Below, piece by piece: positions 1 through 64,000 of a DNA stretch of 64,000 nucleotides. The notes under the pieces were generated by a model. It did no database searches. It was not told where the DNA came from and worked only from the letters and a program-made list of their open reading frames with translations. Both the position numbers and the translations under genes were made by a program. The stretch lies in contig NZ_CP011509.1 in assembly GCF_001027285.1 (NCBI RefSeq), positions 8,828,501 through 8,892,500 on the forward strand. The letters run 5' to 3'. Each line of letters begins with the position of its first letter. Position 1 is the first letter of the stretch. This DNA comes from Archangium gephyra. Lineage in GTDB: Bacteria; Myxococcota; Myxococcia; Myxococcales; Myxococcaceae.

Positions 1-209
1 TCCCCCGCCCAGCGCGTCCGTGTCAGGCGCTGACGGAGATCCTCCAGGAGGTGCTCGGGGATGGAGACATGGAAGCGCTCCGCATTCAGGGTTCCCGCCG
101 GCTTCTTCGTGTGCTTCGCGTAGACGTGTGAGTGCCGCCTGACGCCCAGCTTGTCAGCCGCCTGCTTCCACTCCGAAGAATTCCAGACAAGAGGTTTGAT
201 CGAAAGCAT
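1..209 (-). CDS. Epoxide hydrolase-like protein, N-terminal part (cut by window edge)
   Basis: The frame is open from an ATG at 209 to the left edge, giving 69 residues of a longer protein. A GAGGAG ribosome site lies eight bases upstream of the ATG. The last visible stretch, FHVSIPEHLLEDLRQRL followed by TRTRW, matches the conserved start of the epoxide hydrolase N-terminal (EHN) domain, in which a short beta strand precedes a DLR-RL helix and a TRW motif. Family members are alpha/beta hydrolases that open epoxides or hydrolyse related substrates. The catalytic domain lies outside the window, so activity cannot be judged. The first 40 residues, which are Lys/His-rich, precede the EHN domain and are unassigned. 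Confidence 0.7.
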   Translation of the reverse strand, partial: MLSIKPLVWNSSEWKQAADKLGVRRHSHVYAKHTKKPAGTLNAERFHVSIPEHLLEDLRQRLTRTRWAG

Positions 210-319
210 GTTCGGACTCCTCAACTGGGGACGACGCCTCAGCCAGGAAGAAGACTAGAGAGATTGCCCCGATTGAGAAGTGAATCAGTTCACACGAAAG
301 CTGTGAAGGAGTACACGGC

Positions 320-2149
320 TCAGGCCGCGGCCCGGCCGCTCCCAGGCGCCATGCCCAAGGCTGTCCCTTGCTCAGAGGAAGTCGTGCCTGGCAGCTCCGC
401 CTTGCCTGTCTTGATGAGCGCGTATCCGGCGCCTACGGCCAGTGAACCCGCTGAGATTGACAGCAAATACAGCAGCACGTGATTGACCGCGTTGGGGATC
501 AGCAGCACGAACAGCCCCCCATGGGGGGCCATCAACTGCACGCCGAAGTACATCGACAACGCCCCTGTCAGCGCTCCACCCATCATGCTGACAGGAATCA
601 CGCGCAGGGGATCCTTGGCCATGAAGGGGATGGCGCCCTCGGAGATGAAGCACAGGCCCAACACCAACGAGGCCTTGCCCGCTTCACGCTCCGGCTTCGA
701 GAACTTGTTCCGGGCCAGGAGGCTCGCCAGGCCCATGCCAATGGGTGGCACCATGCCAGCCGCCATGATCGCGGCCATGGGGCCGTACGAGCCGGCACCC
801 GCCGACAGCAGTCCCACGCCAAAGGTATATGCCGCCTTGTTGATCGGACCGCCGAGATCGAAACACATCATCGCGCCGAGCAGCACCCCGAGCAGGATGG
901 CATTGCCGGAGTTCATGTTCGTCAGGAAGCCCGTCACCGCCGACATGATCGCGGCCATGGGCGCGCCGACGACGTAGATCATCACCAATCCGGTGATGAG
1001 GCTCGCCACGAGCGGGATGATCAGGATGGGCTTCAGCGATTCCACGCTGGCCGGGAGCTTGACGTAGCGGCTCAGGCCCCGTGCCGCGTAGCCAGCGATG
1101 AAGCCCGCGGCGATGCCCCCGAGGAAGCCGGCCCCGAGCTCGTTCGCCAGATAGCCGCCAATCATCCCAGGCGCGATTCCGGGCCGGTCGGCGATGGAGT
1201 AGGCGATGTACCCGGCGAGCAGCGGCACCATCAGCTTGAACGCCGCCCCACCGCCAATGCGCATCAGCGCCGCCGCCAGCGAGCCCTCCTGCTTGAAGGC
1301 GTCGATGCCGAACACGAAGGACAGGGCGATCAGCAGGCCGCCCGCGACAACCATCGGCAGCATGAAGGACACGCCGGTCAGCAGATGCTGGTAGGGGCCA
1401 CCCCGGCCGGCCGCCTTGCCTCCCCCACCCTCCGCCGCCGGACGGCCCGGCTCACCCGCCATGACCTGGGCCTTCTCCAGCGCATCGCGAATCGTCTGCT
1501 CGGACTTCTTCAGCGCGGTGCCGGTGGAGGTCCTCCACACCCGCTTGCCCGCGAACCGCGAGGAGTCGACCTCGATGTCGACGGCCAGGATGACCACCTC
1601 GGCGTCCCGGATCTCCTCCGCGGTCAGCGGATCCTGCGCCCCCACCGAGCCTCGCGTCTCGACGCGGATGGGATGACCGAGCCCCTGCCCCGCCCGCGTC
1701 AGCGCCTCGGCCGCCATGAATGTGTGGGCGACCCCCGTGGGACAGGCCGTCACGGCCACGATCTTCTTTCCCCCCTCCGTGGAGGGCCGGGCCATGGGCG
1801 CGGGCGCTGCCTCGGTGTGGCTGGCCGCGGCGGCCGCCGTCAGCGGACTGGCACTCAGTTCGGCCTGCTTCAGGAAGGCATCCGGGTCAGGGAGTGCCTC
1901 GGAGATCGGCGCCTGGTAGACGCGCTTGCCGACGAACCGGGAGAGGTCCACGGGCGCGCTCGCCGCGACGACAACCAGGTCAGCGGCCTCGAGCGCCGCG
2001 CGGCCGGGGAGGACGACCGGCTCGAGCTGGCTGTGCATCTCCACCGTCACGTTCCAGCCGCGCCGCTTCGCGGCACGCTCGAGACCCCGGGCGGCCAGGA
2101 AGGTCGTGGCCACGCCGCTCGGGCAGGCCGTGATGACGATCACATTCAT
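320..2149 (-). CDS. fruA: PTS fructose transporter subunit IIBC (FruA)
   Basis: 609 residues. Membrane permease of the fructose phosphotransferase system: it imports fructose and phosphorylates it to fructose 1-phosphate. Two IIB-like domains come first: residues 1-95 with ACPSGVATT (Cys9) and about 128-225 with ACPTGVAHT (Cys136, the usual phosphocysteine context). A Gly/Ala-rich linker and the multi-helix IIC domain follow (about 255-600; runs such as PMVVAGGLLIALSFVFG and LGGPINKAAYTFG). The duplicated IIB matches the IIB'-BC layout of enterobacterial FruA. The start overlaps the fruK stop (ATGA), so it is the last gene of a translationally coupled fruBKA operon whose promoter lies near 6010-6038. 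Confidence 0.95.
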   Translation of the reverse strand: MNVIVITACPSGVATTFLAARGLERAAKRRGWNVTVEMHSQLEPVVLPGRAALEAADLVVVAASAPVDLSRFVGKRVYQAPISEALPDPDAFLKQAELSASPLTAAAAASHTEAAPAPMARPSTEGGKKIVAVTACPTGVAHTFMAAEALTRAGQGLGHPIRVETRGSVGAQDPLTAEEIRDAEVVILAVDIEVDSSRFAGKRVWRTSTGTALKKSEQTIRDALEKAQVMAGEPGRPAAEGGGGKAAGRGGPYQHLLTGVSFMLPMVVAGGLLIALSFVFGIDAFKQEGSLAAALMRIGGGAAFKLMVPLLAGYIAYSIADRPGIAPGMIGGYLANELGAGFLGGIAAGFIAGYAARGLSRYVKLPASVESLKPILIIPLVASLITGLVMIYVVGAPMAAIMSAVTGFLTNMNSGNAILLGVLLGAMMCFDLGGPINKAAYTFGVGLLSAGAGSYGPMAAIMAAGMVPPIGMGLASLLARNKFSKPEREAGKASLVLGLCFISEGAIPFMAKDPLRVIPVSMMGGALTGALSMYFGVQLMAPHGGLFVLLIPNAVNHVLLYLLSISAGSLAVGAGYALIKTGKAELPGTTSSEQGTALGMAPGSGRAAA

Positions 2150-3111
2150 CGATGCGTCTCCCCGGTGAGTGGTTGCACGGTCAGGCTCCGCACGAGCGTC
2201 TGCGCCTGGAGCATGTCGAGATCCCCAGCGGCCGGATCTCCCACGCCGATGTGGCGCACGGACTCTGCGGCGAGTGCCGTCGCGAAGCGCAGGCTCCGCT
2301 CGCGCGGCCAGCCGGACATGACGCCGTGCAGCGCGCCCGCCAGCAGCGTATCGCCTGCGCCGACGGTGCTGACGACGGACACCCGGGGCGACTCGGCCAT
2401 CAGCGCGTCACCCCGCTGGGCCCAGATCACGCCCTCGGCCCCAGCGGAGACCAGCACGTCCTCGATGCCCTCGGCATTGAGCCGCAGCGCCGCCTGGAGA
2501 CGCGATTCGGGCGTGTCGAGCGGATGGCCCGCCCATTCCGCCAGCTCCGTCTCGTTGGGTTTGACGCCCGTGGGCCGCACGGCCAGACCCGCCAACAGCG
2601 CGGGGCCACTGGTGTCCAGCCACACCGGCATCTGGCGTTCGCGGACCCGGGTGATGAGGCTGGCGAGCTGCGCGGGCGCCATGTTCGGCGGCAGGCTACC
2701 GGAGATCACGACCGCCTCGATTCCGGGCAGCAGGGGCCCCAGGCGCACGGACAGCATGTCCAGGGCATGTGCCGGAATGAGCGGCCCTGGCCCGTTCAGG
2801 TCGGTGACCCGCCCGTCCGGCTCGGACAGCTTCGCGTTGATGCGCGACTCGCCCGGTATCCGGACGAACGCATCGTGCAAGCCGTACCGGGCGAAGGCGC
2901 GCACGAACGCCGTCTCGTTGTCGGCCCCCAGCAGGCCGGACACGGTGACGTCATGGCCCAGGTCCCTGAGCACTCGCGCCACGTTGATGCCCTTGCCGGC
3001 GGCGTCGAGCCGGGTGCTCTCGGTGCGGTTGACCTCGCCGAGCCGGATGGGGCCGACGCGGATCGCGAGATCCAAGGCGGGGTTGAGCGTCAGCGTCAGG
3101 ATCCGTGCCAT
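2146..3111 (-). CDS. fruK: 1-phosphofructokinase (FruK)
   Basis: 321 residues, PfkB/ribokinase family. It phosphorylates fructose 1-phosphate to fructose 1,6-bisphosphate with ATP, directly after FruA-mediated uptake. The N-terminal MARILTLTLNPALDLAI, the VSGSLPPN segment and the C-terminal anion-hole motif GAGDTLLAG (Asp is the catalytic base in the family) are all visible. Its length is normal for the family. The ATG shares one base with the fruB stop (TGATG) and its stop overlaps the fruA start, so fruB, fruK and fruA are coupled. Confidence 0.95.
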   Translation of the reverse strand: MARILTLTLNPALDLAIRVGPIRLGEVNRTESTRLDAAGKGINVARVLRDLGHDVTVSGLLGADNETAFVRAFARYGLHDAFVRIPGESRINAKLSEPDGRVTDLNGPGPLIPAHALDMLSVRLGPLLPGIEAVVISGSLPPNMAPAQLASLITRVRERQMPVWLDTSGPALLAGLAVRPTGVKPNETELAEWAGHPLDTPESRLQAALRLNAEGIEDVLVSAGAEGVIWAQRGDALMAESPRVSVVSTVGAGDTLLAGALHGVMSGWPRERSLRFATALAAESVRHIGVGDPAAGDLDMLQAQTLVRSLTVQPLTGETHR

Positions 3112-5984
3112 CAGACCACCTCCAGGGCTTCGCGCACCGCGGCGGCGGTCGGCTGCCTCAATGCGAGCTCGGCCAGCTCACGCGCTCGCGGCAGCGTCAG
3201 TTCGCGGACGGCGGCCTTCACCAGCGGGACGCGGCGGCTGCTGACGGACAGCTCATCCACGCCCAGGCCCACCAGCACCGGGATGGCCTGTGGGTCGGAG
3301 CCGAGCTCGCCACAGACGCCCACCCAGCGGCCCTCGGCATGCGCGGCCTCGACCGTCAGCTGGATCAGCCGCAACACGGCCGGGTGCATCGCGTCGGACT
3401 GCGCGGACAGCTGCGGATGACCGCGGTCGATCGCGAGCGTGTACTGGGTCAGGTCATTGGTGCCGATCGAGAAGAAGTCGGCTTCCTTCGCGAGCGTGGG
3501 GGCGAGCAGCGCGCAGGACGGTACTTCGATCATCACCCCGAGCTGGACGTCGGCCGCCTTCACCTCGGCCTGGACGCGGTCGAAGATCGCCTTGCCCGCG
3601 CGGAACTCCTCGATGTCCTTGATCATCGGGAACATGATGCGCACCGGACGTGTCCCGGCGGCCATCAGCAACGCGCGGAGCTGCGTCTCGAGCACCTCCG
3701 GCCGCATCAGCGTGAGGCGGATGCCGCGCACACCGAGGAACGGGTTCTCCTCGTGGGGCATCGGCCAGTACGCCAGCGGCTTGTCGCCACCGACATCGAG
3801 CGTCCGCGCGACCAGCGGACGGCCCGCCAGCGCATCGAATGCCTCACCATACTCGGCGATCTGCGTCTCCAGATCCGGCGCCTCCGCATGCGCCATGAAC
3901 ACGAACTCGGTGCGCAAGAGGCCAATGCCCTCGGCCCCGCGCTCGACGGCGTCCGCGGCATGCGCGGTATTGCCGAGGTTCGCGGCGATCTCCACACGGT
4001 GGCCGTCACGGGTGCGCGCCTCCTCGTGCCGCCGGGAATGTGCCGCCCGCCGCAACGCCTCCTGCTCCTCGATGCGCCGCTCGGTGCGCTGGCGGCGTTC
4101 TGGAGTCGGAGCGGCGACGATACGTCCACCCTCTCCATCGACGATCAACTCGACACCGGTGGTCAACGCCAGCACGCGCTCGCCCGCCCCCACCACGGCG
4201 GCGATGCCGAGGGCCCGCGCCAGAATCGCGCTGTGTGAGGTGGCCCCTCCACGCGCGGTGACGAGCCCACGCACCTTCGCCGTATCCAGCCTCGCGACAT
4301 CGGACGGCCCCACGTCGTCGGCCACCAGGATGTAGGGCTGCTCCGGTGGCATCGGCATCTCGACGCCACACAGCAGGCCGAGCACGCGGCGGCCCACGTC
4401 ACGCAGGTCCGCGGCGCGCTCCGCCAGCAACCGGTCCGCCAGCGACTCCTGCGCGCGCGCCGCGGTGTCGATCGCACGCCACCAGCCGGCCTCGGCCGAC
4501 GCACCTTCACCGATGGACTCGAAGGCCGCATCGCGCAGGTCCGGGTCTCCGAGCATCTCCGCATGGATGGAGAGGATCTGCGCGACCTCGCCTCCCACCG
4601 TCCGCTTCACCAGCGCCTCCAGCTGTTGACGGGCACCGTCGAGCGCGCGCTCCAACCGTCCGCGCTCGTGCGTGGAGTCCTCCGCCCGCTCGGGGTAATG
4701 GAACTCCGGCAGGCGCAGCACATAGGCCGGCGCGATGGCGAGTCCCGGCGAGGCGGGAACGGCCGTCAGCGGCTCGTCGGCCCCGGGAGCCACGACCGGT
4801 TCCACCGGAGCGGCACGATGGGTCTGAACGGTCCGGGCAGCGCTCTCCGCGCGCGTGTCCTGGAGCGGCGTCACCGGCTCGCCGAGCCCACCACGCACCG
4901 CGTCGGCCAGCGCCGCCACGGCCTGCGCGGCCCCCTCCCCTTCGGCGGAGAACACCAGCGTCTGACCCCGCCTCGCACCGAGGCTGAGCACACTGGTCAG
5001 ACTGGCCGCGGAGACCGCCTCCCCGTTGCCTTCGAGCAGACGGACACGCACCTGGGCGGTCTGCGCCCGTGCCACCAGCACCAGCTCCCTCGCTGGCCGG
5101 GCATGGAGGCCATGCGCGTTGAGCAGGCGGACACGAGCGGTCTCGGCCAGGGCGGACTCTCCCGCCAGCCGTGCCAGGACCTGCTCCGCTGGCAGGCCCG
5201 CGAGCCCCGCGCCATCTCCCCGCGCGATCAACTCATCCAACCGCACGAGCAGCGCGCGGTGGGAGTCCCCCTGGGCCGCCAGACAGAAGACGCCGGAGAC
5301 CTCGCCCGCGTCGTCACGGAAGCGCTGCTCCGGAGTCGCCAGCGCCAGGGCCGGAGTCTTGACGCCCGAGGCACCGTACACGAGCCAGAGTCCCTGCCCC
5401 AATGGCAGCGGCGTCTGTCCGGCGATCGCCGCGACGAAGCCCGCGTCCACACAGCCGGCATGGCGCAGACGCGCCGCCGCGGCCAGGGCCAGCTCCAGAC
5501 GGTCCCGCACCGGCACGCCCAGACAGAGCGTCCCCGCATCGAGCCTCGCCGACACCGGCGCGCGGGACAGCGCCGCGATGACCTGGTCCGCGGTCGTCGC
5601 ACCGGCCAGGGTCTCCGCCACGCCGTCGCGCTCCAGCACGTGCGTGAGCTGACGCAGGATGTCGAGGTGCTCGTCGGACTGCGCGGCGATCGTCACCAGC
5701 AGGTTCACCCGGGTGCCGTCGTGCCACCGGATGCCCTCCGGAAACTGCAGCACGCGCACGCCCGTGGAGCGCACGTAGCGCCGGCTGTCCGGTGTGCCGT
5801 GGGGGATCGCGATGCCATGGCCCAGATAGGTGGAGGACTGGGCCTCGCGAGCGAGCAACCCCTCGCGGTACTCGGCCGAGACACGGCCAGCCTCGACCAA
5901 CGCGGCGGCGGCCTGGTCCAACGCCGCTCGCCAATCGGTGGCGCGGCAACCCAGCCGGACATCGTCCCGAGTCAGCGTCAGCAT
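3111..5984 (-). CDS. fruB: Multidomain PTS phosphotransferase EIIA-HPr-EI (FruB-like)
   Basis: 957 residues from the ATG at 5984, chosen because GGGGAGGA lies just upstream; the open frame begins earlier but without a ribosome site. Soluble phosphate carrier that takes phosphate from PEP and hands it to FruA. In order: EIIA(Fru) domain with the site His in AIPHGTP (His62), a second degenerate IIA-like or linker region (about 145-280), HPr with GLHARPA (His294), then enzyme I (about 405-950) with the phospho-His in GGATSHSAI (His584) and the C-terminal GVCGELGSD segment bearing the conserved Cys. One polypeptide thus supplies EI, HPr and IIA, as in fructose systems of several proteobacteria, so the operon is a self-sufficient PTS. 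Confidence 0.93.
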   Translation of the reverse strand: MLTLTRDDVRLGCRATDWRAALDQAAAALVEAGRVSAEYREGLLAREAQSSTYLGHGIAIPHGTPDSRRYVRSTGVRVLQFPEGIRWHDGTRVNLLVTIAAQSDEHLDILRQLTHVLERDGVAETLAGATTADQVIAALSRAPVSARLDAGTLCLGVPVRDRLELALAAAARLRHAGCVDAGFVAAIAGQTPLPLGQGLWLVYGASGVKTPALALATPEQRFRDDAGEVSGVFCLAAQGDSHRALLVRLDELIARGDGAGLAGLPAEQVLARLAGESALAETARVRLLNAHGLHARPARELVLVARAQTAQVRVRLLEGNGEAVSAASLTSVLSLGARRGQTLVFSAEGEGAAQAVAALADAVRGGLGEPVTPLQDTRAESAARTVQTHRAAPVEPVVAPGADEPLTAVPASPGLAIAPAYVLRLPEFHYPERAEDSTHERGRLERALDGARQQLEALVKRTVGGEVAQILSIHAEMLGDPDLRDAAFESIGEGASAEAGWWRAIDTAARAQESLADRLLAERAADLRDVGRRVLGLLCGVEMPMPPEQPYILVADDVGPSDVARLDTAKVRGLVTARGGATSHSAILARALGIAAVVGAGERVLALTTGVELIVDGEGGRIVAAPTPERRQRTERRIEEQEALRRAAHSRRHEEARTRDGHRVEIAANLGNTAHAADAVERGAEGIGLLRTEFVFMAHAEAPDLETQIAEYGEAFDALAGRPLVARTLDVGGDKPLAYWPMPHEENPFLGVRGIRLTLMRPEVLETQLRALLMAAGTRPVRIMFPMIKDIEEFRAGKAIFDRVQAEVKAADVQLGVMIEVPSCALLAPTLAKEADFFSIGTNDLTQYTLAIDRGHPQLSAQSDAMHPAVLRLIQLTVEAAHAEGRWVGVCGELGSDPQAIPVLVGLGVDELSVSSRRVPLVKAAVRELTLPRARELAELALRQPTAAAVREALEVV

Positions 5985-6009
5985 CCGTTGCGTCCTCCCC
6001 GTCCCGAGG

Positions 6010-6038
6010 CTTATAGATGACTTGCTGAATCGTGTCAC
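6010..6038 (-). promoter_or_regulatory. Predicted sigma-70 promoter of fruBKA
   Basis: On the minus strand GTGACA (6038-6033, five of six bases of the -35 consensus) is followed after exactly 17 bases by TATAAG (6015-6010, five of six of the -10 consensus). Transcription would start near 6003 and leave a leader of about 20 bases before the fruB ATG at 5984. No transcript data are available; the call rests on spacing and matches. Confidence 0.65.
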
Positions 6039-6051
6039 CTACGTGGATTCA
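6024..6051. promoter_or_regulatory. Cra/FruR-like operator with inverted TGAATC arms
   Basis: GCTGAATCGTGTCA at 6024-6037 closely resembles the Cra (FruR) operator of enterobacteria, whose core is TGAAWCG. An inverted copy of the core, GATTCA, lies at 6046-6051, 14 bases from TGAATC at 6026-6031. The site covers the predicted fruB -35 element and spacer, so a bound LacI-type repressor would block the promoter. The divergent regulator gene starts 45 bases away. Fructose 1-phosphate is the usual inducer in this family (inference). Confidence 0.6.
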
Positions 6052-6095
6052 ATGCCGGGGGACTCCTCGACATTCCCGGCCAACAGGAGGCCGCA

Positions 6096-7079
6096 GTGAC
6101 CTTGGCGGACATTGCCCGGCTGGCGGGCGTCTCACGGACCACGGCCAGTTACGTGCTGAACGGCCAGGCCGAGGCGCGCCGCATCCGCCCCGAGACGGTG
6201 GCCCGGGTGATGTCCGTGGTTCAACGTCACGACTTCCGCATCGACGCCCAGGCCGCCGCACTGCGGCGTGGTGCCAGCCGCACCCTGGGCTTCATCGTTC
6301 CGGACCTCGAGAACGCCAGCTACGCCCGGCTCGCCAAGCTGCTCGAGCACGGTGCCCGGAAGGAGGGCTACCAACTGCTGATCGCCGGCTCTGGCGATGA
6401 CCCCCAGACGGAGCGGGAGCTCGCGTTGGCCCTGCGCGCGCGGCGCTGCGATGCGTTGATCGTGGCGAGCGCACTCCCAGCCAAGGACCCGTTCTACGCC
6501 GGGCTGATGGAGGCCGGCACGCCGGTGATCGCCGTGGACCGCGCGTTGGACTCGCGGCGCTTCGTCTGTGTGATCAGCGACAACGTATCGGCCGCCGAGG
6601 CCCTGACGCGCTCGGTGATGGACGAGCGCACCCGAAGCATCGCCTGGCTCGACGCGGTGCCCTCGCTGTCGATCAGCGTCGAGCGGCGCAAGGGCTTCCG
6701 GCGCGCCGTCAAGGGACGCCTCGAGCACGCCCACGAGCTCACCGGTGCCCGTTACGATCGTGAGAGCGGCGCCCTGTTGATGCGGGAGTTGCTCGCCCGG
6801 CATGGCCTGCCGGACGCCCTGGTCACCAGCTCCTATACGTTGCTGCAGGGCGTGCTCGACGTGCTGCTCGAGTCACCCACCGGCCTGCCACGGACGCTGC
6901 GGCTGGCGACGTTCGGAGACGATCGGCTGCTCGACTTCCTCCCGCTGCGCGTCAACTCGCTGCCGCAGCGGCATGAGCGCATCGCCGAGCTGACGTTGGC
7001 GCGCGCGCTGGCAGCGGTCCAGGGCCACTACGAGCCCGGCTGCGAGGTGGTGGCTCGCGAACTCAAGCGCCGCGGCTGA
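6096..7079 (+). CDS. fruR: LacI-family regulator of the fructose operon (FruR/Cra-like)
   Basis: 327 residues from a GTG at 6096 with AGGAGG five bases upstream. The N-terminal helix-turn-helix, TLADIARLAGVSRTTASYVL, is typical of LacI proteins; a hinge and a periplasmic-binding-like effector domain (about 60-325) follow. The HTH and the segment VSRTTASYVLNG are especially close to FruR/Cra. It is divergent from fruBKA and has a matching operator in between, so local repression of the fructose genes relieved by fructose 1-phosphate is the likely role. Whether it also regulates distant genes, as Cra does in enterobacteria, cannot be seen here. Confidence 0.88.
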   Translation: MTLADIARLAGVSRTTASYVLNGQAEARRIRPETVARVMSVVQRHDFRIDAQAAALRRGASRTLGFIVPDLENASYARLAKLLEHGARKEGYQLLIAGSGDDPQTERELALALRARRCDALIVASALPAKDPFYAGLMEAGTPVIAVDRALDSRRFVCVISDNVSAAEALTRSVMDERTRSIAWLDAVPSLSISVERRKGFRRAVKGRLEHAHELTGARYDRESGALLMRELLARHGLPDALVTSSYTLLQGVLDVLLESPTGLPRTLRLATFGDDRLLDFLPLRVNSLPQRHERIAELTLARALAAVQGHYEPGCEVVARELKRRG

Positions 7080-7185
7080 GCGGGCGCTGTGTCGCCTTCC
7101 GGACCGGGGAAACGGATTGGCGTGGCCCGAGGTATCGCGTCACGTCGTTCCCGCTACGTTCTGCCCTCCGTCATTGGAGGGCTCC

Positions 7186-8223
7186 ATGGATTCGTCGCGC
7201 AGGAAGTTCTTGCAGCTGGCAGGTGTGGCCGCCGTCACGGCGAGCGTGGGAGGAATGACCGGGGAGGCCGAGGCCGCCGAGGGCAGCGCCGCTCCAGGCC
7301 CCGATGCCATCCCCATGAGGCCCTTCGGAAAAACGGGGGTGAAGGTCTCGGCGCTCGGCGTGGGCGGGTTCCACATCGGCAAGCCCAAGGATGAGCAGGT
7401 GGGCATTCGCATCATCCAGGAGGCGCTCGATGCCGGCATCAACTTCATGGACAACGCCTGGGATTACCATCAAGGCCGCTCCGAGGAGATCATGGGCAAG
7501 GCGCTCGAGGGCCGGCGCGACAAGGCCTTCCTGATGACCAAGGTCTGCACGCACGGCCGCGACAAGAACGTGGCCATGAAGCAGTTGGAGGACTCGCTGC
7601 GGCGGCTGCGGACGGATCACCTGGATCTGTGGCAGATCCACGAGGTCGCCTACGCCAATGACCCCGAGCTGCACTTCCAGAAGGGCGGCGTGGTGGAGGC
7701 GCTGGAGCTGGCGAAGAAGCAGGGCAAGGTCCGCTTCGTGGGCTTCACCGGGCACAAGCACCCGGACCTGCACCTGCGGATGCTGAAGCAGGGCTTTCCC
7801 TTCGACTCGGTGCAGATGCCGCTCAACGTCTTCGACGGCAGCTTCCGCAGCTTCGAGCGGGAGGTGCTCCCCGTGGTGCTCCAGCGCAAGATGGCGCCCC
7901 TGGGCATGAAGAGCCTGACGGGGAACGCCAACCCGGTGAAGCAGGGCGTGGTGACGGCGCAGGAAGCCATCCGCTACGCGATGAGCCTGCCAGTCGCCGT
8001 CACCATCACGGGCATCGACTCCCCTGACATCCTCCAGCAGAACCTCGCCATCGCGCGCGGCTTCAAGCCGATGACGAAGGAGGAGATGGCGGCCCTGCGC
8101 AACAAGGTGGCGCCACTCGCCGCGGACGGGCGCTATGAGCTGTTCAAGACGACGGCGCTCTTCGAGGGCGACGAGGGACGGCAGCAACACGGCTTCCCGC
8201 CCCAGGGACAAATGCAGGGATAG
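7186..8223 (+). CDS. Aldo/keto reductase with Tat signal
   Basis: 345 residues from the ATG at 7186, preceded by TTGGAGGG; the frame is open further upstream but that part is not protein-like. The start MDSSRRKFLQLAG is a twin-arginine signal followed by an Ala-rich hydrophobic stretch, so the folded protein is probably exported with its cofactor. The mature part is an aldo/keto reductase barrel: GVGGFHIG near the start, catalytic Asp and Tyr in DNAWDYHQG, Lys in MTKVC, His in LWQIHE. Substrate unknown. Tat-exported members of this family are common in myxobacteria and planctomycetes. It stands alone between the fructose locus and the beta-oxidation genes. Confidence 0.88.
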   Translation: MDSSRRKFLQLAGVAAVTASVGGMTGEAEAAEGSAAPGPDAIPMRPFGKTGVKVSALGVGGFHIGKPKDEQVGIRIIQEALDAGINFMDNAWDYHQGRSEEIMGKALEGRRDKAFLMTKVCTHGRDKNVAMKQLEDSLRRLRTDHLDLWQIHEVAYANDPELHFQKGGVVEALELAKKQGKVRFVGFTGHKHPDLHLRMLKQGFPFDSVQMPLNVFDGSFRSFEREVLPVVLQRKMAPLGMKSLTGNANPVKQGVVTAQEAIRYAMSLPVAVTITGIDSPDILQQNLAIARGFKPMTKEEMAALRNKVAPLAADGRYELFKTTALFEGDEGRQQHGFPPQGQMQG

Positions 8224-8268
8224 GAGCGCCAGCGGCCCCGGTATAGTGACCGGCGCGTGAGGCGCTCC
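8223..8268. terminator. Nested inverted repeat after the aldo/keto reductase gene
   Basis: GGAGCGCC (8223-8230) pairs perfectly with GGCGCTCC (8261-8268). Inside it CCGGT (8238-8242) pairs with ACCGG (8249-8253) around a six-base loop. There is no T-run, so this may be a Rho-independent terminator without tail, a transcript-end stabiliser, or an operator of the following fatty-acid genes. Confidence 0.4.
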
Positions 8269-8294
8269 ATGCGCACGCCAAGGGAGACGGGAGA

Positions 8295-10379
8295 ATGTCG
8301 GGACGCTTCGAGGCTCGTGGTGATGTCGGCATCATCTGGATCGACAACCCGCCTGTGAACGCCATCAGTCACGCCGTGCGGGTGGCGCTCCTCGACGGGT
8401 TGAAGCAGGCGGAGGCCAGCGGCGACATCCAGGCCGTGGTCATCGCCTGCGCCGGACGTACCTTCATGGCGGGCGCGGACATCACCGAGTTCAGTGGCCC
8501 GCTCAAGTCCCCGGGCCTGCCGGAGGTGATCGACGCGCTCGATGCCCTCTCCAAGCCGGTGGTGGCGGCGATCCACGGCACGGCCTTCGGCGGAGGCTTC
8601 GAGGTCGCGCTGGCCTGCGACCATCGCGTGGCCCTGGCCAGCGCCCAGGTCGGCCTGCCCGAGGTGAAGCTAGGCCTCCTGCCGGGTGCTGGCGGCACCC
8701 AGCGCCTGCCTCGCCTCGCCGGCCTCGAGCCGGCCTTGCAGGCCATGCTTTCCGGGGACCCGATCCCCGCGCCCGTGGCGCTCGGCATGGGCGCCATCGA
8801 CAAGCTCGTGGAGGGGGACCTGACCGAGGCCGCCGTCACCTTCGCGCGAGAGAAGATCGGCTCGCCGCGGCGCCGGGTGCGAGACCTCACCCTCGCACCC
8901 AACGCCGTCCCCGCCGGCTTCTTCGACGCGGCCCGCCAGCGCACGGCCAAGGAGAAGCGCAACCTCTTCTCGCCCCAGCGCATCATCGACGCGGTGGAGG
9001 CAGCGGTCACCCTCCCCTTCGACCAGGGCATCCAGCGTGAGCGCGAGCTGTTCCTCGAGTGCGCGCGGAACAGCCAGTCCAAGGCGCTCCAGCACGTCTT
9101 CTTCGCCGAGCGTCAGGTCTCCAAGATTCCGGGCCTCCCCGCCGACGTGAAGCCCCGCCCCATCCAGTCCGTGGCCATCATCGGCGCCGGCACCATGGGA
9201 GGCGGCATCGCCATGAACTTCGCGAACGCCGGCATCCCGGTCACCCTCCTGGAGGTGAACCAGGAAGGGCTGGAGCGCGGCCTGGGCGTCATCCGCAAGA
9301 ACTACGAGGCCACGGCGGCCAAGGGGCGGCTCACGGCGGAGCAGGTGGAGACCCGCATGGGCCTCATCCGCCCCACCCTCTCGTATGACGCGCTCGCCGG
9401 GGCGGACCTCGTCATCGAGGCGGTATTCGAGACACTCGAGGTCAAGAAGAAGGTCTTCGAGACACTGGACCGCGTCGCCAAAAAGGGCGCCGTCCTGGCC
9501 ACCAACACCTCCTACCTGTCCATCGACACCATCGCCGGCTACACCTCGCGCCCGGCGGACGTGCTGGGGATGCACTTCTTCTCCCCCGCCAACGTCATGA
9601 AGCTGTTGGAGGTCGTCCGCGGCACCCGGACCGCGCCCGACGTGCTCGCCACCGCGCTGGACATCGCCAAGCGCATCAAGAAAGTGGGTGTGGTGGCCGG
9701 CAACTGCCACGGCTTCATCGGCAACCGCATGCTGGAGGGCTACATGCGCGAGGGCAGTCTGCTCGTCCTCGAAGGCGCCACGCCGCAGCAGGTGGACCAG
9801 GCCCTGGTGAAGTTCGGAATGCCCATGGGCGTGCTCCAGATGGGCGACCTGGCCGGACTCGACATCGGCTACAAGTCGCGCAAGGACCGGGACCCCGCCA
9901 CCTTCGAGCCCAAGGCCGGCGCCGTGGCCGACAAGCTCGTCGAGATGGGCCGGCTCGGCCAGAAGACACAGGCGGGCTACTACGACTACCAGCCGGGCAA
10001 TCGCACCCCGGTTCCCTCCGACGCCGTGGCCCGGGTGATTGAAGAGACGGCGGCCGGGTACGGCATCCAGCGCCGGGAGATCACCGAGCAGGAGATCCTC
10101 GAGCGCTGCTTCCTGGCCATGGTGAACATCGGCTGCGAGGTGTTGCGCGAGGGTATCGCCTACCGCTCGAGCGACATCGACATCGTCTACCTCTACGGCT
10201 ACGGCTTCCCGGCGCACCGCGGGGGCCCGATGTTCTGGGCGGAGCACGAGCTCGGCCTGCCCCAGGCACTGGAGAAGATTCGCGAGTACGGCCGCAAGTA
10301 CGGAAACCGCTGGTGGACGCCCTCCCCGCTGCTGGAGCGGTTGGTCGCCGAGGGCAAGGGCTTCGCCCAGGCCGTCTGA
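8295..10379 (+). CDS. Fused enoyl-CoA hydratase / 3-hydroxyacyl-CoA dehydrogenase (FadJ/FadB-like)
   Basis: 694 residues. It catalyses two successive steps of beta-oxidation: hydration of enoyl-CoA and NAD-dependent oxidation of the 3-hydroxyacyl-CoA. The hydratase domain (1-190) keeps both catalytic Glu contexts, [11 protein letters not shown] and [17 protein letters not shown]. The dehydrogenase domain starts near 290 with the Rossmann motif [14 protein letters not shown] and has HFFSPAN and GFIGNR further on; the C-terminal 3HCDH repeat carries [12 protein letters not shown]. It is shorter than E. coli FadB (about 730) and looks like the peroxisomal or FadJ-type bifunctional enzyme. Two acyl-CoA dehydrogenase genes follow at 33 and 27 bases, forming an operon. 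No thiolase is in the window. Confidence 0.93.
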
Positions 10380-10412
10380 AGCGGGAACGCACGAGACACC
10401 CAGGAGAGCACC

Positions 10413-11609
10413 ATGGACCTGAACTACACCCCCGAAGAGCTCGCCTTCGCCGACGAGGTACGGCAATGGGTGCGGGCCAACCTCCCGGCCGAAACAAGGG
10501 ATCGCGTCCTGCACCACAAGCGCCTCGGCAAGGAGGAGCAGGTCGAGTGGCAGCGCCGGCTCCACTCGCGCGGCTGGGGAGCCCCCCGCTGGCCGAAGGA
10601 GTACGGCGGACCCGGCTGGAACTCGGTCCAGCAACACCTCTTCGACGAGGTGCTGTCCGAGGAGGGCGCCCCGCAGGCCCTGCCCTTCGGCTTGAGCATG
10701 ATTGGTCCCGTGCTGATGGCCTTCGGCAGCCAGAAGCAGAAGGACTACTACCTGCCCCGCATCCTCCGGCAGGAGGACTGGTGGTGCCAGGGCTTCTCCG
10801 AGCCGGGCTCGGGCTCGGACCTGGCATCGCTGCGGATGAAGGCGGAGCTGGAGGGCGACGAGTGGGTGCTCAACGGGCAGAAGACGTGGACCACCCTGGG
10901 CCAGTACGCGAACATGATCTTCCTGCTGGCGCGCACGGATCCGGCGGCCAAGAAGCAGCAGGGCATCTCCATGCTGCTGGCGGACATGAGCACGCCGGGC
11001 ATCACGGTCCGGCCCATCATCACCGTCGACGGTGAGCACGAGGTCAACGAGGTCTTCTTCGACAACGTGCGCGTGCCTAAGGACTACCTCGTCGGCGCGC
11101 CGGGCATGGGCTGGAGCTACGCCAAGTTCCTGCTGAGCCATGAGCGCACCAACATCGCCCGGATCGGCCGCTCCAAGGCGGAGCTGACACGGCTCAAGAA
11201 GATCGCCACCGAGGAGACGGCGGACGGCGTGCCACTCATCCAGACGCCGGGCTTCCGCGAGAAGATCGCCGCGGTGGAGATCGAGCTGATGGCGCTGGAG
11301 CTGACCAACCTGCGGATGATCGCCGCCGAACGCGCGGGCCAGGCGCCGGGTGCCGAGGCCAACATGCTCAAGATCAAGGGCTCGGAGATCCAGCAGACGT
11401 TGACCGAGCTGATGATGGAAGCGGTAGGCCCCTACGCGCTGCCGTTCAACCCCGAGGCCCGTGAGCCCGGCTGGCACGGAGAGCCGATCGGCCCGGAGTA
11501 CGCCGCCCCGCTGGGGCCGGACTACTTCAACTACCGCAAGGTGACCATCTACGGCGGTTCCAACGAGATCCAGCGCAACATCCTGGCCAAGGCCGTGCTC
11601 GGGCTCTGA
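10413..11609 (+). CDS. Acyl-CoA dehydrogenase, large partner
   Basis: 398 residues, start ATG at 10413 behind AGGAGAGC. FAD-dependent oxidation of acyl-CoA to trans-2-enoyl-CoA. Middle-domain motifs GFSEPGSGSDLASL and NGQKTWTT, and the C-terminal YGGSNEIQRNILAK are all standard. Second gene of the beta-oxidation operon. It sits directly before a second, shorter acyl-CoA dehydrogenase; such adjacent pairs in actinobacteria form heterotetramers acting on bulky substrates, so a hetero-oligomer is possible here (inference). Confidence 0.9.
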   Translation: MDLNYTPEELAFADEVRQWVRANLPAETRDRVLHHKRLGKEEQVEWQRRLHSRGWGAPRWPKEYGGPGWNSVQQHLFDEVLSEEGAPQALPFGLSMIGPVLMAFGSQKQKDYYLPRILRQEDWWCQGFSEPGSGSDLASLRMKAELEGDEWVLNGQKTWTTLGQYANMIFLLARTDPAAKKQQGISMLLADMSTPGITVRPIITVDGEHEVNEVFFDNVRVPKDYLVGAPGMGWSYAKFLLSHERTNIARIGRSKAELTRLKKIATEETADGVPLIQTPGFREKIAAVEIELMALELTNLRMIAAERAGQAPGAEANMLKIKGSEIQQTLTELMMEAVGPYALPFNPEAREPGWHGEPIGPEYAAPLGPDYFNYRKVTIYGGSNEIQRNILAKAVLGL

Positions 11610-11636
11610 GCCCACGAGGAAGGAGAGCGAACTCTC

Positions 11637-12776
11637 ATGGACTTCAGTCTGAGCGACACGCAGCAGATGCTGCGGGACACAGCCGCCCGGCTCACCCGCG
11701 AACGCTACGGCTTCGAGGCGCGGGCGAAGATACTGACCTCGGCGGACGGTTTCTCCCGGGAGCTGTGGGCCACCTTCGCCGAGCTGGGCCTGCTGGGGGT
11801 AGAGCTGGCCGAGGAGCACGGCGGCATTGGCGGTACCTTCCAGGATCTCGCCATCGTGTTGGAGGCGTTCGGCCGCGGCATGGTGGTGGAGCCGTACATC
11901 CCCACGGTCGTCCTGGGCGCGGGCCTGCTGCGCGCCGCCGGCAGCGAGGCGCAGAAGTCCGAGCTGCTGCCCCGCCTGGCCGAGGGCAAGCTGTTCCTGG
12001 CCTTCGCGCACGGTGAGCCTAAATCACGTTATTCGCTCACCCACGTCACGACCACGGCCAAGAGCGGCGCCGATGGCTACACGCTCGATGGCGCCAAGGC
12101 GGTTGTGCTCGGGGGCGACTGCGCGGACGTCCTGATCGTCTCGGCGCGCACGGCGGGCAAGCCGGACAGCCAGGACGGGTTGTCGCTATTTCTCGTCGAG
12201 CGCGGCGCGCCCGGGCTGAAGATTCGTGGCTACCCCACGGTCGATGGTACCCGCGCCGCCGAAGTCACGCTCGCGGGCGTGCGGGTGCCGCGCTCGGCCC
12301 TGCTTGGCCCGGAGGGCGGCGCGTTTCCGCTCATCCAGCAGGCGATTGACCGGGGCATCGCCGCCCTGTGCTCGGAGGCGGTGGGCAACATGCAGGCACT
12401 CAACGAGGTGACGCTCGACTACCTGAAGACGCGCACCCAGTTCGGCGTGCCCATCGGCAGCTTCCAGGTGCTGCAGCACCACATGGTGGACATGTACATC
12501 GCCCATGAGCAGGCGAAGTCCATGGCGATCCTCGCCGCCGGCCGGGCGGACAGCTCGGAGGCTCCGGCGCGCACCAAGGCGATTTCCGCCGCCAAGGTCC
12601 AGATTGGCCGCTCCGGCCGCTTCATCGGCCAGTGGGCCATCCAGCTGCACGGAGGCATCGGCACCACCATGGAGTACAGCGCCGGCCATTACTTCAAGAG
12701 GTTGACCACCATCGACCGCACCTTCGGCGATGCCGATTTCCACCTGACCCGCTTCGCCACCTCGAACGCGGCGTAG
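11637..12776 (+). CDS. Acyl-CoA dehydrogenase, small partner
   Basis: 379 residues, ATG at 11637 preceded by AAGGAGAG. Acyl-CoA dehydrogenase fold with N-terminal helices (LSDTQQMLRDTAARL), a middle beta domain and the C-terminal LHGGIGTTMEYSAGHYFKR. The middle domain departs from the usual FAD-contact motifs: the expected EPxxGSD stretch reads AHGEPKSRYSLTHV. The C terminus lacks the YGGSNEIQ consensus found in its neighbour. These differences fit a partner subunit in a hetero-oligomeric enzyme rather than an independent dehydrogenase. Last gene of the operon. Confidence 0.85.
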   Translation: MDFSLSDTQQMLRDTAARLTRERYGFEARAKILTSADGFSRELWATFAELGLLGVELAEEHGGIGGTFQDLAIVLEAFGRGMVVEPYIPTVVLGAGLLRAAGSEAQKSELLPRLAEGKLFLAFAHGEPKSRYSLTHVTTTAKSGADGYTLDGAKAVVLGGDCADVLIVSARTAGKPDSQDGLSLFLVERGAPGLKIRGYPTVDGTRAAEVTLAGVRVPRSALLGPEGGAFPLIQQAIDRGIAALCSEAVGNMQALNEVTLDYLKTRTQFGVPIGSFQVLQHHMVDMYIAHEQAKSMAILAAGRADSSEAPARTKAISAAKVQIGRSGRFIGQWAIQLHGGIGTTMEYSAGHYFKRLTTIDRTFGDADFHLTRFATSNAA

Positions 12777-12817
12777 GTGGGCCGGGATGTGGTTCATCGG
12801 ACTCCTGGTCCATCACC

Positions 12818-13150
12818 ATGAACAAATCGCCTCATGGCCGAGGACGGCTGTGCTTCCTGCTTGTCACTTGCGCCCTGTGGGGAATACCCACTGTGAGTTG
12901 CCGCCCACGAGGTACGTGGGCGGATGAGCTGGGACGCCACCCCTCCAACACGCCTCGCCTTCATGAGCAATGTCACGCGGACGCGTCCTGCGGTCCGGAG
13001 CAGCGCTGCCAGCAATGGTTCGATTTCGCCGATCGCCCCATGCACACCTGCGAGCTGCCGTGCACCATGGACAAGGAGTGTCCCAGGTCGATGTACTGCC
13101 TGGAGAGGGCCAGTCACGTCCCCAATTGGGTGTGCGTGGAGCGGAGCTGA
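12818..13150 (+). CDS. Small Cys-rich exported protein, unknown function
   Basis: 110 residues from the ATG at 12818. The N terminus has basic residues followed by the hydrophobic CFLLVTCALWGIPTVSC, a signal peptide with a weak lipobox-like end. The mature part holds eight or more Cys in spaced pairs (CHADASCGPEQRC, CELPCTMDKECP, YCLE, WVC), like the Cys-patterned domains common in myxobacterial surface proteins. I do not recognise a family with known function. It lies between the fatty-acid operon and thiM and has no obvious functional link to either. Confidence 0.6.
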   Translation: MNKSPHGRGRLCFLLVTCALWGIPTVSCRPRGTWADELGRHPSNTPRLHEQCHADASCGPEQRCQQWFDFADRPMHTCELPCTMDKECPRSMYCLERASHVPNWVCVERS

Positions 13151-13206
13151 CCGCCCGAAGCCGAGGAACTGATGCGCGGACGGGAATGGCTGGAAAGGAG
13201 CTTGAG

Positions 13207-14001
13207 GTGGATCTGATCTCAGGAGTGTGGGAGTCGTTGAAGGCGGTGCGGGAGCGCTCGCCGCTCGTGCACAACATCACCAACTACGTCGTGATGAACA
13301 ACACGGCCAACGCCCTGCTCGCCGTGGGGGCCTCGCCGGCCATGGTGCATGCGCGAGAGGAAGTGGCCGAGTTCGCCGCCATTTCGCAGGCACTGGTGGT
13401 GAACATCGGCACGCTGTCGCCGGAATGGGTGGAGGGCATGCGGCTGGCCATCCAATCCGCGCGCCAGTCCCGCGTGCCGTGGGTGTTGGACCCCGTGGGC
13501 GCCGGGGCCACGCGCTACCGCACCACCACCGCCGCCGAGCTGGCGCGGCAGGCTCCGGCCGTCATCCGCGGCAATGCCTCGGAGGTGCTCGCGGTGGCGG
13601 GCGAGGCGGGCGCCACACGCGGCGTGGACAGCACCCAGTCCTCCGAGGCCTCGCTCGACGCGGCCCGGCGGCTGGCGTCCAGCCTGGGCACCGTGGTGGC
13701 CGTCACGGGCAAGACGGACTACATCACCGACGGCTCCCGTGTGGTCGCGGTGGACAACGGCCACCCGCTCATGTCCCGCGTGACGGGCATGGGGTGCACG
13801 GCGTCCGCGCTCGTGGGCGCCTTCCTGGCCGTGGAACCCGATGCGGTGCTGGCCGCCTCGCGCGCACTCGTCGTGCTGGGGCTGGCTGGAGAGCTCGCCG
13901 CCGAGCAATCCAAGGGACCGGGCTCGTTGCAGCTGCACCTGCTGGACGTGCTCCACACCCTGGACGAGGCCACCGTGTGCGCCCGCGCCCGCGTGCGCTG
14001 A
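13207..14001 (+). CDS. thiM: Hydroxyethylthiazole kinase (ThiM)
   Basis: 264 residues from GTG 13207, chosen because AAAGGAG lies six bases upstream; an in-frame ATG at 13186 would add seven residues. ThiM phosphorylates 4-methyl-5-(2-hydroxyethyl)thiazole for thiamin salvage. Conserved signatures are HNITNYVVMNNTANALLA near the start, WVLDPVGAGATRYR in the middle, and GMGCTASALVGAFLAV with the conserved Cys near the end. thiE follows within about 14 bases, so the thiazole phosphate is made and condensed by adjacent products. No TPP riboswitch is visible upstream. Confidence 0.93.
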   Translation: MDLISGVWESLKAVRERSPLVHNITNYVVMNNTANALLAVGASPAMVHAREEVAEFAAISQALVVNIGTLSPEWVEGMRLAIQSARQSRVPWVLDPVGAGATRYRTTTAAELARQAPAVIRGNASEVLAVAGEAGATRGVDSTQSSEASLDAARRLASSLGTVVAVTGKTDYITDGSRVVAVDNGHPLMSRVTGMGCTASALVGAFLAVEPDAVLAASRALVVLGLAGELAAEQSKGPGSLQLHLLDVLHTLDEATVCARARVR

Positions 14002-14014
14002 GGAGATGCCCGCC

Positions 14015-14677
14015 ATGCCCCGCCGTATGCCCGACCTGTCCGTCTATCTCGTCACCGACCGCCTCTTGTCGCGCGGGCGAGCGCTGGTGGACGTGGTGCT
14101 CGCCGCTATACGCGGCGGGGCCACCGTGGTGCAGCTACGCGAGAAAGAGGGCTCAGCGCGCGAGACGCTGGAGTTGGGCCGGGCCCTGCTCGAACGGCTC
14201 CGGCCGCTCGGGGTGCCGCTCATCGTCAACGACCGGGTGGACCTGGCGCTGGCGCTCGGAGCAGATGGCGTCCACGTGGGACAGGGAGACCTGCCCCCCG
14301 AGGTGGCCAGACGGTTGCTCGGGCCCGACGCGCTGGTGGGCCTGTCCATCACCGGGGCGGCGGACCTGCCCACGTTGGACCCAGCGGTGGTGGACTACGC
14401 GGGCGTGGGCCCCATCTTCCCCACCGGCTCCAAGGCGGACGCCACCCCCGCGCTCGGATTGGAGGAGCTCGCCCGGCTGCGGCGCCTGCTCCCCGTCCCC
14501 GTTGTGGCCATCGGTGGCATCACCGCCGCCAACGCCCCGGCGGTCATCGCCGCGGGGGCGGACGGCGTGTCGGTGGTCTCCGCCATCTGCTCCGCGGACA
14601 ACTGCGAAGTGGCCGCGAGCGCTCTCGCCCAGGCCGTCCGAGAGGGGCGCGCACGCAGGGCTTCTTCGCCAGGATGA
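14015..14677 (+). CDS. thiE: Thiamine phosphate synthase (ThiE)
   Basis: 220 residues from ATG 14015; AGGAG ends nine bases upstream. An ATG at 14006 lies too close to that site. The enzyme joins HMP pyrophosphate and thiazole phosphate to thiamine phosphate. TIM-barrel motifs are present: QLREKEG (pyrophosphate-binding Arg/Lys), NDRVDLAL, GVHVGQGDLP, GVGPIFPTGSK and the C-terminal AIGGI. Downstream partner of thiM; its stop is three bases from the end of the convergent lipoprotein gene. Confidence 0.93.
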   Translation: MPRRMPDLSVYLVTDRLLSRGRALVDVVLAAIRGGATVVQLREKEGSARETLELGRALLERLRPLGVPLIVNDRVDLALALGADGVHVGQGDLPPEVARRLLGPDALVGLSITGAADLPTLDPAVVDYAGVGPIFPTGSKADATPALGLEELARLRRLLPVPVVAIGGITAANAPAVIAAGADGVSVVSAICSADNCEVAASALAQAVREGRARRASSPG

Positions 14678-14680
14678 TCC

Positions 14681-15256
14681 TTACGGCAGGTCCCTGACGG
14701 CCTGGAGCCGGAGCGGCGCCCCCTCCGTCTGGGGGAATTCCAACTCGAGGGCGAAGGCCTCCTCGCCCGGGCGGCGCGCGGCGAGCTGCTCACATAGCTC
14801 CACCGTGGCACACTCGACGCGCTTCGCCCCCTGCAGCAGGAATCCGTCGCCATCACGCACGAGCAGGTCCTCCGAATAGGTGCCGGGAGGCCACTCGTCG
14901 AACCTCATCGTGAAGCGGGTGCCAGACTCCACCGGACGGGTCTCGAGGACACGCCGGAAGATGAAGTTCACGCCCCGGTCATCCTGCATGAAGGTGGGGT
15001 ACCTCTCCGTCTCGATCTCGACGCGCTGCTCCACGCCCCACTGGAAGCTGAAACCCACCGCTTTGAACTGCTGGGGGTCGAAGTTCTCGATGTACAGCTC
15101 GTCCCCGTCATGCTCCTGGGTGGCCCGCATGGTCATCGAGACAACGCACTCGATGCAGGTGGAACCCGGCTCCAGATACGGAGCGATCCGGTAGGTGTGC
15201 ACCTCGCGTCCACAGCCGGCCAACACCACTGCTCCCAGCAGAAGAACCATTCGCAT
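14681..15256 (-). CDS. Lipoprotein of unknown function
   Basis: 191 residues from ATG 15256, with GAGGAGG ten bases upstream; a GTG at 15259 is an alternative. MRMVLLLGAVVLAGCG is a clear lipoprotein signal with lipobox LAGC, so the protein is probably anchored in the outer membrane. The mature part is rich in acidic and aromatic residues (YLEPGSTCIECVVSMTM, DELYIENFDPQQF) and contains a CIEC pair. I do not recognise a domain. The TPR kinase gene upstream runs the same way, about 200 bases off. Confidence 0.65.
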   Translation of the reverse strand: MRMVLLLGAVVLAGCGREVHTYRIAPYLEPGSTCIECVVSMTMRATQEHDGDELYIENFDPQQFKAVGFSFQWGVEQRVEIETERYPTFMQDDRGVNFIFRRVLETRPVESGTRFTMRFDEWPPGTYSEDLLVRDGDGFLLQGAKRVECATVELCEQLAARRPGEEAFALELEFPQTEGAPLRLQAVRDLP

Positions 15257-15454
15257 CACGCCAAGACCTCCTCGAGGAATCGATTGCACGGCGATGGCGC
15301 GCAGAAGCACGGCCCGTGCCGGGTGCCCGCGCGCCGTGTTCCCCGAGAGAGCCACGGCAGGCCTGTCTGGATGGCGTGACTCGCGAGACGCCCGGGAAAC
15401 CATGACCCCGTGACACGGGTGTCGTGACACGGGGGTCATGCGAAGGCACGGTGG

Positions 15455-18292
15455 TCAAGGGAGCGGGATGCCGTTCCGCTCGAACCAGCCGCGCGCATCC
15501 CGCGTGGCCTGCTCGTGCCCCGCCTCGAGCAGCGCCCCATACATCTTGCGCGCGAGCTCGAGGGCACGTGCACGCCCGGAGGACGTGCGCAAGAGGGCCT
15601 GGGCCAGAGCGAAGTGCGCGTCGGCCCTGACGTTCGGGGGCACATCCTTCCCCTGCATCGCGGCAACGGCCCGCTCCAACAAAGGCAAGGCGCGCGGATG
15701 CTCCCCGAGCGAAACCAGGAGCTGGCCCTCCAGGCTCAGCGCCTGCAGGAACAGGGGATGCTCGGTGCCCACCGTCCGTTCGAGCACGCGGCGGGCCTTC
15801 TCCGCCTCGGGGAGCGCCTGCTGGGAGCGCTCGGCCATCATCATCGCCCAGGCCAGGAAGTACCGTTGCTCGGCCGTGTCCGGGTGCTCCTCTCCGTGCA
15901 TCCGCACGTACACCTGGACCGCCTCCGCATAATCCGCGAGCGCCTCGTCCACCCGCCCGAGCCGGCCCTTGCAGGAGCCCAGGTTCATGAGGATGCCGGC
16001 CTGGAAGGCGTGCTCCGGCGGCAACATCTTCCGGGCGAGCGCCCGCGCCTTCTCTCCCCACTCCAGCGACTCCTCGCACCGCTCCAGCCCGCTGAGGATG
16101 GCGGCCCGGTCGTTGAATGTGCTGACCAGATCTCCGTGCTCCGGCCCGAGCACCTTCAGCCGCAGCTCCGTCACCCGCTCGACGAGCGCCAGGGCTTCCT
16201 TCGCCTTGCCCTGGGCGAAGAGCACCTGCGCCACGTTGGACACGGCCCGGGTCGCATCCACGCCCTCGGCGCGCCCCGCCCCCTCCACCAGTGCGAGCGC
16301 CCGCCGGAAGTGCCCCTCGGCCTCGCGCAGGCGTCCCTGACGCTGCACCAGCGCGCCCTGGGTGTTCTCCAGGTTGTAGGCGAGGTCCCACGGACGCCCG
16401 ATGCGCTCGACCGCCACCTCGGCATGGCGCATCCAGCGCTCGGCCAGCTCCAGCCGCTCCATGTTGCTGCTGAGGACCATGGCGAGCTGGATGCGCGCCC
16501 AGGCCGTCAGCCGGTCATCCCGCGCCAGTTCCGCGGCCCATATCGCCTCGTGTGCGGCCTCCTCCGCCTCCTTGTAGGTGTTGAACTTGAGCCGCGAGGC
16601 GGAGAGCACCAGCCACGTCTCGGCCAGCAAGGGCTGGAAGCCCGTGGCACGCACCTGGGGCACCAATTCCTCGGCGGCCTTCAGGCTCCGGGGGAACTGG
16701 CCCGACTGGAAGAGCGCACGGGCCTCGGCCACCCGGCCCTGGAGTGCCTCGACCTGTTCACGTACCGCCGGGCCGGGCAGCGTGCTCCCCCGGGAGAGCA
16801 CGGCGACATCCCCGCACGAGGCCAGGTCCGGCAGGGCCGCGGTGGCCCGCACGGCGTTCTCCACCACGCCCGCGTCCGCATGGGCCAACACCCGGGACAG
16901 CGCGCGCAGATCCAACAGCGCCGACTGGAGGCAGGCCTCCCGCAGGGCCAGTGTCTCCTCGGGCTGCTCTCCCCGCACGTGGGTCGCCTCGCAGGCCTCG
17001 CGGCGCGCCTGGGACCAGCCCTCCGTGTACACCTCCAACGACCGCCGCACGCGCTCCCAGGCCGTCTCCGCACCCGGCGCCCCGGTACGGCGGAAGGCCT
17101 CACCCACCTCGTCGCGGGTGGCGGCGTTCCAGGTGCTCGCCACCAGCGCGCCCGCCGCTTCACAGCGCTGCTGGTTCCTCAACCGGAGGAGCGCGGGGAC
17201 GCCCAGGCCCGCCGCCGCCACCACCCCCAGCGCGACGACGGCCGCCGTGCGCCGCCCCGTGCGCCGCAGGGGCCGCTCCAGCGCCTCGAGCAGCGCGGCC
17301 ATGGACGGGTAGCGCGCGCCCGGCTCCACCTGCAGTCCACGCTGCAACACCTGACGCACGGAGCCCGGGATGTTGCGCCCCACCGCACTGGAGGCCTGCC
17401 CGAGGCTGGTGGCCGCGAAGGGCCGCTCTCCGAAGAGGGCCTCGTGCAGCGTGACGCAGAAGCTGAACTGGTCCGACAACGCGCTCGCCGCGCTTCCCTT
17501 CAGCTGCTCGGGTGCCATGTACGCGGGCGAGCCGGCGAGAGGGCCCGAGCGGGTGAGCTCCGTCCCCTGCCCCGTGGCCGCTCCCGGAGGAGCAGGCTCC
17601 GTGTCCACGGGCCGCGCCAGGCCGAAGTCCGACACCCGGACACGCCCGTCCCGTCCCACCAGCACGTTGTCCGGCTTGAAGTCCCGGTGGATGAGGCCCG
17701 TCGCGTGCGCCGCCGCCAGGCCCTCGCCCGCGCGCCGGAGCACCTCCAGCACCTCGCGCCAGTCGCGGGGCCGCTCGGCCAGCCACTGCCTCAAGGTGAC
17801 GCCGTCCACCCACTCCATGGCGATGAACACCTGCTCGCCCCGGGTGCCCACGTCGAAGACGGCGACGACATGGGGATGGGACAGGCGGGCCAGCGAGCGG
17901 GCCTCGCGCTGCAGGCGGGCGCGGCGCTGCTCGGCCACCTCGCTCGTGTCTCCCGAGGGACGCAGCAGCTTGAGCGCCACCTTGCGGTCGAGCTCCGGAT
18001 CATAGGCGGCGTACACCACGCCCATGGCGCCCTCTCCACTGCGCTCCAGCACGAGGTAGCGCCCGACGGCGGTGCCCCGGGAGAGCACCGGTGCCGGCTC
18101 GCGGGAGGCCTGCCCGCCCGTGCCCGAGGAGGAGCTGGCGAGCAGCGCACTCACCACCTCGAAGCACACGCCGCAGCCGGACAGGTGTGCCTCGAAGGTC
18201 CGCCGCTCCTCCGAGGACAGCAGGCCCGTGGCGAAACGGGCCAGGACATCATCGGAGGGGCATGAATCGGAAGGGGGCGCGGGAGACGACAT
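15455..18292 (-). CDS. Ser/Thr protein kinase with zinc-finger-like N terminus and TPR C terminus
   Basis: 945 residues, ATG 18292 with AGGAG upstream. Residues about 10-50 carry the pattern AHLSGCGVC, like the anti-sigma zinc-binding motif (HxxxCxxC). The kinase domain (about 85-345) keeps HRDFKPDNVLV and VSDFGLAR. A single membrane helix follows (VVALGVVAAAGLGVPALL, about 370-390). The outer or periplasmic part (about 400-945) is all-helical with tetratricopeptide repeats, e.g. AILMNLGSCKGRLGRVDEAL and ALPLLERAVAAM. This layout is a recurrent myxobacterial kinase type, often encoded next to a dedicated sigma factor, as here (20194). It may phosphorylate a regulator linked to that sigma factor (inference). 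Confidence 0.9.
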   Translation of the reverse strand: MSSPAPPSDSCPSDDVLARFATGLLSSEERRTFEAHLSGCGVCFEVVSALLASSSSGTGGQASREPAPVLSRGTAVGRYLVLERSGEGAMGVVYAAYDPELDRKVALKLLRPSGDTSEVAEQRRARLQREARSLARLSHPHVVAVFDVGTRGEQVFIAMEWVDGVTLRQWLAERPRDWREVLEVLRRAGEGLAAAHATGLIHRDFKPDNVLVGRDGRVRVSDFGLARPVDTEPAPPGAATGQGTELTRSGPLAGSPAYMAPEQLKGSAASALSDQFSFCVTLHEALFGERPFAATSLGQASSAVGRNIPGSVRQVLQRGLQVEPGARYPSMAALLEALERPLRRTGRRTAAVVALGVVAAAGLGVPALLRLRNQQRCEAAGALVASTWNAATRDEVGEAFRRTGAPGAETAWERVRRSLEVYTEGWSQARREACEATHVRGEQPEETLALREACLQSALLDLRALSRVLAHADAGVVENAVRATAALPDLASCGDVAVLSRGSTLPGPAVREQVEALQGRVAEARALFQSGQFPRSLKAAEELVPQVRATGFQPLLAETWLVLSASRLKFNTYKEAEEAAHEAIWAAELARDDRLTAWARIQLAMVLSSNMERLELAERWMRHAEVAVERIGRPWDLAYNLENTQGALVQRQGRLREAEGHFRRALALVEGAGRAEGVDATRAVSNVAQVLFAQGKAKEALALVERVTELRLKVLGPEHGDLVSTFNDRAAILSGLERCEESLEWGEKARALARKMLPPEHAFQAGILMNLGSCKGRLGRVDEALADYAEAVQVYVRMHGEEHPDTAEQRYFLAWAMMMAERSQQALPEAEKARRVLERTVGTEHPLFLQALSLEGQLLVSLGEHPRALPLLERAVAAMQGKDVPPNVRADAHFALAQALLRTSSGRARALELARKMYGALLEAGHEQATRDARGWFERNGIPLP

Positions 18293-18345
18293 CGAGGCTC
18301 CTGGAGTGCGAGCGACTCTATCCCGCGCCCCCCTTCACCGCGTAC

Positions 18346-20082
18346 TCAGGGCAGCGGCTGGTACACGACGTCGTAGTTCACGACGTACTTCCACCAGTTG
18401 TACAGCTCGGTGGTGCTGTTGCCGGGGTGCTTCGGAAGGTGCGACATCCAGTACGTCAGGTAGCCCTCCTGCGAGCAGCCCCAGGTGGAACAGCTCACGC
18501 TCTGCTTCTGGGTCAGATCGGTGACCGGGTACGTCTCCCACTGCGCGCCCGAGCTCGCCACCGGAGTGATGTTGCCGTAGTCGTAGTCCGACCGGCCGTT
18601 GGCCGGGAAGTGGACGTCACCGCACGAGGACTGACCGGGCGAGTCCTTGTCGATGCAGATGAACTTCGTCCAGGGGCTGTTGGGATCGCAGCGGGTCCAC
18701 AGCCCCTTGGCCGCGGGCGAGAGCGTCAGCGCCGACTCGATGCGGTGCCCGTAGGAGTGCATCATGTTGTCGAAGCCGACGTCCGGGTTGAAGCCCATGA
18801 CGAAGTAGGTGCGGCCACACACGGGCAGGTCCTTCTTGCGGCCCTCGTAGATCCAATAGTTGTACGGCTGGGGAGCGAAGGCCGGCGCGTCGTTGGGAAT
18901 CTTGAAGGCGAACTCATCGAACCCGAAGTAGTCGCCGCCCCAGACCCACACCTCGTCGATGGCCCCGCTGGCGATCTTGTCGCAGAGGCTGCTCGCCCTG
19001 GCCGCCTGGTAGTCCGCCATCATCGCCGCGTAGCTGGCGTCATCCGGCCGGTGGCAGTTCGCGCTGTTGGCCCGGCACGCCATGTACGTTTCGTAATTGT
19101 AACGGAAGCCGTCCCGCTTCAGGGGGAAGGCGTTGATGGCCACGTCCTCGACGACCTGGTAGTTCACGCTGCCGAGCGTCACCTGCTGGAGCTTGCCCAC
19201 CAGTTGCCGCGAGTACGCCTGCTCGTCCGGCCAGCCCAGCACCTGGGTCAGCCGCTGGCCCGAGGGCGCGATGGGGTCATACCGGAGGATGGCCAGCCGC
19301 CGCTTCATCGCCTGCGCCAGGTGGCGGATCTTCTGCCCGCCCAGGGCGGTGTCGTAGAGCTGCACCTCGTCGATCTGCCCTTCGAACGCGTTCCACTCCG
19401 GTTGGTTGCCGATGATGACAGGCTGCGTGGAGTCACTCAGCGTGCCCACGGCCGGGGTGGTCGCCATGAGCGTGCCATTGACGTAGAGCTTGATGTCGGC
19501 GCCATTGAAGACACCCGCCACGTGTGTCCACACGTTGGCCGTGGCCGGAGCGTAGACATCGCGGGTCGTGCCATCGTCGAGCGCCACGGTGAAGACGTAC
19601 TGACCGTCCTCGACCCGGAGCAGATACGCGTCGGGCCCGTACCATTTGCCGACGATGGTGTTCGGGCCATCGGCGTTCGGATGCCGGACCCAGGCCGAGG
19701 CCGTCATCGCCGTGGTGAAGTGGAAGGACGGGCGGTCCGGCACCTCGACCCGATCATCCACGCCGTCGAAGATGAGCGACTGGCCGATGCGGCCGCTGAA
19801 GTTGGACGTGACGCCGTTGTACTTCGTCCCGTCCGCGCCATTGCCCGAGCTGTCGCGCACGGTGAGGCTGCCCGCCGTGTCCTCGAAAGCCCAGTGCCCC
19901 ACGGGCGTGGGCAGGATGAGCCCGCGCTCCACCTCGGCCACGGACTCCTCGGCCCGAGGCGCCGGGAGGGTGCTGGTGCCGCACCCCGCCCCCAGGGCTC
20001 CGAGCAGGCCCAGCCCGCACACGGCCCTCCCGAGCTGGATGGACGTCCCCCGCTGCTTCCGTGAATTCTTCTGCTGCATCAT
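18346..20082 (-). CDS. LamG-domain lipoprotein of unknown function
   Basis: 578 residues, ATG 20082 preceded by GGGGGAAA. The lipoprotein signal ends LGALGAGCG. Residues about 55-235 form a LamG/concanavalin-like jelly roll (VGHWAFEDTAGSLTVRDSSGNGADG, VEVPDRPSFHF, WTHVAGVFNGADIKLYVNG), typically carbohydrate- or protein-binding. The C-terminal 330 residues, with VWVWGGDYFGFDEFAF and a His/Cys/Trp-rich end, are unassigned. The gene lies between the TPR kinase and the divergent sigma factor. It could be a surface adhesin or an enzyme with a LamG-binding module. Confidence 0.7.
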   Translation of the reverse strand: MMQQKNSRKQRGTSIQLGRAVCGLGLLGALGAGCGTSTLPAPRAEESVAEVERGLILPTPVGHWAFEDTAGSLTVRDSSGNGADGTKYNGVTSNFSGRIGQSLIFDGVDDRVEVPDRPSFHFTTAMTASAWVRHPNADGPNTIVGKWYGPDAYLLRVEDGQYVFTVALDDGTTRDVYAPATANVWTHVAGVFNGADIKLYVNGTLMATTPAVGTLSDSTQPVIIGNQPEWNAFEGQIDEVQLYDTALGGQKIRHLAQAMKRRLAILRYDPIAPSGQRLTQVLGWPDEQAYSRQLVGKLQQVTLGSVNYQVVEDVAINAFPLKRDGFRYNYETYMACRANSANCHRPDDASYAAMMADYQAARASSLCDKIASGAIDEVWVWGGDYFGFDEFAFKIPNDAPAFAPQPYNYWIYEGRKKDLPVCGRTYFVMGFNPDVGFDNMMHSYGHRIESALTLSPAAKGLWTRCDPNSPWTKFICIDKDSPGQSSCGDVHFPANGRSDYDYGNITPVASSGAQWETYPVTDLTQKQSVSCSTWGCSQEGYLTYWMSHLPKHPGNSTTELYNWWKYVVNYDVVYQPLP

Positions 20083-20193
20083 GTGATTTCCCCCGATGTG
20101 TTCAGGTGTCCGAGAAGGTCCGCCCCAGGTCCGGGGCCGCCTTCATTTCTCAAGACACACCGTGCGCGGGGACCGTCGCATTAAAATGGGAAT

Positions 20194-21120
20194 ATGGTTC
20201 CGCCACCGCCGCCTGGCCCTGCTGATTCCCCTGCCCCCGAGCCGGAGGCGCTCCGGGCCGCGGCACTCGCCCTGCTCCCGGAGCCGGTGGCCCACCGGTG
20301 GCGCGACGACGCCGGGCTGGGGCCGCTGCTGAAGGAGCTCTTCGAGGCCAGTGCCACCGAGCGCGCGGCCCATGGGGTGACGGACGAGGCGTGGCTGAAC
20401 GCCGTGCTGCGCCCCCTGTCGAAGGGTGGGGAGCTGGAGGCACTGCGGACGCCGCATGCCGGGGACCTCGCCCTCGCGGTGGGGTGCGCGGCCGGGCGCC
20501 CGAGCGCGCTGTCCGAGTTCGACCGGCGCTTCACCCGGGAGCTCACCTCCAGCCTGCGCCGGGTAGATCCCTCCCCCGACTTCGTGGACGAGGCCCTGCA
20601 GGCCCTGCGCGAGCGGCTGCTCCTGCCGGGAGAGGAGGGCCCGCCCCGCATCGCCACCTATGAGGGCACGGGACCGCTCTCGGGCTGGGTGCGAGCCGTG
20701 GCGCTCCGGTTGGCCCTCAACCTGCGCCGGGGGGACACGCCCAAGGTGCCCCTAGACGAGCGGCTCGCCAGCGGGCTGGAGCTGGACGCGCCCGGCCCCG
20801 AGCTCTCCCTGCTCAAGCACCAGTACCGCCAGGCCTTCCAGGAGGCGTTCCGCGCCGCGCTCGCGGGCCTGTCGGATCAGGAGCTCAACGTGCTGCGGCT
20901 GCACTATGTGAGCGGCGTCAGCCTGGAGCGGCTGGGAGAGACCTACGGGGTGCACCGCGCCACCGTGGCACGCTGGCTGGCGAGTGCCCGGGAGCGGCTG
21001 CTGCAGGGCACCCGGCGCGAGCTCCAGGCCCGGCTGAACGTGGGCGCGGACGAGTTCCAGCAGATCATAGAGCTGGTGCGCAGCCAGCTCGCGCTCACGC
21101 TCAGCCGCGCGCTGGCGTGA
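20194..21120 (+). CDS. Sigma-70 family RNA polymerase sigma factor, myxobacterial type
   Basis: 308 residues. A Pro-rich start and about 100 residues unlike classical sigma factors precede a region-2-like helical part (FDRRFTRELTSSLRRV, GWVRAVALRLALNLRR) and a clear region 4 with helix-turn-helix (LSDQELNVLRLHYVSGVSLERLGETYGVHRATVARWLASARERLL). The C-terminal VGADEFQQIIELVRSQLALTLSRAL is a tail I associate with the myxobacterial family often paired with Ser/Thr kinases (TIGR03001-like, from memory). The start ATG 20194 is chosen because it gives the conserved length; an ATG at 20186 is out of frame. Divergent from the LamG gene, with 111 bases between them. Confidence 0.85.
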   Translation: MVPPPPPGPADSPAPEPEALRAAALALLPEPVAHRWRDDAGLGPLLKELFEASATERAAHGVTDEAWLNAVLRPLSKGGELEALRTPHAGDLALAVGCAAGRPSALSEFDRRFTRELTSSLRRVDPSPDFVDEALQALRERLLLPGEEGPPRIATYEGTGPLSGWVRAVALRLALNLRRGDTPKVPLDERLASGLELDAPGPELSLLKHQYRQAFQEAFRAALAGLSDQELNVLRLHYVSGVSLERLGETYGVHRATVARWLASARERLLQGTRRELQARLNVGADEFQQIIELVRSQLALTLSRALA

Positions 21121-21204
21121 GACCCCGGATTCTCGCAGGGTCGCCTGGACGACGAACGCGCGGTCCGTGCTGACCGGGCCCACGGCCGACGCTATGGTCG
21201 TGGA

Positions 21205-22317
21205 ATGCGTTCCTCGAACAGCGGATTCAGCGGCCGTCTCCCGGTGCTCGTGCTGACGGTGCTCCTGGCCTCGGCCTGCAACCGGGACAAGAAACCCGAG
21301 GGGGCCGGCGCTGGAGCGCCCTCGGCGGACAAGAAGATCGCCCTGCTCCTGCCCGAGTCCAAGACGGCCCGGTACGAGTCCCATGACCGGCCCCTCTTCG
21401 AGCGCAAGGTGAAGGCGCTGTGCCCCGAGTGCCAGCTCATCTACAGCAACGCGGACCAGAACGCCGCCCGGCAGCAGGATCAGGCCGAGGCCGCGCTCAC
21501 CAACGGCGCCACCGTGCTGGTGTTGGATCCGGTCGACTCGGCCTCCGCCTCCGCCATCGTGCGGCGCGCGAAGCAGTCCAAGGTGCCCGTCATCAGCTAT
21601 GACCGGCTCATCGTGAACGCGGACGTGGACTACTACATCTCGTTCGACAACGAGAAGGTGGGCCAGCTCCAGGCCCAGGCGCTGGTGGACAAGCTGAAGG
21701 CGGACGGCAAGACGAGTGGGACGCTGGTGATGATCAACGGCTCGCCCACCGACAACAACGCGAAGCTCTTCAAGGCCGGAGCACACTCGGTGCTCGACGG
21801 GAGCGGCTTCACGGTGGGCGCGGAGTACGACACACCCGACTGGAGCCCGGACAAGGCCCAGCAGCAGATGGAGCAGGCCATCACGCGGCTCGGCAAGGAC
21901 GCCATCACCGGCGTCTACGCGGCCAATGACGGCACCGCGGGCGGCGCCATCGCGGCGATGAAGGCGGCTGGCGTCACGCCCCTGCCCCCCGTCACGGGTC
22001 AGGACGCCGAACTGGCGGGCATCCAGCGCGTCCTCGCCGGGGAGCAGTACGTCACGGTGTACAAGGCCATCAAGCCCGAGGCCGAAGCCGCGGCCGAGCT
22101 CGCCGTCGCGTTGGCGCGGGGACAGCAGCCCGAGCCCGGCAAGGTCAACGGGAAGGTAAACAACGGCAAGAAGGACGTGCCCTCCATCCTGCTCACACCG
22201 GTGGCGGTGACGCGGGAGAACGTGAAGAGCACCGTCGTCGCGGACGGGTTCTGGACGGCCGCGCAGATCTGCACGGGGGCGTACCAGCAGGCCTGCCAGT
22301 CGGCGCAGCTTCAGTGA
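21205..22317 (+). CDS. Sugar ABC transporter substrate-binding lipoprotein (XylF-like)
   Basis: 370 residues. The signal ends VLLASACN, a lipobox, so the protein is membrane-anchored. The mature part is a type I periplasmic sugar-binding fold: IALLLPESKTARYESHDRP, ALTNGATVLVLDPVDS, VPVISYDRLI, GVYAANDGTAGGAI and TGQDAELAGIQ. These match the xylose-binding protein XylF. The ATPase and permease genes follow at 16 bases and with an overlap, giving a complete importer. The substrate is probably a pentose or related monosaccharide; no sugar catabolic gene is adjacent. Confidence 0.88.
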   Translation: MRSSNSGFSGRLPVLVLTVLLASACNRDKKPEGAGAGAPSADKKIALLLPESKTARYESHDRPLFERKVKALCPECQLIYSNADQNAARQQDQAEAALTNGATVLVLDPVDSASASAIVRRAKQSKVPVISYDRLIVNADVDYYISFDNEKVGQLQAQALVDKLKADGKTSGTLVMINGSPTDNNAKLFKAGAHSVLDGSGFTVGAEYDTPDWSPDKAQQQMEQAITRLGKDAITGVYAANDGTAGGAIAAMKAAGVTPLPPVTGQDAELAGIQRVLAGEQYVTVYKAIKPEAEAAAELAVALARGQQPEPGKVNGKVNNGKKDVPSILLTPVAVTRENVKSTVVADGFWTAAQICTGAYQQACQSAQLQ

Positions 22318-22333
22318 GCCAGGAGGGAGACGC

Positions 22334-23122
22334 ATGCCACCGGCCGCGCTGCTGGAGTTGAAGGGCATCTCCAAACGTTTCGGGGCCGTCCAGGCGCTCA
22401 GCCAGGTGGACTTCGAGACGCACGCGGGCGAGGTCGTGGCCCTGGTGGGAGACAACGGGGCCGGGAAGTCGACCCTCGTGAAGACGCTCTCCGGCATCCT
22501 CCCCATCGACGAGGGGCAGGTCTTCTTCGAGGGCAGGCCGGTGAAGCTGGAGGGCCCGCAGAGCGCCTCGGCGCTCGGAATCGCGACCGTGTACCAGGAC
22601 CTCGCGCTCTGCGACAACCTGGACGTGGTGGGCAACCTGTTCCTCGGGCGCGAGGTACGCGCCGGAGGCCTCGGCGGGCTGCTCGGCTGGATGGACGAGA
22701 CGGCCATGGAGCGCCAGGCGGCGGAACTGCTGCAGAAGCTGTCGGTGAGCATTCCCAGCGTGCGGACGCAGGTGGCGTCGCTGTCTGGTGGGCAGCGGCA
22801 GTCCATCGCGGTGGCCCGGTCGATGATGGGCTCGCCCAAGGTGGTGCTGCTGGACGAGCCCACCGCGGCGCTCGGGGTGGCGCAGACGCGGCAGGTGTTG
22901 GAGCTCATCCGCCGGCTCCGGGACCAGGGTCTCGGCGTGGTGGTCATCAGCCACAACCTGGTGGACGTGTTCTCCGTGGCGGACCGCATCATCGTGCTGC
23001 GGCTCGGCAAGCGGGTGGCCACCTTCGACGTGAAGAGCGCGAAGGAGGTGGAGGTCGTCTCGGCCATCACCGGCGTGCACTCCACCGAGGTGGCCCAGAC
23101 GTTGTCGAAGGGGACGTCATGA
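22334..23122 (+). CDS. Sugar ABC transporter ATP-binding protein, single domain
   Basis: 262 residues, ATG 22334 with AGGAGGGAG upstream. Walker A GDNGAGKST, signature LSGGQRQSIAVARS and Walker B VVLLDEPTAALG are intact. In the classic XylFGH and RbsABC importers the ATPase has two fused ABC domains (about 500 residues); here there is only one, so the working transporter would need a homodimer. This short form is known in several bacteria for glucose/xylose-type CUT2 importers. Its stop overlaps the permease start (ATGA). Confidence 0.9.
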   Translation: MPPAALLELKGISKRFGAVQALSQVDFETHAGEVVALVGDNGAGKSTLVKTLSGILPIDEGQVFFEGRPVKLEGPQSASALGIATVYQDLALCDNLDVVGNLFLGREVRAGGLGGLLGWMDETAMERQAAELLQKLSVSIPSVRTQVASLSGGQRQSIAVARSMMGSPKVVLLDEPTAALGVAQTRQVLELIRRLRDQGLGVVVISHNLVDVFSVADRIIVLRLGKRVATFDVKSAKEVEVVSAITGVHSTEVAQTLSKGTS

Positions 23123-24348
23123 GCGCCCCCATGGGCACAACGAGGGATCCCCGGCTGCTCTCCGACGAGCCCGGGCTGAAGGGCGCCTGGGAGGGCTACC
23201 GACGCCGGCTGGCGCAGGGCGAGCTGGGCAGCCTCCCGGTCATCGTGGGACTGGCCGTCATCTGGCTCATCTTCTACCTGGCCAACGAGCGGTTCCTCTC
23301 GGCCGTCAACCTCACCAACCTGATGCTGCAGATCGCCGCCATGGGCACCATCGCGGTGGGCCTGGTGCTGGTGCTGCTCCTGGGCGAGATCGATCTGTCG
23401 GCCGGAGCGGTGAGCGGGCTCGCGGCGGCGGTGATGGCCATCCTCAGTGTCAAACAGCAGTGGCCGGCCGGGACCGCGCTCCTGGCGGGGCTGGGGACAG
23501 GCGCGGCGGTGGGGCTCTTCCAGGGGAGCTGGCTCACCCGCCTGCGGGTGCCCTCCTTCGTGGTCACCCTGGCCGGACTGCTCGGGTGGCAGGGCGCGCT
23601 GCTGTACGTGCTGGGAGAGACGGGCACGGTCAACCTCGAGGACGAGCTGATCCTCGGGCTGGCGGGGACCTTCTTCGAGCCGGGCCTCGCCTGGACGGTG
23701 ACGGTCCTGGCCATCGTCCTCCAGGTGGCGGTGGTGCTGCTCGGGCGGCGGCGGCGGGCGGCGGCGGGACTGCCGCTGGCGCCCTGGCGCGGCACGCTGG
23801 TGGGAGTGGTGGCGCCCTCGGCGGTGCTGGTGGCGGTGATGACGGTGTTCACGCAAGACCGTGGGCTGCCGCTGGCGGTGGTCCTCTTCGTGGGCCTGGT
23901 GCTGACACTGGAGCTGGTGCTCCGGCACACGCGATTCGGGCGTCACGTCTTCGCGGTGGGCGGCAACGCCGAGGCCGCGCGGCGGGCGGGAATCCCCGTG
24001 CAGGGCATCCGCGTGGCCGTCTTCACGCTGGCGTCGACGTTGGCGGCGGCCGGAGGGATTCTCGCGGCCTCGCGCCTGATGGCGGTCAACCAGTCCTCGG
24101 GCAGCGGAGACATCCTGCTGAATGCCATCGCGGCGGCGGTCATCGGAGGCACCAGCCTCTTCGGTGGGCGAGGCTCGGCCTGGTCGGCCCTGCTCGGCGC
24201 GCTGGTGATTGGCTCCATTTCCAACGGCATGGACCTGCTGGCGCTCTCGTCCTCGGTGAAGTTCATGGTGACGGGCGGCGTGCTGCTGGTGGCCGCGTCC
24301 ATCGACGCGCTCTCGCGCCGGGGCAGGCAGGCCGCGGGCCGGGCGTGA
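23119..24348 (+). CDS. Sugar ABC transporter permease (XylH-like)
   Basis: 409 residues with about ten hydrophobic segments. CUT2-family permease: GEIDLSAGAVSGL, VPSFVVTLAGLLGWQG, NAEAARRAGIPVQGIRVAVF and IGGTSLFGGRGSAWSALLGALVIGSISNGMDLL are all characteristic of XylH/RbsC-type proteins. An insert of about 60 residues with a basic GRRRRAAAG loop lies mid-protein, as in XylH. Last gene of the three-gene importer operon, overlapping the ATPase gene by four bases. Confidence 0.9.
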   Translation: MSAPMGTTRDPRLLSDEPGLKGAWEGYRRRLAQGELGSLPVIVGLAVIWLIFYLANERFLSAVNLTNLMLQIAAMGTIAVGLVLVLLLGEIDLSAGAVSGLAAAVMAILSVKQQWPAGTALLAGLGTGAAVGLFQGSWLTRLRVPSFVVTLAGLLGWQGALLYVLGETGTVNLEDELILGLAGTFFEPGLAWTVTVLAIVLQVAVVLLGRRRRAAAGLPLAPWRGTLVGVVAPSAVLVAVMTVFTQDRGLPLAVVLFVGLVLTLELVLRHTRFGRHVFAVGGNAEAARRAGIPVQGIRVAVFTLASTLAAAGGILAASRLMAVNQSSGSGDILLNAIAAAVIGGTSLFGGRGSAWSALLGALVIGSISNGMDLLALSSSVKFMVTGGVLLVAASIDALSRRGRQAAGRA

Positions 24349-24368
24349 ACCTGGGGTCACTCGAGAAG

Positions 24369-24397
24369 CGGGTCATGTCCTACCATGGCCTGACCCG
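24369..24397 (+). terminator. Possible terminator of the sugar importer operon
   Basis: CGGGTCA (24369-24375) pairs with TGACCCG (24391-24397) around a 15-base loop, 20 bases after the permease stop. There is no T-run after it. Confidence 0.35.
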
Positions 24398-24497
24398 GGG
24401 TTGAGCGAGCCGCCCTCCCCGGGGTTTCCGACAGCAAGCGGCCGAGCGTGGGCGAAGCCTTCCCTCGCACGGGATATGCTGCGCACGAGACCCCCCC

Positions 24498-26687
24498 ATG
24501 CTCCGATACGCCGTCACCCTCTTCCTCAGCGCCTTCCTCCTCTTCGGCGTGCAACCGCTGGCGGGGAAGTACTCGCTGCCCTGGTTCGGCGGAACGCCGG
24601 CCGTGTGGACGACGTGCATGCTCTTCTTCCAGGCGATGCTCCTGGGAGGGTACGCCTACTCGTACGCCAGCGTCCGTTGGCTGGCCCCCAAGCGGCAGGC
24701 GCGTGTCCACCTGGCACTGCTGGGGCTGACGGTGGTGGTGCTGCTCGGCCGCGCGTTGCTGGTGGGCTCGCCCGTCGCGCCCGGCCTCGAATGGCGTCCG
24801 GCGGCGGATGAGATTTCCACCACGCGGCTGCTGGCCATGCTCGCGGCCACCCTGGGGCTGCCCTTCTTCACGCTGTCCACCTCCGCGCCCCTGCTGCAGA
24901 GCTGGTTCAGCCGCATGCGGCCGGGTGCCTCGCCCTACCGGCTCTACGCCCTCTCCAACACGGCCTCGCTCCTGGCGTTGCTGGCCTACCCCCTGCTCGT
25001 CGAGCCCTGGCTGGGCCGGGGAGTGCAGGCCTGGGTGTGGGGGGCGGGATTCCTCCTCTTCGCCGCCGGCAGCGCGATGTGCGCCCTGGGTGTGTTGCGC
25101 CATGAGGAGGCACCCGCGCAGGGGGTCCAGCAGGAGGCCACGGCGGAGTCTCCGGGCGTGGCGCGCACCCTGGCCTGGCTGGGGCTGAGCGCGTGCGCCT
25201 CGGTGCTGCTGCTGGCCACGACGAATCAGCTCTCGCAGAACGTGTCGGCGGGGCCCTTCGTCTGGGTGCTGCCGCTGGCCCTGTACCTCGTCACCTTCAT
25301 CGTCGCCTTCGAGCGCGAGGCGCTCTACTCGCGCCTCTTCACCGCGCTGCTGCTGTTGCTGGCCGTGGGCGGAGTGACACGCATCACCTACAAGGGCGCG
25401 CACGTGTCCCTGCTCGTGCAGCTGCTCGTGCACTCGACGGCGCTCTTCTCCGGGGCGCTGCTGTGCCATGGCGAGCTGTACCGGCTGCGGCCCGCGCCAC
25501 GGTTCCTGGGCGCCTTCTACCTCTGGGTGTCCGCGGGTGGCGTGCTCGGCGCGGGGCTCGTCCACCTGGTGGCCCCCCGCGTCTTCAACGTCTACCTGGA
25601 GTACCCCCTCACGCTGGGCGCCTGCTGTCTCCTGGCGGCACTCCTGCTGCTGCGGCGGGCCCCGGACGAGACGGTGGTGCGGGCCGCCCTCCGGTACGTA
25701 CCGGCCCTGCTGCTGCTGCTCGTGGCCGGTGGGCTCGGGCTGGCGGTGTCGGACGAGCGCCACGTGGTCGGCTCCTGGCGCGGCTTCTTCGGCGTGGTGC
25801 ACGTGACGGAGCCGCTGGAGCGGGAGCAGGAGGAGCACGCCTTCGTGCTGCGGCACGGGGACATCATCCACGGCTTCCAGTACACGCGGCCCGAGCGGCG
25901 CATGCGGCCCACGGCCTATTACACGGCCGAGAGCGGGCTGGGGCTGGCCCTCACCGAGCAGCGGCGGCTCAAGGAGGCCGCGGGGCAACCGCCAGCGCTG
26001 CGCGTGGGAATCCTGGGGCTGGGCGTGGGGACCACGGCCGCGCTGGGTCAAGCCGGGGACACGCTGCGCTTCTATGAGATCGACCCGCAGATCATCTCCC
26101 TGGCCAAGGGCGAGGGCGGCTACTTCTCCTATCTGAGCGAGACGCCGGCCCGGGTGGAGGTGGTGGAGGGGGACGCGCGCATCCTGCTCGAGCAGGAGCT
26201 GGCGCGCGGACAGGCGCAGGGCTTCGACGTGCTCGCGGTGGATGTGTTCAGCTCGGACTCCATTCCCGTGCACCTGCTCACCGAGGAAGCGGTGGAGGCC
26301 TACCGGCGGCACCTGGCTCCCGGCGGGGTGTTGGTGATGCACATCAGCAACGTGCACCTGGACCTGCTGCCCATCGCCGTGGCGCACGCATGGTCCTCCG
26401 GCCTGCAGGCCACGCTGGTGACGACGGAGAAGAAGGGCGACGCACGCGGCAGCTTCTGGGTGGTGCTCGACCAGGGGGGGAGTTTCACCCGGGGAGACAC
26501 CTTCACGCGCGAGGGCAAGCGGGTGCAGCGGCTGGCTTTCGCCGAGGCCCCGAGGAAGCGGTGGACGGACGAGCGCAACAGCCTGCTCCCGTTCCTCCGG
26601 GCCCTCGGGGTGGATCGGGAAGGCCTCGTCGAGCTCGAGGAGCCCGCGGTGGCGCCCGCGCCCGTGGCGGCTCCCGCCGGCCCCTGA
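24498..26687 (+). CDS. Membrane protein with spermidine-synthase-like C-terminal domain
   Basis: 729 residues. The first half (about 1-430) has roughly ten membrane helices in an MFS-like arrangement (FLSAFLLFGVQPLAGKYSLPWFGG at the start; NQLSQNVSAGPFVWVLPLALYL later). The second half is a SAM-binding methyltransferase/aminopropyltransferase fold: GILGLGVGTTAA (motif I), FYEIDPQI, VEGDARILLEQ and DVLAVDVFSSDSIPVHLLT. Proteins of this fused type are widespread in myxobacteria and other bacteria. They lack proof of polyamine synthase activity, and the conserved polyamine-site residues of SpeE are not evident, so the substrate is unknown. It stands alone and is preceded by a TATGCT hexamer that could be a -10 element. 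Confidence 0.82.
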   Translation: MLRYAVTLFLSAFLLFGVQPLAGKYSLPWFGGTPAVWTTCMLFFQAMLLGGYAYSYASVRWLAPKRQARVHLALLGLTVVVLLGRALLVGSPVAPGLEWRPAADEISTTRLLAMLAATLGLPFFTLSTSAPLLQSWFSRMRPGASPYRLYALSNTASLLALLAYPLLVEPWLGRGVQAWVWGAGFLLFAAGSAMCALGVLRHEEAPAQGVQQEATAESPGVARTLAWLGLSACASVLLLATTNQLSQNVSAGPFVWVLPLALYLVTFIVAFEREALYSRLFTALLLLLAVGGVTRITYKGAHVSLLVQLLVHSTALFSGALLCHGELYRLRPAPRFLGAFYLWVSAGGVLGAGLVHLVAPRVFNVYLEYPLTLGACCLLAALLLLRRAPDETVVRAALRYVPALLLLLVAGGLGLAVSDERHVVGSWRGFFGVVHVTEPLEREQEEHAFVLRHGDIIHGFQYTRPERRMRPTAYYTAESGLGLALTEQRRLKEAAGQPPALRVGILGLGVGTTAALGQAGDTLRFYEIDPQIISLAKGEGGYFSYLSETPARVEVVEGDARILLEQELARGQAQGFDVLAVDVFSSDSIPVHLLTEEAVEAYRRHLAPGGVLVMHISNVHLDLLPIAVAHAWSSGLQATLVTTEKKGDARGSFWVVLDQGGSFTRGDTFTREGKRVQRLAFAEAPRKRWTDERNSLLPFLRALGVDREGLVELEEPAVAPAPVAAPAGP

Positions 26688-27039
26688 GCGCACGTCAGAC
26701 CCCTCTCCTATACCGCCAGGAGCCCACCGGCCTTCACTCGCCTGGCGCCGGGAGCACCGTTTCCGGCCTGTGACGCGCAAGGCCATCGCTAGCGATGACG
26801 CTGCAAATTTACGACGCGGTGGGGCCAACTCTACACATTTGACGCAGCCCGGCGCAGCGCGAACGAATCAGGATGACACGAGCGCGCCCCGAGAGCGCGG
26901 CAAGCCAATCCTTGGATTTCTTGCAGTGTTGACTTTCCCCGCTCTCATGGACTAAGTCGTCCCAAACACAACACTGCCACAGTCTTTAGTCAACGCGACC
27001 GTGTGGAAGACTCCGCGGCAATAAACGAGGAGGCTGCAA
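26688..27039. promoter_or_regulatory. 352-base leader region before the aminomutase operon
   Basis: No gene is apparent. The DNA is more AT-rich than its surroundings. It contains a perfect 14-base palindrome (see next entry), an inverted pair GTTGACT (26928-26934) and AGTCAAC (26988-26994), and a second pair GACTAA (26950-26955) and TTAGTC (26986-26991). TTGACT at 26929 could be a -35 element, but the matching -10 position is poor, which suits an activated promoter. GAGGAGG lies six bases before the aminomutase ATG. Confidence 0.5.
26784..26797. promoter_or_regulatory. 14-base perfect palindrome, possible operator
   Basis: CATCGCTAGCGATG is its own reverse complement. It lies 243 bases before the aminomutase start and 97 bases after the spermidine-synthase-like gene, in intergenic DNA. 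A regulator site is a guess; no regulator gene is adjacent. Confidence 0.35.
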
Positions 27040-28191
27040 ATGACTGCGCCCATGAAGTTCACCCCCGAGACCGTTTCCGCCGTTCCCGAGTCGAGCCATG
27101 CCGAGATGGTCAATGAGGTGAAGGACCGTTTCCGCTATGCGACCACCCGCTATATCAAGAACCTCATGGAGCAGTCCGACGCGGTGCGCAAGCAGTTCGC
27201 GCCCAGCTTCTATGAGTTGATGGATTTTGGCAAGGAACAGCCTTTCGAGGAAGGTAAAGACAACTCAGGCATCTATGGCCTGGAGCGCATCTACGAAGAT
27301 CGCGCTGTCATTACGCCCTACTTTGGCTGTGCTTCCTACTGTCGCTACTGTTTCAAGAAGACCCGCACCCTCGCCGGTGACAACAAGGTGATGGCGGAGG
27401 AGAACATCGACGCCGCGTTGGAGTATATCCGCGCGGATTCGCGCATCACGACGGCGCTGATCACCGGCGGAGATCCACTGGCCAAGCCCGCGCTGGTGTA
27501 CAAGATCCTGGAGCAGCTCTCGGCGATTCCTCACATCACCAAGATTCGCATTGGCAGCCGCCACATCCTGTTCCAGCCTGACAGGATCACCTCGGAGCTG
27601 GCCGAGCGCATCGCCAGCTACAACCGGGTTGATCCCGAGAAGCCCCTGGCCTCGAAGAATATCTCCGTCGGTGTCTCCATCAACCATGCCGACGAGCTGC
27701 AGCCGGAGGTGATCCGCGCGGTGCAGCAGTTCACCAAGCGCGGCGTGACGGTGCGCGGCCAGATGGTGCTGATGAAGGGAATCAACGACAACGTCGCCAC
27801 CCTGAAGAACCTGCTGGATCACTTCCTGGCCGTTGGCATCGTCCCCTACTACCTGTTCCACTGCATGGATGTGGTTGGCACCTACCACATGCGGACCAGC
27901 GTGCAGCGGGGGTTGGACATCCTGGCGCAGTTGGCCGAGTTCTCCGGGACCTACTCGGTGCCCTACGTCTACGTCACGCCCGTGGGCAAGCACCGCGTGG
28001 CGCCGGGCATGCAGCTGGACTACGAGGAGATCGACGGCAAGCGGTATATCCGCAGGAAGTCGCCCTACAAGGCCGAGCGCTTCCTGGCGTTCTCCGGCAA
28101 GAAGAGCCTGCCCGAGCTCCATGAGGTGGACGAGGACGGCTACATCGTGTCCCGTTACCTCGACGGCAACGACACCTATCTGCCTTACTGA
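27040..28191 (+). CDS. Radical SAM 2,3-aminomutase (lysine 2,3-aminomutase family)
   Basis: 383 residues, ATG 27040 behind GAGGAGG. The family moves an alpha-amino group to the beta carbon using SAM, a 4Fe-4S cluster and PLP. The cluster motif CASYCRYC (Cys97, 101, 104) and the ITGGDPL strand are intact. The PLP lysine, found in PGGGGK in lysine 2,3-aminomutase, is probably Lys317 in the divergent TPVGKHRV. Of the two Asp that hold the substrate amino group in the clostridial enzyme, the one in the CD-L segment may correspond to Asp277 (CMDVVG), while the Asp before the Gly-rich loop is missing (VYVTP). The substrate is therefore probably not lysine. An EF-P-modifying (EpmB) role is unlikely, because no epmA or efp is nearby. 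First gene of a four-gene operon with an ATP-grasp ligase and exporter. Confidence 0.87.
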   Translation: MTAPMKFTPETVSAVPESSHAEMVNEVKDRFRYATTRYIKNLMEQSDAVRKQFAPSFYELMDFGKEQPFEEGKDNSGIYGLERIYEDRAVITPYFGCASYCRYCFKKTRTLAGDNKVMAEENIDAALEYIRADSRITTALITGGDPLAKPALVYKILEQLSAIPHITKIRIGSRHILFQPDRITSELAERIASYNRVDPEKPLASKNISVGVSINHADELQPEVIRAVQQFTKRGVTVRGQMVLMKGINDNVATLKNLLDHFLAVGIVPYYLFHCMDVVGTYHMRTSVQRGLDILAQLAEFSGTYSVPYVYVTPVGKHRVAPGMQLDYEEIDGKRYIRRKSPYKAERFLAFSGKKSLPELHEVDEDGYIVSRYLDGNDTYLPY

Positions 28192-28205
28192 GCGAGAGCC
28201 CGGCC

Positions 28206-28249
28206 GCTGGCCACCCCGCCGCTCGAGAGAGACTGGCGGCGTGGCCAGC
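28206..28249 (+). other. Strong stem-loop between aminomutase and ATP-grasp genes
   Basis: GCTGGCCAC-C-CCGCC (28206-28220) pairs with GGCGG-C-GTGGCCAGC (28235-28249): 14 of 15 pairs with one C-C mismatch and a 14-base loop. It begins 14 bases after the aminomutase stop and ends 23 bases before the next ATG. There is no T-run. It may partly terminate or protect the upstream message, giving unequal expression of the two enzymes. Confidence 0.65.
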
Positions 28250-28272
28250 CGTCGCTTCAGCGAGAGACTCAC

Positions 28273-29604
28273 ATGCCCCAACCGACAATCATCCTTCTGG
28301 AGAAGTTCTCCTTCTATACGACCTGCGCGGTCGCCCGCCGAGCGGTGGACATGGGCTTCGCGGTGGTGGTCGTGGCGCCGAAGACCATCCCCGACCATCT
28401 GGCCTCGGATCAGCCGTTCGAGGTGGTTCGGATCGATGACTGGTCGTCCGCCAACCTGGGTGCCGTCTACCAGCAGCTGGCCAGCACTCGCAACGTCGTG
28501 GGCATCAACACCATCCTTGGCTTCTTCACGGGCCAGGGGCTGTTGGGCATGCAAGTCGCTGAACTGGCACGCAAGCATGGGTTGCCACACAACAACCCGG
28601 ATGCGCTGCTGCGTGCCAATAACAAATATTTGATGCGCGAGACCCTGCAGCAGGCGGGGGTCTATACCGTGCGTCATGCGCTGGCCGCCAACGAGGCGGA
28701 GCTCGATGAAGCGGTGCGCAAGGTGGGCTTCCCGCTGATCATCAAGCCCCTCGTCGGTGTGGGCTCCAGCTTCATCTCCCGCTGCACCACGCTGCAGCAG
28801 GCGCGCGAGGTGCTCCGGCACTACCTCGAGAACGTGCACAAGGGCTACTACGCGCACTTCTTCGCGGCCCATGAGTACCAGGATCCCCGCCAGGGCACGC
28901 GGCGCTTCAATCCCCTGGGCCAGGTGCTGGTGGAGGAGGCCATCGACGGCTGGGAGCTCAGCGTGGAGTTCGTCTGTACCGAGGACGCGGCCTACCCGGT
29001 CCTCATCCATGACAAGCTCGACGTCACGCAAGAGGCCTATTGCTCTTACGAGAATCTGCTGGTCACTCCGCCCGTGCGGCTGGATGAATCCATGCAGCAG
29101 CGCGTCCGGGATTACACTGTCGACGTCATCCGCAGTCTGGGATTGAAGAACTGCTTCTGCCACGTCGAGCTGCGCTACGACAGCCAGGGGCGTCCGAGCG
29201 TCATCGAGGTCAACCCGCGCATCGGAGGCATGCGGGTGAAGGACAGCTTCAAGACGCTCGCGAATGTCGACTACGCGGAGACGTTCATCCGGCAGACCGT
29301 GGGCCAGCCCGTCGCGAAGCCTGTCGTCACGAAGCCCGAGGGCCTGTACGGCATGATGGCCCTCTACCCACGCCGTGGAGGCGTGCTCCGGAGCATCACC
29401 GGGTTGGAGAAGGCGGCCGCCATTCCTGGCATGGTGGATATCGCTGGCTATGCCAAGCCTGGAGAGCGCGTCGGCGGTGACTACGAAGAGGTGTTCGTGG
29501 TGGATGCCTGGTTCAAGGGCAACTCGGTGGCCGACATCCAACGCATCAATGAGCAGATCCGGGCGATGGTGGAGGTGGATGTGGAGGTGGACGTTGTCGC
29601 CTGA
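28273..29604 (+). CDS. ATP-grasp carboxylate-amine ligase-like protein
   Basis: 443 residues. ATP-grasp enzymes activate a carboxylate as acyl phosphate and couple it to an amine or thiol. A pre-ATP-grasp domain (1-115) is followed by the lid strand VGFPLIIKPLVGVGSSFISR (about 155), QVLVEEAIDGWELSVEFVC (about 215), and the metal-binding HVELRYDSQGRPSVIEVNPRIGG (about 300). The architecture is that of single-chain amino-acid ligases (dipeptide synthases such as BacD) and carbamoyl-phosphate-synthase-like proteins of the BL00027 type. Beside an aminomutase and an exporter, the likely job is to condense the beta-amino acid with a second amino acid (inference). The specific substrates cannot be read from sequence. 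Confidence 0.83.
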   Translation: MPQPTIILLEKFSFYTTCAVARRAVDMGFAVVVVAPKTIPDHLASDQPFEVVRIDDWSSANLGAVYQQLASTRNVVGINTILGFFTGQGLLGMQVAELARKHGLPHNNPDALLRANNKYLMRETLQQAGVYTVRHALAANEAELDEAVRKVGFPLIIKPLVGVGSSFISRCTTLQQAREVLRHYLENVHKGYYAHFFAAHEYQDPRQGTRRFNPLGQVLVEEAIDGWELSVEFVCTEDAAYPVLIHDKLDVTQEAYCSYENLLVTPPVRLDESMQQRVRDYTVDVIRSLGLKNCFCHVELRYDSQGRPSVIEVNPRIGGMRVKDSFKTLANVDYAETFIRQTVGQPVAKPVVTKPEGLYGMMALYPRRGGVLRSITGLEKAAAIPGMVDIAGYAKPGERVGGDYEEVFVVDAWFKGNSVADIQRINEQIRAMVEVDVEVDVVA

Positions 29605-30847
29605 ATCAACCAGCGCCACTCCGCCGGCCTCCAATGCCGTGCTGCTGGTGTCGGCCCGCTTCGTCTCCGACGTGGGGGCCTTCCTCAACATGGTGGCGCT
29701 GTCCACGTACATCTACCTGCAGAGCCGCAATGCCATCATGGTGGGGATATTCCTCGCCTGCCGCGTCAGCGGCGGCATTGCCGCCAGCCTGATGGGAACG
29801 GTGTTCTTCCGCCGCTTCCCCGGCCGCGCTCCGCTCGTGGTGCTCGACTTCATCCGTGCCAGCGCCATTGCCCTGTTGCTCCTGGTGCCCTCGGAACTGC
29901 ACGTCCCCCTGCTGCCCTTCATCGCCCTGGCACTGGGGTTGTGTAACTCGCTGTTCTCCATTGGCCTCAACAGCCAGTTGCCCAGGCTGGTGCGCAAAGA
30001 GCTGCTCATGCGGGTGAATGCCTGGCTGACGTCCGTGGCGTCGCTGGGCATGGTGCTGGGCAGTCTGACCTCCGGTCTGCTCATCGCCCTGGCCAGCTAT
30101 CAGGCCGTCTTCGCCGTCAATGTGCTGACCTACGTGGTGGCGGGCCTGCTCATCCTCCCGTTGCGCAGTGAGGGGGGCGTGGTGGGCGGCCGGAGCGGCG
30201 CGAGCACCGGCTATCTGGACGAGTGGCGGCAGCTGCGCCTGGGCCTGCGGGAGCTGCCGGTCCTGGCCTCCATGCTGGTGGTGACGATGTTCGACACCCT
30301 GGGGAGCGCCGCGCACAACGTGGGCTTCCCGGTGCTCGCCAAGCTGATTGACGCGGAGGGTGCCGCCCGGGTGATGGGCTTCCTGCTGGCCTGCTGGGCC
30401 ACGGGCAAGTTCACCGGAGCCCGCCTGGCCAGTACCCTCGGCCGGCGCGCCCCTCAACCGGAGCCCTTGTTGGAGCGGATGTTCTTTGTCGGGGTGGTGC
30501 TGATGTCCGCCGGCTTCATCCTCTGTTTCCGCCAGGACCGTCTGGCGCTGCTCCTGCCCTTCGCCGCGTTGGCGGGGTTGGGCGACGGGCTGGCCGAGGT
30601 GTCGCTGGTGTCCCGCGCCCAGCGGACGAGTGACTCGCTGCGGCTGCCCATCTTCAGCCTGCTCACCCTCTTGCAGATGGTGGGGTTTGGTATTGGCATG
30701 CTGATCTCCGCGCCGTTCTTCGAGTGGCTGCACCCGGCGGGGGTGGTTTCGCTGTTCCACGGCATGCCGCTGTTGGCGGTCGCGATCATCTGCTTGCGCC
30801 TGTTCATGGCGGGGCGCCGTCCGAAGCTCGGCGTCGAAGCACCCTGA
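29579..30847 (+). CDS. MFS transporter, probable product exporter
   Basis: 422 residues from ATG 29579, inside the end of the ATP-grasp gene; a TTG at 29594 with GGAGG six bases upstream is an equally good start. About twelve membrane segments, beginning NAVLLVSARFVSDVGAFLNMVALSTYIY, with the loop VFFRRFPGRAPLVVLDFIRASAIALLL typical of the MFS group that includes enterobactin/macrolide-type exporters (MFS_3). Overlap with the ligase gene means coupled expression and suggests export of the ligase product. The stop overlaps the next start (TGATG). Confidence 0.85.
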   Translation: MWRWTLSPESTSATPPASNAVLLVSARFVSDVGAFLNMVALSTYIYLQSRNAIMVGIFLACRVSGGIAASLMGTVFFRRFPGRAPLVVLDFIRASAIALLLLVPSELHVPLLPFIALALGLCNSLFSIGLNSQLPRLVRKELLMRVNAWLTSVASLGMVLGSLTSGLLIALASYQAVFAVNVLTYVVAGLLILPLRSEGGVVGGRSGASTGYLDEWRQLRLGLRELPVLASMLVVTMFDTLGSAAHNVGFPVLAKLIDAEGAARVMGFLLACWATGKFTGARLASTLGRRAPQPEPLLERMFFVGVVLMSAGFILCFRQDRLALLLPFAALAGLGDGLAEVSLVSRAQRTSDSLRLPIFSLLTLLQMVGFGIGMLISAPFFEWLHPAGVVSLFHGMPLLAVAIICLRLFMAGRRPKLGVEAP

Positions 30848-33441
30848 TGCGTTGGGCGTCCAGAGAAGGAATCAAGACAGTGTCAAGGCTCGCGGGAATG
30901 ATGGCGGCGTTGGCGGCCTTGGCGGCCTTGCCCGCGCTGGCGGCGGCGGAGGGGCCTGGAGTGGGGCAGTTCCTCCAGGCCACTCACACCACGGCGCGGA
31001 TCCAGGCGGATGGGAAGTTGGACGAGCCCGCCTGGCAGCAAGCGCCGGTATTCGATGCCTTCGTGCAGACCTTCCCCCTGGCCAATACCGCTCCGTCCCA
31101 GCGCACGCAGATGCGTGTCCTGTACGACGAGAACAATGTCTACTTTGGCTTCCACCTCCAGGACTCGCACCCGGAGCAGATCATCCGCAAGCTGGGGCGG
31201 AGGGATCAGCCGCCCGACTCGGACGCCATCCAGGTCGTCATCGACTCCGCGCATGACCATCGCACCGGCTACGCCTTCAAGGTGACCGCGGGCGGGGTGC
31301 AGGCGGACTCGCTCCTGTTCCAGGACAACAAGGAGACGCTGGAATGGGATGCCGTCTGGGACGGCGCCGCCGCCATGGCCCCCGACGGCTGGACGGCGGA
31401 GATCATCATCCCCTTGCGGATCCTCCGTTACCCGTCCGCCCCCGTGCAGACGTGGGGCTTCGCCGCCCAGCGCACCATCGCCCGGATCCACGAGGAGAGC
31501 CTCTCGGTCTTCATCCCGCGCGACGCCAACGGCAGGGTGTCGCGGCTGGGCCACCTCACCGGGCTGGAGCAGCTCCAGAGTACGCGGCGTCTGGAGCTCA
31601 CGCCCTACCTCGCGACCCGCATGGTGATGCGGCCGCAGTTCTCGGATGCCACCCTCCCCGAGCCACGCCTGCTGGATCCCTCCGCGGATCTCGGCGTGGA
31701 CGTGAAGGCCGCGCTCAGCTCGGATCTGACGCTCAACGCCACCATCAACCCGGACTTCGGACAGGTGGAGGCGGATCAGATCATCCTCAACCTCTCCACC
31801 TTCGAGCAGTACTTCCCGGAGAAGCGGCCCTTCTTCACCCAGGGGATGGATCTGTTCCAGCCCGTGCTGGGCACGGATTCGCCGCACCAGCTCTTCTACT
31901 CGAGACGGATCGGCCTGGACGCGCCCATCCTGGGAGCGGCGAAGCTGACGGGGACGGTGGGCAAGGGGCTGGACGTGGGCTTCCTGGACGTGCTCGTGGC
32001 GGGCGCGCAACGGAACAACACGGACGAGGCGCGGCCGGACCGCAGCGTCCGGTTCAATCTGACGCGGCCGCTGCATCTGGGCCCGGACCATGAGCTGCCC
32101 GCCACCCTGCCGGTGCCGGAGAATTACTTCGTGGGCGTGGTGCGCGGCGCGGTAGGCGCCAACTCCACCGTGGGGGCGCGCGTCAGCTCGGCGGTGCCCC
32201 TCACCAGCCTTTGCACCGAGGCGGAGGCCGCCCTGCCCGTCCCGCCGCCCGCGTGCGCCGCTCAAGGCGGCAACGCCGCCGCGGTGGACTGGGATCTCCA
32301 CACCGCGGACGGCACCTGGGCGGTCCAGGGGCAGCTGGAGGGCTCCCAGGTGGTGGGTGGGCCTCCCTCACGAACGCTGCGAGACGGTGTCGTGCTGGAG
32401 CGAGGGGCAGGCGGCTTCGGCGGCTACGTCGCCGCCGGGAAGCTGGGCGGCGAGCCGTTCCGCTTCGACGTCAACTACCGCTACGCCTCGCCCACGTTGG
32501 ATCTCAACGCGGTGGGGTTCCTCCGCAGCCAGAACCAGCAGATCGCCGGACTGGGATTGCACTACACGCGGCCCAATGGAATGGCCGGGCTCCACCGCTT
32601 CGACGTGGACTTCACCGCGTCGCAGTCCTGGACCACGGATGAGCGGCTCCTCCCGCGCAACGGGTCGGCGGTCCTCAACGTCCGCGGCGTCTTCCCGGGC
32701 TGGTACACCCTGGGCACCGAGCTGGGCTTTACCTCGCTCGGGTATGACGTGCGGGAGATCTCCGGGACGGGCCTCGGCTTCTACCGCCGGCCGGAGCTCT
32801 ACCTGGCGCTCCTGTGGAACACGGACGAGAGCAAGTCCTTCATCGTGAACAGCTTCGCGGCCGTCGGCTTCAACAAGCAGATGGATGGCAGCGTGAAGCT
32901 GGGCTACGGCTCCACCGTGAGCGCCATCTTCCGGCCGAATGACTGGCTGGAGACGCGGCTGAGCCTCAACGTGGACCGCACCGTGCATGGGCCTCGCTAC
33001 CTGGAGCCCGGAGAGGCGGAGCAATACTTCTTCGGAGATCTGCGCTCGGAGTTTGCCTCGATCACCCTGCGGCAGCAGTGGGTGGTCACCCCGAAGCTGA
33101 CGCTCCAGGCGTACGCGCAGCTCTTCACGGATTTCGGCCGCTACGGCACCTTCTACGAGGCCCGCTCCAATGGCACGACCATCCGGGTGGACAGGGATCT
33201 GGTGCCCACCAGCTATGTGGGCCCTACCGGCTTCCACGACGCGGCGCTGAACTTGAACCTAGTGCTGCGCTGGGAGTACCGGCTGGGCTCCACCCTGTTC
33301 TTCGTCTACAGCCGCTCGCAGCACGAGGGCCCCTACCCCAGGGGCGTCACGCCGCCCGCGACACTCCTGCCGGGCAATCTCCTCTCGGGGCCAGCCAACG
33401 ACGCCTTGCTCGTCAAGTGGTCCTATTGGTGGAGCGTCTGA
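30847..33441 (+). CDS. DUF5916-type protein with N-terminal carbohydrate-binding-like domain
   Basis: 864 residues from ATG 30847, which overlaps the transporter stop. The signal peptide (MMAALAALAALPALAAA) is cleaved near residue 35. Residues about 45-230 form a CBM9-like sandwich (ARIQADGKLDEPAWQQAPVF, VYFGFHLQDSHP, DSDAIQVVIDSAHDH). The remainder matches DUF5916: ATINPDFGQVEADQIILNLSTFEQYFPEKRPFF and a long C-terminal part with alternating polar/aromatic strands ending in WSYWWSV, as expected of an outer-membrane beta-barrel. Function of the family is not known. Here it could carry the exported product across the outer membrane or bind it (inference). Confidence 0.82.
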   Translation: MRWASREGIKTVSRLAGMMAALAALAALPALAAAEGPGVGQFLQATHTTARIQADGKLDEPAWQQAPVFDAFVQTFPLANTAPSQRTQMRVLYDENNVYFGFHLQDSHPEQIIRKLGRRDQPPDSDAIQVVIDSAHDHRTGYAFKVTAGGVQADSLLFQDNKETLEWDAVWDGAAAMAPDGWTAEIIIPLRILRYPSAPVQTWGFAAQRTIARIHEESLSVFIPRDANGRVSRLGHLTGLEQLQSTRRLELTPYLATRMVMRPQFSDATLPEPRLLDPSADLGVDVKAALSSDLTLNATINPDFGQVEADQIILNLSTFEQYFPEKRPFFTQGMDLFQPVLGTDSPHQLFYSRRIGLDAPILGAAKLTGTVGKGLDVGFLDVLVAGAQRNNTDEARPDRSVRFNLTRPLHLGPDHELPATLPVPENYFVGVVRGAVGANSTVGARVSSAVPLTSLCTEAEAALPVPPPACAAQGGNAAAVDWDLHTADGTWAVQGQLEGSQVVGGPPSRTLRDGVVLERGAGGFGGYVAAGKLGGEPFRFDVNYRYASPTLDLNAVGFLRSQNQQIAGLGLHYTRPNGMAGLHRFDVDFTASQSWTTDERLLPRNGSAVLNVRGVFPGWYTLGTELGFTSLGYDVREISGTGLGFYRRPELYLALLWNTDESKSFIVNSFAAVGFNKQMDGSVKLGYGSTVSAIFRPNDWLETRLSLNVDRTVHGPRYLEPGEAEQYFFGDLRSEFASITLRQQWVVTPKLTLQAYAQLFTDFGRYGTFYEARSNGTTIRVDRDLVPTSYVGPTGFHDAALNLNLVLRWEYRLGSTLFFVYSRSQHEGPYPRGVTPPATLLPGNLLSGPANDALLVKWSYWWSV

Positions 33442-33484
33442 GCCCTTCGCTGCGCAGCCGCATGCCGCGCTGGGCCGCGCGCCG

Positions 33485-33886
33485 CTAGATTTCGCCCCGC
33501 AGCAGCCGCGTCACCTGCAACGCGAGCGGACGCACCTCGTCCAGGTCGATGAGCCGCTCGCTTCCCTCGAACAGCTCACTGTCCGCGTGATCGAAGCCCC
33601 GGGGCCGGGGGCGCTCCACCTTCCCGGTCTTCCGCGCGACGGACTCGCAGCAGTCGATGACGAGCTTCTGGGTGGGCGCGTCGGCCACGTACAGGTCCAG
33701 GCCGAGATCGTGCTTCCCCGTGAGGATGACGTACGCCTGGAGCGTCCAGTGCTCCCAGAGCTCCGCCTGCTTCCGGCGCAGCCCCCGCGCCTCCAGCTCC
33801 ACCAGCAACAACGCGAGCAGGTCACGGATGGAGCTGTCGCTGTCCCAGATACCCTTGCCACCGAACTCGATGAAGCTGCTCGCCAC
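33485..33886 (-). CDS. Hypothetical protein
   Basis: 133 residues from GTG 33886, with AGGAGG six bases upstream, which fixes the start and frame. Soluble alpha/beta protein rich in acidic residues, without signal or membrane segment. Notable stretches: DSSIRDLLALLLVELEARG, LTGKHDLGLDLYVADAPTQKL and DLDEVRPLALQVTRLL. I do not recognise a family. It follows the exonuclease III gene in the same direction but is separated from it by a terminator-like hairpin. Confidence 0.6.
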   Translation of the reverse strand: MASSFIEFGGKGIWDSDSSIRDLLALLLVELEARGLRRKQAELWEHWTLQAYVILTGKHDLGLDLYVADAPTQKLVIDCCESVARKTGKVERPRPRGFDHADSELFEGSERLIDLDEVRPLALQVTRLLRGEI

Positions 33887-33905
33887 CGCATTCCTCCTGA
33901 TGCAA

Positions 33906-33942
33906 ACGGGCGGGCGGGGAGCGCTCGTTGCCCCCCGCCCGT
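33906..33942 (-). terminator. Probable terminator after exonuclease III gene
   Basis: ACGGGCGGG (33906-33914) pairs with CCCGCCCGT (33934-33942), with further G-C pairing possible inward. Read on the minus strand the stem is followed by TTTGC. It begins a few bases after the xthA stop. Confidence 0.6.
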
Positions 33943-33949
33943 GCGCTAC

Positions 33950-34756
33950 TTACTTCTTGTTCAGCCGGATCCAGACCGGCGCGTGGTCGCTGGGCTTCTC
34001 GCGGCCGCGGTACTCGGCATCCACTTCGGCCGCGGCCAGGCGCGGCACCAGGGAGGGCGTGAGCAGCAGGAAGTCCATGCGGAAGCCCGCATTGCGGCGG
34101 AACGCGGCTTCGTTCACCCAGAAGGTGTACACGCGCTTCTTCGGGTGCAGCTGCCGCGTGGCATCGATCCAGCCCTGCGAAAGCAGGCGCGCGTACTTCT
34201 CGCGCGTCTCGGGCTGCAGCACCGCGTCGAAGCGCCACGTCCCCGCGTTGTAGATGTCGTTGTTGGTCGGCACCACGTTGAAGTCGCCCGCCAGGATCAC
34301 CGGGACGCCCGAGTCCATCAACGTCTGCGTGTGTTTGATCAGCCGCTCCATCCAGCGCTGCTTGTAATCGAAGTTGGGGCTCGGCACCGGGTTGCCATTG
34401 GGCAGGTACACCGACGCGATGCGCAGGCCGTGGAGGTCGGCCTCGAGGTAGCGCGCCGCCACGTCTTCGGGGTCACCGGGCAAGCCGCGCCGCACTTCGA
34501 CGGGCGTTTCGCCACGTGCGAGGATCGCCACGCCATGGTGCGAAGGCTGCCCGTGCCAGATGGCGCGGTAGCCTGCATCCTCGATCGCCTTGGCGGGGAA
34601 GGTCGCATCCCCTGTCTTGATCTCCTGCAGGCAGGCGACATCGGGCTGCGTCTCCGCCAGCCACTCCAGCAGGCGTGGCAGGCGGCCCTTGACTCCATTG
34701 ACGTTGAAGGTGGCGATCTTCAAGAAGGGCTTCCGGCGCAAGGCAGCGCGCATCAT
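33950..34756 (-). CDS. xthA: Exodeoxyribonuclease III (XthA)
   Basis: 268 residues from ATG 34756, chosen because GGGGAGG lies seven bases upstream and the length equals E. coli Xth (268). It is an AP endonuclease and 3'-5' exonuclease in base excision repair. Motifs: FNVNGVKGRLPRLLEWL, CLQEIKTGD (catalytic Glu), VILAGDFNVVPTNNDIYN, RMDFLLLTPSL, PSDHAPVWI (catalytic Asp-His). Divergent from the MFS gene at 34887. Confidence 0.95.
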   Translation of the reverse strand: MMRAALRRKPFLKIATFNVNGVKGRLPRLLEWLAETQPDVACLQEIKTGDATFPAKAIEDAGYRAIWHGQPSHHGVAILARGETPVEVRRGLPGDPEDVAARYLEADLHGLRIASVYLPNGNPVPSPNFDYKQRWMERLIKHTQTLMDSGVPVILAGDFNVVPTNNDIYNAGTWRFDAVLQPETREKYARLLSQGWIDATRQLHPKKRVYTFWVNEAAFRRNAGFRMDFLLLTPSLVPRLAAAEVDAEYRGREKPSDHAPVWIRLNKK

Positions 34757-34886
34757 AGGCCACCTCCCCACCCCTCCCCTCGGGAGGCAGCAGGCGATGG
34801 GCCACGGCTGCTCGTCACTCAACACCCCATCGTCACGGGAGAAGTGGACTGACGCGGCCCGGTGGCTTCGGCTAAAGCGCCCGCTC

Positions 34887-36299
34887 ATGACCCACCCCCC
34901 CGCTTCGAGGACTGGCTGGGGCGACCTCCTGGCCGAGGGCCGCCTGTCGCGCTTCGCGCTGATCTGCCTGGGCGTGTGGCTCAACGCCGTCGACGCTCTG
35001 GTGACGGCGACCATCATGCCAAGCGTGGGCACCGACCTGGGCGGCTATGCCTATTTCAGCTGGGCGGTGGCCAGCTATCTGGTGGGCGCGAACCTCGCCG
35101 GAGCCAGCGCTGGCCGGCTGTCGGAGCTCTTCGGCCTGCGGCGGGCCAGCGCCCTGGCGGGGTTGGTGTGTGTCGCCGGCTGCATCCTCAGCGCGGCCGC
35201 GCCGAACATCGCGGTGTTCCTGATCGGCAGGGTGATCCAGGGCATGAGCTGCGGCTGGATCTCGGGCTGCTCCATGGTGGCCATCGCCCTGCTGTTCCCC
35301 GAGCGCCACCTGGCGCGGGTGTTCGCCGCCGTCTCTGGCGTCTGGGGCGTGGCGACCGTGCTGGGGCCGCTGGTGGGCGGGGTGTTCGCCGAGGCCGGAG
35401 CGTGGCGGGGAGTCTTCTGGCTGTTCGCCGGCCAGGCGGCCCTGTTCAGTCTCGCGGCGCTCTGGCTGCTGCGGGGCTCGGACAGGCCGGCGGGCGGCTC
35501 GGACGTGCCGTGGACGCAGCTGGCGGTGCTGTCGGTGGGCGTGGGCGCGATCGCGGCGGCCGACGTCATCCCGCACGTGGGGGCGGCGCTGGCGCTCGTG
35601 GCGGTGGGAATCACCATCCTCGCCCTGGTGCTGCGGCTCGACGCGCGAGCCAGGGTGCGGCTGCTGCCGCAGCAAGCCGGCGATCTTCGCACCGTGGTGG
35701 GCTCGGGCTATGCGGCCATGTTCTGGATGACCGCCGCCTCCATGGGCTTCGCCATCTATGGTCCGCCCATCCTGCAGACGCTCAGGGGCATGTCGCCGCT
35801 CTGGGCCGGCTATGTGATTGGAGTGGAGTCCATCGCCTGGACCGTCGCGGCCCTGGGGGTTGCCTCCGCCTCCGAGAAGTGGGACGCCTTCTGGGTGCGC
35901 TTGGGCGCGTTCTGTCTGGTGCTCAGTCTGGTGATCCTCTCCTGGTCCATGTCGGACGGGCCGCTCGCCTGGGTCCTGGTTGGTGGGGCGCTGCTGGGCG
36001 CGGCGTTCGGCTTCTCCTGGAGCTTCATGACCCGGCGGATCATGGCCGCGCTGTCGGACGAGGAGCGCGCCATCGGCACCTCGGCCACCAATGCCATCCG
36101 CCAGACGGGCGCCTCGGCGGGCGCGGCCATCTCGGGCGCGGCGGCGAACCTGGTGGGCGTGTCCGCGGGCCTGACGGCCCAGAGCGCGCAGCAGGCCGCA
36201 GTGTGGGTGTTCGCCAGCGTCATTCCCTTGGCCCTGGTCGGCGCCTGGGCGGCGTTCCGGCTCACCGGCAGCGCGACGCGGGTGGGCCGGCCTGCTTGA
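34887..36299 (+). CDS. MFS transporter, probable drug or metabolite efflux
   Basis: 470 residues from ATG 34887; the frame stays open upstream into antisense of xthA, but the hydrophobic protein begins here. About fourteen membrane segments. The first-helix region LNAVDALVTATIMPSVGTDLGG and the motif-C-like GPLVGGVFAEAGAWRGVFWL are typical of DHA2 drug:proton antiporters (EmrB/QacA type). Substrate unknown. A strong hairpin with T-run ends the transcript. Confidence 0.85.
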   Translation: MTHPPASRTGWGDLLAEGRLSRFALICLGVWLNAVDALVTATIMPSVGTDLGGYAYFSWAVASYLVGANLAGASAGRLSELFGLRRASALAGLVCVAGCILSAAAPNIAVFLIGRVIQGMSCGWISGCSMVAIALLFPERHLARVFAAVSGVWGVATVLGPLVGGVFAEAGAWRGVFWLFAGQAALFSLAALWLLRGSDRPAGGSDVPWTQLAVLSVGVGAIAAADVIPHVGAALALVAVGITILALVLRLDARARVRLLPQQAGDLRTVVGSGYAAMFWMTAASMGFAIYGPPILQTLRGMSPLWAGYVIGVESIAWTVAALGVASASEKWDAFWVRLGAFCLVLSLVILSWSMSDGPLAWVLVGGALLGAAFGFSWSFMTRRIMAALSDEERAIGTSATNAIRQTGASAGAAISGAAANLVGVSAGLTAQSAQQAAVWVFASVIPLALVGAWAAFRLTGSATRVGRPA

Positions 36300-36351
36300 T
36301 CAGCACGGTGAGCTCCGGCCAGTCCTCCCGAGCCACACCGCTGTGCTCACT

Positions 36352-36394
36352 CCGGCGCGGCTGCCCTTGCTGGCGGCCGCGCCGGTGGTGTTTT
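36352..36394 (+). terminator. Intrinsic terminator of the MFS gene
   Basis: CCGGCGCGGC (36352-36361) pairs perfectly with GCCGCGCCGG (36376-36385) around a 14-base loop, and TTTT follows at 36391-36394. It lies 53 bases after the MFS stop. Confidence 0.75.
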
Positions 36395-36409
36395 CAGACC
36401 CGGGGCGCG

Positions 36410-36943
36410 CTACGGAATGACCTCGCAGCCGCAGCCGCACTCGTCGAAGAACCCCTGGGTGTTCCCCTCGCAGATGAAGGTGATGGCGGCGCACGCGTCC
36501 GGGTCTCTCGAGACGTACGTGCGGTTCGGGTCGTTGTAGTCACAGGCCGGCGGCTGCCGCTGGCAGCCACAACCACACTCGTTGGAGAACGGGACGTAGC
36601 CCTCCTTGCAGGTGTAGCGGATGAGGGCACACTGGGCGGGGTCGCGGGAGACGTACTTGAGACCCGGTTCCCGGCCCGTGCAGGCGGCGGGGGTCTCCCT
36701 CTGACAGGTGCCCGCACAATCGGCGCCGCCCTGGTCCGGGTCACAGCTGTCGTTGGGATCGTCGATGCAGGCATAGCCCTCGGAACAAGGGGTGCCGGCG
36801 AAACCACCGCAGAAGTCTCCCTCGGCATGCTGTTGCCGGGTCCCTACCTCCTGCTGCTGGGCCTCGGCGGTGGGAGCGCAGCCCGTGCCACAGAGCGCCG
36901 CGCCAATGACGAGGACACTGCACCACATCAGACGAATCGACAT
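36410..36943 (-). CDS. Cys-rich lipoprotein with tandem YVSRDP-CGCGC repeats
   Basis: 177 residues from ATG 36943, with GAGGGGG seven bases upstream. The signal ends CGTGCAP, a lipobox-like site. Residues 50-95 hold Cys-rich segments (FCGGFAGTPCSEGYACID). Then come two copies of a unit of about 47 residues: each has YVSRDP, a Cys five residues later, a second Cys, G-F or FF, and a terminal ECGCGC. Probable disulfide-stabilised surface domain; the unit recurs in myxobacterial exported proteins as far as I recall, without known function. Confidence 0.65.
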   Translation of the reverse strand: MSIRLMWCSVLVIGAALCGTGCAPTAEAQQQEVGTRQQHAEGDFCGGFAGTPCSEGYACIDDPNDSCDPDQGGADCAGTCQRETPAACTGREPGLKYVSRDPAQCALIRYTCKEGYVPFSNECGCGCQRQPPACDYNDPNRTYVSRDPDACAAITFICEGNTQGFFDECGCGCEVIP

Positions 36944-37103
36944 CTGGAACCCCCTCTTTTGGACTGCGCAGGAGGATGCGAGCGGGGATGCCAATCCGGA
37001 AGCAGGGGGGCAAGCAAGCAAGGGCTCCTCTGCTTCCGGCGGAGTGCCCTGGATGAACTCGATGCCATGGATTGGCCACCCACCCGGGGCGGCACAGGTC
37101 CTA

Positions 37104-38213
37104 TCAGACCGTCATGTACGTCGGTAAGACCGGGACGTCCGTGGCCTCCGACGGCGTCTCCACCTGGAAGTCCTTGTCCAGGAGGGCTCCACCGAATTCC
37201 TCCTCCACCTGGCGGATGAGCTCGACGTTGCGCTTGTCCGTCTTCGTCAGGAGCTTGTCGGAGTAGTCCTCTCTCGGCGTGTACCAGGGCATGCGCTTGA
37301 AGTGGTCCTGGAGCACCTCGGATTTGAAGGTGCGCCCCTTCCTCGCGAAGATGGTGTTGCGCAGCAGCCGCAGGTCCCTCAGGGACAGCTTGCGCAGCTC
37401 CTTCACCTTGAGCACCGAGTCCAGCGAGCTCGCCGTCTGCTCGCGCTGCTCGTCGTCGAGGGCGAACTCCCCCATGGCGCGGCTGATGAGCCCCAGTTCG
37501 ATGAGCTCCTCGGAGCTGATCAGGCCGTGGTCCGCCGGGGTGGCCTTCTTGTGGGCCTTGTCGTGGTACCTGCAGTCCTTGGACGCGGCGATCTTCTGGG
37601 TCCAATACCAGTGAGTGCTCGCGTTCTCCTGGGTCAGGGGCTCGAGCTCTTCGTCACAGGACCGAAAGGAGCGCTTGCGGCCCTCGTACATGGGCGCGTC
37701 GCCCCAGGTCTGGCCCGCCTTGGCGAGGAGGGTGTCCCGCCGCTGCTCCAGGTCGACGTAGCGCAGACTCAGCTCGGCCTTGGCGATGAGCTCGGCGTTC
37801 TGGCGATCGACGCTCGAGAGCCGCTTGTAGGAGAACTTCGGGTCCGGCTTGTACCAGGGCTGCTGCTGGAAGTGCTCGCGCAGCCAGGTCTTGCGGAAGC
37901 CGGCCCAGCCATAACGAGCGAAGATGGTGTTGCGCAGGATGGAGAGCTCGCGCAACGACAGCCTGTCGAAATCGGGGGCGGGCCCGTCACAGACCACGTA
38001 GGTCGCCATGTTCGAGGCGGAGCCCACGTCCGAGCTGTCCACGATACGCCCCATGCTGTCCCGCTCGCCTTCGACGAGCTTGCACGGGAGGAGCTCCTTC
38101 CAATAGCCCGGGATCTGCTCGGCGGGGGCTGGGACGTACTCCTCGGGCTGCTCCGCGAAGGCGGGCGCCGCGAGGATGAGGGTGGCCAGGGCAAAAGCGC
38201 GCATGCCTCGCAC
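37104..38213 (-). CDS. Exported protein with two YARHG domains
   Basis: 369 residues. Signal peptide MRGMRAFALATLILAAPAFA. Two YARHG domains are visible: one at about 80-140 (LSLRELSILRNTIFARYGWAGF, HFQQQPWYKPD) and one at about 275-335 (LSLRDLRLLRNTIFARKGRTF, HFKRMPWYTPR). The YARHG domain is found in bacterial extracellular proteins and is of uncertain, possibly peptidoglycan- or ligand-binding, function. The region in between is helical and charged. The start could also be the ATG at 38204. It lies downstream of the DndD-like operon in the same direction, but with a 38-base gap and no apparent link. Confidence 0.8.
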   Translation of the reverse strand: MRGMRAFALATLILAAPAFAEQPEEYVPAPAEQIPGYWKELLPCKLVEGERDSMGRIVDSSDVGSASNMATYVVCDGPAPDFDRLSLRELSILRNTIFARYGWAGFRKTWLREHFQQQPWYKPDPKFSYKRLSSVDRQNAELIAKAELSLRYVDLEQRRDTLLAKAGQTWGDAPMYEGRKRSFRSCDEELEPLTQENASTHWYWTQKIAASKDCRYHDKAHKKATPADHGLISSEELIELGLISRAMGEFALDDEQREQTASSLDSVLKVKELRKLSLRDLRLLRNTIFARKGRTFKSEVLQDHFKRMPWYTPREDYSDKLLTKTDKRNVELIRQVEEEFGGALLDKDFQVETPSEATDVPVLPTYMTV

Positions 38214-38251
38214 GATAGCCCCAGGCGGCCTTCATCGGACAGTGCCCCGGC

Positions 38252-38620
38252 TCACGTCTGACGCTTGGAAGCGAGAGCCGCGAAGTTGAGGACGCCTTTC
38301 TCCTGCTGCCTCCAGAGCTCGCGAATGCCCCACTCCGCGTGATCGACGAGTATCCTGAGGCGATCCTCCGGCTCATCCTTGGGGTAACGGCCGAGCATGA
38401 CAGCGGCGAAGAGCTCTTCCGGGTCCAGACTGTTGATGTTCTGGAAGGTTCCACGCTGGCCCTTGGTATGGGTCTCTCCCGCTGCAAGACCCATGGCCGC
38501 ACCGAGTCTCCACCCGTCACGCTGTTCGGTGATGAGACCCATGTTGACCAGCTTCCTCAGGAGCTCCTTCGCCTCTTTGCTCGCGGGCACCGTTCTGGCC
38601 TCGCCAAATGCACTGCTCAT
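38252..38620 (-). CDS. Small protein of the DndD-like operon (122 residues)
   Basis: 122 residues from ATG 38620, which overlaps the end of the ATPase gene (stop at 38617). Soluble and helical, with no membrane or signal segment. SKEAKELLRKLVNMGLITEQRDGWRLGAAMGLAAG resembles a small helical DNA- or protein-binding domain. The end, DRLRILVDHAEWGIRELWRQQ, recalls the C-terminal pattern of small Dnd-associated proteins (from memory; not verifiable here). Last gene of the four-gene operon. Confidence 0.65.
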   Translation of the reverse strand: MSSAFGEARTVPASKEAKELLRKLVNMGLITEQRDGWRLGAAMGLAAGETHTKGQRGTFQNINSLDPEELFAAVMLGRYPKDEPEDRLRILVDHAEWGIRELWRQQEKGVLNFAALASKRQT

Positions 38621-40617
38621 CTGCTCGCCTCGGACTTGGTGGGAAAGAGATGTGAGCCGGACTTCTCGTCGCGGTAACGGATGGTCATGTCCGTCTTGAT
38701 GTTGCCATCGAGATGATGCTCGTCTCCCGCGCGGAACTCCCGGTCCGTCACCATCAAGACGACCTGTTTGGCCAGCTTCGGCAGGAAGGAGAGGATGTTC
38801 TTGCTGTGCTTGGTGTCGAGCCGTCCGAACGGTGTGTCCATGAACACCGGGGCGTCGAGCTCCGCGCATTGATTGAGCGCTCCGATGAGCGCCAGCGCGA
38901 CGACCTGCTCCTCTCCCGCGGAGCGCCACTCCGCACGGTCGAGGACGGTGCCTCCCTTGGTGATGATGTTCAAACCAAACTGCTGATTGATTTTGAGCTT
39001 GGAGAAAGAGCCCTTCGAACGGAGTTTCAGGAAGATGTCGGAGGCAGCGGACTCGACCTGCGTCCGCCGCTCGTCCCGATACTTATCCACCGCCTGCTGG
39101 AAAAACTCCGCCAACGACTTCGCATAGGCGATGCGCTCCGCCAGGGTCGCGATCTCCTTCTGATCGATCGTGCTGAGTTTCTGGTCCAGCTCCGCCTTCT
39201 CCTCGAGATCTTCGAGCCGGTTCTTTTCCACCGTCTCCTTGCGACCCCGGAGCCGCCCGAGTTCCTCCTTCATGCTACCAATCTTCACCTCGAGCCTGCG
39301 GGGCTCCTCATGATCGACCCTCGCCAGTTGCTCCTCGAGATCCTTGAGCTTCGCCTGCCGGACCGAACGTGTATGTGCGAGCTTGTGCAGCTTCGCCTCC
39401 ACCTCCTCGAAGCGCTGCGGCTCGAGGCGCTGCGAGCGCGCGTGCCGGAGACGGTTCACATGGTGCTCGAACTCGAGGTTCGGCTCGGGGACCTCTGTCA
39501 ATTCCTTGATTTTGATTTTGACCTCCTCGAGCTCGTCTTGGAGCGCGCGAAGCTTGCCGGCATTGAGGACATGGCCGCACTGCTGGCACTTCTGCGCGGC
39601 CAACCCTTTGGCAAGACCTTCTGCCTTGCCGGTGAGCTTTAGCTTCTCGTTGTACTTCTCCATGCTCTTCGCATGGCGTGCCTCGAGTCGCGCGATGATG
39701 GGCTCCGAGGTGTTCACGAGAATCGTCTTGTAGAGCTCCGAGACGAGGCGCTGCTGCGTCTCGAGCTCATGCGCGTGGTCCTTCTCCAGATCCTTGATTT
39801 CCGCATCGAGTTTCAGGCGCTGCTGCGCCAGGTCACTCACGGCGCGAATCTCCGACTGGCGCCGCTTCTTCTCCGCGAGCTCCGCCTCGAGCTCGTTCAT
39901 CTGCACCTGGAGTTTGCGGATCTCCTCTTCTCTCTCCTGGATCCGGGCACTGACCTTCTGGAACGCCTCGACGACCTGCTGGTAATCCTTCCCCCCCAGC
40001 TTCCGGATCAGCCGCGAGCGCTCGTTCTCGAGCCGGCGCTGGACTTCGTTGAGGTCGTCGCGCGCGATCAGGAGATAGGGAATTCCGAGGACTCTCTCGA
40101 TGGAATTCCTGAGCATTTCCATGGAGGAGGTCGTCTGGTCGAGCAACTCCTCGTAATCCCTGAGCATCTCACCATCGAAGAAGAAGAAACGGCTCACCTC
40201 CCGGGGGAGGAGCCGCTGGATGACATGCTCGGCGTTGGACAGGGGCTCTCCATTGGCCACCACGGAGAAGGTCAAGGTTCCCTTGTCGATCGCGCTATCG
40301 GAGCCGGACCTGGCCGTGATGCGCCGGAGCACGGTCCACTTCTTGCCCTCGTGTTGGAAGTGCAGCTTCACGGAGAATTGGTAGGAGCCCTCGCCGCGAG
40401 CCGCGGAGTTGAGAAGCGACGCCAGGCGGATGGGCTTCCCCTTGCGATCCAGGACCTCGTTGTAGAGGCACCAGAGAATCGCACGCTGGAGGGAGGTCTT
40501 GCCCTGCCCATTGTCGCCACGGATGAGATGAACACCAGCGCCACCCGCGGCGAAGGCAATCTCATGGTCCCCTTTGTACGGACCGAAGTTGTGGAGTTCC
40601 ACCTTCTCAATCAGCAT
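38617..40617 (-). CDS. DndD/Rad50-like SMC ATPase with zinc hook
   Basis: 666 residues. N-terminal Walker A GDNGQGKTS (Lys40), then FFFFDGEML (about 144-152), a motif close to that of DndD proteins. Two coiled-coil arms (about 185-330 and 355-530) flank CQQC (Cys344, Cys347), a Rad50-type zinc hook for dimerisation. The C-terminal half has the signature RSAGEEQVVALALIGAL and Walker B/D-loop APVFMDTPFGRLD. DndD and Rad50 relatives act as DNA-tethering ATPases; DndD belongs to phosphorothioate DNA modification. No dndB, dndC, dndE or cysteine desulfurase gene is present, so modification itself is not the role seen here. Start and stop overlap both neighbouring genes. Confidence 0.87.
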   Translation of the reverse strand: MLIEKVELHNFGPYKGDHEIAFAAGGAGVHLIRGDNGQGKTSLQRAILWCLYNEVLDRKGKPIRLASLLNSAARGEGSYQFSVKLHFQHEGKKWTVLRRITARSGSDSAIDKGTLTFSVVANGEPLSNAEHVIQRLLPREVSRFFFFDGEMLRDYEELLDQTTSSMEMLRNSIERVLGIPYLLIARDDLNEVQRRLENERSRLIRKLGGKDYQQVVEAFQKVSARIQEREEEIRKLQVQMNELEAELAEKKRRQSEIRAVSDLAQQRLKLDAEIKDLEKDHAHELETQQRLVSELYKTILVNTSEPIIARLEARHAKSMEKYNEKLKLTGKAEGLAKGLAAQKCQQCGHVLNAGKLRALQDELEEVKIKIKELTEVPEPNLEFEHHVNRLRHARSQRLEPQRFEEVEAKLHKLAHTRSVRQAKLKDLEEQLARVDHEEPRRLEVKIGSMKEELGRLRGRKETVEKNRLEDLEEKAELDQKLSTIDQKEIATLAERIAYAKSLAEFFQQAVDKYRDERRTQVESAASDIFLKLRSKGSFSKLKINQQFGLNIITKGGTVLDRAEWRSAGEEQVVALALIGALNQCAELDAPVFMDTPFGRLDTKHSKNILSFLPKLAKQVVLMVTDREFRAGDEHHLDGNIKTDMTIRYRDEKSGSHLFPTKSEASR

Positions 40618-40813
40618 CCGTCGTCCCTCCGACGCGCTCGCTGAGGAGCGAGAAGATCTGATCCTGGCAGGCCTTGCGATCGTCGGCGAGGGGGTTCTTG
40701 ATCACGAGGGAGACGATCTCGCGCAAGACCTCCTCGTCCACCTGGCGCTTGCTCTCACGGAGCAGGCGCCGGAGGATCTCAAGGAGCTCATTCACCTTGT
40801 CATCCATGCTCAT
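40607..40813 (-). CDS. 68-residue protein between helicase and ATPase genes
   Basis: 68 residues from ATG 40813 (a second ATG is at 40807). Its start overlaps the helicase end and its end overlaps the ATPase start by 11 bases, so it is translated as part of the operon. Predicted helical and strongly charged: KVNELLEILRRLLRESKRQVDEE, then IVSLVIKNPLADDRKACQDQIFSLL. Such small proteins sit beside ATPase genes in several DNA modification or defence loci and probably serve as a subunit. I do not recognise a named family. Confidence 0.7.
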   Translation of the reverse strand: MSMDDKVNELLEILRRLLRESKRQVDEEVLREIVSLVIKNPLADDRKACQDQIFSLLSERVGGTTDAD

Positions 40814-42992
40814 CGTTCATTTCCTCGTCTTCGATACCGGCTTGCGCGTCCGCATGGAGGTCGAGCTCGTAGCGCTCGCAGAGTCGCCAAAGCCGATGTA
40901 GGACGTCCTTGTTGAGAGAGTGCATCGCGAACGTGTAGGCACGCGCGAGTTCGCTGCGGAGGATGACGTCGGAGCGGAGGTCATGCTCCCGTTCAGCGGC
41001 GGGGAGGACAAGCGTATCCACGATATGCGCCCGCTCCTTGCCTGGCGCCTTGCGGAGGATACGGCCGCGACGTTGGATGTACTCCCGGGGGTTGGAGGAA
41101 GAGGCGAGAATCACCGCGCCATCCGCTCGGGGGAGATCCACGCCTTCGTCCAGACAGCGGATGGCGACGATGATGCTCGCCTCCTCCGTGAAGTGCTCAA
41201 GCACCCGGGCCCGCTCATCCGAGGACAAGCCGGAATGGTAGTTGAGCACGGTCGTCTGCGGCAGCCTCCGACGGAGCGCGTTCGTCACGAGGTTCAGTTG
41301 TGCCGAATCGTCACAATAGACGATCCAGCGCCCACCGGGCTCGTAGCGTGTCGAGAGGACGGTTTCCGCCACCTGAGGCTTGCCCGCGGCGTGTTTGATG
41401 ATCCGCGCTCGTTGGATGAGCAGATTGCGGAGCTTGTCTCGCGCCGCTTGAGGAAGAGCGCCCTGGGAGTGGCTCAGACGTGAAGTCCGCGCGGCGAGTT
41501 GCTGGATTTCACGGGTGAAGCCATCCCATTCGCCCTGCTCCCGTGAGTCGAGATGGACGACCTCGAAGTCATAATCGTACGGGCAGAGGAAGTGGCCGAG
41601 GACGGGAACGCGCTCATCGCTCCGGCTGTGGAGCCGCACGTGGTCTCCGAGTCCGAGCTCGAAGACGGGCCGCTCGCCGAAGACGCGCGACAACGCGAGG
41701 TTGCCTTCATCATCGTGGAGCCGTTGGGGCGTTGCCGAGAGCCCAAGGCGTTCCGCGAACGGAAGCTCGAGAATGCGACGGAAGGTCGGACTGCCAAGGC
41801 GGTGCACTTCGTCCACGACGAGAACCGGGTCCTTCGCCTGCCGGAAGAACTCGAGGAAATCCTCCGTCGCGGCGGTCTGCATCGTGGCGAGAACGATTCG
41901 TGGCAGCGCCGTCGCGCCGACGAACAGGCGCTTGGAGGAATCGGCTCGCCAATCGTAACCGCCCCCAGCGAGCAGGACCGGCGCATCGGGAAGGAAGGTG
42001 CGCAGGTTCTTCAGCCACTGCTCCAACAAGAGGCTGCTCGGCACGAGAATCAGGATCGGGCGTCCGGCCTCGACCAGGCGGCGAATGGCGAACAAGGACG
42101 TGATGGTCTTGCCCAGACCCGTCGCCATGGCCAGCAGGCCACGGCCCCCCGCGGCCTCCCAGGCTCGCACTGCCTCTTTCTGGTAGTGATACAGGCCATC
42201 CTCTGCGACGGTGTCGTTCCTGGCCCGTTTCCGAGCACCCGCCCGGCAATCCTCGAAGTCACGGTGCGAGCGGAAGCGCATGAGGACGTCGCGTTCCGTC
42301 TGATTCAGTGGGCGGACCTGGGTTCCGCGAGTCCCTCCACTGAACAGGCGCTCGAGGTAGGCGCCCTTGCGCTCCGCCTTCCCGCGCTCGTACGGCTCAC
42401 CCCAGCTGCGGAACACGTCGAACTCCTCGTCGTTCCCCCACTCCTCGTGTGAGCTGATGGCGGGTCTCGTCTCGTTGCCAGAGCCGGAGAAGACCACCGT
42501 GTTCCCATGGCGATCCGCGAACAAACCGATCTTGCGGTGGTAGATCCCACCCGGCCGCACCGCGACGTAGAGGTCCAGTGCCCCCTTCTCGATGAGCAGG
42601 CGGAGCATGTCGAGGCAGTCCGCCTCGTCCGGCTGCCCGGCCATGGCCTCCATCACCTGGACGAGATCCGCCTCGATGGCCTCTGCCGGTCGCTGGCCAC
42701 GCCGCTCGTACCCACCGCGTGCGGCCTCCTCGTCCCTCTCGGACATGTCGGGAGAGCAGACGACGCGGACATGGCCTCCCCGGATGACGAAGTCGAGAAG
42801 GGGCTCACCGAGCTCCCGGTAGATGCTCGCACGGAAGTACCCGACCGCACGGTCATACTGCCTCGCCTGCTGGAAACACGGCACGTAGAGCTCGACGACG
42901 AGGTCATTCTCCTCGGTGTCGTACTCCGAGGCCAACTCGAGCGTCTGCAACCCTCGCGGCGCGCCTTCTGATTCAACCATGAGAATCGTCAC
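40800..42992 (-). CDS. PLD-nuclease/superfamily 2 helicase fusion
   Basis: 730 residues from GTG 42992, or 726 from ATG 42980; the upstream G-run fits neither perfectly. The N-terminal domain (1-220) is phospholipase-D-like: YHRKIGLFAD (His152, Lys154) and GSGNET (170-175), the pattern of PLD domains attached to helicases and restriction nucleases. The helicase core has Walker A ATGLGKT (Lys295), DEVH (394-397), GLSATPQR (418-424) and motif VI QRRGRILR near 660. It would unwind or translocate DNA and possibly cut it. The same combination is known in restriction enzymes of Dnd systems and in phage defence. First gene of the operon; stop overlaps the 68-residue protein. Confidence 0.87.
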   Translation of the reverse strand: MTILMVESEGAPRGLQTLELASEYDTEENDLVVELYVPCFQQARQYDRAVGYFRASIYRELGEPLLDFVIRGGHVRVVCSPDMSERDEEAARGGYERRGQRPAEAIEADLVQVMEAMAGQPDEADCLDMLRLLIEKGALDLYVAVRPGGIYHRKIGLFADRHGNTVVFSGSGNETRPAISSHEEWGNDEEFDVFRSWGEPYERGKAERKGAYLERLFSGGTRGTQVRPLNQTERDVLMRFRSHRDFEDCRAGARKRARNDTVAEDGLYHYQKEAVRAWEAAGGRGLLAMATGLGKTITSLFAIRRLVEAGRPILILVPSSLLLEQWLKNLRTFLPDAPVLLAGGGYDWRADSSKRLFVGATALPRIVLATMQTAATEDFLEFFRQAKDPVLVVDEVHRLGSPTFRRILELPFAERLGLSATPQRLHDDEGNLALSRVFGERPVFELGLGDHVRLHSRSDERVPVLGHFLCPYDYDFEVVHLDSREQGEWDGFTREIQQLAARTSRLSHSQGALPQAARDKLRNLLIQRARIIKHAAGKPQVAETVLSTRYEPGGRWIVYCDDSAQLNLVTNALRRRLPQTTVLNYHSGLSSDERARVLEHFTEEASIIVAIRCLDEGVDLPRADGAVILASSSNPREYIQRRGRILRKAPGKERAHIVDTLVLPAAEREHDLRSDVILRSELARAYTFAMHSLNKDVLHRLWRLCERYELDLHADAQAGIEDEEMNDEHG

Positions 42993-43008
42993 CCCCCTCT
43001 GCCCTCGA

Positions 43009-43033
43009 GGAGACAGGCTTTGAACCTGTCTCC
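43009..43033 (-). terminator. Hairpin between tldD-like gene and helicase operon
   Basis: GGAGACAGG (43009-43017) and CCTGTCTCC (43025-43033) form a perfect nine-base-pair stem with a seven-base loop. It lies 12 bases after the protease stop and 17 bases before the helicase start. There is no T-run on the minus strand. It probably ends or attenuates transcription from the protease gene. Confidence 0.6.
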
Positions 43034-43044
43034 CCCCTTGGCCC

Positions 43045-44772
43045 CTACTTCACTTCATCGCTGGCGGTGGTACCCGCCGTCGGGCTGAGCAGGATGGGGG
43101 GCCGGTCCTTGCCCTCCACCGTGCGCTGCAGCTCGATCTCCTGCAGCAGCACCGCTGGCGCCACCGTGGACACCGGCACGTTCCCGCTCTCCGCTCCGCA
43201 GTAGCCGTTGAAGATGCCCTGCTTGCGGCCCGTCGCCATGATCCGGTTGATCGACGACAGCGGCGTGCCCACGATCTCCACCCCGCGCACCAGCGACTCC
43301 TGCCCCGTCTTCACGTCCACCCGGTACACCATCCGCGGCACGCCCTTGAACGCCTGGTAGCCGTAGCTCGACGTGTTCGTGTTGCCGCCCGTGATGTCCC
43401 GGATGATGAGCCCGTACGGCTTGCCCTGACGCTTCGCCTCGGCGATCAGCTGCTTCTTCAGCTCCACGTCCTCCACCTGCTTCGCCGACTCGACGATCAG
43501 GTTGGCCATGCGCGCCACCGGCTTGCGCGTACCCTGGCTGCGCCCGTGCCCGTTGGACTGCAGGAAACCCTCCACCGGCCGCCTCGACAGCAGATAGCCC
43601 TTCAGCACGCCCTTCTCCACCAGCACCGTCCGCTGCCCCTTCACGCCCTCCTCGTCGTACTCGTAGAAGCCATTGAGCGGCTCCTCCCGCAGCGTGCGCA
43701 CCGTCGGGTCATCCACCAGCGTGATGAACGGCGGCAGCACCAGCTTGCCCACCTGGCCCCGGAACGTCTTCCCCTCCCCTTCCCCGTCCTGCCGGTCTCC
43801 CTCCAGCCGGTGCCCCATGGTCTCGTGGAACAACACCCCCGCCGCCTCCGCCGCGAGGATCGCCGGTCCCGTGTATGGATCGATCGCCGGTGCCTTGCGC
43901 AGCGCCAGCAGCTCCTCGATCACCTTGTGGGTGGCCTCGGCCAGCTTCTTGTCATCTGGCAGCCCCGCCTCGGTGGGCGAGTAGTAGTTGCGCGAGTTGT
44001 CCAGCAGCTGCCCGTCCTCGGCCCGCGTCACCGCCATCACATGCAGCCCGTACATCGTCTCTTCCGTCACGATGCGGCTGCCCTCGGTGGACACGAACAG
44101 GCGCCTCACCTTGTCCGCCGTCACCCGCACCTCCGAGTCGAAGATCTCCGGGTGCGCCTTGAAACGCGCCGACACCTCACGCGCCACCCGGACCCACCGG
44201 TCGTGGTCGAACGGGAAGGCCACCGCCGGCTGCACGTACGTGACCGGCTTCTCCTTGGAGAAGGACGCCGTCTGGGTCGGCTCCTCCACCGCGTAGACGT
44301 TGTCGGCCTTCTTCTTGAGGAACTGCGAGAGCGCGGCCTTGTACTTCTCGTCCGTCACCAGCCACAGCGAGGTGCGCAGCGCCAGGGCCGAGTCGTCGAT
44401 GGGGGCGTCCTTGTTGGCGACGTAGCTGGAGCCCTTGCCGCCGCCGAAGAAGTCGTACTCCTCGGGGCCCGAGTTGTCGAACGCGTACGAGCCCACCCGC
44501 ACGTCCACGTACAGCTTGCGCTCGTGGTACGAGTCATCCAGGAAGATCGCCCCGTACCGGGCGACGATGCCGTGCTGCTCCCCCTCCTTGAGCTGGTAGC
44601 TCATGAAGTAGGGAGGCTCGTGGTTCTGCAGCTTGAGCTGCTTCTGGTTGCGTTGGAGCTCCTCCGCCATGGCATCCAGCAGCGTCACGCGCGCGTCCGG
44701 AGCGGGCGCGGCGGCGGTGAGCAGGACGGAGGCGGCGAGCAGGGGAAGGACGGTCCAGGTTCGGGTTCGCAC
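43045..44772 (-). CDS. Exported TldD/PmbA-family metallopeptidase
   Basis: 575 residues. The start MRTRTWTVLPLLAASVLLTAAAPAP is a signal peptide, unlike cytoplasmic E. coli TldD. The zinc site HETMGH (about 313) carries the TldD HExxxH pattern. Further family signatures are EGDRQDGEGEGKTFRGQVG, GFYEYDEEGVKGQRTVLVEKGVLKGYL and GHGRSQGTRKPVARMANL. TldD normally works with TldE to degrade unfolded peptides or mature microcins; no tldE partner is in the window. The C-terminal 30 residues (VAPAVLLQEIELQRTVEGKDRPPIL) match exported myxobacterial versions. Confidence 0.87.
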   Translation of the reverse strand: MRTRTWTVLPLLAASVLLTAAAPAPDARVTLLDAMAEELQRNQKQLKLQNHEPPYFMSYQLKEGEQHGIVARYGAIFLDDSYHERKLYVDVRVGSYAFDNSGPEEYDFFGGGKGSSYVANKDAPIDDSALALRTSLWLVTDEKYKAALSQFLKKKADNVYAVEEPTQTASFSKEKPVTYVQPAVAFPFDHDRWVRVAREVSARFKAHPEIFDSEVRVTADKVRRLFVSTEGSRIVTEETMYGLHVMAVTRAEDGQLLDNSRNYYSPTEAGLPDDKKLAEATHKVIEELLALRKAPAIDPYTGPAILAAEAAGVLFHETMGHRLEGDRQDGEGEGKTFRGQVGKLVLPPFITLVDDPTVRTLREEPLNGFYEYDEEGVKGQRTVLVEKGVLKGYLLSRRPVEGFLQSNGHGRSQGTRKPVARMANLIVESAKQVEDVELKKQLIAEAKRQGKPYGLIIRDITGGNTNTSSYGYQAFKGVPRMVYRVDVKTGQESLVRGVEIVGTPLSSINRIMATGRKQGIFNGYCGAESGNVPVSTVAPAVLLQEIELQRTVEGKDRPPILLSPTAGTTASDEVK

Positions 44773-44920
44773 GCCCCGACTCTAGCCGAGCCCGCTTCAG
44801 CCAGCATGTTCCACCTCACCTGAACGGCGAGTGAAGAACCCCCCCGGAACCGCTCGCCTGGACGCTCCAGGGCCGCGGGGATAGAGAGCACCGCGAGCAG
44901 GGGAACTCCAGGAGGCGTTC

Positions 44921-45703
44921 ATGGACAACAAAGTGGTGGTGATCACCGGGGCGAGCTCGGGCATCGGGGCCGCGCTGGCGGAGCTGGCGGGCAAGAAGGG
45001 CTGGAAGGTGGTGCTCGCCGCGCGGCGCGAGCCCGAGCTGCGCCAGGTGGCGGCGCGCGTGGGCGCCGAGGCCCTCCCGGTCGTCGCGGATGTGTCGCGG
45101 CGCGAGGACGTGCAGCGCATCCTGGACGCGGCGCTCGCCCGCTTCGGGCAGGTGGATGTCTGGGTGAACAACGCCGGGCGTGGCATCAGCAAGCTCGTCT
45201 CCCAGCTCACCGACGAGGACTTCGACGAGATGATGCGCGTCAACGTCAAGTCCGCCCTCTACGGCATCCAGGCGGTGCTGCCGCACTTCCAGTCACGCGG
45301 ACGGGGGCACATCATCAACGTCTCGTCCATGCTGGGGCGGGTGCCGTACGTCCCCGTGCGCTCGGCCTACAACGCGGCCAAGCACGCGCTCAACGCGCTG
45401 ACGGCCAACCTGCGCCAGGAGCTGCGCGAGCGCTACCCGGACATCCACGTCACCACCTTCCTGCCCGGGGTGGTGGCCACGGACTTCGGCGTGAACGCGC
45501 TCGGCGGCGGCATGGACTCGCGCAAGATTCCCGGTGCGCAGTCCGTCGAGGAGACCGCGGGCGTCCTCCTGGACGTCATCGAGCGGCCCCGCCCGGACGT
45601 GTACTCGCGGCCCGAGTACCGGCAGCAGGTCATCGCGTACTACGCGTCCGAGGACCTGGCCATTCCCGAGGGCGGCGCGCCCCCCGGTACCCGGCGTCCG
45701 TGA
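44921..45703 (+). CDS. Short-chain dehydrogenase/reductase
   Basis: 260 residues, classical SDR. NAD(P)-binding TGASSGIGAALAE, NNAG and catalytic Ser-Tyr-Lys (NVSSMLG, YNAAKHA) are present. The ATG 44921 has AGGAGG upstream. It resembles general SDR oxidoreductases such as the YqjQ/DltE group; substrate unknown. Monocistronic, ended by a hairpin and convergent with the sugar dehydrogenase gene. Confidence 0.85.
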   Translation: MDNKVVVITGASSGIGAALAELAGKKGWKVVLAARREPELRQVAARVGAEALPVVADVSRREDVQRILDAALARFGQVDVWVNNAGRGISKLVSQLTDEDFDEMMRVNVKSALYGIQAVLPHFQSRGRGHIINVSSMLGRVPYVPVRSAYNAAKHALNALTANLRQELRERYPDIHVTTFLPGVVATDFGVNALGGGMDSRKIPGAQSVEETAGVLLDVIERPRPDVYSRPEYRQQVIAYYASEDLAIPEGGAPPGTRRP

Positions 45704-45710
45704 AAAAGAG

Positions 45711-45757
45711 GAGGCCCCGCTCCGGCGCCCCCCCTCACGGCGTCGCAGCGGGGCCTC
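45711..45757 (+). terminator. Hairpin terminator after the SDR gene
   Basis: GAGGCCCCGC (45711-45720) pairs perfectly with GCGGGGCCTC (45748-45757), with A-rich AAAAAGAG just before. It can serve both converging genes. Confidence 0.65.
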
Positions 45758-45816
45758 CAGCGTTCGGGCGGAAACGGCAACCGGGCCGGTCCGCCTTCAC
45801 GCCTGACTGACCAGGG

Positions 45817-47142
45817 CTAGGCCTTGGTGACCTTCTCGCGGCCCGGGCCCACGTTCTTGCAGGCGTTGCGCGTGTCCACCACGCACTGCGACTGCTTGAC
45901 CACCATGTTGTAGTCGATGCACGAGTGGTCCGTGAGGATGACGACGGCGTCGTACTGGCCGAGCGTCTCCGGGTTCAGCGGCACCGACTGCATGGTGTAG
46001 TGGAAGCCGTGGCCCTCCTCGAGGCGGGGCACGTACGGATCGTGGTAGTCGACCTCGGCGCCCTTCTCCTTGAGCAGCGAGATGATGCGGAGGCTCGGGC
46101 TCTCGCGCATGTCGTCGATGTCCTTCTTGTACGCCGCGCCGAGGCACAGCACCTTCGCCCCGTTGAGCGTCTTCTTCGTCTTGTTGAGCGCCTCCATGGT
46201 CCGGGTGACCACGTAGTACGGCATCTGCGTGTTCACCTCGCCGGCCAGCTCGATGAACTTGGTGTGGAACTCGTACTCGCGCGCCTTCCACGTCAGGTAG
46301 AAGGGATCGATCGGGATGCAGTGACCGCCGAGGCCCGGGCCCGGGTAGAAGGCCTGGAAGCCGAAGGGCTTGGTCGCCGCCGCGTTGATGACCTCCCACA
46401 CGTCGATGTTCATCCGGTCGCAGAGCATCTTCATCTCGTTGACCATGGCGATGTTGACGCAGCGGTAGATGTTCTCCAGCAGCTTGGCCAGCTCGGCCAC
46501 GCGGGTGGAGGACACCGCCACCGTCTCCTTGAGCGCGCTCGAGTAGAGCGCCTGCGCCACCTCGAGGCACGCCGGGGTGTGGCCACCGACGATCTTGGGA
46601 ATCGTCTTGGTGTTGAAGTTCTTGTTGCCCGGATCCTCGCGCTCGGGGCTGAAGGCCAGGTGGAAGTCCACGCCCGCCTTCAGACCACTCTTCTCCAGCA
46701 GGGGCTTGAGCACCTCGTCCGTGGTACCCGGATACGTCGTGGACTCGAGGATGAAGAGCTGGCCGGGACGGACGTGAGGCGACAGCGCCTCGCCCGTCTT
46801 GACGATGTAGCTCATGTCGGGCTCACGCGACGCCGTCAGCGGCGTGGGCACGCAGATGATGATGCAATCCATCTCGCGGGCCTTCGCGAAGTCCGTCGTC
46901 GCCTTGAGCTTGCCCTTGCTCGTCAGCTCCGCCAGCGGAGCACTGGGGATGTGCTTGATGTAGCTCACCCCCTTGGTGATGTTGTCCACCTTCCGCGTGT
47001 CCACGTCGAGCCCCATCACGGGGAAGCCGGCCTCCGCGAACGCCATACCGAGCGGCAGACCCACGTAGCCCATCCCCACCACGCCCACCCTCGCCTCCCG
47101 CCGGCGGATCTTCTCCAGCAGCGGGCTCACCATGACGCGCAT
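45817..47142 (-). CDS. UDP-N-acetylhexosamine/UDP-glucose 6-dehydrogenase family
   Basis: 441 residues from ATG 47142, chosen because AGGAGAGG lies eight bases upstream. Nucleotide-sugar dehydrogenase making a UDP-uronic acid for surface polysaccharide. VGVVGMGYVGLPLGMAFAEAG is the NAD site; ESTTYPGTTDEV, FSPEREDPGN and the catalytic-Cys segment GPGLGGHCIPIDPFYLTW are conserved. The ETVAVSSTRVAELAKLLEN segment and overall similarity favour the WbpA-like (UDP-GlcNAc/UDP-GalNAc) subgroup over plain UDP-glucose dehydrogenase, but the substrate is not certain. The heparinase-like gene upstream runs the same way, so the pair probably serves polysaccharide metabolism. Confidence 0.9.
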   Translation of the reverse strand: MRVMVSPLLEKIRRREARVGVVGMGYVGLPLGMAFAEAGFPVMGLDVDTRKVDNITKGVSYIKHIPSAPLAELTSKGKLKATTDFAKAREMDCIIICVPTPLTASREPDMSYIVKTGEALSPHVRPGQLFILESTTYPGTTDEVLKPLLEKSGLKAGVDFHLAFSPEREDPGNKNFNTKTIPKIVGGHTPACLEVAQALYSSALKETVAVSSTRVAELAKLLENIYRCVNIAMVNEMKMLCDRMNIDVWEVINAAATKPFGFQAFYPGPGLGGHCIPIDPFYLTWKAREYEFHTKFIELAGEVNTQMPYYVVTRTMEALNKTKKTLNGAKVLCLGAAYKKDIDDMRESPSLRIISLLKEKGAEVDYHDPYVPRLEEGHGFHYTMQSVPLNPETLGQYDAVVILTDHSCIDYNMVVKQSQCVVDTRNACKNVGPGREKVTKA

Positions 47143-47200
47143 CTGACTCACCTCTCCTGAAGGCGTGCGGGTCACCCCGTCACGCCCCATCACGAAGTCT

Positions 47201-49276
47201 TCAGTTGAAGACGACCACCCACCTCAGACACACCGGGGGCGACACCCGCACCCGGAACACCAACACCTGTGACGGCACCACGAGGCCGTACCCTGGCGAA
47301 TAGCGGGACGGCTCCAACCGCGGCTCCAGGCCCGCCGCGAAGAGCACCAGTGCCTCCGGTGCCTCCGCCGGCCCCAACTCCACACCCCATGCCTCGAAAC
47401 CCTTGGGCGCCTCCGGGACACGCAGCGCCCGCGCCAGCTGCTCGGGCGTTGGCGCCTTCATTCGCGCCTCGCGGTCCGGAAGGTGGATCCTCCCCTTCAC
47501 ATCGTGAAGCCCCACCCCCACCAGAGCGTCCGTCACCCCGAGCGCGCGCTCGCGCTTGTCGAGCACGAAGGTGCGCTCCACGCCCACGGGCGAGGACAGC
47601 GAGCGGTAGCCGTCGTGGCGCACGGTGAGGCGATCCAGCTCCGCGCCGGGCTGGAACACCTGCACGCGAGCCCGCGCCGCCTCGGGCAGCGCGAAGAGCC
47701 GGGCTGGATCCAACGGCGCCTGCTCCACGCCGTCCACCTCGAGCGTGTTGTGCGCGGCGGTGGAGCGGAACACGTTGCGCACCACCGGCTCCCGCGTGTA
47801 CGTGCCCGTGCCCGGATCCACGATGACGGGCCGCCCGTGCAGGTGCAGCTCGAAGGAGAGCTTGTCGTTGTGGCTGTGTCCGCCCACCCCGCCCTGGCCC
47901 TGCGCACCGGCGCTCACCGTCACCACCGCGCCCGCTCCGCGCAGCACGTGGAAGCCTCCCGCGGGGAAGCTCACCGAGCTCGCGGGCTTCGCCTGGGGCA
48001 GTCCCCGGAAGCATTCGAGACCCGACAGTCCCATCAGCCAGGCGGCCTCGTCCGGGAAAGTCCCCTCCGCCAGGTCCGCGTCACCGAAGAGCGCGGCGCC
48101 CAGGGGCGCGAGGTAGCCCTGCTCGCGGGGATCCCTCTCCTGGAAGGGGAAGACGCGGCCCGAGTCGTTGTCACCCACCTGCGGCGCCAGCCCCCGCTCG
48201 GAGCTCCAGGCGTGCGAGGCCTCGTACATGCGGTGCAGCCGCGCCGCGTACCGCGAACCCAGATCCACGCCCTGGCCATGCGCCACCAGCAGCGCCAGGG
48301 TGAAGAGCTCCACCGACAGCCGGTGGTAGGGAATGGAGCCCTCGAAGGACGTGCCCTCGGGGTGCACCTGCGCCTCCATCTGCGTGCGCAGCCCCGCCAC
48401 CGCGCGTGCCACCTGCCTCGGCGCGTCCGGCAGCTCCGGGAAGAGCACGCCCACCACCAGCAGGCCCACGTGATTGGAGACGAGGTGGTTGTTGGGCACC
48501 GCGCCCTGATCCTCCAGGTGCGCCTCCACCCAGGCCGTGTGCTCGGAAAGCGACTCCAGCACCGGCACGAGGAACTCCGGCCTGCGCGCCTCGGGCGCGT
48601 CCGAGAACATCACCAGCGCCTGCGCCAGGTTGGCCGCACGCAGCGCCACTTCCATGGCGCACGTCCAGTGAACCCCCTGCCCCACCGGGTTGGCCTGAAG
48701 GAAATCCAGGGTCCGCGTCACGAAGGCCCGCGCGAAGCCCCGGCGAGCCTCCTCGTCACTCGCCACCCAGTAACCCTGACCGAGCGCCACCAGACAATCC
48801 AAGCGGCCGAGCACCCAGGGGAACTTCGGATCCACTCCGGGCTGGGCCAGCCGCAGCTGCTCCACCGGGAGGACCGGGTAGCGGTAGCCGCTCACCGGAT
48901 CCCTGCTCCAGTCCACCGGCTGACCCTCGCCGAAGCACACCCGGGTGCCGAAGACGTCGAACTCGCCCCTCAGCGCGGCCCGGGCCCGCTCCAGGGCCCG
49001 CTCGCTGGCGCCGGGCAGGGCCGCGAGCGCCTCCACGACAGAGGTCCGCTGCCCCACCTCGCACCAGGCCGAGCCCGGACGGTTCGACAGGGCCCGCTCG
49101 GCCAGCGCTTCCGCGGTGGCGGCACCGAAGGCCTCCAGCAACCTCGGCTCATCGAGCCGCTCGCGCCTCCGATAGAGGGCCTGCCGCGCCACGCCCTGGA
49201 CCCGCCGTGCCATCCCCCGGGCGAGTCCTGCCGGCGCGAGCCGTGCGATCGTCGAGTAGTATCCCAGCGTCCCCAT
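47201..49276 (-). CDS. Heparinase II/III-like polysaccharide lyase family protein
   Basis: 691 residues from ATG 49276; ATGs at 49291 and 49312 are alternatives and none has a strong ribosome site. The N-terminal alpha-toroid (about 1-370) begins GTLGYYSTIARLAP, as in alginate lyase/heparinase-type proteins, and contains NNHLVSNHVGLLVVGVLFP. The C-terminal beta-sandwich has GGHSHNDKLSFELHLHGRPVIVDPGTGTY, the most conserved heparinase II/III segment, with its His. Without a signal peptide it may be cytoplasmic. Members that sit in capsule and exopolysaccharide loci act on or modify uronic-acid polymers. The adjacent UDP-sugar dehydrogenase would supply such a uronic acid. Confidence 0.83.
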   Translation of the reverse strand: MGTLGYYSTIARLAPAGLARGMARRVQGVARQALYRRRERLDEPRLLEAFGAATAEALAERALSNRPGSAWCEVGQRTSVVEALAALPGASERALERARAALRGEFDVFGTRVCFGEGQPVDWSRDPVSGYRYPVLPVEQLRLAQPGVDPKFPWVLGRLDCLVALGQGYWVASDEEARRGFARAFVTRTLDFLQANPVGQGVHWTCAMEVALRAANLAQALVMFSDAPEARRPEFLVPVLESLSEHTAWVEAHLEDQGAVPNNHLVSNHVGLLVVGVLFPELPDAPRQVARAVAGLRTQMEAQVHPEGTSFEGSIPYHRLSVELFTLALLVAHGQGVDLGSRYAARLHRMYEASHAWSSERGLAPQVGDNDSGRVFPFQERDPREQGYLAPLGAALFGDADLAEGTFPDEAAWLMGLSGLECFRGLPQAKPASSVSFPAGGFHVLRGAGAVVTVSAGAQGQGGVGGHSHNDKLSFELHLHGRPVIVDPGTGTYTREPVVRNVFRSTAAHNTLEVDGVEQAPLDPARLFALPEAARARVQVFQPGAELDRLTVRHDGYRSLSSPVGVERTFVLDKRERALGVTDALVGVGLHDVKGRIHLPDREARMKAPTPEQLARALRVPEAPKGFEAWGVELGPAEAPEALVLFAAGLEPRLEPSRYSPGYGLVVPSQVLVFRVRVSPPVCLRWVVVFN

Positions 49277-49522
49277 TGAGCCCCGTCCCATCCCGGCCAG
49301 GAGCGATAGCAAGTGCCCGGCCAGCGCGATCGCAGGGAAAATCGGGGTTTGGGGACAGGGAATCCCCGCAGGCCAGTAAAAAGGTTGGATGGCGGGGGGA
49401 CTGAGTGGGAAAGGGTTTTCCTTCCGTCACGACTTTGTTTCCCACACTGGGGACGCGTTGCGCCGTGGCCACACCGTGGCCATTCCTCCCGTGTGCAGGC
49501 GGGTGCTTGGATTGGGTGGCGC

Positions 49523-50491
49523 GTGGGGCGGAGTGTCAGCGCCTCCGAGGTGGAGCGAACAGTCTCGGCGGTGGCCGAGCGGGCGCTGCACCACGGGGCG
49601 AGGGCCGGACTCGCAGCGCTCGTGGAATCGGTGGTGCGTCTGACGGAGACGCCGGGGGCCGCGCTGTACGCGGACGGCCAGTGCGTGGCGCTCGCGGGCG
49701 TGGCGCCGCCGGTGCCGGCCCGGGCCCATCCCCTTCAGATGATGAAGCATGGGCGCACGGTGCTGGTGCTGGGCACACCCTGTGTGGACACCGCGGATCG
49801 GCAGCAGCTCGCCCGGCTGACGGGCCTGGGCAGCGCGCTGCTGGCGTGCCGGGAGCGGGAGGACACGGCGAGGGCCGAGCACAAGCGGCTGCGCCTGGAG
49901 CGGCTGCGGCTGATGGAGCAGCTGGCGCACCGGGAGCGGGCCTGGTCCCGTGCGGCGCATGACCTGCGCACGCCGCTGCTGGTGATCCAGGGCTATATCG
50001 ACATGATGACCAAGGGCATGGCGGGCGTGCTCACGCCGTCCATGCAGCGCTACCTCGAGCGCATGAGCCGGGCCGCGGGAGAGATGAACGTCCGTCTCCA
50101 GCAACGGCCCTCGGGAGAGGACATCCCCGCGGAGGATCTGCGGGCATTGTTGAGCGCTACCTTCGGGCCGGGGCGGCCCGGCGCCGCGAGGTTGGAGCTG
50201 CCCCCGGGGCCCGTGCTGCTGCGGATGCCGCGGACGGGCTCGGCGCTGCTGATGCGGACGCTGGAGCGGCTGTTGTCGGGAGCCGGAGCCTCCGAGGTGG
50301 TGCTGCGGGTGGATGCACCGGACGGGGTGGATGCGTGGCGGTTGCTCGTGCGGGCCCGGACGCAGCTCCCGTTGCCGAGCAGAGCCCTCGAGTCCCTGGA
50401 GCGGCTCGGGCGGAGATGGCAGGCCCGGGTGTCCGTGCAGGAGACGCCCGGGCTCGAGTTGGCCGTGCTGCTCCCGCGCCTCCCGGGTTAG
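49523..50491 (+). CDS. Histidine-kinase-like protein with HisKA domain and degenerate ATPase part
   Basis: 322 residues from GTG 49523; the start is uncertain because the frame is open well upstream and no clear ribosome site is seen. A GAF-like sensor part (about 1-120) is followed by a coiled coil and a phospho-acceptor helix with the H-box AAHDLRTPLLVIQGYIDMM (about 150). The C-terminal 150 residues are in the position of the HATPase domain, but I cannot find the N-box or G-boxes: the region reads LRMPRTGSALLMRTLERLL and ends in VLLPRLPG. It could be an inactive or divergent kinase whose helix is phosphorylated by another kinase. Confidence 0.65.
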   Translation: MGRSVSASEVERTVSAVAERALHHGARAGLAALVESVVRLTETPGAALYADGQCVALAGVAPPVPARAHPLQMMKHGRTVLVLGTPCVDTADRQQLARLTGLGSALLACREREDTARAEHKRLRLERLRLMEQLAHRERAWSRAAHDLRTPLLVIQGYIDMMTKGMAGVLTPSMQRYLERMSRAAGEMNVRLQQRPSGEDIPAEDLRALLSATFGPGRPGAARLELPPGPVLLRMPRTGSALLMRTLERLLSGAGASEVVLRVDAPDGVDAWRLLVRARTQLPLPSRALESLERLGRRWQARVSVQETPGLELAVLLPRLPG

Positions 50492-50514
50492 CGGATGCGC
50501 TATAGCTGGCTCCG

Positions 50515-51066
50515 ATGACCCTCGCTCCGACGCTGTACGACTTCCAGATCGCCTTGAGCCATGTCGATCGCGCCATCGACCAGCCCCAGTTGAGCTTCAA
50601 GGTCGCACGCCACCCCTCCGAGACCATGCAGCGCGTCTGGCTGCGGGTGCTCGCGTACTGCTGGCTCTGGGAGGAGCGGCTGGCCTTCGGCAAGGGTCTG
50701 GGAGAGCCCGACGAGCCGGAACTCGAGTGCCGCGACTACACCGGTCTGGTCACGAGCTGGGTGCGCGTGGGCAAGGCGGACCCGGTGAAGATTCAGCGCG
50801 CCGTGGATCAGAACCCGCACGCGAAGGTGTCGGTGTTGTTCGAGTCTCCCCAGCGGCTCGAGGCGTTCCTCACCGAGGCGCGTGAGGCGAAGGCCCTGCG
50901 CGTGGCGAAGGCCGAGCTCGCCGCTATCGACGCGGACCTGCTGCGCACGCTCTCCGGCTTCGACTCCCGGCGCATCAAGCTGTCGCTGACCCTGGTCGGA
51001 GACCACGCCTATGTCGAGTGCGACGGGCAGAGCTTCGACGGTCCCCTGACGCGCGCGTCCCTGTGA
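50515..51066 (+). CDS. yaeQ: YaeQ family protein
   Basis: 183 residues. It aligns by eye over its full length with YaeQ: ATG start, YDFQIALSHVDRAIDQ, KVARHPSETMQRVWLRVLAYC, EERLAFGKGLGEPDEPELE, and the C-terminal DHAYVECDGQSFDG. YaeQ has a restriction-endonuclease-like fold; its biological role is unclear. Its stop overlaps the next gene's GTG start (GTGA), so the two are coupled. Confidence 0.9.
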   Translation: MTLAPTLYDFQIALSHVDRAIDQPQLSFKVARHPSETMQRVWLRVLAYCWLWEERLAFGKGLGEPDEPELECRDYTGLVTSWVRVGKADPVKIQRAVDQNPHAKVSVLFESPQRLEAFLTEAREAKALRVAKAELAAIDADLLRTLSGFDSRRIKLSLTLVGDHAYVECDGQSFDGPLTRASL

Positions 51067-51422
51067 AGCTCGAACGCCACGTCGGAGGGCTCTCGATCGC
51101 CCGCAAGACCAACTACCTGCGCGCGCGGGGCTGGCACGAGGAAGAAGGCGGCTGGTCGAGCGAGATTTTCGGCCTGCTGCCGATGGCCAAGGCCGTCCAC
51201 CACCAGCTCACCGATGACCTCAGCCAGGCACTCCGCAAGCGGGGCTGGCACGTCGTCGGCTTCTCCGAGCGCGGCTATGTGAAGATGCGCGATGGGGAGC
51301 AGGGCAAACCGTGCTCGCTGCCCAAGGCCCTGCGCACCCAGGCCCGCCGCGAGAAGCGGCCCGTCGCCGAGCTGACCTACGAGCTGTTCCTCGCGGCGCT
51401 GCTGGAGGCGGAAGGCGCATAG
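51063..51422 (+). CDS. Hypothetical protein coupled to YaeQ
   Basis: 119 residues from GTG 51063, overlapping the yaeQ stop by four bases. Soluble, basic, mixed alpha/beta. Recurrent aromatic spots (NYLRARGWHEEEGGW, GWHVVGFSERGYVKM) and a helical end. No family recognised. The overlap suggests a functional partner of YaeQ, which is worth testing because YaeQ itself has no clear role. Confidence 0.65.
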   Translation: MKLERHVGGLSIARKTNYLRARGWHEEEGGWSSEIFGLLPMAKAVHHQLTDDLSQALRKRGWHVVGFSERGYVKMRDGEQGKPCSLPKALRTQARREKRPVAELTYELFLAALLEAEGA

Positions 51423-51541
51423 GCCCGCGCTCACGATGTCCGAAGGTGAGCGCACGAGCCACGGCCGCTATTCGTTCCCGTCGTGGTAGGCGAGACTCCG
51501 AAGCTGGCCCTGGCGCACCGCGGGGGCCGGGAGCGGACACG

Positions 51542-52324
51542 ATGAAGCACAAGGAAGCGACGACGGCGACGGTCAACGGACCCGCGGGGCGGTTGATGGC
51601 GACAGTCGAAGGTGACGGCGGCATCCCCGTCCTCTTCGTGCACGACTTCGCCGCCGACCGGACGCACTGGGCGGAGACGCAGCACGGCCTCGCGACCCGC
51701 AGCGTCTCGTTCGACCAGCGCGGCATGGGCGAGAGCAGCGGCGGCCACGGCCCCTTCGGTGTGGAGGCCTCGGTGGAGGACGTCGCCGCCGTTGCCGACG
51801 CGCTGCTGCCCGAGAAGTTCGTCCTGGTGGGCCACGGTTTCGGGGCCGCTGTGGCCGGGGCTTTCGCCTCGTACTACCCCGAGCGGCTCGCCGGACTCCT
51901 CTATGTCGATCCGGTGGGAGACCTGCGCAGCCATGACAAGGCCCAGCTGGACGCCTGGCTCGAGAACTTCAGCGCGGCGAAGTATGGCGGCTTCCACGAG
52001 CACTGGTTCACGCCCCTGCTCCTCGAGGCGAAGGAGAAGACGCGCACGCTGGTCATGAAGTCGCTGCGGACCTCGCGGCGGGAGGCCATCGCCGGCAACA
52101 TGGAGTCGCTCTGCCGCTACAACCCGGACGAGGCCTTCGAGCGTTTCACCGGACCCACCCACGCGCTGGTGGCCAGCACCGGCCCGGAGACGCTCGCCGG
52201 CCAGCGGCCCGGGCTGTCCCACTCCACGCTGCCGCACACGAGTCACTGGATGATGCTGGACGCGCCACAGTGGTTCCACACGGAGCTGGTCCGCTTCCTG
52301 GGCCGCTGCAAGCACGAGCACTGA
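51542..52324 (+). CDS. Alpha/beta hydrolase fold protein lacking the nucleophile Ser
   Basis: 260 residues from ATG 51542. Alpha/beta hydrolase fold: strands GIPVLFVHDF, SVSFDQRGMGESSG, and the nucleophile elbow. The elbow reads VGHGFGAA, with Gly (GGT at about 51837) where Ser, Asp or Cys is expected (GHSxG). The other triad members seem present: Asp in YVDPVGD or nearby, His in HTSHWMMLDAP. Without a nucleophile the protein may be a binding or regulatory pseudoenzyme, or may use another residue. Known members with altered elbows include ligand receptors and cofactor-free lyases. Not obviously part of an operon. Confidence 0.78.
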   Translation: MKHKEATTATVNGPAGRLMATVEGDGGIPVLFVHDFAADRTHWAETQHGLATRSVSFDQRGMGESSGGHGPFGVEASVEDVAAVADALLPEKFVLVGHGFGAAVAGAFASYYPERLAGLLYVDPVGDLRSHDKAQLDAWLENFSAAKYGGFHEHWFTPLLLEAKEKTRTLVMKSLRTSRREAIAGNMESLCRYNPDEAFERFTGPTHALVASTGPETLAGQRPGLSHSTLPHTSHWMMLDAPQWFHTELVRFLGRCKHEH

Positions 52325-52440
52325 ACGAGGGAAGCAACTTGGAAATGCGTGCCCCGATAATCCTTTTGTACCCGCCAGCACGGCGGGGCCACTTCCACCA
52401 ACGCAGTTCGTCATCCCTATAGGGGAACGAGGGCACGACC

Positions 52441-52863
52441 ATGGGCTTTCTCAAGGGCATCGGCAAGGCAATCGGCGGTATCGCGCGCACCGTGGGCAAG
52501 GTGGCCGACGTCGTTGGCAAGGTGACCAGCTTCCTGCAGAAGCCCCTGGACCAGATCATGGCGCCGGTGAAGAAGCTGGTGGGTGGCGCGCTGGACAAGC
52601 TGCCCTTCGGCATCGGCAAGTTCATCAAGCCCTTCGCCGACAAGTTCCTGGATAACGCCCTGTCCTTCGTAGCCGGCGGCCCGCTGGGTGGCCTGGGTGT
52701 GCTGGCCAAGGCCATGCCCACGATCGGCAAGATCGCCGACCTGGCCCAGACGGTGGGTGGCATCGCCAAGAAGGTCGGCGACGCGCTGCCGGCCGAGGGC
52801 GGCATCAACCTGCAGAACATCTTCGCTCACGCCCACGCCCAGAAGCTGCTCGAGGCGGCCTGA
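52441..52863 (+). CDS. Glycine-rich amphipathic protein of unknown function
   Basis: 140 residues from ATG 52441. It lacks a cleavable signal but is full of amphipathic Lys/Gly/hydrophobic segments: MGFLKGIGKAIGGIARTVGK, KVTSFLQKPLDQIM, FVAGGPLGGLGVLAKAMPTIG, VGGIAKKVGDAL. The repeating G-x-x-K/A-x-I-G pattern resembles membrane-active peptides and bacteriocins, but also small structural or inclusion proteins. No domain recognised. Monocistronic, followed by a strong terminator with a T-run, so it has its own transcript. Confidence 0.65.
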   Translation: MGFLKGIGKAIGGIARTVGKVADVVGKVTSFLQKPLDQIMAPVKKLVGGALDKLPFGIGKFIKPFADKFLDNALSFVAGGPLGGLGVLAKAMPTIGKIADLAQTVGGIAKKVGDALPAEGGINLQNIFAHAHAQKLLEAA

Positions 52864-52896
52864 GCCCCTCGCGTCCCTGAACGCGGTGCAGTGAAC

Positions 52897-52940
52897 AAGG
52901 GCCGGTCTTCCCACTCCGGGAGGCCGGCCCTTCGTGCTTT
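52897..52940 (+). terminator. Strong intrinsic terminator
   Basis: AAGGGCCGG (52897-52905) pairs perfectly with CCGGCCCTT (52924-52932); inner pairing (CTTCCC with GGGAGG, including wobble) lengthens the stem. TTCGTGCTTT follows. It ends the glycine-rich protein gene. Confidence 0.8.
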
Positions 52941-52951
52941 CCGCCGGTAGC

Positions 52952-53875
52952 ATGCCGCCCGTGACCGAAGCGGAAGAGAAGCGTCAATGGCTCCTCGAAC
53001 GGCGGGCCCGGAGGCAGGCCCGGCGCGAGCAGCAGCGGGCGGCGAACATCGGCCGCGCGAAGCGGATGCACGAGGCCCGGCTGGCATACGAGCGGGACGT
53101 CTCCTCCCCCAAGAAGGCCAGACCGAAACCGGGCAGCGAGCGGATGGAGGTCCACGTCGGCTGCTCGGGGTGGTTCTACTGGCACTGGAGGGATCACTTC
53201 TACCCGCCGGGAATGCCGAGCAGCCGGTGGTTCGAGCATTACGCCGGGCAGTTCAAGACGGTGGAGCTCAACGCGCCCTTCTACGCCTGGCCCACGGTGG
53301 CGACGGTGAACACGTGGGTGCGGCAGGCGGGGCGGCGGAAGTTCGTCTACACCGTGAAGGTGTCGGAGCTGATCACCCACGTGAAGCGGTTCACCGGAAC
53401 CAAGACGCTCGTGCGGGACTTCGGGCACATCGCGGATCTGCTCGGCCCTCGCATGGGGTGCTTCCTGTTCCAACTGCCGCCCAGCTACCACTACTCGCCA
53501 GCACGGTTGAAGACGATCCTCGCCCAGCTCGATCCGGCGCGGCGCAACGTGGTGGAGTTCCGTCACAAGAGTTGGTGGAACGAGCGGGTGTACGACGCGT
53601 TCCGGGAGGCGAAGGTGGCCTTCTGCTCGTGCAGTGGGCCGCGGCTGCCGGACGAGCTGGTGCGCACGGCGGACGACGTGTACGTGCGCTTCCACGGGAC
53701 GACGCGGTGGTACCGCCACGACTACTCGAAGGAGGAGCTGGCGGTCTGGGTGCGGCGGATCCGCGAGAGCGGGGCGAAGCGCGTCTGGGCGTACTTCAAC
53801 AACGACCGGGAGGGCTACGCGATCAAGAACGCGCGCGAGTTGCTCCGGCAGTTGAAGCGAAGCGGTGACCGGTGA
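52952..53875 (+). CDS. DUF72 family protein (YecE-like)
   Basis: 307 residues from ATG 52952; GTG 52961 is an alternative and no clear ribosome site decides. An N-terminal, basic coiled extension (about 1-60) precedes a TIM-barrel-like DUF72 domain: VHVGCSGWFYWHWRDHFYPPGMPSSRWFEHYAGQFKTVELN, FLFQLPPSYHYS, VVEFRHKSWW, VRFHGTTRWYRHDYSKEEL and WAYFNNDREGYAIKNAREL. Function of the family is not established. Convergent with the DedA gene, only 13 bases apart. Confidence 0.85.
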   Translation: MPPVTEAEEKRQWLLERRARRQARREQQRAANIGRAKRMHEARLAYERDVSSPKKARPKPGSERMEVHVGCSGWFYWHWRDHFYPPGMPSSRWFEHYAGQFKTVELNAPFYAWPTVATVNTWVRQAGRRKFVYTVKVSELITHVKRFTGTKTLVRDFGHIADLLGPRMGCFLFQLPPSYHYSPARLKTILAQLDPARRNVVEFRHKSWWNERVYDAFREAKVAFCSCSGPRLPDELVRTADDVYVRFHGTTRWYRHDYSKEELAVWVRRIRESGAKRVWAYFNNDREGYAIKNARELLRQLKRSGDR

Positions 53876-53888
53876 GGCCTCCGCCGTC

Positions 53889-54518
53889 TCAGGTCTCCCC
53901 CTCGGGAGCCTGCACCACGCGCGTGGCGCGCACCGCTGCCCGGCGCCGCCCCCAGCGCACGCCGAGCACGCCCACGGCCACCGTCACCGCCGCGAGCAGC
54001 AGCCACCGCAAGCCGCCCTGCACGTCCGCGAGCACCTGGGGGCCGAAACGGAAGCCCAGCCACGTCACGCCCAGGGCGGGGACCCACGCCGCGGCCGCAT
54101 CGGCCAGGAGGAACCGGCGGTAGGGCAGCCCGGTGGCCCCCGCCAGCAGGAAGGCCGGAGCGCGCAGCCCCGGCAGGAAGCGCGCGAGGAACACCGCCAC
54201 CGCGCCCCTCCTCGCGTACAGCTTCTGGAGGAACTCGATGCGTGCCGGCGTCAGCATCTTCGACAGCTTGGGATGCGAGAACACCCGCGGCCCCAGCGAG
54301 CGGCCAATCCGGTACAGCGCGCTATCCCCGGCCACCACCCCCAGATAAGCGGCGAGCACCATCACCGACAGGCTCGCGCCACTGCGGGCGACCACCAACC
54401 CACCGGTGATGATGATCAGCTCCTCGCTCAGCGGCGCGCCCACTCCGCACAAAAGGAGGAGAAGGAACACCGCCGGATACGAGAACCCCGCGATCCATAG
54501 TGCGACCTGCTCCTCCAC
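53889..54518 (-). CDS. DedA family membrane protein
   Basis: 209 residues from GTG 54518, chosen because AGGAGG lies four bases upstream; the ATG at 54548 would add ten residues. About five membrane segments. Conserved features are PLSEELIIITGG, GDSALYRIGRSLG, FLARFLPGLRAPAFLLAGATGL (the conserved Arg-containing half-helix) and the re-entrant parts typical of DedA/VTT transporters. Some members act as undecaprenyl-phosphate or lipid flippases. Lies between DUF72 and the chemosensory operon, transcribed like the latter but separated from it by about 90 bases. Confidence 0.82.
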   Translation of the reverse strand: MEEQVALWIAGFSYPAVFLLLLLCGVGAPLSEELIIITGGLVVARSGASLSVMVLAAYLGVVAGDSALYRIGRSLGPRVFSHPKLSKMLTPARIEFLQKLYARRGAVAVFLARFLPGLRAPAFLLAGATGLPYRRFLLADAAAAWVPALGVTWLGFRFGPQVLADVQGGLRWLLLAAVTVAVGVLGVRWGRRRAAVRATRVVQAPEGET

Positions 54519-54607
54519 GCCGCCTCCTGGTCCCGGCAAGATGCACATGCCAGCACACGAGGAGAAGGGACTCGGCCTTCCGAAGGAAGCCTCGTCCCCT
54601 CGCCTGC

Positions 54608-57133
54608 TCAGGCCCCCGAGGGAAGCAGCTGGCGGACCAGATCCAACAGCTTGCCGCGCTCCACCTCGCGCTTGACGAGGTAGCCGTCCGCCCCCGCCTC
54701 CAGGCCAGCGGCCCGCTCCTGCGGACTGTCCAGCGAGGTACAGAGGATGACGGGCAGGTGCGACAGCTTGGGGTGGGCGCGGATGCGGCGGGTGAGCCCG
54801 ATGCCATCCAGGCGCGGCATCTGCCAGTCACTCACCACGAGCTGGCAGGGCGTGCGCTCGAGGATGCCCAGCGCCTCCTCGCCATCCCCGGCCGTCACCA
54901 CCGAGTAGCCGGCGATCTCCAGCAGCGACTTGATGGCGAAGCGGGTGGTGAGCGCGTCGTCGCACACGAGGATGTGCGAGCGGCGCACCTCGGTGGCGGC
55001 GCGCAGCACCACCGGAGCGGCGGCGACGCGCAGCAGCTCGGGGGCATTGAGCACCGGCACCACGCTGCCGTCATCCAGCACGGCGGCCCCGGCCAGGTGC
55101 GACACCGTCTGCAGGTGGCGCCCCAGCGAGCGGACGACGATCTCCTGCTGCCCCACCACCGCGTCCATGGCGAACACCGCGCGCACGCCGCCGAGCGCCA
55201 GCACCATCGCCGTCTGCGGCTTGCCCGACTCGATGGCCAGCGGCAGCCGGGGCATGCCGATGGACGTGGAGAGCGGGTGGAAGGGCAGCTGCTCGTCCTC
55301 CACGCGCGCCACCACGTGCCCGGCCACCGTGCCCACGTCCCCGGGCGACAGGCGCAGCACGCGCTCCACCGCATCCGAGGGAATGGCCACCACCGCCGTG
55401 CCCGTGCGCACCAGCAGCCCCAGCGCGCCCGCCAGAATCAGCGGCAGGTCGATGGTGAAGCGCGTGCCCTGGCCCTTCTCGTAGGACAGGTCCACCGCGC
55501 CCTGCAGCCGCGTGGCGGTGGTCTGCACCACATCCAGGCCCACGCCGCGGCCGGACGTCTCCGTCACCTGGTCCCGCGTGGAGAAGCCCGGCTCGAAGAC
55601 GAGCCGCGCGGCCTGCATCTCCGTGAGCTTGGCGGCCTCCGCCTCGGTGAGCAGCCCGCGGCGCACGGCCGTGGCCTTCACGTTCTCCGGCGACAAGCCG
55701 CCGCCGTCATCCTCCACCACCACCGCCAGACGCGTGCCCCGGGGCTCCACGCGCACCGTGAGCAGCCCACGCGGCGGCTTGCCCGCGGCCGTGCGCTGGG
55801 CCGCCGTCTCGATGCCGTGGTCCAGCGCGTTGCGCACCAGGTGCTGCAGCGGATCCTTCAGCACGTCGACGATGCGCCGGTCGATGCGCACGTCTCCACC
55901 GGCGAGCACCAGCTCCACGTCCTTGCCCAGCCGCGCCGCCAGCTCGCGCACCGTGCGCTTGAGCGGCTCCAGCACCTGCGAGGCCGGCACCATCCGGAGA
56001 TCGCGCAGGTCGTCACGCACCACCTGGGCCACCAGCGCGAGCTGCTCGCCCTCGCGGTGCACGTCCTTGGACAGCTGCACCAGCCGCTTCTGCACGCCGC
56101 GCACCTGCCCCACGCCAGCACGCAGCGACTCCAGCGCGCCGCCGCCTCCGGAGAGCGCCAGCTGCTGGGCCGCGCGCTCCAGCTGCAACAGGGCCTGGTG
56201 CGTCTGCTCCAACAGCTCGCGGTGGGCCTCGGCACGGCGCAGCTGCTGCGCCCGGCCCGCCGCGAGCTGCTCCACCTGGAGCGCCAGCGAGTCGAGCGTC
56301 CGCACGGACACGCGCACCGCCCGGTCCATGTCCTGCTGGCGCCGGCCAGCCGCCGAGCGTGCCGTCACCTCGGGCTCGGCCGGGGCCGCCGCGGGCTCGG
56401 CCGGCGTCTCCTCGGCGAGCGACTCCAGGGCGGTGCGCAGCTGCACCAGCGAGCCCGCGATGTCCGAGGCCGCCACACTGGCCCCGACGCCCGCCTCCTC
56501 CATGCGCGCGAAGCCCGCGCGCACGGAGCTCGCCAGGGACTCCACGGCGGAGATGCCCGCGGTGTTGGCCGCGGCCTTCAGCAGCTCGGCCAGGCCCACC
56601 GCCTCCCAGACGGCGCCCGGCCGGTCCTCCAGGCCTGGCGAGCACAGCCGGCCCAGGGACGTCTCCAGCTTCTCCAGCGTCTGCAGGCCATCGCGCCGGA
56701 ACTGCGCCGGCACCTTGTTGGCCTTCACCTCGGGGGCCTGCTCGAAGCCGCCCCGCCCGAGCGCGGACAGCAGCGGGCCCAGGCCCTCGATGGTCGGTAT
56801 CTCGCCCGCGTCCCCGCGGTTGAGCGCGGCCTCCATGGCCGACAGGCTCCGCAGCGTCGTCTCCACCAGTCCGGGAGGCGGCACATGGCCGGGGGCGCAG
56901 CGCGCCAGCCCGTCCTCGATGGCGTGCATCAACTGCTCGACGTCCGCCAGGCCCAGACTGGCCGCGGACCCCTTGAGGCTGTGCACCTCCCGCTTGAGCG
57001 CGGTGAGCTGCTCGGCCGCTTGTTCGGCCGTGCCCTGCTCCAGACCCAGCACCGCGGTGCCAATGGTCTGCAGCTGCTCGCGCGTCTCCGCGGCGAAGAT
57101 GGGCCAGAGGCTCCGCAGAACCCGAGGATCCAT
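54608..57133 (-). CDS. Hybrid chemosensory histidine kinase CheA with C-terminal receiver (Che4-like)
   Basis: 841 residues, ATG 57133. Hpt domain at about 1-110 with phosphorylation site in EVHSLKGSAASL (His51). A second Hpt-like helical stretch (about 150-250) lacks the H motif. Dimerisation helices follow, then the ATPase domain: N-box HLVRNALDHGIE, G1 VVEDDGGGL, G2 TSGRGVGLD. A CheW-like P5 domain comes next (about 590-710) and a receiver domain (715-841) with VVSDWQMP (Asp) and Lys in YLVKREV. The fused receiver probably acts as phosphate sink or alternative output, as in Frz and Che4 kinases of M. xanthus. Last gene of the operon. Confidence 0.92.
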   Translation of the reverse strand: MDPRVLRSLWPIFAAETREQLQTIGTAVLGLEQGTAEQAAEQLTALKREVHSLKGSAASLGLADVEQLMHAIEDGLARCAPGHVPPPGLVETTLRSLSAMEAALNRGDAGEIPTIEGLGPLLSALGRGGFEQAPEVKANKVPAQFRRDGLQTLEKLETSLGRLCSPGLEDRPGAVWEAVGLAELLKAAANTAGISAVESLASSVRAGFARMEEAGVGASVAASDIAGSLVQLRTALESLAEETPAEPAAAPAEPEVTARSAAGRRQQDMDRAVRVSVRTLDSLALQVEQLAAGRAQQLRRAEAHRELLEQTHQALLQLERAAQQLALSGGGGALESLRAGVGQVRGVQKRLVQLSKDVHREGEQLALVAQVVRDDLRDLRMVPASQVLEPLKRTVRELAARLGKDVELVLAGGDVRIDRRIVDVLKDPLQHLVRNALDHGIETAAQRTAAGKPPRGLLTVRVEPRGTRLAVVVEDDGGGLSPENVKATAVRRGLLTEAEAAKLTEMQAARLVFEPGFSTRDQVTETSGRGVGLDVVQTTATRLQGAVDLSYEKGQGTRFTIDLPLILAGALGLLVRTGTAVVAIPSDAVERVLRLSPGDVGTVAGHVVARVEDEQLPFHPLSTSIGMPRLPLAIESGKPQTAMVLALGGVRAVFAMDAVVGQQEIVVRSLGRHLQTVSHLAGAAVLDDGSVVPVLNAPELLRVAAAPVVLRAATEVRRSHILVCDDALTTRFAIKSLLEIAGYSVVTAGDGEEALGILERTPCQLVVSDWQMPRLDGIGLTRRIRAHPKLSHLPVILCTSLDSPQERAAGLEAGADGYLVKREVERGKLLDLVRQLLPSGA

Positions 57134-57145
57134 TCGTCCCTCGCC

Positions 57146-57724
57146 CTATCCCCGCCCCACCACCGCGGGATCGCTGAGCTGGACGAGGTCCAACACCATC
57201 AGCCGCTCCCGGGTGAGGAACGTGAAAGGTCCAGGCGGCGGGTGCGACAGGTCCGCCCGAGGCAGCTCCTGCCGTCCGTCCACCTCTTCGGCCGCCAGTC
57301 CGAAGAACTCCTCGGACACCTCGACCACCACCACGCGCGTCAGGTCGGACATGCCGCCCCCTTCCAGTCCCAACACCTGCCGCAGATCCAACACCGGCAC
57401 CACGCGCGAGCGCGACACCAGTGCCCCCAACACGTGACGCGGAGCGCCCGGCAGCGGGCACAGGCCCTTGGACTCCAGCACGTGGTCCACCGCGTCGATG
57501 GGCACGGCATAGCGCTCACCGCCCACGCGGAAGGCGAGCACCGACACCGTCTCGCGCCGCTCCTCATGGCGCGACTCGGCCAGCGCGCGCGCACGCTCGG
57601 CGAGCACCTCGCGGCGGCGCTCGGGGCTGAGCACCTGGGCGCCCTCGAGCACCGCTTGCGCCTCGTCCAGCTTGCGGCGCAGTGCCGTGTAGTCGATCTT
57701 CTCGCGCGACTGGTCGCCGGCCAT
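57146..57724 (-). CDS. CheW-like coupling protein (second of the operon)
   Basis: 192 residues. After an N-terminal charged helix (1-55: RKLDEAQAVLEGAQ, ERARALAESRHEE) comes a CheW domain (about 58-185): VLAFRVGGERYAVPIDAVDHVLES, GLCPLPGAPRHVLGALVSRSRVVPVLDLRQVLG. It couples the receptor to CheA. Twelve bases separate it from cheA. Confidence 0.9.
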   Translation of the reverse strand: MAGDQSREKIDYTALRRKLDEAQAVLEGAQVLSPERRREVLAERARALAESRHEERRETVSVLAFRVGGERYAVPIDAVDHVLESKGLCPLPGAPRHVLGALVSRSRVVPVLDLRQVLGLEGGGMSDLTRVVVVEVSEEFFGLAAEEVDGRQELPRADLSHPPPGPFTFLTRERLMVLDLVQLSDPAVVGRG

Positions 57725-57733
57725 GACCCCTCG

Positions 57734-58111
57734 TCAGTACTTGCTGGCGGGAAGCTTCAGGATGCTGCGCACCTTCTCGCGCAGGTCATCCACCGCCACG
57801 GGCTTGTTGAGGAAGGCGCTCGCACCCACCAGCCGTCCGCGCTGCCGGCTCGCGTCATCCTTGAGCGACGTCAGCATCACGAAGGGCGTGGAGAAGAGGA
57901 TGGGGTCGGCGCGTACCGCCGCGCACAGGGCGAACCCGTCCATCTCCGGCATCTGCACGTCCGAGATGATCAGATCCGGCTTGATCTCCCGGGCGCGCGC
58001 CAGGCCCTGCACTCCGTTGCTCGCTTCGAAGAACTCCAGCCCCCATCCCATGAGGTACACCTGGATGAGGTTGGTGATGGTCTTCGTGTCCTCGACGATC
58101 AGAACCTTCAT
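57734..58111 (-). CDS. CheY-like response regulator
   Basis: 125 residues, single receiver domain. Acidic pair in LIVEDTKTI, phosphorylation Asp in LIISDVQMPEMDG, Thr/Lys positions in MLTSLKDD and AFLNKPV. No output domain, so it probably acts on a motor or pilus protein or another partner. ATG 58111; between mcp and cheW, as in the Che4 layout. Confidence 0.93.
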   Translation of the reverse strand: MKVLIVEDTKTITNLIQVYLMGWGLEFFEASNGVQGLARAREIKPDLIISDVQMPEMDGFALCAAVRADPILFSTPFVMLTSLKDDASRQRGRLVGASAFLNKPVAVDDLREKVRSILKLPASKY

Positions 58112-58142
58112 AAGTCCCTTGCCTCCACGAACACGCCCCCGG

Positions 58143-59771
58143 TCATAGCTGGTACTTCCCGACGAGGTCGGAGAAGCGCTTGGAGAGATTGGAGAGGTTA
58201 CCGGCCACCTGTTCGATGCGCTTGGTGCCCTCCACGTTGTCCTGCATGGCGATGGTCAGCTCGTTCATCGCCGCGGCGATCTGCTCCACGCCGATGGTCT
58301 GCTGCCGGGTGTTGCCGGCGATCTGCCGGGCGGCACCCGAGGAGTCCCGGATGACGTCGGACAGGCCCTTGATGGCGGCCCCGGCGCTCTGGGCCAGCTC
58401 CATGGCGGCCAGGGCGCGGCGGCTGCCCTCCTCGGTGGCCGTCACGGCGGCGCGGGTGCCCTTCTGCACCTCGCCCAGCAGGGCGCGCACCTGGTTGGCC
58501 GCCATCTTCGACTGCTCGGCCAGGGTGCGCATCTCCATGGCCACCACCGCGAAGCCACGGCCCTGATCTCCGGCCTTGGCCGCCTCGATGGAGGCGTTGA
58601 GTGCCAGCAGGTTGGACTGCTCGGCCACGTCCTTCACGGTGGTGATGATGTCGCCAATCTGGAGCGTCTGCTCGTTGAGATCGGTGATGGCCAGGGCGAT
58701 GGCCTTCACCTGCTCGCTGAGCTTCTCCATGGCGGCCACGCTCTCGTCGACGACCTTCTGGCCATCGGCGCCCAGGGCATCCGAGCGGCTGGTGCCGCTG
58801 ATGACGGTGTCCGCGAAGGAGGTGGCCTGCTTGGACGTCTGGGCGATCTCCGCCACCGTGGCGCCCGTCTCGTGGATGGCGGAGGCCTGCTCGTTGGCCA
58901 TGGCGGACTGCTGCGAGGAGGTGGCCAGCACGTTGGTGGCCTCACGCTCCATGTCCGCCGCCGCGCCGCGCAGATCCTTGAGGAGGTTGGTGAGCATCTC
59001 CGCCATGGTGGCGATGCTGCGCGCCAGATCCCCCACCTCGTCGGTGCCACCGGCGTCGATCTGCTGCCGCAGGTCTCCCGAGGCCATGCCGGCCGCCGCG
59101 CGCGCCAGGCGCTCCAACGGGACGATGAGCACGCGGCACAGCGCGGCCACGCCCAGCAGGCACACGGCGAGCGCGAGCATGCCCAGGCCCAGGCCGCGCA
59201 GGGCCATGCCCTGGACGGCCTCCTCCAGCACGTCCAGCTCCAGGCCCACCTGCACCGAGCCCACGAACTCGCGCGGCTGGGTGCCGCCCTCGGTCCGGCG
59301 GCCCCGCGGCTCGAAGAAGATGGGGGCGGAGGTCTCCAGCACCGGCCGCTTGCCCACGGACAGCTCGCGCCGGGCCGGAGCCTGCGCGGGCAGGGCCGGC
59401 AGCATCGCCGGGTTCACCAGGCGCTGCACCTCGGCGTGGCCGAGGATCTCTCCCTGCCGGTCGCGCACCACCACGTAGGCCATGTCCGGGTTGTTGCGCA
59501 GGGTGCTGACCGTGGCCAGCCGCAGGCCCTCCTCGTCCCGGGACCAGGTGGCGGTGCCCAGGTGGTGCGCCAGGTCCTGGCTCGCCGCCGCGCCGCGCTT
59601 GGTGAACTCCACCTTGAGCGACTCACGCATCTGGAACGAGAAGACGGCCACGAGAATGGCCGTCACCAGCGCGCCCGACACGCCGGTGATCGCCAGGATC
59701 TTGGTCCTCAGGCTGAGCCGGCGCATGTCCAGCCTTTGGATCTCGGGTGGCTTCATGCCAGTGACTTCCAC
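58143..59771 (-). CDS. Methyl-accepting chemotaxis protein
   Basis: 542 residues from GTG 59771, behind GGAGGAG; an ATG at 59756 is an alternative. First membrane helix ILAITGVSGALVTAILVAVFSF, periplasmic sensor (about 50-190), second helix GLGMLALAVCLLGVAALC, HAMP with ARAAAGMASGDLRQQI, then the coiled-coil signalling domain with hairpin tip KDVAEQSNLLALNASIEAAKAGDQGRGFAVV. The next stretch reads VAMEMRTLAEQ instead of the usual VADEVRKLAE. The C terminus (SDLVGKYQL) has no NWETF-type tether for CheR or CheB. The gene start overlaps the end of cheR by 13 bases less than a full codon frame, so expression is coupled. Confidence 0.92.
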   Translation of the reverse strand: MEVTGMKPPEIQRLDMRRLSLRTKILAITGVSGALVTAILVAVFSFQMRESLKVEFTKRGAAASQDLAHHLGTATWSRDEEGLRLATVSTLRNNPDMAYVVVRDRQGEILGHAEVQRLVNPAMLPALPAQAPARRELSVGKRPVLETSAPIFFEPRGRRTEGGTQPREFVGSVQVGLELDVLEEAVQGMALRGLGLGMLALAVCLLGVAALCRVLIVPLERLARAAAGMASGDLRQQIDAGGTDEVGDLARSIATMAEMLTNLLKDLRGAAADMEREATNVLATSSQQSAMANEQASAIHETGATVAEIAQTSKQATSFADTVISGTSRSDALGADGQKVVDESVAAMEKLSEQVKAIALAITDLNEQTLQIGDIITTVKDVAEQSNLLALNASIEAAKAGDQGRGFAVVAMEMRTLAEQSKMAANQVRALLGEVQKGTRAAVTATEEGSRRALAAMELAQSAGAAIKGLSDVIRDSSGAARQIAGNTRQQTIGVEQIAAAMNELTIAMQDNVEGTKRIEQVAGNLSNLSKRFSDLVGKYQL

Positions 59772-59784
59772 AGCTCCTCCAAGC

Positions 59785-61209
59785 TCATCGGGCACCCGAC
59801 TTTCCCATCCTCACACCCGGAACGAGCGCGCGCCGCAACCCTCCCGCCGTCATCGCCTCCACTCCGCGCAGCACGTGTTCGTCATCCAGTCCTTCCAGCG
59901 CCCGCAGGGCGTTGCGGCGGGCCCGCTCCGCCTCCTCGGGTTGCCCCAACCGCCCATACAGCGCCACGAGCATCGCATGACCGATGGCCAGTTGAGGCTC
60001 CAGATAGAGCGCCTTACGGACCGCGGCCACGGCCCCCTGCACGTCCTCCCGCCCTTCGGCCACCATGGCCAGCAGCAGGTAGGCCTCGGGGGACAGCTCG
60101 CGGGCGGCCAGGCGGGCGAACTCCTCGGCCACGTCGAAGCGGCCCTCGCGCGCCGCGGCCAGGGCCTGCTCCAGCGAGTCGGCGACCGGGGCGCCGGTGG
60201 GCGGCTGGGGAGTGGGCGGGGGAGTGACGGCCTGGCCTGCCCGGATGGCCTGCGCCACGGGAGCGGCGGCGGGTGCCGGGGCCTCGGAGGCCGGGGTGGC
60301 CCGGGAGGGGGTCTGCACCCGCCTCAACGGACTGGTGGGGGCACGGGGGGCGAGGACCCGGAGGGGCGCGGAGCGGGCGGCCCGCGGGACGGGGCGCTCA
60401 CCGGGGACGGGCTTGCACAACACGGGCAGGCCCTCCACCTCGCGCTCCTCCAGGCCCATGCCCTTGGCGAAGGGCACCTCGGCGGGGGCGAGGAAGAGCC
60501 AGCCCCCGGGGGCCAGCGCCCGGACGAGCCGCTCCAGCACGCCGGGGATGACCTCTGGAGGGAAGTAGATGAGGACGTTGCGGCAGAAGACGGCCTGGGC
60601 ACCGGACACGGGCGGCGGATCCGTCACCAGGTTGTGCCGGCGGAACTCCACCCGGGCGCGGACCTCGGGGGGCACGCTGACGGACTCCGGGCGGATGGTG
60701 AGGAAGCGCCGCTCCAGCTCGGGCTCCATGCGCCGCACGGACCAGGGGGAGTAGGTGGCCTGCCGGGCCCGCTCCAGGGCGCGCCCGGACACGTCCGTGC
60801 CCACCACGCGGATGGACTCGGAGGGCAGCCCCGCCGCCAGCAGCGTCATGGCGATGCTGTAGGGCTCCTCGCCGCTGGCGCACCCGGCGCTCCACACCAG
60901 GAAGGGGCCGGCGTGGGCGGGCGCCATGCGCGCCAGCTCGCGCAGCTGCTCCGGGTGGCGGAAGAAGTACGTCTCGCCGATGACGGCGTAGCCGATGAAG
61001 GCCTCCACCGCCGCGGTGTCCCGCGCCAGCAGCCGCTGGAGGAAGTCGGCGGTGGGCAGTCCCTGGGACTCGGCGGCGCGCGTGAGGGCGGTCCCCAACG
61101 AGGGGCGCACACTGGGGGCCAGCACCATGCCACACGCGATGCGCAGCACGGACTCGAGCCCGCTCAGGGTCGCCTCGTCGAGGCGCTCCACGCGCACCGT
61201 GTCCTTCAC
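59785..61209 (-). CDS. CheR methyltransferase with TPR C terminus
   Basis: 474 residues from GTG 61209, chosen because GGAGGGG is upstream and it overlaps the cheW stop (GTGA). It methylates glutamates of the receptor using SAM. N-terminal helical domain (1-75), SAM site VWSAGCASGEEPYSIAM, FFRHPEQ, YFPPEVIPGVLERL, then a Pro/Ala-rich linker (about 285-360) and C-terminal TPR helices (360-460: ALAAAREGRFDVAEEFARLAA, LYLEPQLAIGHAMLVALYGRLG). TPR-fused CheR proteins occur in myxobacteria. There is no cheB, so adaptation by demethylation must come from elsewhere or is absent. Confidence 0.92.
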   Translation of the reverse strand: MKDTVRVERLDEATLSGLESVLRIACGMVLAPSVRPSLGTALTRAAESQGLPTADFLQRLLARDTAAVEAFIGYAVIGETYFFRHPEQLRELARMAPAHAGPFLVWSAGCASGEEPYSIAMTLLAAGLPSESIRVVGTDVSGRALERARQATYSPWSVRRMEPELERRFLTIRPESVSVPPEVRARVEFRRHNLVTDPPPVSGAQAVFCRNVLIYFPPEVIPGVLERLVRALAPGGWLFLAPAEVPFAKGMGLEEREVEGLPVLCKPVPGERPVPRAARSAPLRVLAPRAPTSPLRRVQTPSRATPASEAPAPAAAPVAQAIRAGQAVTPPPTPQPPTGAPVADSLEQALAAAREGRFDVAEEFARLAARELSPEAYLLLAMVAEGREDVQGAVAAVRKALYLEPQLAIGHAMLVALYGRLGQPEEAERARRNALRALEGLDDEHVLRGVEAMTAGGLRRALVPGVRMGKSGAR

Positions 61210-61826
61210 GCCCCCTCCGGAACAGCCAGGATGGCCGAGGCGCGCAGCAGCGGGCGGATGCCCTCGGGCGTGCGGCACAGGCCCGCCATCAACCCCGTCC
61301 CATCCCAGGCGTGCGTGGACTCACCGGAGACGGAGCCCTCCACCAGCACCGGAGACTCGACCAAGTCCCTCACCCGATCCACGAGGACGGCCACCATGCG
61401 GGCGCCTCCACAGATGACCAGGTGCGCGTCGAGATCCGGCTCCCGGCGCACGCCGAGCATCGCCGCCAGGTCCACCACCACCGCGGGCGTGCCCCGGTAG
61501 AGCATGGTGCCGCGCACATGGGGGAGCGCCGCCGGCAGTGGCTCGATGGCCACCAGGCGCACCACCTCCATCACCGCCTCCACGGGCAGCAAGGCGGTGG
61601 TGCCGGCCACCTCCACCGTGAGGTAGAGGCCGGGCAGACGCTGATCCACGCCGAGCGTGGCCAGCTCGCGCCGGAGCCGGACGATCTCCTCTTCCACCAG
61701 CGCCAGGCGCTTCTGCACCGACGCACGCCTCGCCTGGGCTTCAGCCGCTGTCATCGGAGGGGAATCGACCATCGCGAGCCCGCTTGGGTACACCTGCGGG
61801 AAGAGGATTGGACGGTAGTCCGACAT
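61206..61826 (-). CDS. CheW-like coupling protein (first of the operon)
   Basis: 206 residues from ATG 61826; ATG 61772 is an alternative and neither has a strong ribosome site. A coiled stretch (about 25-60: RRASVQKRLALVEEEIVRLRRELATL) precedes the CheW domain (about 65-200: YLTVEVAGTTALLPVEAVMEVVRLV, PHVRGTMLYRGTPAVVVDLAAMLG, VDRVRDLVES). It starts the chemosensory operon and is divergent from the kinase at 62008, with 181 bases between; I found no convincing promoter motif there. Confidence 0.85.
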   Translation of the reverse strand: MSDYRPILFPQVYPSGLAMVDSPPMTAAEAQARRASVQKRLALVEEEIVRLRRELATLGVDQRLPGLYLTVEVAGTTALLPVEAVMEVVRLVAIEPLPAALPHVRGTMLYRGTPAVVVDLAAMLGVRREPDLDAHLVICGGARMVAVLVDRVRDLVESPVLVEGSVSGESTHAWDGTGLMAGLCRTPEGIRPLLRASAILAVPEGA

Positions 61827-62007
61827 TGCGGGACCCGTCAATGCGGGCCTCACATCCGGCTGCTCGCCAGGCACGCGGTGGAGTTGGGGGAACGGGAACC
61901 AGGCAGGCGCCCCCCTCAACAGGTCGCGTGTTTCCGGGAGATGTGGTTTCATGGGAAGCCGTGCGGATGGTTCCGACCCAGGCCCAGACCGGGGGAGCAT
62001 AAAGAAA

Positions 62008-64000
62008 ATGGTGACCGGCGACTCGCAGGGCGACTCGCAGGGACCGGGCGATGGTGGCTCGGATCCCCTCATCGGGCGAACGCTCAACGGCCGTTTCAGC
62101 ATCCTCGAGCCGATCGGCGTCGGAGGGATGGGCCGGGTGTACCGGGCCCAGCAGACCCCCTTGGATCGGGTGGTCGCGCTCAAGGTGCTCAACCCCAACT
62201 TCCCCACCAGCAAGGATCCGGGCTTCCAGAAGCGCTTCCTGCGCGAGGCCTCGCTGTCCTCCAAGCTCCGTCACCCCAACACGGTGACGGTGATCGACTA
62301 CGGGCAGACGGACGACGGCATCTACTACATCGCCATGGAGTACCTGGAGGGGCGCACGCTCGGCCAGGTGCTGGCGGAGACCGGTCCCCTGCCCTGGGCG
62401 CGCGCGCTGAGCATCGCCCAGCAGATCTGCCGCTCGCTGCGCGAGGCCCACAACCTGGGCGTGGTGCACCGCGACTTGAAGCCGGCCAACATCATGGTGC
62501 TCAACGAGTCCGATCAGGATCTCGTGAAGGTGCTGGACTTCGGGCTGGTGAAGTCGATTGCCCCCACGGACGACGCGCCCAACCCGGAGATCACCCAGAG
62601 CGGCACCTTCCTGGGCTCGCCGGCGTACATGGCGCCGGAGCAGGCGCGCAACGAGGCGGACATCCGCAGCGACGTGTACTCGCTGGGGGTGATGCTCTAC
62701 CAGATGCTGGTGGGGCGGCCGCCGTTCGTCTCGAAGGATCACATCGAGCTCATCTTCGCCCACCACAAGGAGCTGCCGCCCGCGTTCAGCTCGGTGAGGC
62801 CGGACCTGCAGGTGCCGCAGGATATCGAGTCGCTGGTGCGCAAGTGCCTGGAGAAGGATCCAGCGCGCCGCTTCCAGACGATGGAGGAGCTGTTGGAGGC
62901 GATGCGCGGGGCCAGCATGGCCGCGGGCGGCCACAGCGGCATCTTCAAGCGCCCGGGTGGGCAGAACACCACGGGTCCCCACAAGACGCCGCTCTTCGCG
63001 GGCATCACCGGGGACAACTCGGCGGAGAACAACACGCTGGCGGTGGACATCAGCGTGGTGGTGCCGCCGGACATGCAGAAGACCCGCCGGCGCACGCTGC
63101 TGCTGGGAGGGCTGGTGGGCGGAGGCATCGCCGTGGCCCTCACGGGTGGGCTGCTGCTGTCCTCGGGAGTCTTCTCGCGCTCGGAGCCCAAGCAGGAGCC
63201 GGTGGCGGCGGCGCCGGTGGCGGCGCCCACCGAGAAGGCCACGGATCAGGTGGTGCGCTTCCGGCTGATGAGCCAACCCACGGGCGCGCGCGTCGTCTAC
63301 AAGGGCGAGGAGCGCGGCACGACGCCCCTGCTGCTGGAGATTCCCAAGGAGAAGGGCCAGGACACGGTCACCGCCGAGTTCACCTTCTCGCTCGATGGGT
63401 ACCAGGCGGAGACGGTCATCACCGGTGGCTCGGGTGAGGTGGTGTTCGCCCAGAAGCTGCAGCGGGCGCGCGGGGGCTCCAGCCGGGTCGCGTCCTCCTC
63501 GAGGAATCAGGTGGAGCACGTGTCGGGCACGGCGGGCGATCGCTCCACGGTGACGGCGCTGGGCTCCATGTCGGCGCCGGTGATGCTGGAGTCGGAGCCG
63601 CCTCCGGCGCCGGTGCCCGGGGCGGCGCCGAAGCAGGTGGAGAAGACGGCGGCGGAGGGCGCGGGTGGTGGGGCCCTGGCGGTGCCGGTGCTGGCGCTGT
63701 CCAATGGCGCCGCGTCCACGGGAGACGGACCGGTGCCCTTCCAGGAGGGCATGCCGCGTCCGGTGGAGCTGCGGGGCAAGGACATCGTCTACACGCGCGA
63801 GGCGCTGGCGGCCCGCGTGGAGGGGACGATGGTGGTGAAGTGCACCATCACCCAGAAGGGCCAGGTGGAGAACTGCCGGGTCATCAAGGGCCTGCCGCAC
63901 ATGAACGAGGCGGTGGTGCAGTCGCTGCAGTCGCGCACCTACAAGCCCATCCTGCTGCAGGGCAAGGCGGTGGCGGTGGACTACGTCTTCAACATCCGGC
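62008..64000 (+). CDS. Ser/Thr protein kinase with PEGA and TonB-like C-terminal modules (cut by right edge)
   Basis: The frame is open from ATG 62008 (GGGGGAG ten bases upstream; GTG 62011 is an alternative) to the end of the window: 664 residues, incomplete. Kinase domain (about 25-290): GVGGMGRVYRA, HRDLKPANIM, LDFGLVK, GSPAYMAPEQ. One membrane helix near residue 375 (LLLGGLVGGGIAVALTGGLLL). The outside part holds a PEGA-like domain (about 410-485: SQPTGARVVYKGEERGTTPLLLEI), a Pro/Ala-rich linker, and near the end a TonB C-terminal-like domain (EGTMVVKCTITQKGQVENCRVIKG, VVQSLQSRTYKPI). The last module is unusual for a kinase and may contact outer-membrane or cell-wall partners. Confidence 0.88.
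   Translation, partial: MVTGDSQGDSQGPGDGGSDPLIGRTLNGRFSILEPIGVGGMGRVYRAQQTPLDRVVALKVLNPNFPTSKDPGFQKRFLREASLSSKLRHPNTVTVIDYGQTDDGIYYIAMEYLEGRTLGQVLAETGPLPWARALSIAQQICRSLREAHNLGVVHRDLKPANIMVLNESDQDLVKVLDFGLVKSIAPTDDAPNPEITQSGTFLGSPAYMAPEQARNEADIRSDVYSLGVMLYQMLVGRPPFVSKDHIELIFAHHKELPPAFSSVRPDLQVPQDIESLVRKCLEKDPARRFQTMEELLEAMRGASMAAGGHSGIFKRPGGQNTTGPHKTPLFAGITGDNSAENNTLAVDISVVVPPDMQKTRRRTLLLGGLVGGGIAVALTGGLLLSSGVFSRSEPKQEPVAAAPVAAPTEKATDQVVRFRLMSQPTGARVVYKGEERGTTPLLLEIPKEKGQDTVTAEFTFSLDGYQAETVITGGSGEVVFAQKLQRARGGSSRVASSSRNQVEHVSGTAGDRSTVTALGSMSAPVMLESEPPPAPVPGAAPKQVEKTAAEGAGGGALAVPVLALSNGAASTGDGPVPFQEGMPRPVELRGKDIVYTREALAARVEGTMVVKCTITQKGQVENCRVIKGLPHMNEAVVQSLQSRTYKPILLQGKAVAVDYVFNIR

Follow-up and report, generated by a model that had tools for sequence, protein, structure and literature searches.

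Results

Layout and identity of the operon

The window, as the whole analysed stretch of 64,000 nucleotides of Archangium gephyra DNA is called here, contains four open reading frames on its minus strand at 38252-42992, which overlap by 14, 11 and 4 bp. The locus is laid out as follows.

43045..44772, minus strand: tldD-like gene, a conserved chromosomal neighbour at the edge of a variable spot, outside the system
43007..43035, minus strand: stem-loop between tldD and pbeA, z-score -4.7
40800..42992, minus strand: pbeA, 730 aa, fusion of a PLD (HKD) nuclease domain and an SF2 helicase
40607..40813, minus strand: pbeB, 68 aa, overlapping pbeA by 14 bp
38617..40617, minus strand: pbeC, 666 aa, ABC ATPase with coiled coil and CxxC hook, overlapping pbeB by 11 bp
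38252..38620, minus strand: pbeD, 122 aa, predicted DndE-fold DNA-binding partner of PbeC, overlapping pbeC by 4 bp

The start of pbeA is taken as the GTG at 42992, the ATG at 42980 being possible as well. None of the four frames has an internal stop and no frameshift occurs across the 4.7 kb. The operon is the known system pbeA-pbeB-pbeC-pbeD, and an intact, real member of its kind. An earlier note on this DNA had described the same four overlapping genes and seen in them a defence-type module of a PLD-helicase, a DndD-like ATPase and two small genes, in agreement with this assignment, but had taken the system to be undescribed. The latter is ruled out by PADLOC, NCBIfam and the literature (PMC6459918 and PMC10853773), since the best PADLOC matches are to the already named PbeABCD with the same four genes.

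In 2019 PbeABCD was reported from Haloterrigena jeotgali A29 as a cassette directed against viruses, under the heading of phosphorothioate-blocked DNA exclusion (PMC6459918). The window operon resembles it in its four genes, their order, sizes and domains, and in overlaps as in a co-transcribed unit; the published PbeB and PbeD have 66 and 152 aa and the gene order is the same. The two differ in that the window operon has no dndCDEA nearby and its genome no DndC, and in that its PbeC carries a CxxC hook and belongs to a methyltransferase-linked branch. The cassette was re-read in PMC10853773 as HKD-SF2 helicase (PbeA), small protein (PbeB), CxC ABC ATPase (PbeC) and DndE (PbeD), and CxC ABC ATPase-DndE systems with cytosine-N4 or C5 methylases were stated to exist as well. 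The window operon shares with these methylase systems the HKD-SF2 helicase, the small protein, the ABC ATPase, DndE and the branch, but is without a methylase and has CxxC instead of CxC. DndABCDE and SspABCD are comparable in that DndD and DndE are related to PbeC and PbeD; however, this genome has neither DndC nor SspD, and its ATPase scores better against the PbeC model than against that of DndD.

PbeA and PbeC

The 730-aa protein matches the PADLOC PbeA model with E 3.6e-176 and NCBIfam TIGR04095 (dnd_restrict_1) with E 4.5e-92, the latter at a score under the model's curated cut-off. Residues H152, K154 and G170-S171-N173 are unchanged across an alignment of nine diverse homologues, as are the helicase residues ATGxGKT, DE-H, ATP of SATP and QRRGR. 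The AF2 model of residues 1-253 has a pLDDT of 84, and a PDB fold search with the N-terminus returned PLD nucleases, SauUSI being the best (E 3.2e-6), together with BfiI and NucT. The PLD-helicase fusion with HxK, GSGNET and SF2 motifs that had been recognised before is thereby borne out, both by conservation and by fold. No Mokosh model was among the PADLOC matches listed for PbeA. SauUSI (PDB 7clg) is a single-protein, modification-dependent (type IV) enzyme in which, as in PbeA, an N-terminal PLD nuclease is followed by an SF2 helicase; PbeA differs in being shorter and in acting together with PbeBCD. Identity of the window PbeA to the aligned dnd-, ssp- and haloarchaeal-type homologues is only 30-33%.

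The PADLOC PbeC model matches the 666-aa protein with E 4.8e-113 and the DndD model more weakly (6.6e-59); the NCBIfam DndD model also matches, with a score under the curated cut-off. Walker A, FFFFDGE, the CxxC hook (C344, C347), signature and Walker B are all present. Of the SMC ATPase proposed earlier, the Walker motifs, FFFFDGE and CxxC hold, also on alignment with homologues, whereas the SMC label does not: the protein is an ABC ATPase similar to DndD and Rad50 that belongs to the PbeC family and has no SMC hinge.

The small proteins

PbeB agrees in size and position with the published 66-aa protein (PMC6459918), lies within the range of about 60-80 aa expected of a gene product encoded between pbeA and pbeC, and shows 36-43% identity to the small proteins encoded at this position in the closest relatives. 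A Pfam search with PbeB and PbeD gave no family above cut-off, and the identity of PbeD was therefore settled by its fold. The AF2 model of PbeD (pLDDT 90.8) aligned to solved DndE structures in VIA-align with Z 12.7 (4lrv), 12.1 (7x4e) and 11.9, the next rows having 7.1, and an hhalign profile comparison with DndE proteins aligned 101 columns at E 9e-6. On this modelled structure the 122-aa protein has the DndE fold, as had been proposed for PbeD in PMC10853773, and the earlier statement that the operon is without DndE is contradicted. PbeD is 48-57% identical to the PbeD proteins of its seven-member clade (see below). That both small proteins would be required agrees with the published system, in which deletion of pbeB, pbeC or pbeD abolishes protection (PMC6459918).

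Relatives and linked modification genes

A genome scan with a single sequence gave no match, and an alignment-based scan gave matches. In all, 93 PbeA loci were collected, window included. Most of them were picked for their resemblance to the PbeA of the window, and the shares of the modules given below therefore do not represent the family at large. Nearly all loci have the order PbeA-(small gene)-PbeC-PbeD, one plasmid having B-C-D-A, and this order is found also in a genome of the same taxonomic order (G027) and in plasmid relatives. Conservation of the four-gene order, a check put forward earlier, is thus seen in nearly all relatives. In the fetched flanks, similarity to known neighbours identified methyltransferases at 51 loci and a rough motif rule did so at a further 12; dndC was present at 10 loci and ssp genes at 7. 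Where at least 8 kb was at hand on both sides, 46 of 52 loci carried a modification module; the window is one of the six without, and two of the other five carry dndD.

In the PbeC tree, made from 86 rows by a quick method and with several long branches, the window PbeC falls in a seven-member clade with an SH-aLRT of 100. The contigs of the other members are labelled Bathyarchaeota, Methanocellaceae, Methanoperedenaceae, Methanofastidiosum, Clostridia bin and Epsilonproteobacteria bin, and identities to the window are 48-53% for PbeA and 44-49% for PbeC. The clade is nested in a 61-row branch (support 97) in which nearly every member has its link to methyltransferases rather than to phosphorothioation. 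In four clade members (L035, L036, L038 and L040) an N4/N6 methyltransferase gene, belonging to PF01555 and having the motif TSPPF, precedes pbeA at distances of 1, 21, 18 and 38 bp; for L037 and L039 the upstream sequence covers only 155 and 118 bp. In L038, the Methanoperedenaceae contig, the methyltransferase gene lies at 9041-9964.

The hook type of PbeC tracks the branch of the tree over the 86 loci, despite the naming of the family after CxC. All 61 rows of the methyltransferase-linked branch have CxxC in the hook region, five of them CxC as well, whereas the 23-row branch of dnd- and ssp-linked and haloarchaeal loci has CxC alone in 20, CxxC in one and both in two.

Some further observations were made on these loci. 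Genes of the sspA/sspB/sspC type adjoin pbe genes in L010 (7285-18401) and lie upstream of pbeA in L095, L103, L105, L107, L112 and L117, with sspD beside them in L010 and L117; PADLOC reports SspA-D in L010, SspA-C in L103 and, for L117, SspD. The available text of PMC6459918 and PMC10853773 makes no mention of such a pairing. In many proteobacterial loci the gene after pbeD encodes a protein distantly similar to MzaA, which in L008 (14651-15964) was shown to combine an RNA polymerase alpha-CTD domain with a sigma-region-4 domain; L041, L042, L043, L046, L055, L059, L076, L078 and L080 also have the MzaA-like protein. PbeA-type genes are present on viral-classed contigs as well (L115, L116 and L117 from IMG/VR, and the phage records MT835506 and MT835493), some of which also hold methyltransferase or ssp genes.

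Genomic site

The tldD-like protein is 86-92% identical in four congeners, and in a fifth the gene is split into two frames. The tldD side of the site has 89-95% nucleotide identity to all five congeners, and this similarity stops near the 3' end of tldD, at 43009-43045. The stem-loop at 43007-43035 is likely to close tldD in the manner of a terminator and to mark the edge of an acquired segment. Its loop resembles a tRNA T-arm (GGTTCAAAGCC), and congener G003 has a comparable hairpin behind its tldD. A tRNA integration site is not claimed despite this likeness, as the window and the congener loci are without tRNA genes according to ARAGORN.

PbeC and PbeA are absent from the five congeners, which makes the operon variable among them, and the cargo behind tldD differs in each. 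In G003 (L034:5897-7603) a GmrSD-like gene lies behind tldD (PADLOC HEC-05, E 1.2e-63), and the spot may be a defence-gene hotspot. The YARHG neighbour was rejected as an anchor for the empty site because its surroundings differ among congeners, and only the tldD side of the site is therefore defined. The operon has a GC content of 0.61 against about 0.68, and a GC3 of 0.79-0.83 against about 0.93 in its neighbours. GC3 of the clade relatives is near 0.3, which rules each of them out as the direct donor.

Modification genes in the genome

Only 52 bp separate the tldD stop from the pbeA start, and no methyltransferase gene lies between them. In the 12.49-Mb single-contig genome the profile of the clade methyltransferase, used to look for a cognate enzyme elsewhere, has no full-length match; its sole match is C-terminal, at 50 bits, in a gene common to all congeners. 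DndC (TIGR03183) has no match in the genome, in keeping with the lack of sulfur-insertion genes noted earlier for the operon. SspD is absent as well, the only two PAPS_reduct genes being read from their sequences as CysD and CysH, which leaves the genome with no sulfurtransferase of the Dnd or Ssp type. The C5 and D12 methylase families are absent from the genome. Other methylases are present: three genes score over the cut-off of PF01555, and there are several M subunits of type I systems (N6_Mtase).

Discussion

We consider it quite probable that the operon is a complete PbeABCD of the methyltransferase branch that was acquired horizontally behind tldD, stands without a modification gene and is most likely dormant or uses the mark of an unrelated methylase. 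In an intact relative, PbeC with its zinc hook and the DndE-fold PbeD would scan DNA for the target and read the presence of the host methyl mark, PbeB would couple or restrain the complex, and on unmarked invading DNA the PbeA helicase would translocate, with the PLD domain leading to a replication block or to cutting. For the H. jeotgali system virus DNA was reported to stay intact while replication was blocked (PMC6459918), and PMC10853773 favours cleavage instead. With the cognate N4/N6 methyltransferase missing, the module in A. gephyra may lie dormant, or may be served by the mark of an unrelated host methylase. These two states appear the most likely because pbeABCD without modification gave neither protection nor toxicity in the haloarchaeal system (PMC6459918), which would also explain how an orphan copy can be carried without harm. 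Sequence comparison suggests that the methyltransferase was lost from this copy or never present in it, the loss being judged from relatives at 44-53% identity (PbeA, PbeC) while the direct donor is unseen. Against such an orphaned and perhaps dormant module, four intact frames with all checked catalytic residues are less expected if it has long been useless. The absence of protection was observed with a PbeABCD of the phosphorothioate type and may not carry over, the requirement for phosphorothioate modification having been shown for H. jeotgali only (PMC6459918), and the PF01555 and type I M methylases of the genome could supply a usable mark.

One may ask whether the operon is instead a decaying, unexpressed remnant that lost its methyltransferase together with a promoter segment on joining the tldD spot, which we regard as rather unlikely. 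It would fit the start of pbeA within 17 bp of the strong stem-loop behind tldD and the lack of a promoter upstream of pbeA in a scan limited to the sigma-70-like type, but decay is hard to see in 4.7 kb with all motifs intact and free of frameshifts and stops, and same-strand read-through from tldD could express the operon. That the module is active, using a mark set by an unlinked host enzyme such as the one of PF01555 at G000:4439332, which is common to all congeners, or the M subunit of a type I system, is distinctly unlikely in our judgement. Intact genes, the three PF01555 and several N6_Mtase genes, and the dependence of the published PbeABCD on the mark itself and not on contact with the marking enzymes (PMC6459918) speak for it. 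Yet the host enzymes match the Pbe-linked profile only over the C-terminal third and at about 50 bits or less, and cognate methyltransferases in the branch are mostly adjacent to pbe.

A module independent of modification, with DNA ends, replication intermediates or a phage product as its cue for cutting DNA, seems very unlikely. It comes close to the stand-alone nuclease-translocase of the earlier note, which is at odds with the sole experiment, in which unmarked pbeABCD gave no protection (PMC6459918), and the modification modules at 46 of the 52 well-flanked loci, with dndD at two of the other six, also weigh against it. The frames are nonetheless intact although neither a local nor a cognate modification gene is present, and PMC10853773 has proposed a suicide-effector model, close to this reading, in which PbeB acts as an inhibitor until a virus brings about its release. 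Solitary cassettes moreover recur, making up 165 of 553 in PMC6459918, where 320 of 553 were without sulfur-insertion genes. It would be a bold proposal, and an improbable one, that a PbeABCD of the methylation branch defends without an enzyme that marks self, its PbeC/PbeD scanner using a cue other than a missing mark.

It was not settled in PMC6459918 whether a solitary Pbe cassette is dead or has a partner other than phosphorothioation. Being an intact operon in a single-contig genome without DndC, SspD or a full-length methyltransferase match, the window copy is a clean natural test case for such cassettes. For the family as a whole, the hook type of each branch together with the Ssp-Pbe pairings suggests that Pbe is a general read-and-block module that is plugged into several marking chemistries.
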